A DNA stretch of 37,360 nt from Ignavibacteriales bacterium (GTDB lineage Bacteria; Bacteroidota; Ignavibacteria; T3Sed10-11), in assembly GCA_003568415.1 (NCBI GenBank), contig PWXV01000292.1, positions 1 to 37,360 on the forward strand, in the 5' to 3' direction. Shown piece after piece: positions 1-37,360 of the stretch (the stretch's first letter is position 1; each line of letters begins with the position of its first letter). The position numbers were made by a program, and so were the translations under genes. Below the pieces are notes generated by a model. The model was given only the letters and a program-made list of their open reading frames with translations. It made no database searches and had not been told where the DNA came from.

Positions 1-161
1 ACCAGAAAATATGAAGATATGTTTTTCATAATACACCTGATAGATAGTATGAGGTTTGTTGGTTACGAATTATAGAAGTATTAAAATCTATGTAAAAAAA
101 TGGAGGGAATCAACTTGATTGTAGAGAAACAAACTTAATCGTTAAAAATAAGACACCTTAT
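1..161. other. Left-edge intergenic region; possible gene start at edge
   Basis: AT-rich, with no complete gene. On the minus strand an ATG at 29 is preceded by an AGGTG motif five bases upstream, and its frame stays open to the window edge (about ten codons beginning MKNISSY). This could be the start of a gene lying outside the window, but ten codons are not enough to call it. I see no toxin-like coding sequence downstream of the antitoxin-like gene at 162-314, which is where a RelE/ParE partner would normally sit. Confidence 0.25.
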
Positions 162-314
162 TCATTTGGACAACCGGTATTTTTCCTTTATTTCCTCATG
201 TGAAAATACTTTCCCCCTTTCAGAGTCCTTTAAACCTTCTTCAATTGATTGCCGGACATAAATCCGGTACATCAAATCGTCCCAGCTTGCATCATCTGGT
301 AAATCATTACTCAT
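162..314 (-). CDS. Orphan antitoxin-like small protein
   Basis: A 50-aa product starting MSNDLPDDASWDDLMYRIYV and ending in a charged SHEEIKEKYRLSK tail. The pattern 'SWDDLMYRIYVRQSIEEGLKD..RGKVFSHEEIKEKY' is typical of short addiction-module-type antitoxins of the RelB/StbD-like class often annotated in environmental genomes. The frame is open up to an ATG at 410, giving 82 aa, but the extra N-terminal 32 residues do not fit the family, so I prefer the ATG at 314 although no good ribosome binding site precedes it. No toxin gene lies on either side, so it is an orphan, a remnant, or part of a pair split by rearrangement. The function is inferred from pattern only. Confidence 0.6.
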   Translation of the reverse strand: MSNDLPDDASWDDLMYRIYVRQSIEEGLKDSERGKVFSHEEIKEKYRLSK

Positions 315-437
315 AATTATATCCAATAGATTTTGATGTTCTATATGTCTAAAATACAGTGTTAATGCAAAAGTTACATTTTCTCTACGTAAAATGCAAA
401 GGTTAGACATAATGTAAAAGTGCGAATCATTCTCTCC

Positions 438-929
438 TCATCCAGCCTCCCTTAACAACCCCTCCAGATCAAGCGCTACCGTATACATCTCAATCGAACC
501 GTCGCTTTTTACCGGCCATTGGTCGCGCGGTCTGTCCCAATACAACTCGACACCATTCCCGTCCGGATCGTCCAGATATAGTGCTTCCGAAACACCATGA
601 TCGGCAGCACCGGTTAACGGATATCCCGCATCGTGAAGACGTTTGTAAATGACCGCCAGATCTTTTCGTGTTGGATAGAGAATTGCGTGGTGAAAAAGTC
701 CGGTGGCATTTTTTGGCGGCCGTGGACCGTCTTTACTTTGCCATGTATTCAACCCGATATGGTGATGATAGCCGCCTGCCGAGATAAACGCCGCGCTGTC
801 ACCCCATTGTGTTACCAATTCAAATCCCAGCAATCCGCAATAAAAATCGAGGGCGCGTTGGAGATCGGCAACCTTAAGGTGGACGTGGCCGATTTTTGTG
901 TTCCTGGGTATGGTGTAGTTAGATTTCAA
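438..929 (-). CDS. Single-domain VOC/glyoxalase-fold protein, CatE-like
   Basis: A 163-aa protein of the vicinal oxygen chelate superfamily (glyoxalase / extradiol dioxygenase fold). The N-terminal half opens with IGHVHLKVADLQRALDFY and the second half has FHHAILYPTRKDL and GVELYWDRP. Likely metal ligands are His15 (aligned by eye with His5 of E. coli GloA), a His of the FHHAI segment and the Glu of GVELYWD. The sequence resembles one half of Bacillus CatE-type catechol-2,3-dioxygenases, which carry two such domains in about 280 aa, so this is a single-domain version and the substrate is unknown. No in-frame ATG exists at the N-terminus. The start used is TTG at 929, with an in-frame TAG at 957-959 just upstream. 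The gene's 5' end abuts the repeat-like gap at 930-1088. Confidence 0.8.
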   Translation of the reverse strand: MKSNYTIPRNTKIGHVHLKVADLQRALDFYCGLLGFELVTQWGDSAAFISAGGYHHHIGLNTWQSKDGPRPPKNATGLFHHAILYPTRKDLAVIYKRLHDAGYPLTGAADHGVSEALYLDDPDGNGVELYWDRPRDQWPVKSDGSIEMYTVALDLEGLLREAG

Positions 930-951
930 TATTCGAATTCTTGTGTTAATA

Positions 952-1080
952 AAATCCTAAATTCCAACTTCTAAATCCGAAACAAATCCAAATCACAAAT
1001 GATCAAATGAGCAAAACAAGGTTTTCGATGACAGGTTCTGAAAATTATTAAATTTGGAAATTTGATATTGTTTAGGATTT
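952..1080. repeat. Degenerate AT-rich repeat with 10-bp inverted ends
   Basis: The gap between the VOC gene and the PQQ enzyme gene holds runs of 'aaatcc', 'aaattcc' and 'aaatcaca' type words at 952-1000 and the inverted sense at 1050-1080. AAATCCTAAA at 952-961 is matched by its exact complement TTTAGGATTT at 1071-1080. No target duplication or coding sequence is visible. It resembles the low-information intergenic repeats seen in some FCB and candidate-phylum genomes. Confidence 0.4.
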
Positions 1081-1088
1081 CGGTTTTG

Positions 1089-2249
1089 TTAATTAGCATT
1101 TATACGAAGTATCCTATCATCCCCCTCACGGGGTCTGCCTCTGCCGTCGTGGTTGCTTGTTAAAACATATAATGCATCGTCGGGACCGACAACTGCATCG
1201 CGCAAGCGGCCGTACGTTCCGCTGAACCAGTCGCTGGCAAAAAGACGGTCGATATTGGTGACTTCATAGATATCACCTGCCGGCTCGACATCGATTCGAA
1301 CGAGAGCTTCACTGCGCAGTGTTGCAACATACAATCTGTTATTCCAGAATGTCATTCCACCCGGCGGTGTTGCACGCTCCCACATTATGATCGGATCGAT
1401 GTACGGATCAACGTTCGCATCGCCGAGTACAAGCGGCCAGCCGTAATTGCCGCCTTTTTCGATGACGTTGATTATGTCTTTATCACGCAAACCGAATTCG
1501 CCCGATGGCCCGTGCTCGGATGAAAACAGCGAGCCGGTTTCCGGATGCCAGGCAAGTCCCTGCGGATTACGATGACCGAGCGAGTACACCGGTGAGCCGT
1601 CGAAGGGGTTATCCGGGGGAATATCACCATCCGGTGTAACCCGCAGGATCTTACCTCCAAGACTATTCTCATCCTGAGCGATCTCCGCCTGCCAGATGTC
1701 GCCGGTGGTAATATAGAGCAACCCGTCGGGACCGAATTTAATGCGACCACCATCGTGTACGCGATGTCCCGGTATTTCATCCACGATCACACGATCGAAC
1801 TCCATAGTACTTCCGATATCCCGGTAGCGCTCTACTTTGTTATACAGCGTTCCTCCATCACGATAGGTATACATCACATACAGATAAGGATGCTCGGGAA
1901 AACCGGGATGTTTTGTTATTCCCATCAAGCCGCCCTCGCCTATATGTTCAACTTCATCAATGACCTTGTACGGTTCACCACGTAAATTACCATCCTCAAT
2001 GATCCGGATGTTCCCGGCACGCTCTGTTACAAGAGCTTTTTCTGCGGAAAGAAAAACAAGAGACCAAGGAACGCGGAGACCCTCAACCCATACCTCGACA
2101 TTATATTCTCCGGGATCCGGAATGAAATTATCCTCAACCGTTTGCGGTGGATCGCCAACTACCGGATCACCGAATCCTGCCAGATTACCGCTTCCGGTAT
2201 TGCATCCCGAAAAAATCAGGAAAAGTAAAAGAATCAGTATTTTAATCAT
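1089..2249 (-). CDS. PQQ-dependent sugar dehydrogenase-like lipoprotein
   Basis: A 386-aa six-bladed beta-propeller of the soluble quinoprotein glucose/aldose sugar dehydrogenase family. These enzymes oxidise an aldose with pyrroloquinoline quinone in the periplasm. Diagnostic segments are VPWSLVFLSAEKALVTERAG, GEGGLMGITKHPGF, RVHDGGRIKFGPDGLLYITTGD (His165 as the likely catalytic base), SLGHRNPQGLAWHP, SSEHGPSG and GGNYGWP. The start is ATG at 2249 because GAGG lies seven bases upstream; an in-frame ATG at 2288 has no such support. From 2249 the product begins MIKILILLLFLIFSGC, a lipoprotein signal with Cys16, so it is probably membrane anchored. A sigma-70-like promoter sits at 2293-2321. 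No PQQ biosynthesis gene is in the window, so the cofactor would come from elsewhere. The substrate cannot be predicted. Confidence 0.88.
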   Translation of the reverse strand: MIKILILLLFLIFSGCNTGSGNLAGFGDPVVGDPPQTVEDNFIPDPGEYNVEVWVEGLRVPWSLVFLSAEKALVTERAGNIRIIEDGNLRGEPYKVIDEVEHIGEGGLMGITKHPGFPEHPYLYVMYTYRDGGTLYNKVERYRDIGSTMEFDRVIVDEIPGHRVHDGGRIKFGPDGLLYITTGDIWQAEIAQDENSLGGKILRVTPDGDIPPDNPFDGSPVYSLGHRNPQGLAWHPETGSLFSSEHGPSGEFGLRDKDIINVIEKGGNYGWPLVLGDANVDPYIDPIIMWERATPPGGMTFWNNRLYVATLRSEALVRIDVEPAGDIYEVTNIDRLFASDWFSGTYGRLRDAVVGPDDALYVLTSNHDGRGRPREGDDRILRINAN

Positions 2250-2292
2250 TATTAATCCTCTAAGCTTTTTCGTATGTTGACCATTCACAGAG

Positions 2293-2321
2293 AATATATG
2301 AGATGTTTATAAGGATAGCAA
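2293..2321 (-). promoter_or_regulatory. Sigma-70-like promoter of the PQQ enzyme gene
   Basis: On the minus strand TTGCTA (2316-2321) and TATATT (2293-2298) are separated by exactly 17 bases. The predicted transcription start near 2286 gives a leader of about 37 bases. This is motif matching only. Confidence 0.5.
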
Positions 2322-2324
2322 TAA

Positions 2325-2351
2325 TTGAGGTTGTTCAGATAATTGTATAAT
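2325..2351 (+). promoter_or_regulatory. Candidate promoter of the GroES-like gene
   Basis: A perfect TATAAT at 2346-2351 has TTGAGG at 2325-2330 upstream, with a short 15-base spacer. It lies immediately beside the opposing promoter at 2293-2321, so the two divergent units would have adjacent polymerase sites. The short spacing lowers confidence. Confidence 0.35.
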
Positions 2352-2419
2352 GCCGTAATTTTTAATATATTTTATACACAAAAACAATACTTTTTAAGTT
2401 CCGTTTGACGAATTTACAT

Positions 2420-2797
2420 ATGAGGATTGGAACGCGTAAAAAACTAATTGTCGTCGGTGACCGGGTGCTTGTCCTTCCTGACAAAGAGCGGGAGCAGACA
2501 AAACACGGGTTGTATTTACCACCTGGTGTGAAAGAGAAGGAAAAAGTACACGGCGGGTACATCGTACAGGTAGGACCGGGATATCCCGTGGTAAATCCAA
2601 ACTATATGGATGAAGAACCCTGGTCGACTGAAAAGAAAGACCCTGTAAAATATATTCCTCTACAGGCTGAAGAAGGCGATTATGCCCTTTTTCTAAAAGA
2701 ACAAGCGATAGAAATTGAATACGAAGACAAGCAATATCTCATCTTGCCACAATCTGCTATTTTAATGCTCATACGACCCGATGCATTTGAAGAATAA
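2420..2797 (+). CDS. GroES-like (Cpn10 family) co-chaperonin with insertion
   Basis: A 125-aa protein. Residues 8-54 (KKLIVVGDRVLVLPD ... GGYIVQVGPG) and 80-118 (LQAEEGDYALF, YLILPQSAILMLI) follow the Cpn10 barrel, whereas a typical GroES has about 95 residues. The extra length is mainly an insertion at residues 56-80 (NPNYMDEEPW...KYIP). The mobile-loop region carries GLYLPPGV, so a hydrophobic tripeptide LYL sits where GroES has its GroEL-contacting IVL. Similar long 'GroES family' proteins occur in Rhodothermia/Balneola-type bacteria, from memory. No groEL is adjacent, so whether it caps GroEL or does something else is open. I use the ATG at 2420; a TTG at 2405 is possible. The downstream gene begins at or just after the stop, suggesting co-transcription. 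Confidence 0.75.
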   Translation: MRIGTRKKLIVVGDRVLVLPDKEREQTKHGLYLPPGVKEKEKVHGGYIVQVGPGYPVVNPNYMDEEPWSTEKKDPVKYIPLQAEEGDYALFLKEQAIEIEYEDKQYLILPQSAILMLIRPDAFEE

Positions 2798-2813
2798 AAA
2801 TGTGAGCAAATCT

Positions 2814-3092
2814 ATGTCAGACGGGAAGAAAGAAACCGACATACACATTCTGTCTCACGAGAACATACTCAAACAGCTTGAAGAATCACAGTATGAATTG
2901 GGTTATTATGTTCTCCGTTTTTATGCTGACGAAGAGGGGCGTCCGAGTAATAAACAAACCGACACAATAGAGGAGTTCTATCTTTACCCATCAGGCGGGA
3001 CACTTCGCGATAAAAACTTCAATATCGTTTTTTACGATTCCAGACTTGATATATATCGTGGTTTCAAACCGCCGCATTTGAGAAACAAATAA
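2814..3092 (+). CDS. Small conserved-looking protein of unknown function
   Basis: A 92-aa product if started at ATG 2814. In-frame alternatives are GTG 2802 and ATG 2781, the latter overlapping the GroES-like gene by 17 bases. I recognise no family. It is charged and soluble, with no signal peptide or membrane segment. The N-terminal half (DIHILSHENILKQLEESQ) looks helical and the rest (YELGYYVLRFYADEEG, IEEFYLYPSGG, FNIVFYDSRLDIYRGF) looks beta-rich. Because it is tightly coupled to the GroES-like gene it may work with it. Its stop is only five bases from the stop of the opposing gene at 3098-3751, with no terminator between. Confidence 0.6.
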   Translation: MSDGKKETDIHILSHENILKQLEESQYELGYYVLRFYADEEGRPSNKQTDTIEEFYLYPSGGTLRDKNFNIVFYDSRLDIYRGFKPPHLRNK

Positions 3093-3097
3093 CTACC

Positions 3098-3751
3098 TTA
3101 TCGTCCCAGCAATCTGCCAAATCCCAGACCTATCGCCGGTCCAAGATATCCCTTTTGGGCACCAAGGGGACGGGTAAAACCTACGGCATCGACACCGGCC
3201 TGTACATATCCTGCCCATCGTTCACCGAAAAATATCTCGATGCCGAGCGCTACCTGACCGCCGGCCCCCCATCTGAACTGAGTTGCCTGCATACTGTTTG
3301 AAAAACCTGAGCGGTCGGGAATTCCCATTCCGATTACCGGTCCGCCTATGAAGCTGCTGAAAAATGTATAATCGATCGACTCCTCCGAAGACCGGTACAG
3401 GTCGTACCGGAAACCGGTATACAGAGGCATTGCAAGGGCGGTCTCATTGACAAGAGTACCACGATAATGCCGATCCGGTACATCATTAATCGAGATCAAT
3501 CCCAGACCAAACTGCCAGCTGAATGGACGTAACGACGGCATTGTGTAATATGCAATTCCGCCACTACCGAATGAACTGACACCGGGTATGAAGCGGGTAC
3601 GGCTTGATTGACTGTGCTGAAATGCAGATTCACTTTCAGTAAAAACATACCGCTCATAAACATCATCTTTATCGACATCCTGTGCCGAAAGCGGCAGAAT
3701 GAAAAAAACAAATACCATCACCAACGGTACCAACTTTGCATATGCCTTCAT
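3098..3751 (-). CDS. Exported beta-barrel-like protein, unknown function
   Basis: A 217-aa protein with a clear Sec signal peptide (MKAYAKLVPLVMVFVFFILP, cleavage predicted after LSA, before QD). The mature part alternates aromatic and glycine-rich strands (GIAYYTMPSLRPFSWQFGLG, FRWGAGGQVALGIEIFFGER, GYLGPAIGLGFGRL), as in small outer-membrane beta-barrels, and the last strand lies near the C-terminus. I recognise no specific family. It starts three bases after the stop of the amrS-like gene and has a GGAG ribosome binding site inside that gene's end, so it is the last gene of the nfo to omp group. Confidence 0.65.
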   Translation of the reverse strand: MKAYAKLVPLVMVFVFFILPLSAQDVDKDDVYERYVFTESESAFQHSQSSRTRFIPGVSSFGSGGIAYYTMPSLRPFSWQFGLGLISINDVPDRHYRGTLVNETALAMPLYTGFRYDLYRSSEESIDYTFFSSFIGGPVIGMGIPDRSGFSNSMQATQFRWGAGGQVALGIEIFFGERWAGYVQAGVDAVGFTRPLGAQKGYLGPAIGLGFGRLLGR

Positions 3752-3754
3752 AGT

Positions 3755-4858
3755 TTACTCCGTTTTAGTATTGATGTATGACCTGTATTTCTCTATTTCA
3801 CGCTTCGACCAGATGCCGGGAATTTCATGTTTGCACTTCGGACAATGTCCGTCGACAAGGCGATTTTTTAGTACCCGAAAACCATACCGTTCAATAACAG
3901 CAGTATTGCATTCCGGACAATAGGTATGTTCATACCGGTCAACCATACCAGGTGCGTTACCGGCAAATACATAGCGTAAGCCTTCCTCATAACCTATCTC
4001 TGCAGCACGTATCACACGCTGGACCGGTGTTGAATGACGATCCATCATTTTATAATCAGAATGGAACGCCGTGACGTGCCACGGTATATCCTTCGAAACG
4101 GAGGCGACAAACCTGGCACAATCGCGAAGCTCCTCATCACTGTCATTAAAGCCGGGTACAACAAGCGTCACAACTTCAACCCAGAACGATCGCTCGTATG
4201 TCATCTTAATGGTATCGAGTACGTGCTGTAACTTACCACCCAGTTTGCGGTAATTTTTATCGTCAAATCCTTTGAGATCGATTTTAAACAAATCTACATA
4301 AGGACGAATATAATCGAGCACCTCAGGTGTTCCATTCCCGTTGGATACATACGATCCAATCAGTCCGTGTTGCTGTCCGATCCGCATGATCTCAACTGCC
4401 CATTCGCTCGTAATAAGGGGCTCATTATAGGTACTGGTAATGACCGGTGCGTTGTGTTCTTCGGCAAGCTTAACAAGCCGTTGTGCACTCACATATTCCG
4501 GTGGGGAAAGGGCATTGGGATCCCGCAATGCCTGCGATGTTATCCAGTTCTGGCAATATGAACAATGATAGTCACATCCCAGCATACCGAAGCTGAGCGC
4601 GAGAGAACCCGGGAAGGCATGATAGAATGGTTTCTTCTCGATCGGATCAACTGCTAATGACCCGACATAACCGCTCGGTACCATAAGTTTGCCATCGGTA
4701 TTGAACCGTATCTTGCACACCCCCTGCCTTCCTTCTGGTATAACACAGCGATGTCCGCAGGCATAACACAGCACCCGGTCGCGGTCGAGCTTATTGTAAA
4801 GCTCTCCTTCCTTCGTATTCTCTGTCAGGATGTCCTGTAATGTTTGCTGTTCGCTCAT
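3755..4858 (-). CDS. amrS: AmmeMemoRadiSam-system radical SAM enzyme
   Basis: A 367-aa radical SAM protein. The [4Fe-4S]-binding motif is CxxxCxxC at Cys95, Cys99 and Cys102 (GMLGCDYHCSYCQNW). A cysteine cluster precedes it (CYACGHRCVIPEGRQGVCKI, Cys31/34/38/48) and a C-terminal zinc-ribbon-like pair follows (YCPECN ... HCPKCKHEIPGIW). This arrangement matches the radical SAM member of the AmmeMemoRadiSam system, which typically co-occurs with Memo-like and AmmA (AMMECR1-like) proteins. Neither partner is in this window. The family is related to pyruvate formate-lyase activating enzymes, and its reaction is not established to my knowledge. The gene starts seven bases after the Ala-rich 97-aa gene and ends three bases before the exported protein gene, so all three are probably co-transcribed. 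Confidence 0.85.
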   Translation of the reverse strand: MSEQQTLQDILTENTKEGELYNKLDRDRVLCYACGHRCVIPEGRQGVCKIRFNTDGKLMVPSGYVGSLAVDPIEKKPFYHAFPGSLALSFGMLGCDYHCSYCQNWITSQALRDPNALSPPEYVSAQRLVKLAEEHNAPVITSTYNEPLITSEWAVEIMRIGQQHGLIGSYVSNGNGTPEVLDYIRPYVDLFKIDLKGFDDKNYRKLGGKLQHVLDTIKMTYERSFWVEVVTLVVPGFNDSDEELRDCARFVASVSKDIPWHVTAFHSDYKMMDRHSTPVQRVIRAAEIGYEEGLRYVFAGNAPGMVDRYEHTYCPECNTAVIERYGFRVLKNRLVDGHCPKCKHEIPGIWSKREIEKYRSYINTKTE

Positions 4859-4865
4859 AACAATC

Positions 4866-5159
4866 TTATGGAACCCAGATGGATTTAGCCTTTAGTAACT
4901 CTGTATCTCCCGAGAATTGTAACTCGGTTGTTGAAGCAGTATAAAAGAATAATCCTTTATAAGATGTAAGATAATAAATTTTCTTTGAAAGAAAACCACC
5001 CTTGGCAAATATTACAAGGGCGTCTTTCTTTTTCGCAACAATTTGCCGAAAAAATTCAGGTTCAATGTGTACAATCGCCCCCGATGCTTTTCTTGCTTGT
5101 GCGGCTGCCGCGGCAGCAGCCGCAGCACCGGTTGCTGCAGTAGCACCTGGATTTGCCAT
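4866..5159 (-). CDS. Ala-rich N-terminus small protein, unknown function
   Basis: A 97-aa protein in two parts. Residues 1-21 are almost entirely Ala/Gly/Thr (MANPGATAATGAAA..., with nine alanines in a row). Residues 27-97 form a compact, probably beta-rich domain (GAIVHIEPEFFRQIVAKKKD, LVIFAKGGFLSKKIYYLTSY, LFFYTASTTELQF, LLKAKSIWVP). I recall similar small proteins in scattered bacterial phyla but know no function. It is neither a signal peptide nor a transmembrane segment: the Ala tract is not followed by a cleavage site and lacks large hydrophobic residues. A good ribosome binding site (GGAG, about six bases before the ATG) supports the start. It lies between nfo (38-base gap) and amrS (seven-base gap). 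Confidence 0.7.
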   Translation of the reverse strand: MANPGATAATGAAAAAAAAAQARKASGAIVHIEPEFFRQIVAKKKDALVIFAKGGFLSKKIYYLTSYKGLFFYTASTTELQFSGDTELLKAKSIWVP

Positions 5160-5197
5160 CGTTTTCTCCGTATTAATGTAACAAATTTGGTATTTTG

Positions 5198-6058
5198 TTA
5201 GTTTTCAATATTCCGTTTTACATACCTTCGCAATCTTCTCATATTCATCACATCCTCCTCCATATCGGCACCCTTTGGGGTTTCAAGAATTTTGGGAATG
5301 TCCTTGAAACGTTTGTCGTTCATTATGAGCGAAAATCCGTTGTCCCCGATTTTTCCCTTACCAATATGCTCATGGCGGTCAATCCGTGAGCCAAGTGCTC
5401 CTTTTGAATCGTTGAGGTGGATAACCAGTAACCGTTTCAATCCTATTATATCGTCAAATTCCCGGAACGTTTGCTCATATCCTTTCTCAGTAGCAATATC
5501 ATACCCGGCTGCAAATAGATGGCAGGTATCAACACAAACACCCATCCGGCGTTTGTTATCGACCATATCAATCAGTTTCCGAATTTGTTCAAAACGATAA
5601 CCGAGATTCGAACCCTGTCCGGCTGTAACCTCAATTACCGACTTCACGCGATATCCTTTCGTTTGCTCGTGAAGAATGTTTAAAGACTCTGCAATTTTTT
5701 TCAATCCTGTATCCTCACCCTGTCCGACGTGCGAGCCCGGGTGAAATACAAAAGACGGGATCCCCAGGAGCCGGCATCGTTCAACTTCATCGAGAAATGA
5801 TTCACGGGATTTTTTAAGCGTTGTTTTGTTCGCCGCACATAGATTAATGAGATATGATGAATGTACAACGACCGGTTTGATGTTTGTTTTCTTGGCTTCC
5901 TTTTTGTAGTTTACAACATCAGCATCGGTCAGCGGTTTCCCTTTCCACTGATTATTGTTTTTCGAAAATATCTGCATAGTTGTACAGCCTATTTGATTGC
6001 CGCGTTCAAATGCGGTATGAACGCCGCCGTTGATTGACATGTGAGCACCGAGAAGCAT
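5198..6058 (-). CDS. nfo: Endonuclease IV (AP endonuclease)
   Basis: A 286-aa TIM-barrel enzyme of base excision repair that cuts the DNA backbone 5' to abasic sites. All nine zinc ligands known from the E. coli enzyme have counterparts: His66, His106, Glu143, Asp177, His180, His214, Asp227, His229 and Glu259. Signature stretches include VIEVTAGQGSNLG, VCVDTCHLFAAGYD and HLNDSKGALGSRIDRHEHIG. The length is normal for the family (about 280-300). It is first in the nfo/97-aa/amrS/exported protein group. No strong ribosome binding site precedes the ATG. Confidence 0.97.
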   Translation of the reverse strand: MLLGAHMSINGGVHTAFERGNQIGCTTMQIFSKNNNQWKGKPLTDADVVNYKKEAKKTNIKPVVVHSSYLINLCAANKTTLKKSRESFLDEVERCRLLGIPSFVFHPGSHVGQGEDTGLKKIAESLNILHEQTKGYRVKSVIEVTAGQGSNLGYRFEQIRKLIDMVDNKRRMGVCVDTCHLFAAGYDIATEKGYEQTFREFDDIIGLKRLLVIHLNDSKGALGSRIDRHEHIGKGKIGDNGFSLIMNDKRFKDIPKILETPKGADMEEDVMNMRRLRRYVKRNIEN

Positions 6059-6256
6059 GGATGGACTTTCTATTTTTTATTGACTATTGAATATTGTTTA
6101 TTGTTATTAGTTAATAGTAGCTTTGCCTCATGTTTAAGATACCAATTCAGATTGTAGTAAAAGTCACCGGTAAAAAACCATTAACTATTAACTATTCATC
6201 AGTATAGTACACAGTTTAATAGACTAATTCAACCTTCATCATAGAAAACAATCAAT
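6059..6256. repeat. AT-rich divergent gap with 11-bp inverted repeat
   Basis: The region between nfo (minus) and anmK (plus) is very AT-rich. TAGTTAATAGT at 6108-6118 is matched by ACTATTAACTA at 6184-6194, and the words 'actattga' and 'ttaacta' recur. It must contain both divergent promoters, but I cannot single out convincing -10/-35 pairs in this background. Confidence 0.35.
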
Positions 6257-7417
6257 ATGATAAAAAAGAAAACACGAATTGTTGCGGGAATTATGTCGGG
6301 GACATCGGTTGACGGTATCGATTGTGTTATTATGCAAATCCGGAGAAAGGAAAATGGTATCGCCTGGAAATTGCTCACACACGTTCAAAAGAAATTTCCC
6401 ACTGACGTAGCCGATGCCGTTCTACGTAACTCGGATCCTTCCGCCTCGCGTGTCGATGAAATAAACGATATAAATCAGGCTCTTTCATATTACTATGCCG
6501 AGACGATCAAACGTGCAGCCTCGAAAGCAGCGAAGAAAATCGACCTTATCGGATGCCATGGCCAAACCATCTACCATCGCCCCCAAAAAGAACGAAGATA
6601 TGGGAAACGGTTCGGCGCAACATTACAGATCGGTGATCCATCCACACTTGCAATTTTAACCGGCATACCGGTTGTCGGTAATTTCCGTGCCGCAGATGTA
6701 GCAGCCGGCGGAGAGGGTGCTCCTCTTGTTCCGTATGCCGATTATCTGCTCTTTAACAATAGAAAGAAATCCAGGTTACTGCTAAACATTGGCGGAATTG
6801 CAAACTTTACTTATCTCCAACAAAATGCAAAACCGGCCGATGTAATCGCCTTTGATACCGGACCGGGGAATATGGGAATCGATGCACTGGTTAAAGAATA
6901 TTTCGATAAACAATACGATCGTAACGGTGCTATTGCGCGAAAAGGAAGGGTACATGAATCGTTGTTCATGAAACTTATACAACATCCGTACCTGCAGCGC
7001 AAACCACCCAAATCGACAGGCCGTGAAGAGTTTGGTAAAACATTTCTGAAAAAACTCAAACAATATATTCCATCCGGTTGTTCGAAAGAGGATATTATTA
7101 CAACTGTGACAGAATTTACTGCCTGGTCGATCTTTTATTCCTTTTCTGAACATATAACAAAAAAGATAAACGTCGATGAGATTATTGTAAGCGGCGGCGG
7201 CGCAAAAAATAAATTCATCCTGGAAGCTCTTGAAGACTATTTTGTAGCATCTACTGTAATGACAAGCAAAGAAGTTGGATTACCCCCGGAGACAAAAGAG
7301 GCGGCATCTTTTGCAGTTCTTGCAAACGAAACCATAGACCGGAAACCGGGAAATCTGCCATCGGTGACAGGGGCTTCACATCGCGTTCCGCTTGGTACCA
7401 TTGCTATACCAAATTAG
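6257..7417 (+). CDS. anmK: Anhydro-N-acetylmuramic acid kinase
   Basis: A 386-aa sugar kinase that phosphorylates and hydrolyses 1,6-anhydroMurNAc to MurNAc-6-phosphate in the cytoplasm, as part of peptidoglycan recycling. The N-terminal nucleotide-binding motif GIMSGTSVDGIDCV (residues 11-24) is diagnostic. Further support comes from CHGQTIYHRP, LQIGDPSTLA, GNFRAADVAAGGEGAPLVPY, LNIGGIANFT and FDTGPGNMGIDAL, with Asp200 the probable catalytic base (Asp182 in E. coli), and a C-terminal VSGGGAKN. The length is normal. No murQ, ampG or nagZ partner is in the window. The three following genes lie within 40 bases of one another, so this may head a transcription unit running to 9533. Confidence 0.96.
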   Translation: MIKKKTRIVAGIMSGTSVDGIDCVIMQIRRKENGIAWKLLTHVQKKFPTDVADAVLRNSDPSASRVDEINDINQALSYYYAETIKRAASKAAKKIDLIGCHGQTIYHRPQKERRYGKRFGATLQIGDPSTLAILTGIPVVGNFRAADVAAGGEGAPLVPYADYLLFNNRKKSRLLLNIGGIANFTYLQQNAKPADVIAFDTGPGNMGIDALVKEYFDKQYDRNGAIARKGRVHESLFMKLIQHPYLQRKPPKSTGREEFGKTFLKKLKQYIPSGCSKEDIITTVTEFTAWSIFYSFSEHITKKINVDEIIVSGGGAKNKFILEALEDYFVASTVMTSKEVGLPPETKEAASFAVLANETIDRKPGNLPSVTGASHRVPLGTIAIPN

Positions 7418-7457
7418 AGTGGAAAAACAATCAGCATTTTAGTAATTTATATTCGTT

Positions 7458-7991
7458 ATGATCGAACGTTGCCTTATAGGACTGCTGCTTACTCTCCTGG
7501 TTGGGGTGCCGGGTGAAGCGCAGCAGATTCTGAGAAATAAAATCCAGAATCCGTCGTTTGAATACTCCGGTCAGGATACAATCAGAGAACGCCCCGACGA
7601 ATCCTGGTCTTTTAAATCCGATAACGAAAATGTGATCGGCCGGGTTACTAGAAGCAGGGCAATCGATGGCTTCAGATCGTTTTTAATCAGAGCCGAAGAA
7701 CACCGCGGATTTCTCGAAAGTGATCCGTTTGAAGTTGATCGTTACGAACGGTACATGCTAAGTTTTGGAGTATGCGGCAATGGTATAATCGTTCCTGAAG
7801 TCCGTTGGTGGCGTGAACAAGATGATTCTCTTGCACTTTTAGAAAGTCAGTATCTTTCTACAGTATCAACAAGTGACGATTGGAGTGTACCGCAATATGA
7901 GGTAACCGCTCCTCGCCGTGCAACATCGGCATCCGTACGTTTTACTGTTTCAAAAGGGTATGTGTGGATTGACGATGTACGATTCAGGTAA
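7458..7991 (+). CDS. Exported protein with CBM-like jelly-roll domain
   Basis: A 177-aa protein with an N-terminal signal peptide (MIERCLIGLLLTLLVGVPG, cleavage likely after GEA). The mature part begins with the NPSFEYSG motif, the usual opening of carbohydrate-binding-module 4/9-like and related galactose-binding-like jelly-roll domains. It ends with SASVRFTVSKGYVWIDDVRF, the matching last strand (the 'VWIDDV' ending). No catalytic domain is attached, so it is a stand-alone binding domain or a divergent member. The gene follows anmK by 40 bases and precedes the DUF2279 gene by six. A ligand is not predictable. Confidence 0.6.
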   Translation: MIERCLIGLLLTLLVGVPGEAQQILRNKIQNPSFEYSGQDTIRERPDESWSFKSDNENVIGRVTRSRAIDGFRSFLIRAEEHRGFLESDPFEVDRYERYMLSFGVCGNGIIVPEVRWWREQDDSLALLESQYLSTVSTSDDWSVPQYEVTAPRRATSASVRFTVSKGYVWIDDVRFR

Positions 7992-7997
7992 TACTTT

Positions 7998-9023
7998 ATG
8001 AAATCAAAATTTTATTTACTACTTATTACACTTCTGTGCCTGCCAACCGCATTGCATTCACAATCGGATACAGGCAGCAGTTTCGTTAGCACTCCATCGA
8101 TGTATGCAATACACAGTGTAAAAATCGACCCGATGCCGGTTGAAAAAGAATTTACCCGTTTCAGTTTTAGCACACATCCCCTTGCCAGACCAATGTTACC
8201 AGACGGCTGGCAGATGTCGGACCACGTGAAAAACTTTCACCTGCAAAATACACCCAACCCATCGCGTGTAGCGTTTCTTGGCGGACTGACATTGTCAACC
8301 GGTTTATTGATCAATCATCAAATGCGCAATGCGTGGTGGAGCGGCGATCGGGGTCCATTTCACTATCGTGAGGCATTCGATTATGCCCGTAATATAGATA
8401 AACTGGGTCACGTATACGGCGGATATCTCGCGAGTTTTATATTTTCCCGGATGACAAACTGGACAGGCATCAATGAATCACGTTCAGTATGGTACGGTGC
8501 ATCTCTTGGTTTATTATTTCAACTATATATTGAGGTGCAGGATGGGTACTCAAAGCGATGGGGATTCGAACGATGGGACGCAATTGGCGATCTGATGGGA
8601 TCAGCACTGTTTGTTGCCCGATATTACTTCGAACCATTACAATACTTTCAGATGAAATTCAGTTATCTTCCGTCAGAACGACTGGATGATCGAGGAGGCA
8701 GAAGCGATGCCGCATGGGCTGAAAACTGGATTGACGATTATGAAGGACACACCTACTGGGTATCGTTCCGGGCCGGACAATTTGCTCACGATCATTTCGA
8801 TGCACCGGGCTGGATGCGTTTCTTCAACATAGCCGGGGGCTGGTCGTTAGGACCGATGCGAGAGCATACCGAATTTTATCTCGGTCTCGATTGGAACTTT
8901 GAGGCACTACCCGGAAGAAGCTGGCTGTTACGCAGATTGTGGGAAGGGCTTGATCATATCAGATTTCCTGCTCCTGCTGTCCGTGTCCGACCCGATGGAG
9001 TGTGGTATGGGATATATATATAA
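7998..9023 (+). CDS. YfiM/DUF2279 family exported protein
   Basis: A 341-aa protein with a signal peptide (MKSKFYLLLITLLCLPTALH, cleavage near SQ). Residues about 130-210 carry the DUF2279/YfiM pattern: DKLGHVYGGYLASFIFSR, then EVQDGYSKRWGFERWDAIGDLMGS, whose D.GYS..WGF...D...G motif is characteristic. Family members are predicted envelope proteins with short membrane-associated helices; I know no biochemical role. The C-terminal 130 residues (TYWVSFRAGQFAHDHF ... WYGIYI) are rich in aromatics and may form further membrane strands. It lies between the NPSFE protein gene and the multidrug-export-family gene. Confidence 0.78.
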   Translation: MKSKFYLLLITLLCLPTALHSQSDTGSSFVSTPSMYAIHSVKIDPMPVEKEFTRFSFSTHPLARPMLPDGWQMSDHVKNFHLQNTPNPSRVAFLGGLTLSTGLLINHQMRNAWWSGDRGPFHYREAFDYARNIDKLGHVYGGYLASFIFSRMTNWTGINESRSVWYGASLGLLFQLYIEVQDGYSKRWGFERWDAIGDLMGSALFVARYYFEPLQYFQMKFSYLPSERLDDRGGRSDAAWAENWIDDYEGHTYWVSFRAGQFAHDHFDAPGWMRFFNIAGGWSLGPMREHTEFYLGLDWNFEALPGRSWLLRRLWEGLDHIRFPAPAVRVRPDGVWYGIYI

Positions 9024-9059
9024 TGTACGGTTTTCAGTTTTTATTTTTCAGTTGATACC

Positions 9060-9533
9060 ATGTGGGAATATATCCTTATCTTCCTTCTCTCCGCAACACC
9101 ATGGGTTGAAATTCTGTTCGTCATTCCTCCTGCTATTGCAGCCGGTTTACCTCCTTTAGCAGTAGCTGTCGTTGCTTTTATAGGTAACTTTCTCCCGATA
9201 CTCGGCATAGTATATTTATATGAAAAGTGGGAGCAATGGCGAGACGCAGGAAGAAAACAAAAAGGTTTTCAACAAAACGTTCCAAACAGTAGTAGCCAGG
9301 GTTCACGTAGGAGGAAGTTAGGACGAAAGATCTGGGAGAAATACGGACTACCCGGATTAGCATTACTTGCGCCGATTGTGACAGGAGTTCATCTTGCAGC
9401 AATCATCGCTTTGCTCACAAAAACATCACGCAGTTCAATACTATTCTGGATGTTCTGGAGTTTGTTACTATGGACAGGCATACTCACTGCGGGCACACAC
9501 TACGGGCTCGATTTTTTGGGACTTACATTTTAA
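9060..9533 (+). CDS. Small multi-drug export family membrane protein
   Basis: A 157-aa integral membrane protein of the Sm_multidrug_ex type. It opens with WEYILIFLLSATPWVEILFV and a second hydrophobic stretch (PPLAVAVVAFIGNFLPILGI), followed by a basic, Ser-rich cytoplasmic loop (residues 62-91). It continues with the family hallmark EKYGLPGLALLAPIVTGVHL and two more hydrophobic segments. The family name is historical and export activity is poorly supported, so I assign no substrate. It begins 36 bases after the DUF2279 gene and is probably the last gene of the anmK unit. Confidence 0.78.
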   Translation: MWEYILIFLLSATPWVEILFVIPPAIAAGLPPLAVAVVAFIGNFLPILGIVYLYEKWEQWRDAGRKQKGFQQNVPNSSSQGSRRRKLGRKIWEKYGLPGLALLAPIVTGVHLAAIIALLTKTSRSSILFWMFWSLLLWTGILTAGTHYGLDFLGLTF

Positions 9534-9538
9534 TAGTG

Positions 9539-9649
9539 TCACTCCCCTTCCTCACGGGTTAGATAAGAATGTATAAATGCCAGTGCAATAATCGCCCCCG
9601 GTAAAAGAAAAAGAATGACATATGTAGAAATAAAACTATCCATGATCAT
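9539..9649 (-). CDS. Candidate 34-36 aa single-pass membrane microprotein
   Basis: An open frame on the minus strand from ATG 9649 (or ATG 9643) to TGA at 9539-9541. It encodes a classic single-pass microprotein: a short polar N-terminus (MDSFISTY), one uninterrupted hydrophobic helix of about 17 residues (VILFLLPGAIIALAFI) with a helix-bending PG, then HSYLTREEGE with an acidic end. Such proportions resemble small accessory subunits of membrane complexes, but I recognise no family. It starts five bases beyond the stop of the multidrug-export gene on the opposite strand and would share the 9650-9797 promoter gap with the divergent gene at 9798. No ribosome binding site is evident, so this is a coding-potential call only. 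Confidence 0.4.
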   Translation of the reverse strand: MIMDSFISTYVILFLLPGAIIALAFIHSYLTREEGE

Positions 9650-9797
9650 AATAGTATGATATATACAAAGTATACCAATTAGTGTACATACTTACAATGA
9701 AAAATGCAATTATCTGGTATAGCAATTTAGTACAAATTTATGTATATTTTCCGACAAATAGTAACTTCCCCAATCTAATAGAGAGAGCTCCTGCTTT

Positions 9798-10163
9798 ATG
9801 GCAAAACTAACAATAGTTTTAAGTATAATCTTCATCCTACTTGGATTAATTGCTTATTTCGGACTGAGTGCTGAGAGTGTAACCGCCTTAATTCCAACAT
9901 TTTTTGGTATACCATTTTTAATTCTTGGTCTGCTCGCCCAAAACGAGAACTATTACAAACATGCCATGCACGGAGCAGCAGCTCTGGCACTCATTGGTTT
10001 TCTTGGAACTATCAACGGATTATTCCAATTCATATCGATGTTAACCGGCACACAAGTGGAACGGGCTGAGGCAGTAACCGTTCAGGCATTGATGGCAATA
10101 CTTTGTTTGTTCTTTGTAATCCTCTCCGTAAAATCGTTCATCGAAGCACGAAGAGCAAAATAA
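9798..10163 (+). CDS. Small four-helix membrane protein, unknown function
   Basis: A 121-aa very hydrophobic protein with four predicted membrane helices: TIVLSIIFILLGLIAYFGL (residues 4-22), LIPTFFGIPFLILGLLA, AALALIGFLGTINGLFQFI and MAILCLFFVILSVKSFI, ending in a basic EARRAK tail. A purine-rich GAGAGAGC lies about ten bases before the ATG. I recognise no named family; it resembles short uncharacterised membrane proteins. It is a single-gene unit between the microprotein candidate and the receptor gene. Confidence 0.65.
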   Translation: MAKLTIVLSIIFILLGLIAYFGLSAESVTALIPTFFGIPFLILGLLAQNENYYKHAMHGAAALALIGFLGTINGLFQFISMLTGTQVERAEAVTVQALMAILCLFFVILSVKSFIEARRAK

Positions 10164-10469
10164 GTTTAATTGCGAATGCACGTAAGCCATTATATATTAA
10201 TTAGTTACGTCATTTTTCGAATTAACAATAACTTAATAAATTACTCTTGTTTTTTTAGGAATTGTTCTGTAGCTTTATCAATTAGTAATAGCAGTTCTGA
10301 TAGTTTAATGTGGCAAGCTTTCTCGTCGCATAGAACCATCTCACTATAAACGTAGAGTTAAATTAATTCCGAAAACTATCCGTTTGCAGTATCAAGACTT
10401 ACATACTGCAGACAATAACGTACATCTATTATATCCAGTAACTATACATTAACAAAAAGGAGCTATACT
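10164..10469. other. 306-bp gap upstream of the receptor gene
   Basis: An AT-rich gap with no coding sequence. It must hold the promoter of the Oar-like receptor. The clear elements are the inverted repeat at 10385-10410 and the ribosome binding site AAAGGAG at 10457-10463. A TTG followed 20 bases later by TAGCTTTA near 10250-10280 loosely resembles the Bacteroidota promoter form TTG-N19/20-TAnnTTTG, but it is about 190 bases from the ATG and I do not rely on it. ACGTAA near 10180 and TTACGT near 10205 form a short inverted repeat too weak to call a terminator. Confidence 0.4.
10385..10410. promoter_or_regulatory. Operator-like inverted repeat before receptor gene
   Basis: TGCAGTAT (10385-10392) and ATACTGCA (10403-10410) are exact inverted repeats with a 10-base spacer, so the half-site centres are 18 bases apart. 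It lies 60 bases before the ATG of the receptor gene. The geometry fits a dimeric regulator binding site; the RNA could also form an 8-bp hairpin in the leader. Confidence 0.4.
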
Positions 10470-13400
10470 ATGCAAGTCTCTTTACCCCGTTTTCTCGGGA
10501 TATCATTGCTCGCCTTTGTGATTCTGCTTGCAGCAGGAGAAATTGTGCTTGCACAGGGTGTCACAACGGCAGCAATCCACGGAACGGTACACGACCAGGA
10601 CGGGAACCCGCTTCCGGGAGCCAATGTCGTCGCCGTACACGTTCCAACCGGTTCGACCTACGGCGCAAGCACCAGGACCGACGGCAATTACAGGATTCCC
10701 AATATGCGTGTAGGCGGGCCGTATACGATTACCTTTTCTTTTGTAGGTCATCGCTCGCATGTTGTCGAGGATGTATATCTGACGCTGGGGGATACATATA
10801 ACCAACGGGCGACCCTAACCTCAGAAGCTATCGAGCTGGGAGATATTGTTGTTACGGCGCTTGAAGACCGGATATTCAATCAGGAGAGAACAGGCGCTTC
10901 GACAAATATCACCTCCGATAGAATTCTTAATTTACCCACCATTGACAGATCGATCAACGACCTGACAAGACTAACCCCGCAAAGCAGCGGCACCAGTTTC
11001 GCGGGACGTGACCAGCGTTTTAACAATTATACTATAGATGGTAACGTTTATAATAACAATTTTGGATTAGGAACTTCTCAGTTTGCCGGAGGAAATCCGG
11101 TAAGCCTGGATGTTATAGAAGAGATTCAAATTAATCTTGCACCTTATGACGTACGTCAGGGCGGTTTTACAGGTGCAAGCGTTAATGCAATCACCAAAAG
11201 CGGTACAAACACCTATCGTGGTACTCTTTATCAATACTATCGAAATCAGGACCTTGTCGGTGATAAAATCGGCGACAATGAATTAAACATTGCAGATTCT
11301 TTTACATCGGTGCGGGGTGTATCAGTCGGCGGACCGATTATGAGAGACAGATTATTCTTCTTTGCTTCCGTTGAACAGGAAGAAGCAGACAATCCGGGAG
11401 ATAATCGACTTGCTTTAAGATCGGGTCAAACTCCCGATGGAGCACAGATTTCAAGGGTACCGATCGAACAGGCAGAGTTTGTTAGAGATCAGATGTCTGC
11501 TAATTATGGTTATAATACCGGTAGTTTTGAAAGTATCCCATTCGGCGATGAAGCACTCCGGTTAAACTTCCGGGTTGACTGGAATATCAATAATAACCAT
11601 CGTGCAATGGTACGATTTAACAGATATGATGCATTTAACGATGTTACAATCAACGGAAATAGTATCCGTGGTTTCCCAGCTTCCGAACGGTACCGCCATA
11701 CCAACAGGTTTGGACCGGAAGCGATAACCTTCCGCAACGGTCATTATTCAGTTGACAATATAATCACCTCGATTGTCGGTGAGGTAAACTCAATAATAAG
11801 TGAGAATCTTGCCAACAGTTTCAATGTCGGGTATACCTGGATCACCGATCCGCAAAGAAGTGTACCTGGTGGTGATACATTCCCGATGATCGAAGTACTT
11901 GAACCGGACGAAGGTGGTACGTTACTCTATTATATGTCAATGGGCAATGAACTCTTTACCGTAGGTAATTTATTGGAAAATGATGTTCTGAGCATTTCAA
12001 ATACTCTTACCTACTTTACCGGAAGACATACCATTACCGCAGGTGCAAGTTTTGAATATATGACATTTGCAAACGCGTTTAACCCTGTTTGGAATTCATG
12101 GTACCGGTATCAATCATACGATGACTTCGTTCGTTCCGTAATCCAACAGGATCTGAGCGTACGTCCGTCACACTTTGCTATCGGTTTTACCTATGATGAA
12201 AATAATCCGACAACACTCCCTCTTGATGAAGTTAACTTTGCTCAGCTTGGGTTGTATGTTCAGGATGAATTCCAGGTAAATCCAAATCTGAGATTGACTG
12301 CTGGATTACGAATCGATCTGCCATTTTATCCGGTAGATGCACCAAGAAACCCGGCGGTTGAAGCTATGAATCTCTCTATTCCAAATCCACAAGGCGGTAG
12401 CAATATTACACCCGATGTAAGTGAATTCCCGAGTATGAATCCGCTTATCTCCCCACGTATCGGGTTTAACTGGGATGTACGGGGTGATAGACAAACTCAG
12501 CTCCGCGGTGGAACAGGCGTATTCTCAGGACGTCTTCCGTTCGTCTGGATTTCAAACCAGATCAATGCCAACGGTGTCATGAGAGGTCAGCGCGGATATT
12601 TTGCAGACGATTGGGGTGTTGATGGCAATCCTGAATGGGAAGGATTTCAACCGGATGTAAATTATTACCGGCCGGATCCCGCAACATTGGATGCCGAAAT
12701 TCCAAACCAGATCAACATTACTGCGGATGATTTCCGTCTGCCACAAGTCTGGAGATCTAATATTGCTATCGACCAGATGCTCCCGTATGATATTGTCGGT
12801 ACCGCAGAGCTTATATATTCGGTTGATTTCAACAGTCCGCTCGCTGTCAACCTTGCTAACCAACCGACCGGCCAGGTTGTGAGTGTAGCAGGCCATGATT
12901 ACCCGCTCTATACACAATCATTACCGGGCGCAGAGGGAACACCTTTACGAGAAGTTTATTATTTGACTAACATCGACAAAGGTTCCTATATATCGCTTAA
13001 TCTCGGTCTCGAAAAAATGTTCGACTTCGGATTGTTTACAAGCATCAATTACACAATGAGTCGTTCCCGTGAATATGGTCTTATTGGCGGCTCACAGGCA
13101 CAATCACTCTGGCCGGATGTTGTGAGAAGAGATCGGAACGATCCTGAATTAGGCTTTTCGAGATTCGATCAGCCCAATAAAATTGTCGCTCAGGTAGCTT
13201 ACGATACACGAGTATTCAGCAGAGATTATCTGACGAGAATATCTTTCCTCTATATCGGCAATGAATGGGGCAGATACAGCTATACCTATTCGGGCGCCTT
13301 CGGCGACGGTAGCCTTCGTCTGATGCATGTACCCCGAAATATTGAGGAGGCCCAGCTCGTCGAAAGAGAAGACGGAATGTCGGTAGATGATCAGTGGGCC

Positions 13401-13787
13401 GCTCTCGATGCATTCATTAACCAGGATCCTTACTTAAGCAACATGCGCGGTGAGATAACTGAAAGAAACGGCGCCAAATTACCCTGGGTGCATCGTGTCG
13501 ACATGAGGATCTCTCAGGATTTAAGCATATTCGGTGCACACAAATTACAGCTGACATTTGATGTGCTAAATCTGACCAACCTTCTAAATAGTGAATGGGG
13601 TGTATCCCAGTCACCGGTACAGTCGAGCTTGTTGAACTTTGCTGGTGCTGATGAGAACGGTAATGCAACCTTTACTCTAAATAATGCACCCGGCTCGGAT
13701 TCACCTCCGACTGAAAGCTTCAGAAGAAATATAAGCATTGCTAATACCTGGAGTGCTCAGTTCGGTGTACGGTATATATTTAACTAA
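10470..13787 (+). CDS. Oar-like TonB-dependent outer membrane receptor
   Basis: A 1105-aa outer-membrane protein. A signal peptide (residues 1-29, ending EIVLAQG) is followed by a carboxypeptidase-regulatory-like domain at about 32-115 (AIHGTVHDQDGNPLPGANVV ... TDGNYRIPNMRVGGPYTITF). A plug-like region comes next (ELGDIVVTA, then SINDLTRLTPQSSGT, NYTIDGNVYNNNFG and GGFTGASVNAITKSGTN), then a large beta-barrel ending with VRYIF. This layout matches the Oar (Myxococcus) group of TonB-dependent receptor-like proteins. The ligand is not predictable and no SusD-like partner is adjacent. A strong ribosome binding site (AAGGAG) precedes the ATG. The gene stands alone between an inverted-repeat leader and an intrinsic terminator, as expected for a highly expressed single gene. 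Confidence 0.9.
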   Translation: MQVSLPRFLGISLLAFVILLAAGEIVLAQGVTTAAIHGTVHDQDGNPLPGANVVAVHVPTGSTYGASTRTDGNYRIPNMRVGGPYTITFSFVGHRSHVVEDVYLTLGDTYNQRATLTSEAIELGDIVVTALEDRIFNQERTGASTNITSDRILNLPTIDRSINDLTRLTPQSSGTSFAGRDQRFNNYTIDGNVYNNNFGLGTSQFAGGNPVSLDVIEEIQINLAPYDVRQGGFTGASVNAITKSGTNTYRGTLYQYYRNQDLVGDKIGDNELNIADSFTSVRGVSVGGPIMRDRLFFFASVEQEEADNPGDNRLALRSGQTPDGAQISRVPIEQAEFVRDQMSANYGYNTGSFESIPFGDEALRLNFRVDWNINNNHRAMVRFNRYDAFNDVTINGNSIRGFPASERYRHTNRFGPEAITFRNGHYSVDNIITSIVGEVNSIISENLANSFNVGYTWITDPQRSVPGGDTFPMIEVLEPDEGGTLLYYMSMGNELFTVGNLLENDVLSISNTLTYFTGRHTITAGASFEYMTFANAFNPVWNSWYRYQSYDDFVRSVIQQDLSVRPSHFAIGFTYDENNPTTLPLDEVNFAQLGLYVQDEFQVNPNLRLTAGLRIDLPFYPVDAPRNPAVEAMNLSIPNPQGGSNITPDVSEFPSMNPLISPRIGFNWDVRGDRQTQLRGGTGVFSGRLPFVWISNQINANGVMRGQRGYFADDWGVDGNPEWEGFQPDVNYYRPDPATLDAEIPNQINITADDFRLPQVWRSNIAIDQMLPYDIVGTAELIYSVDFNSPLAVNLANQPTGQVVSVAGHDYPLYTQSLPGAEGTPLREVYYLTNIDKGSYISLNLGLEKMFDFGLFTSINYTMSRSREYGLIGGSQAQSLWPDVVRRDRNDPELGFSRFDQPNKIVAQVAYDTRVFSRDYLTRISFLYIGNEWGRYSYTYSGAFGDGSLRLMHVPRNIEEAQLVEREDGMSVDDQWAALDAFINQDPYLSNMRGEITERNGAKLPWVHRVDMRISQDLSIFGAHKLQLTFDVLNLTNLLNSEWGVSQSPVQSSLLNFAGADENGNATFTLNNAPGSDSPPTESFRRNISIANTWSAQFGVRYIFN

Positions 13788-13814
13788 TCAATAGCAATTG
13801 ATTAAATTAAATCG

Positions 13815-13848
13815 AGCGCATAGTCCGCAAGGGCTATGCGCTTTTTTT
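13815..13848 (+). terminator. Intrinsic terminator after the receptor gene
   Basis: AGCGCATAG (from 13815) pairs with CTATGCGCT (13834-13842). TCC/GGG extends the stem by three pairs, one of them T-G, around a GCAA tetraloop, and seven T residues follow at 13842-13848. It lies about 30 bases after the receptor stop. Confidence 0.93.
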
Positions 13849-13860
13849 ATTTCACTCAAT

Positions 13861-14562
13861 TCACCTTTTGAATCGATCACGTAATTCTGTGATATATAAT
13901 TCAAGTTCATCCCTTACTTCTTTTCCTCGGCGATAGTATTCATCGTACACATCCCTGTCGATAATCCCTTCTTCAAGCATTATATCCAAAGCATTCAACA
14001 TACGGTTTGCCGCGGCAAGTCCTCGCTTGCAATTAGCAATATTACCGCCGAGAAATTGCATTTCGAATCCCATCGCATATCCGCCCGCGATCTTTGCGGC
14101 GGGTAGTATCGCCGCACCGATAAATTCAGATATAACTTCTTCACGTCGATTCTCACCGATTTGTTTTACGAGCTTATGTGCATCGAGACTGTACTGATAC
14201 GCTTTTTGATACACGGGAAGATCCTTTACGGAATCAGCATCGTCTTCTTTATAACCGGTTGATTGTTTCCATTCATCACCTTCGTCGATATCCTCGTCAT
14301 AGATACCATCCATATCCTCGTCCTCATCATCCGGAATGTCCCCGCGTTCGAGGGCTTCGAGATCTTCGAGCAGATCATCCCATCCCATTTCCTTTGCAAT
14401 GATCTTATCACGGTCGGGATGATCCATATATTTTTCTAATAATTGACGGTATTTCTCCGAACGCATATCGGACTGCTGTTTAAAACGCTCCCATCGATAT
14501 TCATCCCAGATTTCATCGTCATCTTCGTATTCAAAGTCAAAGGGTTCATTCGGTTCAGCCAT
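13861..14562 (-). CDS. Acidic protein with S23/bAvd-like four-helix bundle
   Basis: A 233-aa protein. Residues 1-110 are strongly acidic and likely unstructured (FDFEYEDDDEIWDEY, DIPDDEDEDMDGIYDEDIDE). Residues about 113-233 resemble the S23 / four-helix-bundle family encoded by 23S rRNA intervening sequences and by bAvd: DLPVYQKAYQYSLDAHKLV corresponds to the usual DL.VWQ.A..L....Y..., GAAILPAAKIAGGYAMGF to RAA.SI.ANIAEG, and a final YDEYYRRGKEVRDELELYI helix follows. Family members are usually about 120 aa without an acidic arm. There is no rRNA gene here, so it is not an rRNA-insert protein in this location. A strong GGAGGA ribosome binding site (14571-14576) supports the start. The function is unknown. 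Confidence 0.6.
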   Translation of the reverse strand: MAEPNEPFDFEYEDDDEIWDEYRWERFKQQSDMRSEKYRQLLEKYMDHPDRDKIIAKEMGWDDLLEDLEALERGDIPDDEDEDMDGIYDEDIDEGDEWKQSTGYKEDDADSVKDLPVYQKAYQYSLDAHKLVKQIGENRREEVISEFIGAAILPAAKIAGGYAMGFEMQFLGGNIANCKRGLAAANRMLNALDIMLEEGIIDRDVYDEYYRRGKEVRDELELYITELRDRFKR

Positions 14563-14679
14563 GAGCGATTTCCTCCGTGTTTATGGTTTATCGATTATTT
14601 GAAATTTATGATTTCAACATACCAGTGTCAACACGTTCGGGAAAATACATTTTCCCCTGACTTGCATTCCTCGACTCCG

Positions 14680-14848
14680 CTGCCAATGACATGGTAACCA
14701 TCGCTATCACCCCTCCCCGACTAGTCGCGGCTGCTGCTAATGACAGACTTTGCGCAAACCGCTAACGCCTCATCCCCCGACCCCTTCTCCGCTCAGGCGG
14801 AGAAGGGGAGTCAGAAGCGTAACAAGTTTCTGCTAATGTCATTGGCAG
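14680..14848. repeat. 169-bp MITE-like element with 13-bp inverted ends
   Basis: CTGCCAATGACAT at 14680-14692 and its exact complement ATGTCATTGGCAG at 14836-14848 bound a GC-richer segment that carries a central 12-bp hairpin. A related word, CTGCTAATGACA, occurs inside near 14732. No target-site duplication is visible on the flanks and there is no transposase, so the MITE label is descriptive. Confidence 0.4.
14781..14808. repeat. 12-bp perfect hairpin with TCAG loop
   Basis: CCCCTTCTCCGC (14781-14792) and GCGGAGAAGGGG (14797-14808) are perfect complements around TCAG. Sequences of this look are common dispersed REP-like repeats in bacterial genomes. There is no T tract on either side, so it is not an intrinsic terminator. 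Confidence 0.6.
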
Positions 14849-14854
14849 TTATTG

Positions 14855-14878
14855 ATTATTCCGACATGTCGGAATAAT
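14855..14878. repeat. 24-bp perfect palindrome
   Basis: The half-site ATTATTCCGACA is followed directly by its exact complement, giving uninterrupted dyad symmetry over 24 bases centred on ACATGT. It is about 300 bases before the acidic gene's start and about 120 bases after the phoR stop. There is no T tract on either strand. It could be an operator or a bidirectional transcript 3'-end structure. Confidence 0.6.
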
Positions 14879-15000
14879 TTATCAGTTAATGACATATAGT
14901 AAATGACTAACTTATTGCAAGCTATTTACGGCTTACCGGGGGGGCAGGAGGCAAACAATCAACATCACCAATTAGAACATTATATACGCTTGAATATCCC

Positions 15001-16449
15001 CTAATTATTTTTTAATTCAAACGAAAACGTACTTCCCTTACCGGAAGTACTGGATACATTGATTTTACTGCCATGAGCTTCAATGATATGTTTTACAATG
15101 GCAAGGCCGAGACCCGTGCCGCCCACTTCCCGCGACCGGTCACGATCAACTCTGTAAAACCGTTCGAAAATGCGCGGCTGGTGTTCTTCGGCAATACCGA
15201 TACCGGTATCGCTGACTTTTATCCGCACTGTTTCTTTTTTTTGCTCAAAACTAACTATTACTTCACCGTACGGTTTATTATATTTAATTGCGTTGTCAAC
15301 AAGATTACGCATTACCTGAAGCAACCGTTGCTTATCGCCATATGCCTGTACTGCATCTGCATTAACCGGATAACGGCCGCGCAAGACTATATGATGCTGC
15401 TCGGCAACGGGGTGCATTTCACGTATCACGTTTTCTAGAAACTCCTTCACCGGAAAATTATGGAAGCTCATTTTCATCTCACCAGACTCGATCTGGGAGA
15501 TGTTAATCAGATCTCCGAGTAGATTATTAAGCCGCGTAGCGTGTGAATATGCTTTTTGAAGAAACTCGCGGTTTACCTCCACATCATCGACTGCTCCGTC
15601 AAGCAGCGTTTCAATATATCCCTGCAATGAAAAAATAGGGGTGCGAAGTTCGTGCGATACGTTACCGAGAAACTCGCTCCGGAATTTCTCAAGCTTCTTC
15701 ATTCTTCCGATATCGGTATTTACTTTATCGAGTAAATCGTTGAGCGTCCGGGCAACCATACCGACCTCATCGTCGGTACGAATCTCGACCCGTTTTTCAA
15801 GTTTGCCCTGACGGATATCTTCAACACTTTTTGCAAGATCAACTATCGGTTCAGAGATTTTCCGGGAAAGCACAACACTGACAGCAAGGACTAAAAGCAA
15901 TACCGTTAATCCAGCAATAAAAATTATTGATCGTATTTCGTTCACATTCCGGTGTACATCATCAAGCGGGGCAGCAATTCGAATAATATGAACGGTAGTT
16001 AGCAGTTCGGTTGATGGGTCGTGTGAAATTCGCCGTGCAACATACATAAACTCGCGGTCAACTGTTGCACTTTCCCGCTTCACCACCCCCGTTCCTTCAC
16101 TCATAGCTATACGTATTTCGGGACGGTTAAAATGATTTTCCACTTCGGTAATTTGCTCGAAGGGTACATCCGAGTCGGCAATCACAGTTCCGTCGGCACT
16201 AATCACCGATATACGTACAGTTTCGAGTTCTGCAATAGTTTTTATTCTGCTGTCAATCTGTTGCGCATCGACAATAGATTCTTCCTGTATTATAAGCGAG
16301 ACTACGTTTGCAAGTGTCTCAAGACTGGTAACGAGACGGTCATGAAAATATGATTCTATCTTAACACTGGAAGTAATACCCAACGCCACTACCACAACAA
16401 AGGTTAGCACAACATAGGTGAGCGTAATTTTTGACCGGATCTTTTTCAT
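15001..16449 (-). CDS. phoR: PhoR-like sensor histidine kinase
   Basis: A 482-aa membrane kinase. TM1 (residues 8-27) and TM2 (174-195) enclose a periplasmic sensor region of about 145 residues (a Cache-like fold is possible). A HAMP domain follows (196-245), then the HisKA dimerisation domain with phospho-acceptor His266 (FLGNVSHELRTP). The ATPase domain has an N box with Asn386 (RNLVDNAIKYN), G1 DTGIG (414-418) and G2 GGTGLGLA (443-450). I see no clear PAS domain between HAMP and HisKA, although many PhoR proteins have one. The gene begins three bases after the response regulator gene, so the two form a cognate pair. The signal is inferred only by homology to PhoR-type kinases; no phosphate transport genes are nearby. 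Confidence 0.88.
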   Translation of the reverse strand: MKKIRSKITLTYVVLTFVVVVALGITSSVKIESYFHDRLVTSLETLANVVSLIIQEESIVDAQQIDSRIKTIAELETVRISVISADGTVIADSDVPFEQITEVENHFNRPEIRIAMSEGTGVVKRESATVDREFMYVARRISHDPSTELLTTVHIIRIAAPLDDVHRNVNEIRSIIFIAGLTVLLLVLAVSVVLSRKISEPIVDLAKSVEDIRQGKLEKRVEIRTDDEVGMVARTLNDLLDKVNTDIGRMKKLEKFRSEFLGNVSHELRTPIFSLQGYIETLLDGAVDDVEVNREFLQKAYSHATRLNNLLGDLINISQIESGEMKMSFHNFPVKEFLENVIREMHPVAEQHHIVLRGRYPVNADAVQAYGDKQRLLQVMRNLVDNAIKYNKPYGEVIVSFEQKKETVRIKVSDTGIGIAEEHQPRIFERFYRVDRDRSREVGGTGLGLAIVKHIIEAHGSKINVSSTSGKGSTFSFELKNN

Positions 16450-16452
16450 ATC

Positions 16453-17145
16453 CTACATTTTAAAGCGGTATCCCACACCTTTAACTGTTTCAATGTAATT
16501 GCCATATTCACTGAGCTTCTCGCGGATTTTACGGATATGAACATCGACGGTTCGGTCGACGACAACGACATTTTCTCCCCATACCGCATTTAATAATACT
16601 TCGCGTGAAATAACTCTCCCGCGATGGCTTGCAAGATACACCAGTGTTTCAAATTCTTTCTTCGGTAAAACTAATTCCTGTTTACCAATCTTAACGGTAT
16701 AATTGGGTATATTAATTTCCATGCCTTCAATCGATAGTATATCCTGCACTGTCTCTCCGGGTGTGTCGAGGATTTCTTTTCGTCGCAGCGCAGTCTTTAC
16801 CCGTGCGATCAGTTTACGGATACTGATCGGTTTTATGATATAATCATCAGCGCCGAGTTCAAGTCCGACGACCTCATCGACCTCCGATCCTTTTGCCGTT
16901 AAAAATATAACGGGAATAGTCGAAGTACGTTCATCCTTCATCAACTGCTTGCATACTTCCCATCCATCCATCTCGGGCATCATAATATCGAGTAAAATGA
17001 GATCCGGTTTGTTCTCCCGTGCCTGTTCAAGAGCCCGTATACCATTCAGTGCAGATATGACCGAATAACCTTCTTTCTCGAGGTTATACTTTAACATCTC
17101 AACGATGTCTTTTTCGTCGTCGACAACTAGTATTTTCTTTGGCAT
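16453..17145 (-). CDS. phoB: PhoB-like response regulator (OmpR family)
   Basis: A 230-aa two-domain regulator. The receiver domain (3-120) has the acidic pair Asp9/Asp10, phospho-acceptor Asp53 (LLDIMMPEMDGWEV), Thr83 and Lys105 (the K of YIIKPIS). A winged-helix DNA-binding domain follows (about 135-230), with SREVLLNAVWGENVVVVDRTVDVHIRKIREKL and a C-terminal VKGVGYRFKM typical of PhoB/OmpR proteins. The length is normal. It follows dnaB by 21 bases and precedes phoR by three. It is PhoB-like by sequence, but the true regulon is unknown because no Pho genes surround it. Confidence 0.9.
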   Translation of the reverse strand: MPKKILVVDDEKDIVEMLKYNLEKEGYSVISALNGIRALEQARENKPDLILLDIMMPEMDGWEVCKQLMKDERTSTIPVIFLTAKGSEVDEVVGLELGADDYIIKPISIRKLIARVKTALRRKEILDTPGETVQDILSIEGMEINIPNYTVKIGKQELVLPKKEFETLVYLASHRGRVISREVLLNAVWGENVVVVDRTVDVHIRKIREKLSEYGNYIETVKGVGYRFKM

Positions 17146-17166
17146 TACATTTTATGTATGCGATTA

Positions 17167-18612
17167 TTAAAATGGTGCCGGTCCTTCATCCTCTTCGGAA
17201 CTGTCTGCCGGCTGATAGCCGGTGAATTGTTTGAGTGCCAGATTCTCGAACCGTGCGTATGACTTGATAAACGACATTCGCGCCGTATCCACAGGTCCGT
17301 TACGCTGTTTACCGACTATGATCTCGGCAATACCTTCGGTAGATTCTCCACCCTCTTCCTTAATGCCGTACGATTCAGGCCGATGTACAAACGCGACGAC
17401 GTCTGCGTCCTGTTCGATTGCGCCGCTTTCACGTAAATCGGCAAGCTGCGGCCGTTTATCGCTCCGTGCTTCTACCGCACGGTTTAACTGCGATAATCCT
17501 AACACCGGCACATCGAGCTCTTTTGCAAGTGCTTTTAAAGAACGGGAAATCGCTGAGATTTCACGCTCGCGGCTGTCCAAACCTTTCGGCCCCTGCATTA
17601 ACTGAAGATAATCGACTACAACCAGGCCGATATTATGTTCTGCTTTGAGACGCCGGGCTTTTGCACGCAGTTCAAGTATCCCGAGGGACGGAGTATCGTC
17701 GATGAATAATTTTGCCCGGGCAAGTTTTCCGATTCTGGTACTTAAGTACTGCCATTGATCTTCAGGTAAACGACCGGTACGTACTTTATGTTGATCGACC
17801 CGCGCTTCTGCACATATGAGACGAAGTACGAGCTGTTGCGATGACATCTCAAGACTAAAGAACGCAACCGGCACATCGTACTCTACCGCAGCATTACGCG
17901 CCGCCGAAAGAACAAAAGCAGTTTTCCCCATCGCAGGTCTTCCGGCAACAACGACGAAATCGGATTTCTGAAATCCACCCAATATATTATCAAGTGCGGT
18001 AAATCCGGACGGTACACCGGTAATGCCGCTGTGCTTACCGTGAATGCTCTCAAGCATCTCCATTGTTTGATGAAGCGCTTGATTCATTGAGATGAAACTT
18101 CGTTTGAGATGCTGTTCGGATATTTTAAATATTTTCTGTTCGGCTTCGTCGAGAAGATCGAATGCATCTTCGGAGTCCTCATATGCTCTGCCCGATACTT
18201 CATTTGAGGATGCAATAAGCTGCCGCATCAGGGCTTTTTCGAGAACGATCTTCGCGTGGTATTCAATATTGGCGGCAGAGGGGATGCGATTTGTTAACTC
18301 GGTCAGGTAATATGAGCCGCCGACTTTCTCGAGCACACCCCGGCGGCGAAGTTCCTCGGTAAGCGTCACAAGATCAACCGGCTCACTACGATCGAACAAA
18401 GCAACCATAGCCTGGAAGATAAGCCGATGCGCTTCTTTGTAGAACGCATCTTCGTTTAAAAGATCAAGCGCGCGAGCAATCGCTTCTTTTTCGATAAGCA
18501 TTGCTCCGAGCACCGACATCTCGACATCGACCGCCTGCGGCGGCACACGTCCTTCGCTTCGGTAACTATCGGATTCCGTTTGTCGTTTTTGTGTTGGATA
18601 TATTTCTGCCAT
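17167..18612 (-). CDS. dnaB: Replicative DNA helicase DnaB
   Basis: A 481-aa hexameric helicase that unwinds DNA 5' to 3' at the replication fork and recruits primase. The N-terminal domain (residues 24-130, PPQAVDVEMSVLGAMLIEKE) is followed by a linker and the RecA-like ATPase, with Walker A GRPAMGKT (224-231), SLEMSSQQLVLRL, the Walker B stretch LVVVDYLQLM, and RESGAIEQDADVVAFVHR. No intein is present, which is worth stating because dnaB is a frequent intein site. The C-terminal tail is acidic. It sits 21 bases after udg and 21 before phoB in a continuous minus-strand series. Confidence 0.97.
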   Translation of the reverse strand: MAEIYPTQKRQTESDSYRSEGRVPPQAVDVEMSVLGAMLIEKEAIARALDLLNEDAFYKEAHRLIFQAMVALFDRSEPVDLVTLTEELRRRGVLEKVGGSYYLTELTNRIPSAANIEYHAKIVLEKALMRQLIASSNEVSGRAYEDSEDAFDLLDEAEQKIFKISEQHLKRSFISMNQALHQTMEMLESIHGKHSGITGVPSGFTALDNILGGFQKSDFVVVAGRPAMGKTAFVLSAARNAAVEYDVPVAFFSLEMSSQQLVLRLICAEARVDQHKVRTGRLPEDQWQYLSTRIGKLARAKLFIDDTPSLGILELRAKARRLKAEHNIGLVVVDYLQLMQGPKGLDSREREISAISRSLKALAKELDVPVLGLSQLNRAVEARSDKRPQLADLRESGAIEQDADVVAFVHRPESYGIKEEGGESTEGIAEIIVGKQRNGPVDTARMSFIKSYARFENLALKQFTGYQPADSSEEDEGPAPF

Positions 18613-18633
18613 TTTGAAATCTAATAATTTTTA

Positions 18634-19455
18634 TTAATCGTGTATTAATGAACCATAATAATTCCTGAACGCCTTCATATCCTCCCACATCGTCTTTTTA
18701 AAGTTCGGGTTGCGGAGCAGCGCTGCGGGGTGATACACTATGATCATCGGGATTCCAAGATAATCGTGTATCTGGCTGCGTAACGAACCCAACGGATCGC
18801 CCGTCCGTAAAAGCGTTTGCCCCGCGATGCGGCCGAGTGCAAGAATGATCTTCGGTTTAATAAGTTCAATTTGTTTATGAAGATACGGCTCACACTGCTC
18901 CACTTCCATCGGCTGCGGATCGCGGTTATTCGGCGGACGGCATTTTAGAATGTTGCATATATAGACTTCCTCACGCTGCAACCCCACTGCTTCAAGTATT
19001 TTATTTAACAATTGTCCGGCACGACCGACGAACGGTTCACCCTGGCGGTCCTCATCGGCACCGGGAGCTTCGCCGATCAGCATGATATCAGCATTTGGAT
19101 TACCTACACCGAACACGAATTTTGTTCGCGTCTTCCCGAGCGGACATTTCATACAGGTACAGATCTGCTCGTTTAAAAAATCCACGGTGTCTGCACTCAT
19201 CCAATCTTCGTGCACGGCAAACAGTGATTGCGTAACCGGTGATGTTCTGCCTGTTGTTAATTTTGTTGTGGTTTCATAGCCAGCTGTATTTTCGCTTTCT
19301 TGTTTCGTTGGTTTATCCTCCGGTTGTATGTTGGTCGTATTTTCTTGCTTTTTTTCATTCTGCGTATTCAGGTACAATAATCCGCCCGACAACTCGGATT
19401 GAAACTTCAAAAACCGTTTAACATCGTCGACTAGATTTGATACTTTATCATCCAT
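18634..19455 (-). CDS. udg: Family 4 (iron-sulfur) uracil-DNA glycosylase
   Basis: A 273-aa DNA repair enzyme that removes uracil from DNA. Motif A is [20 protein letters not shown] (128-147) and motif B is HPAALLRNP (242-250). The cysteines expected to hold the [4Fe-4S] cluster in family 4 are present: two of Cys99/101/104 (CTCMKC), then Cys172 (KCRPP) and Cys188. The N-terminal 80 residues are an extra low-complexity Gln/Thr/Lys-rich arm absent from minimal family members of about 200 aa; the same arrangement is common in SPO1-type/UdgA annotations. The start overlaps the end of coaBC by eight bases, indicating translational coupling. Confidence 0.93.
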
Positions 19456-20653
19456 TGATACAATCCAGTATTTTGTGTGCAGCTTCGAACTTGCTCATCA
19501 AAGGATACTCTTTTACTTTTCCGTTTTTGTCGAGAATTTGTATCTCATTTGTATCGCTCCCGAATCCCGATCCCTCTCTGGTTGGATTATTGATCACGAT
19601 ATAGTCCAGCTTTTTCTTCTCTAATTTTTCGCGTGCATGTGCGAGTTCATTTTCAGTTTCAAGTGCAAAACCGATCACGGTGCGTTCATCCTTATGGTCA
19701 CCGATAAACTTGAGTATATCATCTGTCTGTTCGAGCTTTATTTCCGGTACATCCCGGTCATTTGTTTTCTTAATTTTTTGTTTTTCAGAGGACGCCGGGC
19801 GAAAATCAGCAACTGCTGCAGCCATAATGATGAACTGATGACGTTCATATTCCCGTTGAACTGCCCCAAACATTTCCGCTGCAGATTCAACATCGATACG
19901 CTGCACTCCCTGCGGTGTTTCGAGTGATGACGGACCACTGATGAGCGTGACATCCGCACCGCGCTGTACCGCCGCTTTTGCAATTGCATATCCCATTTTA
20001 CCCGATGATCGATTACCGATAAATCTGACAGGATCTATCTTTTCGTACGTGGGTCCTGCCGTCACAAGTACCTGCACACCGGAGAGATCTTTTTGAGTAC
20101 CGGCAAGTGCCGATTCAATTTTCTCAAGTATCGGCTGGAGTTCGGGTAATCTACCGGGACCGCTCAAACCGCTTGCAAGTTCACCGGTTTCCGGTTCGAT
20201 GATAATGCAGCCGCGATCCTGTAATACACCGATGTTGTTTTGGGTTGCCGGATGCCGGTACATATCAAGGTCCATCGCGGGTGCAATGAGTAACGGACAA
20301 CGAATAGAAAGTGCGGTTGATGTTAGTGCGTTGTCGGCGATGCCGGTTGCAAGTTTTGCAATCGTATTAGCCGAAGCTGGAAGAATGAGCGTCAGATCCG
20401 CCCAGAGTCCGAGGTCGACGTGTTTTACTCCGAGATCGGTGCTCTCGTGCGTCGATTTTGGCCAGAGGGATACGATGACTTCATGCTGTGACAGCGTAGA
20501 AAGCGTCAGCGGTGTAATAAATTGAGTAGCCGAGTGCGTCATTATAACCCGCACATCGGCTCCCAGACGTTTGAGCTCCCGTACTATGTATGCCGCCTTA
20601 TATGCGGCAATGCCGCCGGTTACACCAAGCAGTATTTTTTTATTTTTTAGCAT
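19448..20653 (-). CDS. coaBC: CoaBC, phosphopantothenoylcysteine synthase/decarboxylase
   Basis: A 401-aa bifunctional enzyme for two consecutive steps of coenzyme A synthesis. The CoaC half (1-185) is a flavoprotein with VTGGIAAYKA and catalytic His78 (KHVDLGLWADL). It has the APAMDLDMY loop, with Asp where E. coli has Asn125, and a flap ELASGLSGPGRLPE carrying Ser161 at the position I align with E. coli Cys158. These substitutions look like FCB-type CoaBC rather than damage. The CoaB half (190-401) has VLVTAGPTYEKIDPVRFIGNRSSGKMGYAIA and AAAVADFRP. The gene follows rpoZ by 43 bases and overlaps udg by eight. Confidence 0.96.
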   Translation of the reverse strand: MLKNKKILLGVTGGIAAYKAAYIVRELKRLGADVRVIMTHSATQFITPLTLSTLSQHEVIVSLWPKSTHESTDLGVKHVDLGLWADLTLILPASANTIAKLATGIADNALTSTALSIRCPLLIAPAMDLDMYRHPATQNNIGVLQDRGCIIIEPETGELASGLSGPGRLPELQPILEKIESALAGTQKDLSGVQVLVTAGPTYEKIDPVRFIGNRSSGKMGYAIAKAAVQRGADVTLISGPSSLETPQGVQRIDVESAAEMFGAVQREYERHQFIIMAAAVADFRPASSEKQKIKKTNDRDVPEIKLEQTDDILKFIGDHKDERTVIGFALETENELAHAREKLEKKKLDYIVINNPTREGSGFGSDTNEIQILDKNGKVKEYPLMSKFEAAHKILDCING

Positions 20654-20696
20654 GGTACAGGAACCATAAATTTAAACTACATAATAAACCGGACGC

Positions 20697-21008
20697 TTAC
20701 TCTTCCTCGTCCTCTTCTTTATAGCGGAATTCAATATCACCGCGAAGGAATTCTGCAATTGAGAGCTCGGTCGGTTTCGGCAGTTTCTCAAACTCCACAC
20801 TGATACGAACCTGATCCGGATTTACTCCGTCTTCACCCTCTTCAGAATCACCCGTCGGCTGTGCAGCTAATTGTTCAATACGCTGATTGTATTGAATTTT
20901 TAATTCCTCGTTCAATTGTCGTGAACGTTTGCCCATAGCCACGATCGCTTCATACAAGCTCGAACTTGCTGCTTCGAGTTCCTCCAGATTAATTGGTTTT
21001 ACCGCCAT
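20697..21008 (-). CDS. rpoZ: RNA polymerase omega subunit
   Basis: A 103-aa small subunit that helps assemble and stabilise RNA polymerase beta-prime. The core LEELEAASSSLYEAIVAMGKRSRQLNEELK (residues 8-37) matches the omega fold with the RSRQL motif. The C-terminal third is acidic (RYKEEDEEE) and longer than E. coli omega's conserved core, as in many FCB species. The gene has a good ribosome binding site (AGGAGA). Its place between gmk (12-base gap) and coaBC is the classic arrangement. Confidence 0.92.
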   Translation of the reverse strand: MAVKPINLEELEAASSSLYEAIVAMGKRSRQLNEELKIQYNQRIEQLAAQPTGDSEEGEDGVNPDQVRISVEFEKLPKPTELSIAEFLRGDIEFRYKEEDEEE

Positions 21009-21020
21009 AGCAAATCTCTC

Positions 21021-21602
21021 CTAATTAGTAACTGAATGTATTTCATTGTGTACAATTTTATTAACTTCATGAATAGCTTTATCAAGATCGTCATTCACTA
21101 TCGAATAATCAAACAATTTCCCTTTCTCAAGTTCCATTGGTACCCTTTGAAGCCGGCGTTCTAATTGCTCTACCCCTTCCGTTTTTCGCCCTCGAAGCCG
21201 TTTTTTTAAATCTTCAAGGCTCGGTGGTTTAATAAAGATAAGCACCGTGTCGTCGGGATAATGTTTCTTGATTGACAGTCCGCCGTTAACATCAATATCA
21301 AATAATATCACTTTTCCGCTCTCAAGTGCCTCATCAATAACACGTTTTAATGTACCGTAGCAATCACCGTAAATCTCTTCCCACTCAACTAGCTCATTAT
21401 TGTCAATCGCCTTCCGGAACTCATCCTCCGTCAGAAAAAAATAATGCTTCCCGTGTACTTCATTGCGACGCTTCGTCCGCGTCGTTGCCGATACCGAAAA
21501 GATAAACTCCGGGTTACGCCGTAATAATGCATTGGTGATTGTTGTCTTTCCGCATCCGCTCGGAGCTGAAATTACAATAAGTTTTCCACGCCCGTGTGTC
21601 AT
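21021..21602 (-). CDS. gmk: Guanylate kinase
   Basis: A 193-aa kinase converting GMP to GDP with ATP. The P-loop is SAPSGCGKT (12-20). Further family markers are SATTRTKRRNEVHGKHYFFL, EWEEIYGDCYGT, ILFDIDVNGGLSIKK and the LID region LRGRKTEGVEQLERRL. The length is normal. The ATG overlaps the yicC stop by four bases (ATGA), so translation is coupled. Confidence 0.97.
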   Translation of the reverse strand: MTHGRGKLIVISAPSGCGKTTITNALLRRNPEFIFSVSATTRTKRRNEVHGKHYFFLTEDEFRKAIDNNELVEWEEIYGDCYGTLKRVIDEALESGKVILFDIDVNGGLSIKKHYPDDTVLIFIKPPSLEDLKKRLRGRKTEGVEQLERRLQRVPMELEKGKLFDYSIVNDDLDKAIHEVNKIVHNEIHSVTN

Positions 21603-22477
21603 TCGATATTCTGAATTTGTTCACGTATCCGCTCGATTTCTTCTTTCATGCCGATCACCAATTGTGAAATTTCGGTATCGCTTGCCTTCGAGCCAATGGT
21701 ATTGATCTCACGATGCATTTCCTGAATGAGGAAATTCAATTTGCGTCCGCTCGGATCATTCGAATCGATTGCATCGTTGAAATATTTCAGGTGCGACCGT
21801 AAGCGCACACATTCCTCGGTCACATCCAGCTTATCGGAAAGCAAAACCAGTTCAAGTTCAAGCCGTTGCTCATCAACTTCATCTGAATTAAGGAGCTGGT
21901 ACACACGCTCACGCAACCGCTCACGTTCTTCGGGAATACGCTCCCTGGATTTAGCTTCTATTCGATCCACCGAACGTCCGATATTCTCCAGCCGCTGCTT
22001 CATATCGACTTCAAGCTCGGCACCTTCGTTCTTGCGCATTGTTTGCAGTTGCTGTAGAGCTTCATCGACCGACCTGACAACTGCATCCCACTCTTCATCG
22101 GGTAGCGAGTCCTCCGAATCGGCATCAAAGATTTCGGAGAATTGTAAGAGGTGTTCTATTTTGATCGACTCACGAAGCTTCAGTGTTTTTTTTAAATCAT
22201 TCAGCAAATGATAATATGCTTTTGCCTGCGGCGGATTCACTTTTATAGGAACTGCCCCATCATCTGCCGTTTCAAGGGTGATCGTAATGTTTACCTTACC
22301 CCGGGAAAGATACCGCCTGGAAATCTCTTTCAATTCCTGCTCGCGTAATGCAATTACTTTCGGGGCACGGACTGATACCTCGAGAAATCTGTTATTGACG
22401 CTTCTGGCTTCGGTGATCGCGGTGTATTTTCCGCCTTGTGCTTCGCCCCGGCCGTAGCCGGTCATACTTAATATCAT
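21599..22477 (-). CDS. yicC: YicC family endoribonuclease-like protein
   Basis: A 292-aa protein beginning MILSMTGYGRGEA and ending with LNFLIQEMHREINTIGSKAS, both diagnostic of the YicC/YloC family. E. coli YicC has been reported as an endoribonuclease acting on RNA. The central region is a long charged helical segment. It is the first gene of the eight-gene minus-strand unit. The ATG at 22477 has no strong ribosome binding site, so regulation by the upstream gap (22478-22680) would affect the entire operon. Confidence 0.93.
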   Translation of the reverse strand: MILSMTGYGRGEAQGGKYTAITEARSVNNRFLEVSVRAPKVIALREQELKEISRRYLSRGKVNITITLETADDGAVPIKVNPPQAKAYYHLLNDLKKTLKLRESIKIEHLLQFSEIFDADSEDSLPDEEWDAVVRSVDEALQQLQTMRKNEGAELEVDMKQRLENIGRSVDRIEAKSRERIPEERERLRERVYQLLNSDEVDEQRLELELVLLSDKLDVTEECVRLRSHLKYFNDAIDSNDPSGRKLNFLIQEMHREINTIGSKASDTEISQLVIGMKEEIERIREQIQNIE

Positions 22478-22577
22478 ATTGCTCGCTGTAAGTGTGTCTA
22501 AGATAGCTAATATATGAAAAAAACGTTATATTATCCATACGGTAACCGGTTGTTTTTCACACAACCTTTGCACACAG

Positions 22578-22672
22578 AACTCCACAAAACGACAGAGTTT
22601 TCCACATTATTTCCACAGCAAAATTTGCCCACTGGCACTGTTTTTGCTAACTTTTACAAAAAATGTGGAATA
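22578..22672. promoter_or_regulatory. Cluster of DnaA-box-like TCCACA motifs
   Basis: In the divergent gap between yicC and the NFACT gene, AACTCCACA (22578-22586), TTTTCCACA (22598-22606) and ATTTCCACA (22609-22617) lie in the same orientation. TATTCCACA lies on the minus strand at 22664-22672. The consensus DnaA box is TTATCCACA, and TTTTCCACA is a known functional variant in cyanobacteria. Four near-matches in 95 bases next to an operon containing dnaB and gmk is suggestive, but no dnaA or dnaN gene is here. Confidence 0.4.
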
Positions 22673-22680
22673 CGTGACCT

Positions 22681-24336
22681 ATGATCAATAATTACTATAC
22701 CTTACGGGAAATAATCCGGGAAGCGGTTCCATATCTCAGGGAAGCCGAAATCACCGAATGCTACACCCAGGAGCGCAACCGGCTTGTGATAACCTCATCG
22801 GGCTCGGAGAAAAAAAGTATCATTATTTCCTGTGAACCCCGTCAGAATTTTCTGTACCTGCGTGACATGGTGCGCCGGGCACGTAAAAATACTTTCGATA
22901 CGCTGCCGAACATCCGCGGAAAAAAAATTTCACATATCGAACTCCACCCTTCCGACCGGCACATTACAATGTTTCTCGATGATGTGACACTTGTTGTTAT
23001 CCAATTATTCGGTGCCCGCTCCAATGTATATGAAACAGGCGAGGATGGGGTCATCCTCGATTCGTTTTTACGTACAAAAGATATTGCAGGCAAATATATC
23101 GAGACACCGAAAGAAGTACCGCAGGCCCCCGACAGCTATGAAAAATTTCAAGAGTATATTTTTACTTATAGAGATTCAACGCTTAAGGACTCGCTGAAGA
23201 AACGGCTGGTATTATTCGGTGCACCGCTTCACCGGGAGCTTGCTGTCCGATCCGGAATAGATCTTGATACCAAAATTCAGGACATTGCACCTGAAGCATG
23301 CACCGATCTCTGGAATAGCTTTGTTGAAATAATGGAAGAACTGAACGAACCGTCGCCGCGAATATACTACGAAAACGACACACCGGTCGAGATGGGGCTG
23401 ATCCATCTTGCACAACACTACGGTAAACCGGAGCGACCGTTTCAATCCTGTTCCGATGCAGTGCGGATGTTTGTGAATGTTTCACACAAAAAAAGAAATA
23501 TCGAAAACGATAAGAAAGAAATTCACACAAGGCTTTCGAATGAACTGAAAAAAGCAGAACGTGCCGTTAATGCAATCAACAAGGAACTATCGCAGGGTGA
23601 CCGGTCGACCGAGTATGAACATATCGGAACGGTGTTAATGGCATATCCTCACGAAGAGACCAAAGGCAAACAAACAATAGAGTTACGGGACATTGCCGAC
23701 AGCGATACAACAATTAAAATACAGGTCGATCCCAAGCTATCAACTATCCAAAATGCCGAACGGTATTTTGATAAAGCAAGAAAAGCTCGCGGAGCACGAA
23801 AAGAAGCAGAACGCCGCGCCTCATCGGTTGAAAAAAGATTGCATACATTAGAAAATCTTATCGATGAACTTGACTCGATCGACGACCCGAAAGAATTGAA
23901 ATCGTTTTTCAGAAACAATCAAAAGATATTGACATCCATCGGAATACGTATGACAAAGGATTCGAAAGAAGAAATTCCCTTCCGCACTTTTCGTGTGGCC
24001 GGTGATTATGAAGTATGGGCGGGCAAAAGCAACACGAATAACGATTTGCTCACAATGAAGTATGCAAAACCGCACGATCTCTGGTTTCACGCACGAGGTG
24101 CCAGCGGCTCACACGTAGTATTGAAAACCGGCGGGAGTAAAGACAGCGTACCGAAAGAAGCAGTGCAACAGGCGGCATCGATCGCGGCATATTACAGCAA
24201 GATGAAGACATCGAAGCTCGTACCCGTTGCAATGACCGACCGGAAATATGTGCGGAAACGGAAGGGCGATCCGCCGGGAACGGTCGTACTATCACGGGAG
24301 AAGGTAATTATGGTTGAGCCGGGTCTGCCGGAATGA
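22681..24336 (+). CDS. rqcH: NFACT/RqcH-type ribosome quality control protein
   Basis: A 551-aa homologue of Rqc2/RqcH/FbpA proteins, which bind stalled 50S subunits carrying peptidyl-tRNA and add C-terminal alanine tails to the nascent chain. The NFACT-N domain begins NNYYTLREIIREAV and contains Asp92-Arg93 (HPSDRHI), matching the conserved Asp-Arg pair (Asp97/Arg98 in B. subtilis RqcH) needed for tRNA engagement. A charged helical and coiled-coil middle follows (about 270-420). The NFACT-R domain has EVWAGKSNTNNDLLTMKYAK, HDLWFHARGASGSHVV and RKRKGDPPGTV. The length matches the family (about 550-580). It is transcribed divergently from the yicC operon. Confidence 0.93.
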   Translation: MINNYYTLREIIREAVPYLREAEITECYTQERNRLVITSSGSEKKSIIISCEPRQNFLYLRDMVRRARKNTFDTLPNIRGKKISHIELHPSDRHITMFLDDVTLVVIQLFGARSNVYETGEDGVILDSFLRTKDIAGKYIETPKEVPQAPDSYEKFQEYIFTYRDSTLKDSLKKRLVLFGAPLHRELAVRSGIDLDTKIQDIAPEACTDLWNSFVEIMEELNEPSPRIYYENDTPVEMGLIHLAQHYGKPERPFQSCSDAVRMFVNVSHKKRNIENDKKEIHTRLSNELKKAERAVNAINKELSQGDRSTEYEHIGTVLMAYPHEETKGKQTIELRDIADSDTTIKIQVDPKLSTIQNAERYFDKARKARGARKEAERRASSVEKRLHTLENLIDELDSIDDPKELKSFFRNNQKILTSIGIRMTKDSKEEIPFRTFRVAGDYEVWAGKSNTNNDLLTMKYAKPHDLWFHARGASGSHVVLKTGGSKDSVPKEAVQQAASIAAYYSKMKTSKLVPVAMTDRKYVRKRKGDPPGTVVLSREKVIMVEPGLPE

Positions 24337-24420
24337 GCAAGAAAACTGCACAGGTGCACGATGGAGAATGAAAGGATTGCATGGATGGATGATTATTCGT
24401 AAGGGCGATCCTGAGTTAAA

Positions 24421-24451
24421 GACCTGACAGGTTTTGGAAACCTGTCAGGTC
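24421..24451. repeat. 14-bp perfect hairpin repeat (GACCTGACAGGTTT)
   Basis: GACCTGACAGGTTT (24421-24434) and AAACCTGTCAGGTC (24438-24451) are exact complements around TGG. I recall this hairpin as a common dispersed intergenic repeat in FCB and related environmental genomes. No T tract follows. It is preceded by CGTAAGGGCGATC at about 24399, a word that recurs near 25415. Confidence 0.75.
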
Positions 24452-24503
24452 TCATTAACCGATTGACATTGAGAACAGTAAAAATTTTCATTATAATTAA
24501 CCA

Positions 24504-25199
24504 ATGAAATTCTTCTACTCACTACTTATACTCTTAGTAACTACTTCACAGGTACCCGCACAGGAACAACCGGAGTATTCAATGCAGGGTGGCCGTGTTT
24601 TCTTTGAGATGACATCCGGATCACAACAGTATGAACCGGGTTCGGTTCCGCATTGGAGCTGGCGTATCGGAGCCGGGGCAAATGCAATCATCGGTAACTT
24701 TTATACGAGTGGCAGATACACGATCGCAGGTATCAGACATATGGGCGGCGAAGATTTCCCGCAGTCGCTTGTCTCTTTTTTACGGTTTGGCGGTGGATGG
24801 ATGTTTCAGGAAAGACAAGCACGATGGACCGCAGCACCGATGCTCTCGGCAGGCCACACCAGTGACCGTATTATGCCCGAACGCGGTGAAACAAATCTGG
24901 AATTTGATGGGTGGGGTGTGACACCGGGTATTGAAGGCAGATATGTAGTATATAGTTCATTTGATCCGGATATGCCCGACCGGTCATCTACCTTCTGGAG
25001 TACACATTATATACAACTTGAATTACACCACATAGTAAGTAAACGAGCATACACAGTTGCATCACTTTCATATAATATGCTTTTTGACGGCTACCATCTT
25101 ACCATCAATGCCGAATATAACTCACTCGAACTCGGCGCCCGGGGATGGGTTGTGGGATTGGAGTTCGGGTTTTCCTGGTTCAGGTATCGTCTGCGATGA
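24504..25199 (+). CDS. Exported beta-barrel-like protein, unknown function
   Basis: A 231-aa protein with a signal peptide (MKFFYSLLILLVTTSQVPA, cleavage before QEQ). The mature part alternates hydrophobic and polar residues with many Gly/Tyr/Trp: RIGAGANAIIGNFYTSGRYT, FLRFGGGWMFQERQARWTAAP, YIQLELHHIVSKRAYTVASL, LELGARGWVVGLEFGFSWFRY. The last strand ends in an aromatic-basic terminus, as in 8- to 10-strand outer-membrane barrels. No family is recognised. It is isolated between two repeat-bearing gaps, and its stop codon lies inside the left arm of the hairpin at 25198-25247. Confidence 0.6.
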   Translation: MKFFYSLLILLVTTSQVPAQEQPEYSMQGGRVFFEMTSGSQQYEPGSVPHWSWRIGAGANAIIGNFYTSGRYTIAGIRHMGGEDFPQSLVSFLRFGGGWMFQERQARWTAAPMLSAGHTSDRIMPERGETNLEFDGWGVTPGIEGRYVVYSSFDPDMPDRSSTFWSTHYIQLELHHIVSKRAYTVASLSYNMLFDGYHLTINAEYNSLELGARGWVVGLEFGFSWFRYRLR

Positions 25200-25247
25200 T
25201 GGAGACCATTTGAGCGAAGGAAAGTGTATAGGGAAATGGCCTCCATC
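25198..25247. repeat. Hairpin overlapping the stop of the barrel gene
   Basis: GATGGAGACCATTT (25198-25211) pairs with AAATGGCCTCCATC (25234-25247) at 13 of 14 positions around a 22-base loop. The left arm includes the last two bases of the TGA stop. There is no T tract. It could be a REP-like mRNA 3'-end structure. Confidence 0.55.
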
Positions 25248-25311
25248 TGAATAAAGGACGAGTGCATGTTTACGTGAATGGATTGAATGGGCATACGTTG
25301 TCCGTAGGGTC

Positions 25312-25368
25312 TTACCCCGACAGTAACGTGGAATTTATCTGCTGTGTGTAAATTGATTGTCGGGGTAA
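25312..25368. repeat. 11-bp inverted repeat, CCGTAGGG-family element
   Basis: TTACCCCGACA (25312-25322) and TGTCGGGGTAA (25358-25368) are exact complements with a 35-base spacer. CCGTAGGGTC immediately precedes the left arm. No coding content. Confidence 0.55.
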
Positions 25369-25419
25369 CGTCCTTATGAATGGTTCCCGATTATGCAAAA
25401 TGCTGAAGGTAATCCGTAA

Positions 25420-25440
25420 GGGCGTTCCACCGGAACGCCC
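25420..25440. repeat. 9-bp perfect hairpin, CGTAAGGGCG-family element
   Basis: GGGCGTTCC (25420-25428) and GGAACGCCC (25432-25440) are exact complements around ACC. It is preceded by ATCCGTAA, linking it to the similar words near 24399 and 25302. I recall similar hairpins as dispersed repeats in environmental FCB genomes. Confidence 0.6.
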
Positions 25441-25561
25441 CAACACATTTAGAGCACAATGTGATAACCTCACTGAATCTTTCAAAAATTATCCTTATAT
25501 TACCTTTTGTGTTTTAGTGATTTTGTGGCTTAACACTCATAAACATTATAGTAAATGAGCT

Positions 25562-26767
25562 ATGAAAAACAAAAAATCTCCGTACTCGCTCCACCTTGCA
25601 ACGAAAGCTATCCACGGAATGGACATCAATCCCCGAACCGGATCGGTAAGTCTTCCGATACATCAGACAAGCACTTATCGTTTCACCAAAACCGAAGAAG
25701 CGATAAAATTTGCCGAAGGCGACGAATCGGTATACGCTTATGGCCGCTACCACAACCCCACGACTGACGATGTTCAGCAAAGTCTTGCGCTGCTGATGGA
25801 TGCCGAGGATGCCGTACTCTGTGCAAGCGGTATGTCGGCAATTACAACGACCATCCTCACGCTGGTCAAAAGCGGTCAGGAGATTTTAAGCACGCCGTCG
25901 TTATACGGCGGGACCTACCGTTTTTTCAGAGACGAACTGCCGAAGCTCGGCATAACCGTCCGGTACTTCGATCCTCAAAATCTTACCCAGATGAAGAAGA
26001 TGATCAATGAACAAACGGCACTGATATTTGCCGAGACACCCACCAATCCGTCTCTCGAAATAGTCGATCTAAAAAAGCTGGTGAGTAATGTTCACAATGC
26101 TGAAGAAAAATTCTCACGCAATATTTTTATCATGGTAGACAACACATTCGCCACCATTGTCAATCAACAGCCGTTCAACTTCGGCACCGATATTGTCGTG
26201 GAAAGTACCAGTAAATATATCGGCGGGCACAGCGATCTCATTGGCGGAGTGGTTGCAACACGAAAAGTTATTACAAAAAGAATCCGGCAGGCTGCAAAAT
26301 CATACGGCGGGTCGATCGATCCGTTTGTATCGTATTTATTACATCGAAGTTTGAAGACCTTTCCCCTGCGTGTTGAAAAACAAAACGAGAATGCCCTTGC
26401 CCTTGCCAAATATTTTGAAACCCATCCGAAAGTAAAGCGGGTATTGTATCCCGGTCTGAAATCGCATCCCCAACACACAACAGCAAAAAAACAAATGCGG
26501 CATTTCGGCGGGATGGTAACCATTGAAGTAAACGGCGGAGCCGACCGTGCTGCACGGGTTGTCGATAATTTGCAGATCGCCCTTAACGCAATGAGCCTGG
26601 GCGGGGTTGAGACACTCGTCAGTATTCCTGTCTACTCATCACATATAAATATGACTGAAGCTGAACTCGAATTACACGGCGTTACGCCCGGGATGATACG
26701 TATCTCGACAGGAATCGAGGATATCAACGATCTGAAAGAAGACTTCGACCGGGCATTGCGCATATAA
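25562..26767 (+). CDS. Cys/Met metabolism PLP enzyme (trans-sulfuration family)
   Basis: A 401-aa fold-type I PLP enzyme. Lys218 (ESTSKYIGGHSD) binds the cofactor, Tyr60 and Arg62 (AYGRYHNPT) reach the neighbouring subunit's phosphate, and Asp193 (VDNTFA) contacts the pyridine nitrogen. GVETLVSIP and GMIRISTGIED are family signatures. Candidate activities are cystathionine gamma-synthase, cystathionine gamma-lyase, methionine gamma-lyase or O-acetylhomoserine sulfhydrylase. At the position of the methionine gamma-lyase cysteine (Cys116 in the Pseudomonas enzyme, in YGCT) this protein has Gly117 (YGGT), arguing against a typical methionine gamma-lyase. No other sulfur amino acid gene is near, so the exact reaction is undecided. 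Confidence 0.9.
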   Translation: MKNKKSPYSLHLATKAIHGMDINPRTGSVSLPIHQTSTYRFTKTEEAIKFAEGDESVYAYGRYHNPTTDDVQQSLALLMDAEDAVLCASGMSAITTTILTLVKSGQEILSTPSLYGGTYRFFRDELPKLGITVRYFDPQNLTQMKKMINEQTALIFAETPTNPSLEIVDLKKLVSNVHNAEEKFSRNIFIMVDNTFATIVNQQPFNFGTDIVVESTSKYIGGHSDLIGGVVATRKVITKRIRQAAKSYGGSIDPFVSYLLHRSLKTFPLRVEKQNENALALAKYFETHPKVKRVLYPGLKSHPQHTTAKKQMRHFGGMVTIEVNGGADRAARVVDNLQIALNAMSLGGVETLVSIPVYSSHINMTEAELELHGVTPGMIRISTGIEDINDLKEDFDRALRI

Positions 26768-26860
26768 TTTGCTTTTTCTTTGAAACATAGTTGTTACGGA
26801 TTCGTACAAACTCATATGTAAAGTACGTATGTTTCTTAAAATGCTTTGAGGAGACATTCT

Positions 26861-28045
26861 ATGATGCACCGTTATACAATCTTCAATATCCTGATATTGT
26901 TATTCTTCTTCACGTTTCATATCCAATCTCAGAATAATAGCTTTAATCCATCTGATTTCGAGATCCTCTTCGAACGGGCGCGTGAAACGAATTCAGATGC
27001 ATTACTGATTTTACACAACGGCGAACCTATTATCGAATGGTATTCAAATTACGGCGATACTCTTATTTACACAATGTCGGTGACCAAACCCATCGTCGGA
27101 CTCGCGATCGGGCGCTTACTTACCGACGGAAAACTCGACTCTCTTGATCAACCGGTACATACTTTGTATCCGGAATGGAATCAGGGACAAAAGAACTACA
27201 TCACTATTCGTCATCTCCTAAATCACACCTCCGGACTGCAAAATCATCCCAATGCACACAAAGAAATCTACCCAGCTCCTGATTTCGTGCAACTTGCACT
27301 TGCGGCTGAACTTGACAACCCTCCGGGCACCAACTTCGCATATAATAACAAAGCGGTAAACCTCCTGCCCGGCATCGTCGAACAAGCGTCAGGTAAAAAA
27401 ATCGATGCCTATTTGTATGAGACGGTTTTTTCGAAACTCGGTATCGACGAGTACCATTGGTCAACCGATGAGGCAGGCAACCCTGTCGGCATGGCCGATC
27501 TGCTGCTCCATCCCCGCGATCTTGCAAGGATAGGTCAACTTGCCTTAAACAACGGAAGAAGGAACAATACACAGCTTATAAAGAAGGAATGGTTTGAAAA
27601 ATCTCTGACTCAAGCCCAGGAATTCTCTCCTAACAGCGGATTACTCTGGATGTTGATGTATGAACATGTCCATATCATAATTGACTCCGAACACATCGAC
27701 GAAATGCGAAAGACCGGTGTACCTGATTCTATAACAGCGAAATTCGAACAGGCAATCGGAAGGTACGAATCGGAGAACGATCTAATTACAACCCTGCATA
27801 ACCTGTTTGATGAAAGCTGGCAGGAAATTATAAATCATACTCTGCCGGAATATGAGGTATCCTGGATGAGGGTTGAACGGGGAGATATCGTTGGGTATCA
27901 TCATGAAGGTTATCTCGGGCAGTATCTGGTGATTCTGCCGGAACAGCAATTGGTTGCAGTGCGGATGATCAGGTACGAAAATGCCGACGGAGCAAATACC
28001 GTTTTCACAGATTTTCGCGATTTGCTTATCAATTTAACGCAATAA
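26861..28045 (+). CDS. Exported serine hydrolase, class C beta-lactamase fold
   Basis: A 394-aa exported protein of the beta-lactamase/penicillin-binding-protein-like (S12 / COG1680) family. The signal peptide is MMHRYTIFNILILLFFFTFH. The nucleophile motif is Ser73-Val-Thr-Lys76 (TMSVTKP), the second motif Tyr161-Asn-Asn163 (AYNNK), and the third probably HHEGYLG near the C-terminus. I start at ATG 26861 because GAGGAG lies seven bases before it; a TTG at 26846 is in frame but lies before that site. An insertion of about 70 residues precedes the third motif (residues about 265-340). Family members include esterases, D-amino-acid peptidases and true beta-lactamases, so no specific substrate or antibiotic resistance should be inferred. 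Confidence 0.85.
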   Translation: MMHRYTIFNILILLFFFTFHIQSQNNSFNPSDFEILFERARETNSDALLILHNGEPIIEWYSNYGDTLIYTMSVTKPIVGLAIGRLLTDGKLDSLDQPVHTLYPEWNQGQKNYITIRHLLNHTSGLQNHPNAHKEIYPAPDFVQLALAAELDNPPGTNFAYNNKAVNLLPGIVEQASGKKIDAYLYETVFSKLGIDEYHWSTDEAGNPVGMADLLLHPRDLARIGQLALNNGRRNNTQLIKKEWFEKSLTQAQEFSPNSGLLWMLMYEHVHIIIDSEHIDEMRKTGVPDSITAKFEQAIGRYESENDLITTLHNLFDESWQEIINHTLPEYEVSWMRVERGDIVGYHHEGYLGQYLVILPEQQLVAVRMIRYENADGANTVFTDFRDLLINLTQ

Positions 28046-28097
28046 CTCAAAAATCCACACAATTAATACCATTTTTTTGTATTAAACGATTAAACGG

Positions 28098-28125
28098 TTG
28101 ACATTATGAGATATATTCTTATTTT
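28098..28125 (+). promoter_or_regulatory. Candidate promoter of the betaine methyltransferase gene
   Basis: A perfect TTGACA (28098-28103) is followed after 16 bases by TATTTT (28120-28125). The leader to the GTG start would be about 150 bases. I recognise no riboswitch structure in it. This is motif matching only. Confidence 0.35.
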
Positions 28126-28282
28126 ATACCCTCACAGATACAGTATGTTTTATCTAATCGGAGGTTAACGAGTGTATTCTATATTATACCCGCCTTGACG
28201 TTTCTTCACACAATACCACAACACTTCATACAATACCATTATATATTTACGCACACATTTTAGTTTATAGGGAGGTGCGAAC

Positions 28283-29920
28283 GTGCAAACTTTTGGCAAG
28301 AAACCGATAGCGGTCAGGCAAACTGACCACTATCAAATGGAATACGTACAACAATTCGTTGAAAAGTGGGACGAACTTATCGATTGGGATAAGCGGGAGA
28401 AAAGCATCGGTGATTTTTTTATTGAACTGCTCAAAGCCCGGGGAGCAAAACGGATCCTGGATGTCGCGACAGGGACGGGGTTCGATTCGATCCGCCTCAT
28501 CGAAGCGGGATTCGATGTTGTCAGTGCCGACGGTAATCCTGAAATGCTGGCAAAAGCGTTTGAGAATGGATGCCGGCGCGGTATAATATTGCGTACAGTT
28601 CAGGCAGACTGGCGCTGGCTGAACCGCGATATCCACGAAAAGTTCGATGCGGTTATTTGTGTCGGGAATTCATTTACGCATATCTTCGCAGAGCATGACC
28701 GTCGTAAAGCTCTTGCCGAATTCTATGCGATGCTGAAAAATGACGGCATACTTATTCTCGATCATCGTAACTATGATGATATGCTCGACGAGGGCTTTTC
28801 TTCAAAACATACCTATTACTACGGAAGCGACAAAGTGAAAGCCGAACCGGAATATATCGATCCCGGATTGGCCCGGTTTCGATATGAATTTCCGGACAGA
28901 TCGGTATTTCATCTCAATATGTTCCCGTTGCGTAAAGAATATGTACGCCGGTTGATGACTGAAGTCGGTTTTCAACGAATTAATACCTATGCTGATTTTA
29001 AGGAGACATATAAAGCAGACGATCCGGATTTTTACATACATATAGCGGAGAAGGAATATATGAAACCAGAAAACACCACAACGCACAGTGAAGAATACTC
29101 AGGCGCGGTCGATGTGACCCGCGATTATTATAATAACTCTGCCGCCGACCGGTTCTATGCAACAATATGGGGCGGCGAAGATATTCACATCGGTATGTAT
29201 AAAAGCAATGATGAACCGATCTTCGATGCAAGCAGAAGAACCGTTGAAGAGATGGCCAGGAAAATACCCGACCTGAACGCCGATACTCGTGTGATAGACC
29301 TTGGTGCAGGGTACGGCGGTTCGGCACGGTATCTTGCCGATAAGTATGGATGTCATGTGAGTTGCCTGAACCTCAGCGAAGTACAAAATGAACGAAACCG
29401 CAAACTTAATAAAGAACAGGGACTGGAACATCTCATCGAAGTCATCGACGGAAGCTTTGAAGAGGTACCGTATTCGGATAACAGCTTCGATGTGGTCTGG
29501 TCGCAGGATTCAGTTCTGCACAGCACAAATCGCGGCAAGGTATTAAGTGAAGTGGCACGACTGCTTGTACAAGACGGTTTGTTTGTATTCACCGATCCTA
29601 TGCAAAAAGGAAAGGGAAAACGCCCTGATTTGCAACCCGTATATGACCGGCTGCATCTCGAATCGATGGGATCGGTTGAATTATATCGAGAAATCGCAAC
29701 AAAAGTCGGACTCGAGGAAGTATCCATCAATGAATATCCAGAACAACTTGTTAACCACTATAGTCGTGTGCTTGATGAGATCAACCGCCGCTACGATGAA
29801 CTGGTTGAGGTTTCGAACAAAGACTACATCGAACGCACCAAAAAAGGATTACACCATTGGATTGAAAATGGGAAGAAAGGTAATTTGAATTGGGGAATTA
29901 TGGTGTTCCGGAAAATATAA
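28283..29920 (+). CDS. Glycine/sarcosine-dimethylglycine methyltransferase fusion
   Basis: A 545-aa fusion of two SAM-dependent methyltransferases. The N-terminal half (1-260) resembles glycine/sarcosine N-methyltransferase, with SAM motif ILDVATGTGFDSIRL and Asp60. The C-terminal half (about 275-545) resembles sarcosine/dimethylglycine N-methyltransferase, with motif VIDLGAGYGGSARYL, then SQDSVLHSTNR and FTDPMQ. Together they would convert glycine to glycine betaine in three methylations, giving a compatible solute in the cytoplasm. Natural fusions of this order are known from the halophile Actinopolyspora halophila; most other species keep two genes. The start is GTG 28283, because GGGAGGTG lies five bases upstream and the frame begins there. 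It ends with a strong terminator and is probably a single-gene unit. No betaine transporter is nearby. Confidence 0.9.
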   Translation: MQTFGKKPIAVRQTDHYQMEYVQQFVEKWDELIDWDKREKSIGDFFIELLKARGAKRILDVATGTGFDSIRLIEAGFDVVSADGNPEMLAKAFENGCRRGIILRTVQADWRWLNRDIHEKFDAVICVGNSFTHIFAEHDRRKALAEFYAMLKNDGILILDHRNYDDMLDEGFSSKHTYYYGSDKVKAEPEYIDPGLARFRYEFPDRSVFHLNMFPLRKEYVRRLMTEVGFQRINTYADFKETYKADDPDFYIHIAEKEYMKPENTTTHSEEYSGAVDVTRDYYNNSAADRFYATIWGGEDIHIGMYKSNDEPIFDASRRTVEEMARKIPDLNADTRVIDLGAGYGGSARYLADKYGCHVSCLNLSEVQNERNRKLNKEQGLEHLIEVIDGSFEEVPYSDNSFDVVWSQDSVLHSTNRGKVLSEVARLLVQDGLFVFTDPMQKGKGKRPDLQPVYDRLHLESMGSVELYREIATKVGLEEVSINEYPEQLVNHYSRVLDEINRRYDELVEVSNKDYIERTKKGLHHWIENGKKGNLNWGIMVFRKI

Positions 29921-29954
29921 GAATACCAGAAGAAGTTTCCGTGAACATCTGAAT

Positions 29955-29996
29955 AAACCGTGGCGGCAATTTAGCATCTGCCGCTACGGTTTTTTT
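29955..29996 (+). terminator. Intrinsic terminator after the methyltransferase fusion
   Basis: AAACCGTGGCGGCA (29955-29968) pairs with TGCCGCTACGGTTT (29979-29992) with one G-T wobble, giving a 14-pair stem and a 10-base loop. A run of seven T residues (29990-29996) overlaps the end of the stem. Confidence 0.92.
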
Positions 29997-30135
29997 GTCA
30001 AATTTCACCAAAAAACTAACTTTTTTCTTCGATTTATCCCTATATTGATTTATCAGGAGAATAATATTATTATTACTTGATAATTCTACTGCTAACCGAA
30101 CACTTTTGGTGCTTTGATGAATTGTGGAGCGGCAT

Positions 30136-33100
30136 ATGCCGGTTTTTCAAATGACATACGGTAGAGTACTACTGTGGTGTATGTTGTTCATGGTGATCCA
30201 TAGTATACCCTCTCCGGGCATTTCATCCGATGCGGAGTTGTTCAGTATCGACTACCTATCGGCGGTCACTGCGCATAATGGCACACCGGAGAGCCCGGGT
30301 TCGAGTAGTATTACCATATCGACACCGGCTGTAAATACAGGCGATGTTCTCGTTGCACAAATCACAGTCGCAACAGACTTTTCTCCGAGCAACGCTATAT
30401 GCGCACCTGACGGATGGATATCTCTCTACAAGAATAACTTTGAATGGAAGATCATTCAACAGATATTCTACTTCGTTGCTGCTACCGATCAACCGGAAAC
30501 CTCATACACCTGGTATTTTAAAAGAAACAACGGTGCGTGCGGAACAGATGGCAATAATCTGACAGGTAAAGGTGCAACCGGTGGAATCATTCGATATTCC
30601 GGCGTCGATCCGGTCAACCCGATCGATACCGTCAGCGGTTCAGTGGCAAATGGTTCGAGTACTATTGCGACTGCTCCTTCGGTTACCACTTCCGAGGATG
30701 GTTCTCGGGTAATTCGCTTCTTCAGTGCATTCAAAGATATTACCTTTTCCACCACAAACAACCGAATTTATACAACCGGCAGTTCGAACAATTCATCCGA
30801 ACGAACGGCAGCAGCATACCACACAATCCAGCAGTTTGCCGGAACAACACTATCATTCAATGCCTCGTTATCAAGCAGTGCAGAGTGGGTTGCAGCAACC
30901 GTTGCGCTGCGCCCCGCCGTCCCTCCGGATGATGCGACCAAACTTGCATACGAAGTCCAACCCTCAAACACCGTAGCGGGTGAAACTATTTCACCGACTA
31001 TCGAAGTGTCAGCAGTAGATGAGAATAATACCATAGATACTTCATTTAATGGAACTATCTCGGTACGTATCGATTCAAATCCCGGCAACGGGACACTATC
31101 CGGTACGATCCAGAAAAATGCACAGAATGGGACTGCCTATTTTAACGACCTGACTATAAGTAGTGCGGGCAACAATTACACATTGCGGGCATCGGCTAAC
31201 GGATTACATTCAACGGTTAGCAATGAATTCAATATATTATCCGGTGATCCCGATGGAATCGTTATTATTTCCGGAAATAATCAACAAGGACTGATACTTA
31301 CACCGCTTGTTAATCCATTTATTGTAGAAGTTCAGGATAATCAGGGAAATCCCGTATCCGGCGTCATTGTACATTTTGCCATTACAGAAACACCTTCGGG
31401 AGCAACGGGCCAATCCATTAGTAACGCATTCGGTACAACAAACTCGAACGGCCGAACCACCACGACTTTAACTCCCGGTAATAAAGGTGGAACATACAGG
31501 GTCAATGCTTCTATACCAGGTACTGATGAGGTAACATTTACAGCAACTGTACCGGTTTATACCATATCGGGTACTATCTCCGAACGTGATATGCCATTAG
31601 GCAACGTATCTGTGGAAGCGTCGGGGGGGCATCATCAAATTGTACCAACGAATACAAGCGGACATTATACATTAACGGAAATACCGGCCGGAACAAAAGA
31701 TATAACAATAACACCATCGAAAAGTGGCTATGCATTTTCACCCGAATTTTCTGTAATCGAAGGACCTGTAGTTCATAATATTACAAATATAAACTTCATC
31801 ACGCTCCCACCTCCCACACCAGTACTATCTTCTCCTGAAGATGGCAGCTCAAATTTACTTTTACCAATTTCGCTCGTGTGGGAACCCAACGAACGCACCA
31901 ACTCATTCAGTGTACAAGTAGCGACAAACCAAACATTTGAGTCGGGATTACTCATTGACATAACCGGACTAACAGCCACGCAATTTATCACCGATGAACT
32001 TGAATATGGAGTAACCTATTACTGGCGTGTAAGAGCGATCAATCCAAGTGGTGCGAGTGAATGGTCTACAGTACGGAGTTTTTCAACGCAAGTTATTGCA
32101 TATCATTCGATCGCACTCCAAGCGGGATGGAATACGATATCAAGCTACGTCGACCCGCTTGACGATGCAATTACAGATGTATTCTCGGAAATTGCCGATA
32201 ATCTGATCATCGTAAAAAACGGCACCGGTGGGGTATATTCACCGGATCTCGATATATATGAAATAACAACCTGGCAATATCAGGCAGGTTATCAGGTATA
32301 CGTATATCCGGAACCGGATACACTGACAATTATCGGTATCGAAACCAGGCCCGAAGCAACACCGATACCTCTCAATAAAGGATGGAACATGGTATCCTAT
32401 CTTCGTAAAAATCCTCTGCATCCCGAAGAAGCATTTAGAAGTATTGAGAGTAAGCTGGTGATTGCAAAGAATGGTGTCGGACAAATATACCTACCAGCGG
32501 GAATTTTGTGGGATGAACCGATTAATACTATGGGTAGTGTGTATCCGGGAATTGGCTATCAATTATTTCTTAAACAGGAAACAGAATTACTATATCCTGA
32601 AAATGAATTACCATCAGAACAAATTGTTACTGCATACATACAATCCTCTCCCGGTTATAGTCAACCGGTCTCACAAGTCCCGGAACATCCTGTTGGTACC
32701 GGCAACAATGCAATTCTGATTATTGATTCACATGACTTCGCCAATGGTGACGAAATCGATGTGTGGACAGAATCCGGCACTCTCGCTGGTAATGGAATAG
32801 TAGAAAACGGAATGGCAATTATTACAATCTGGGGTAAAGATCCTCACTCCAAGCAGGTAAACAATGGTGCAGAGCAAAATGAACTTCTAAGTCTTACATT
32901 ACGATCTGCCGATAACAGGCAAGAGAACAAATTAAACGTGCTGTCCTTATACGATATAATCAGACAAACAGAAAATGATATAGGCCTGCGCTATAAAAAA
33001 GATGCCGTCTGGAAAGCCGTGGTAGAAATCGATGACCGGGTACCCGAGACTTTTACACTATATCAAAACTATCCGAACCCGTTTAATCCTTCCACAACTA

Positions 33101-33309
33101 TTCAATATGCGATAGCTCAGGATACACACGTCCTGCTTGAGGTATATAATGTGCTCGGCCAGCGGGTATCGACACTCGTCGATGAGGAACAAACCGCAGG
33201 AATATATGATGTCGTATTTACCGCAAATACTATCGCAAGCGGAACATATTTTTACCGTATCCAGGCCGGTGATTTTGTCGAAACAAAACGTTTTATCGTC
33301 TTAAAATAA
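30136..33309 (+). CDS. Multidomain T9SS-sorted surface/secreted protein
   Basis: A 1057-aa exported protein. After a hydrophobic N-terminal signal come an adhesin-like beta domain (about 40-260, repeated Ser/Thr/Gly), two Ig-like segments (TKLAYEVQPSNTVAGETISP and PFIVEVQDNQGNPVSGVIVHF), and a carboxypeptidase-regulatory-like unit (YTISGTISERDMPLGNVSVE). A fibronectin-III-like domain follows (LEYGVTYYWRVRAINPSGASEW). Two tandem copies of a module beginning LQAGWNTISSY and LNKGWNMVSYL, each with 'I.KNG.G..Y.P', come next. A final type A sorting domain carries YQNYPNPFNPSTT, LEVYNVLGQRV and GTYFYRI. The sorting domain implies secretion by the type IX system; its machinery is not in the window. 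I start at ATG 30136 because GGAG precedes it; a GTG at 30124 is possible. The C-terminus is five bases from the convergent tricorn gene. Confidence 0.88.
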   Translation: MPVFQMTYGRVLLWCMLFMVIHSIPSPGISSDAELFSIDYLSAVTAHNGTPESPGSSSITISTPAVNTGDVLVAQITVATDFSPSNAICAPDGWISLYKNNFEWKIIQQIFYFVAATDQPETSYTWYFKRNNGACGTDGNNLTGKGATGGIIRYSGVDPVNPIDTVSGSVANGSSTIATAPSVTTSEDGSRVIRFFSAFKDITFSTTNNRIYTTGSSNNSSERTAAAYHTIQQFAGTTLSFNASLSSSAEWVAATVALRPAVPPDDATKLAYEVQPSNTVAGETISPTIEVSAVDENNTIDTSFNGTISVRIDSNPGNGTLSGTIQKNAQNGTAYFNDLTISSAGNNYTLRASANGLHSTVSNEFNILSGDPDGIVIISGNNQQGLILTPLVNPFIVEVQDNQGNPVSGVIVHFAITETPSGATGQSISNAFGTTNSNGRTTTTLTPGNKGGTYRVNASIPGTDEVTFTATVPVYTISGTISERDMPLGNVSVEASGGHHQIVPTNTSGHYTLTEIPAGTKDITITPSKSGYAFSPEFSVIEGPVVHNITNINFITLPPPTPVLSSPEDGSSNLLLPISLVWEPNERTNSFSVQVATNQTFESGLLIDITGLTATQFITDELEYGVTYYWRVRAINPSGASEWSTVRSFSTQVIAYHSIALQAGWNTISSYVDPLDDAITDVFSEIADNLIIVKNGTGGVYSPDLDIYEITTWQYQAGYQVYVYPEPDTLTIIGIETRPEATPIPLNKGWNMVSYLRKNPLHPEEAFRSIESKLVIAKNGVGQIYLPAGILWDEPINTMGSVYPGIGYQLFLKQETELLYPENELPSEQIVTAYIQSSPGYSQPVSQVPEHPVGTGNNAILIIDSHDFANGDEIDVWTESGTLAGNGIVENGMAIITIWGKDPHSKQVNNGAEQNELLSLTLRSADNRQENKLNVLSLYDIIRQTENDIGLRYKKDAVWKAVVEIDDRVPETFTLYQNYPNPFNPSTTIQYAIAQDTHVLLEVYNVLGQRVSTLVDEEQTAGIYDVVFTANTIASGTYFYRIQAGDFVETKRFIVLK

Positions 33310-33314
33310 CGTTA

Positions 33315-36300
33315 TCAGTTAATCAGATCCATTACTTCCTGAATTGCCCGTTCAAGCTGCGGATCGTCATCGTTTAAACGGTGTTCGAAATTTTTCTCAA
33401 TATAAATATCAGGTGCAACACCGGTCCGTTCCATATTATCACCGTCCAGTGTAAAGCATCCCCAGGCCGGCATACGATGAAATGATCCGTCAACAAGCAG
33501 TTCACCCGTTGTGAAAATGATCCACCGGTACGTTTCAGTACCGATGATCGTTCCAAGACCCAATTCCTTAAAACCGGCTGCTGTCATTTCGGCATCGCTT
33601 AAGCTCTGTTCGTTCATAAGAAGCACGATGGGCTGGTCGGCCGGGTGAAAGTTCGGCTGCGGTGCATGCTCTCCTCCCCGGTAACGCCAGGTCAGATACC
33701 GCTGTCTGCTCAACAATTGCAACACATCATCGTGCACGTTACCGCCGCGATTGTTGCGGATATCAAAGATCAACGCATCACTGTGCTGGATTTGTCGTGC
33801 AATTTCAATCTGGAATTGCTCAAGCTCGCCGCCACCCATGTTTTTCATATGGACATATGCAACTCGATTATCCGTTTCTTCATCAACGCGCCTTCGGTTT
33901 CTATCAGTCCACTCATTGTACAAATTCAATTTCAATGCTTCACGGCTTGTCGGTTTCAGAAGTACAGAATACACATCATTCCCCCGCCGAAACGTGAGTT
34001 CAATTTCCTCTTTACGTGACGGTGTTAGAAAATATTTTTCCCGGTTCTCATTCGTGTCAACTTGTCGACCATTAACTGCAGTGAGCACATCTCCCTGCCG
34101 TACATCGATACCTTTCCGGTCTGCCGGTGATTCACGAATCACTCTTTTTACCGTGAAAGGGTTACCATTTTGGAATACAATACCCGTTGAGTTTGTTTGC
34201 GAGCCGTACACTGTTTCCTCTTCATCACCTTGTGATGTAAAACCCATATGTGAAGAACCAAGCTCACCGAGCATATCGTTTGTAAGCAACCGCAAATCCT
34301 CACGCGAATTCAGATACGGCAGAAATGCAGCATAACGATCACGCATTGCAAACCAATCAACTTCGTGCATATCGTCGTCATAGAAATTCTCTTCGAGGTT
34401 TGCCCACGTTTCATAAAACATTTGATTGAACTCACTCTGTAAATTCCTGCGGAAGGTATGTGTTATATCAATCTGTTTCGCTTCAGCATCAGCGATATCA
34501 AGCGAATGGATCGAACCGCCGATCAGTGCATAATAAGTTCCATCTGCCTCACGAACTATCAGACTTGATGTGGATACATTGGCAAATTTTTCAGTCGTCG
34601 GGGATTCGAACGGTTCAATAACCGTCTTCCAGATATGTGCTCCTGACCCGTCATGATCTGAGATATACAATATTGTATGTTTATCGTCTTCAGTAATAAC
34701 GAACGGCGAATGCTGCCGGCCATCAAATGATGTTATTTTCTCCCATCGCCGGTGCAAATCCGTAAAATTAATATCGACAATTACTTCTTCATTTGTTGAT
34801 TCATCATTATTATCATAGTTAAATAATTTATCAAACCGTTCCGAACGAAATGGTTCCCGGTACCGGTCGAAGGGGATACGATATATGTCGGGTGAGATAT
34901 TCCCGCGCGGGTAGCTGGGTTGAACACGATCGGATGTCAAATACAGATATTTTCCATCTGCCGACCAGAAAGGCTGAGATTCCGATACACCGCTCTGCGT
35001 GATGTTGATCGCCTCATTCTCGCGAAGGTCGTAGAGTACTATATCCTGTTCGAAGTTCCGGTGAACGTTGAAAGAGAGATACCGGTCATCGGGTGAAAAC
35101 ATAAGTGATCGGTTTCGAAACGCCCACAGCTCTTCTTCCAGCAGCGTTTCGAATTGAAATGATTCCAGATCCATCATAGCAACCTGATCACGGCCTGTAA
35201 AGAATGCCATTTTGTTACGCTGCGTGTTCAACGTCAGATGCCGGTCGCTCATAGAATGGTCGGTGATACGCTGCTCTTCTGACGAACCGTCGGCTGCTAT
35301 GCGGAAAATATTCCGGTACCCGTCGACGGTTTGCGTGTACAGAAGCGTTTTATTATCCGCAAGCCATACTACTTCCACCACCCGTTCACGGGGATCTGTA
35401 GTTAGTTTTCGAATAAATTTTCCGTCGATATCCGAAACAAATACTTCACCTCGTGACACAAATGCAAATTTTTCATTATCCGGCGCCACATCGAAAAAGG
35501 TTATCTCACCGGAAACATTATATTCAATTTCATAATCGAGTGTGAAATTACGGTTCACACGAACAGGAATGAGTGACGTTTCATCCCTTTCAGTATCGTA
35601 CTGGTATAAAAGATAATCTTTTTCAAAAACGATGACCGAACCGTCTGCACTTATCTGTGGACGTTTAAGCGACGTGTCGAAATCAGTCAGTGCCGTTCTG
35701 CCATTATTATCAAGGCGAAACAGATTATATTCACCGTTTGCTTCATCGGATACATAGTAAATATTCCCATCACGGTCGATCATCGGCCAGAGATCTTTCC
35801 CATCCCATTCGGTATGCACCATGTAATCATTGGTGTCGGGATTATAGGATTTTATATCCGGACTGAACGCACCCCGATAATTCTTCCGCTCAATAAACCT
35901 GAAGCTCTCCCAGGTATCGGTAAAGTAATATGCACCCGATTCGGGATGACGGACAATGTCGTGCGGCAGATTAAAGAAATGCATAAAAAAGCGCACCGGT
36001 GTTCCTCCTTCAATCGACACGGCATATGACGAAATATAGTTGTATCTGTTGGAGGAAAAATAGATTGTTTGCGAATCCCACGACCATGCGTTTGCGAGAT
36101 TTTCACCTTCGTGGTAGGTAAGCCGTTTGATTTCGCCGCCTTCAACCGGCATTACATAGACATGTGCGTTTCCGTCCTGTCTCCCGGTAAAAGCAAGCCA
36201 CCGACCATCGGGAGAGAAGCGCGGGTGAGACTCCACACCCTCCATTGCAGTGATACGGCTCGCGGTTCCCCCGGAAATCGGAACCTTCCACAGATCTCCT

Positions 36301-36440
36301 TCGAAACTAAATACGACGGTTGAACCATCGGGTGATACTGCAGGATGGGATGTAAAATATATTTCACTCCGGTTTTCAGATTGAGATTGAAAAGTAAATA
36401 GTATGGAAAGAGCGGTGAAAATGTAAATATATCTGTGCAT
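33315..36440 (-). CDS. tri: Exported tricorn protease homologue
   Basis: A 1041-aa peptidase of the tricorn (S41B) family, which trims peptides from larger proteases. A signal peptide at residues 1-20 (MHRYIYIFTALSILFTF, then QSQ) suggests a periplasmic or outer location, unlike the cytosolic archaeal enzyme. Residues about 25-640 are two beta-propellers with TolB/WD-like repeats (PRFSPDGRWLAFTG, FWSADGKYLYLTSD). The C1 helical domain has Ser730-His731 (ELGSSHMGF). A PDZ domain covers about 750-830, and the C2 catalytic domain has Ser948 (MNEQSLSDAE) as probable nucleophile and Glu1004 (NMERTGVAPD) at the position of tricorn Glu1023. The length is close to archaeal tricorn (about 1070). A GGAG ribosome binding site and a promoter at 36482-36510 support the start. 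Confidence 0.94.
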   Translation of the reverse strand: MHRYIYIFTALSILFTFQSQSENRSEIYFTSHPAVSPDGSTVVFSFEGDLWKVPISGGTASRITAMEGVESHPRFSPDGRWLAFTGRQDGNAHVYVMPVEGGEIKRLTYHEGENLANAWSWDSQTIYFSSNRYNYISSYAVSIEGGTPVRFFMHFFNLPHDIVRHPESGAYYFTDTWESFRFIERKNYRGAFSPDIKSYNPDTNDYMVHTEWDGKDLWPMIDRDGNIYYVSDEANGEYNLFRLDNNGRTALTDFDTSLKRPQISADGSVIVFEKDYLLYQYDTERDETSLIPVRVNRNFTLDYEIEYNVSGEITFFDVAPDNEKFAFVSRGEVFVSDIDGKFIRKLTTDPRERVVEVVWLADNKTLLYTQTVDGYRNIFRIAADGSSEEQRITDHSMSDRHLTLNTQRNKMAFFTGRDQVAMMDLESFQFETLLEEELWAFRNRSLMFSPDDRYLSFNVHRNFEQDIVLYDLRENEAINITQSGVSESQPFWSADGKYLYLTSDRVQPSYPRGNISPDIYRIPFDRYREPFRSERFDKLFNYDNNDESTNEEVIVDINFTDLHRRWEKITSFDGRQHSPFVITEDDKHTILYISDHDGSGAHIWKTVIEPFESPTTEKFANVSTSSLIVREADGTYYALIGGSIHSLDIADAEAKQIDITHTFRRNLQSEFNQMFYETWANLEENFYDDDMHEVDWFAMRDRYAAFLPYLNSREDLRLLTNDMLGELGSSHMGFTSQGDEEETVYGSQTNSTGIVFQNGNPFTVKRVIRESPADRKGIDVRQGDVLTAVNGRQVDTNENREKYFLTPSRKEEIELTFRRGNDVYSVLLKPTSREALKLNLYNEWTDRNRRRVDEETDNRVAYVHMKNMGGGELEQFQIEIARQIQHSDALIFDIRNNRGGNVHDDVLQLLSRQRYLTWRYRGGEHAPQPNFHPADQPIVLLMNEQSLSDAEMTAAGFKELGLGTIIGTETYRWIIFTTGELLVDGSFHRMPAWGCFTLDGDNMERTGVAPDIYIEKNFEHRLNDDDPQLERAIQEVMDLIN

Positions 36441-36481
36441 AGTATATAACTCCGTTAAGTGCTGTCGTATACAGGGAAATG

Positions 36482-36510
36482 ATATAAATTTATATACTAC
36501 ATTTTTTCAA
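36482..36510 (-). promoter_or_regulatory. Sigma-70-like promoter of the tricorn gene
   Basis: On the minus strand TTGAAA (36505-36510) and TTATAT (36482-36487) are separated by 17 bases. The -10 region lies inside a 14-bp AT palindrome (ATATAAATTTATAT, 36482-36495). The expected leader is about 35 bases. Motif match only. Confidence 0.4.
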
Positions 36511-36643
36511 CATTTTCCACTATTAATATGGAGTTGTTGAGTAGAAATTAATGAGGCAGGATTACCGGCAAATTCAATTTTATCGTAAACACATACGTAT
36601 TCGACTAACTACCTTTGAGTATCTAATGCAATACCGCTCCCGA

Positions 36644-37360
36644 TTACTCTCTGCCGGCAAGGTTCATAGCAGCACCTCTCGTCTTTTTTCCGACAGTTGT
36701 GAAGTTTTTCATAAACCGAATGCCGTTCACGATTTCAAAACTTCCAACCTCGAACCACTTAACCGGATTCCAGAAATGTACATACCACTTTTTCCAGATA
36801 CTATGAAAATACGAACGAGTATATACGCTCTTAAACGGATTTCTCTTCTTCAACCATAAGGTTGGAATTGAAGGAATTTTGATCTCCGGTATTTCCTTTT
36901 GTATTTTCTCATAATATCCGACAAGCTCTTTTGCTTTGAGATCTCTCCAGTCGATGATATCTTTTTTTGTTGTTGCAATTGCATCGAGAAGGGCTTCCTC
37001 GGTCTGATTCTTCGGCCGGCTTCTGAGCCACACTTCCTGAAGCTGAAGATAGATACCTGCAATTCCTTTTATTTTTTGCAGAGATGCATTAAACCGTCCC
37101 CACCAGAACCGGAGGAATGCCTCTTTCGGAAAACCGGGACGCCGGTCATTTCTGTACCGCAGTGTCCAGAACCCGCAATTCATCGGGTGCAGACGTTCGA
37201 TACGGGATGTGTAGATATACCACGCAAAAAACGAGAGTCGATCCCAATAATGCCATTTATCGTGGCGCCATTTTTTTAAAACATTCACCATGTGGTCGGT
37301 TGAATAAAACTGTTCCCACGCTTCGTGCCAGACTTGCTGGAGTTCTTCACGGGTCATTCG
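36644..37360 (-). CDS. B12-binding radical SAM-like protein, C-terminal part (cut by window)
   Basis: The frame is open through the right edge (an Arg codon at 37358-37360 precedes the first Met), so only about 238 C-terminal residues are seen. The start of the visible part, RMTREELQQVWHEAWEQFYS, matches from memory the C-terminal region of cobalamin-binding radical SAM enzymes (the 'MTPEELQ.G...A...FYS' segment after the barrel). It is followed by RIERLHPMNCGFWTLRYRNDRRPGFPKE and a helical LQLQEVWLRSRPKN. The B12-binding and CxxxCxxC parts would lie outside the window. The C-terminal 80 residues are rich in Trp, Phe and Lys and may be membrane associated. The internal Met at 37357 is unlikely to be the true start. 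Confidence 0.55.
   Translation of the reverse strand, partial: RMTREELQQVWHEAWEQFYSTDHMVNVLKKWRHDKWHYWDRLSFFAWYIYTSRIERLHPMNCGFWTLRYRNDRRPGFPKEAFLRFWWGRFNASLQKIKGIAGIYLQLQEVWLRSRPKNQTEEALLDAIATTKKDIIDWRDLKAKELVGYYEKIQKEIPEIKIPSIPTLWLKKRNPFKSVYTRSYFHSIWKKWYVHFWNPVKWFEVGSFEIVNGIRFMKNFTTVGKKTRGAAMNLAGRE

Follow-up and report, generated by a model that had tools for sequence, protein, structure and literature searches.

The gap between yicC and rqcH raises the question of what a cluster of DnaA-box-like sites may be doing between two divergently transcribed genes, one of which opens a row that includes the replicative helicase gene dnaB. The locus lies in an Ignavibacteriales genome, and the window hereafter means the whole stretch of DNA that was analysed, 37,360 nucleotides of contig PWXV01000292.1. 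DnaA is well established as a transcription factor, according to excerpts of a review (PMC8203912), and a sequence-only reading of the window had proposed that it could regulate the unit carrying dnaB from this cluster, or that the cluster could titrate DnaA. DnaA operators outside oriC are known from a few model species, and the lineage considered here is represented in this analysis by draft genomes only.

The divergent gap and its boxes

The gene calls of that reading were correct, with gmk and dnaB in one row on the minus strand that diverges from an rqcH-type gene on the plus strand (Table 1). In B. species naming, rqcH and yicC are yloA and yloC. The 103-aa ORF had no Pfam or NCBIfam match, and its slot between gmk and coaBC is presumably that of rpoZ in other bacteria. 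The complete row, yicC-gmk-ORF-coaBC-udg-dnaB, is kept in four of four f12 contigs. A PhoB/PhoR-like two-component pair (window 15001-17145, minus strand) follows dnaB with short gaps and may share its unit.

A sequence scan located TCCACA on the plus strand at 22581-22586, 22601-22606 and 22612-22617, and the inverted TGTGGA at 22664-22669. This confirms the cluster of three direct motifs and one inverted motif that had been described, with direct start spacings of 20 and 11; all four hexamers fall within 89 bases. The whole window holds 19 TCCACA-type hexamers (12 plus, 7 minus), and in 300 dinucleotide-preserving shuffles of it the best cluster of the same span contained one hexamer (148 shuffles), two (149) or three (3), but never four. 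When the gap alone was shuffled 3000 times, the maximum count was two, reached in seven shuffles. Sites within one mismatch of TTWTCCACA show no global excess in the window (27 versus a shuffle mean of 22.3), and five of the 27 lie within the 203-base gap, at 22531, 22553, 22598, 22609 and 22664. The sole full TTWTCCACA in the gap is that at 22598-22606, so that three of the four boxes are imperfect. Counted between their starts, the second direct box and the inverted one are 55 bp apart.

Counted across the window genome, TTWTCCACA occurs 89 times versus 92 times for the backward-read pattern, which is no excess. Direct TCCACA pairs 2-22 bases apart number 18 in the genome; two of them belong to the window cluster and one lies in the gap upstream of dnaA, where nothing but a 61-aa reading frame covers it. 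The other 15 are inside ORFs of 118 aa or more, which were mechanically called and are no proof of genes; one of these pairs (L238) sits right where its frame begins, and another (L243) lies in a frame of only 118 aa.

A promoter scan that found two such sites, with 1.0 expected, yielded the predicted yicC promoter, TGGATA-17-TATATT. In three congeners a box-like site, TTATCCATA in the window, overlies its -35. The possible rqcH promoter in the window is absent from the results of the promoter scans.

Table 1. Genes, predicted promoters and DnaA-box-like sites around the yicC/rqcH gap (window coordinates).
Feature	Position	Strand	Remark
dnaB, replicative helicase	17167..18612	-	sixth in row
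udg, family-4 uracil-DNA glycosylase	18634..19455	-	
coaBC	19448..20653	-	
103-aa ORF	20697..21008	-	kept in row
gmk	21021..21602	-	
yicC	21599..22477	-	first gene of row
Divergent control gap, yicC (-) / rqcH (+)	22478..22680	.	divergent pair also kept in relatives
Predicted yicC promoter, TGGATA-17-TATATT	22509..22537	-	consensus match only
DnaA-box-like TTATCCATA	22531..22539	+	over predicted yicC -35; 8/9 positions invariant; reads TTATCCACA in congener G002
Weak DnaA-box-like TTTTTCACA	22553..22561	+	one-mismatch TTWTCCACA match
Weaker DnaA-box-like AACTCCACA	22578..22586	+	hexamer 5/6 positions invariant
DnaA box TTTTCCACA	22598..22606	+	first of 11-bp direct pair; hexamer 6/6 invariant, three congeners
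DnaA-box-like ATTTCCACA	22609..22617	+	second of direct pair; one off consensus; hexamer 6/6 invariant
Possible rqcH promoter, TTGCCC-17-TAACTT	22625..22653	+	by eye; weak; f12 counterpart stronger
Inverted DnaA-box-like TATTCCACA	22664..22672	-	one off consensus; hexamer 6/6 invariant; f12 counterpart
rqcH, NFACT / ribosome quality control	22681..24336	+	divergent from row

The native box and its conservation

The dnaA gene of the window genome lies on another contig and is followed by dnaN. Its product has the N-terminal, AAA+ and C-terminal domains, and the C-terminal DNA-binding domain (PF08299) is normal, at 105 bits. Upstream of dnaA, TTATCCACA occurs three times, and the boxes in the window gap match this native box, one as a full TTWTCCACA and the rest with one or more departures from it. 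A different box sequence at the oriC of this species had been named beforehand as refuting the idea of DnaA boxes in the gap; the boxes upstream of dnaA were in keeping with the idea. Within a genome, the inverted site of rqcH often seems to carry the same box variant as dnaA. For instance, both read TTATCAACA in G026, G169 and G266 and TTATCCACA in G017 and the window's genus, while G130 and G230 are among several mixed genomes.

Within the window's genus, the gap is present in two of the five other genomes (G002 and G005), the other three being less complete and without an rqcH or yicC match. In the resulting three-way alignment, the hexamers are invariant at 23 of their 24 positions and the rest of 22540-22680 at 42 of 117 (hypergeometric P about 2e-8). 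A second conserved block, at 22496-22538 (39 of 43 positions invariant), holds the yicC promoter match. A lack of conservation of the four motifs in related genomes had likewise been named as refuting; instead, both G002 and G005 share three of the four hexamers unchanged, and a related layout occupies the same gap in family f12.

A fixed register with the predicted rqcH promoter in family f12

In all 20 f12 rqcH upstream regions, TATATT is followed by the inverted site, and in 17 of them an exact GTKGATAA comes right after it (the exceptions are G295, G237 and G303). A TTG-type -35 hexamer at 16-18 bp was the best match in 14 of the 19 f12 gaps scanned. Where both boxes are within one mismatch, the second direct box stands exactly 53 bp before the inverted box in 14 of 16 gaps; the remaining two spacings are 54 (G230) and 48, the latter containing undetermined bases (G321). 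This spacing is constant across f12 genera although the intervening bases differ. The boxes of f12 are in fixed register with the predicted rqcH promoter; in the window's genus the scans found no rqcH promoter, and the box-like site there overlies the predicted yicC -35. In most f12 gaps the best match to a yicC promoter precedes the first box, and some matches (in G260, G266 and G149) touch one.

We also considered whether TATATT followed by a box might be a general trait of f12 promoters, and rejected this: a search of 22 genomes gave TATATTGTKGATAA at rqcH and nowhere else, with a single copy in 19 of them (17 f12 and 2 f18). The other eight matches of the searched pattern read TATCTT or TATTTT and are located elsewhere.

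Distribution in wider relatives and natural rearrangements

A degenerate pattern, consisting of the direct pair and the inverted box, was run over 391 genomes of the class and matched 34 of them, versus 7 for the backward control. The 36 places matched comprise 14 yicC gaps (3 in f1, 10 in f12 and 1 in f18), 9 places upstream of dnaA (all in f7) and 13 elsewhere, which we take as chance. Of the 20 f12 genomes, 10 do not match the strict pair pattern; in several of these genomes the first direct box is degenerate (TTCACA or similar), and thus the full pair is not general in f12. In f18, where 13 of 14 genomes were read (G376 holds part only), perfect TTWTCMACA occurs in five of the 12 gaps with a divergent rqcH and in none of the other seven, and the single f3 gap contains no perfect TTWTCMACA either.

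The matches upstream of dnaA come from nine genomes of one f7 genus (L038-L046), in which two TCCACA-type boxes 11 bp apart and an inverted box read away from dnaA, with rpmH further along, as judged by eye from L045 alone. This layout may be part of oriC there. We set it aside as support for the present site, given that gaps upstream of dnaA are rich in boxes and that one genus amounts to one case. Single matches in coding sequence also occur, as G101 and G026 each carry TATCTTGTTGATAA inside a 476-aa gene that is apparently shared between them (L271 and L272).

Further relatives were taken from the best 80 of 589, of which 36 were examined and 23 entered the tree. Of the other 13, four (L153, L154, L159 and L160) duplicate genomes that the tree contains, and the remaining nine (L174, L178, L179, L202, L205, L206, L209, L215 and L224) all lack a perfect TTATCMACA in the gap. 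For the perfect-box comparison, G280 and G321 were left out, as their yicC matches are in two pieces, and G295 was scored as rqcH-adjacent because the gene's first residues could be read where the contig ends. Perfect TTWTCMACA, in one or more copies, was found in 26 of 35 yicC gaps with a divergent rqcH versus 3 of 25 without it, but once shared ancestry is allowed for, two independent pairs on supported branches remain (sign test p 1), and this contrast is therefore a description and not a test. The nine rqcH-adjacent gaps without a perfect box belong to f18 (seven), f3 (one) and f12 (one). Together with the 22 of 25 other gaps that have none, they led us to reject the idea that every yicC gap has such boxes. 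Nor does every rqcH gene have them, as 18 of 18 examined genomes in which rqcH is not beside yicC have no perfect box within 260 bp of rqcH; this check covered 18 of the 22 such genes, G014, G019, G023 and G028 being left out because the match missed the gene start.

Natural rearrangements separate the two candidate targets of the site. In G130, the row is whole and about 14 kb separate rqcH from yicC; there is no box at the yicC gap, and TTATCCACA is found before the displaced rqcH in both senses, 54 bp apart. In G108, L155 and L157, by contrast, the boxes remain at yicC with rqcH elsewhere, and the rqcH genes of these genomes have no perfect box within 600 bp upstream. In the L155 genome, rqcH is split over two contigs and has one one-mismatch site at -386. 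Thus, neither side owns the boxes in all lineages. As a side observation, the divergent gene beside the boxes in L155 and L157 is an ORF that by eye resembles an MBL-fold (RNase J/CPSF-type) protein, and in G108 (L283) the box cluster and rqcH are about 2.9 kb apart, with a 556-aa ORF and repetitive sequence between them.

A candidate DnaA operator and the alternatives

We consider it probable, at roughly 60%, that the gap is a DnaA operator controlling the divergent transcription of rqcH and of the row from yicC to dnaB. The sequence, its clustering and conservation and, in f12, the register with a predicted promoter are observed; the binding of DnaA and the sign of the regulation are inferred. 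DnaA would bind one or both direct boxes together with the inverted box about five helical turns away, and it would probably adjust transcription at the gap rather than start replication. In f12, where the inverted box directly follows the predicted rqcH -10, bound DnaA could block RNA polymerase, and high levels of free DnaA would then lower rqcH transcription. Where the geometry is clear, that is, in f12, rqcH appears to be the better-supported target. In the window's genus, the box-like site over the predicted yicC -35 suggests that the dnaB row may be controlled too, and so the link to the helicase may hold. The supply of RqcH, guanylate kinase and helicase might in this manner be tied to the DnaA pool.

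The proposal that the dnaB unit is the target stands in part. The conserved row in f12, the box-like site over the predicted yicC -35 and the boxes that stay at yicC in G108, L155 and L157 speak for it, and the f12 geometry at the rqcH promoter and the boxes at rqcH in G130 speak against it. A bolder extension, which we put forward tentatively and regard as doubtful, is that in this deep Bacteroidota/Ignavibacteriota lineage the initiator directly represses rqcH, so that the free DnaA pool would set the level of ribosome-associated quality control and, together with the gmk-dnaB row, a single DnaA switch links initiation, helicase supply and the rescue of stalled ribosomes.

Several alternatives have to be weighed against an operator of this kind. 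The boxes could titrate or convert DnaA in the manner of datA or DARS, setting the timing of initiation with the promoters incidental. The persistence of boxes at yicC without rqcH in the three rearranged genomes would fit this, as would their distance of 18-22 kb from dnaA in the four f12 contigs that hold both loci. However, the boxes are few and mostly imperfect in the window, they accompany the displaced gene in G130, and the f12 inverted box is fixed to the rqcH -10, a register that counts against pure titration since a titration site need not keep it; we thus regard this reading as unlikely. The same 18-22 kb bear on whether the gap might be the chromosomal origin or a second one. GC skew had been proposed as a means of placing oriC, and in 4-kb bins its cumulative minimum lies at dnaA in all four f12 contigs that carry the two loci (two whole contigs, 60 of the 85 kb of G266 C16 and 80 of the 165 kb of G130 C1). 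We therefore rejected oriC at the yicC/rqcH gap for f12, and oriC itself is most likely at dnaA. For an origin at the gap, one could invoke the sign change of GC skew near 22-23 kb in the window and the similar layout upstream of dnaA in the nine f7 genomes of one genus; however, that sign change tracks the switch in gene orientation and is not sustained further to the right, on a contig that stops short of the genome's own dnaA, and we give an origin almost no credence.

It is also conceivable that the boxes serve the yicC-gmk-...-dnaB row alone, with DnaA working at the yicC promoter or from a position upstream of it. Such an arrangement would be consistent with the retention of the row in the four f12 contigs, with the box-like site over the predicted yicC -35 in the three congeners and with the boxes in the 3 of 25 yicC gaps that lack rqcH, and the DnaA regulon of Caulobacter crescentus includes dnaB with predicted boxes, as given in excerpts of the review (PMC8203912). 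But 22 of those 25 gaps have no perfect box, G130 has the whole row with none at yicC, and most f12 yicC promoter matches precede the first box, though those of G260, G266 and G149 touch one; we consider exclusive service to the row even less probable than titration. That the cluster is chance or inherited sequence without function would agree with the lack of a genome-wide excess of TTWTCCACA and with the 7 of 12 rqcH-adjacent f18 gaps that have no perfect box. It is nevertheless very improbable in view of the cluster statistics, the conserved hexamers and the f12 spacing, which is constant despite the differing bases between the boxes.

If the DnaA operator that we favor is real, it would connect replication initiation with ribosome quality control in a concrete way that can be tested. 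The candidate recurs across genera of its lineage, with a near-fixed layout in f12. A literature search for DnaA together with RqcH returned no paper joining both, going by titles, and a term search of the available text of the DnaA review (PMC8203912) gave no mention of rqcH, yloA or yicC.

Comparison with known systems

The following comparisons draw on excerpts of the published accounts. In E. coli, a DnaA box lies between the promoters dnaAp1 and dnaAp2 of dnaA (PMC8203912). The f12 site resembles regulated promoters of this type, which have consensus boxes at the promoter, in that its box lies at the start region of a predicted promoter; it differs in its candidate targets, rqcH and yicC, and its boxes are putative binding sites. 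In the B. species system, DnaA likewise directly regulates neighboring genes, but the gene list given in the excerpt is without rqcH (yloA) or yicC (yloC). The E. coli datA and DARS loci are also chromosomal DnaA-binding sites away from oriC, whereas the f12 site is tied to a predicted promoter. Finally, the C. crescentus dnaB gene, with its predicted boxes, offers a parallel for a possible coupling of DnaA to helicase supply. In the present case, however, the boxes stand ahead of a whole row of genes with dnaB in sixth place, they lie in a divergent gap, and in f12 their register is with rqcH.
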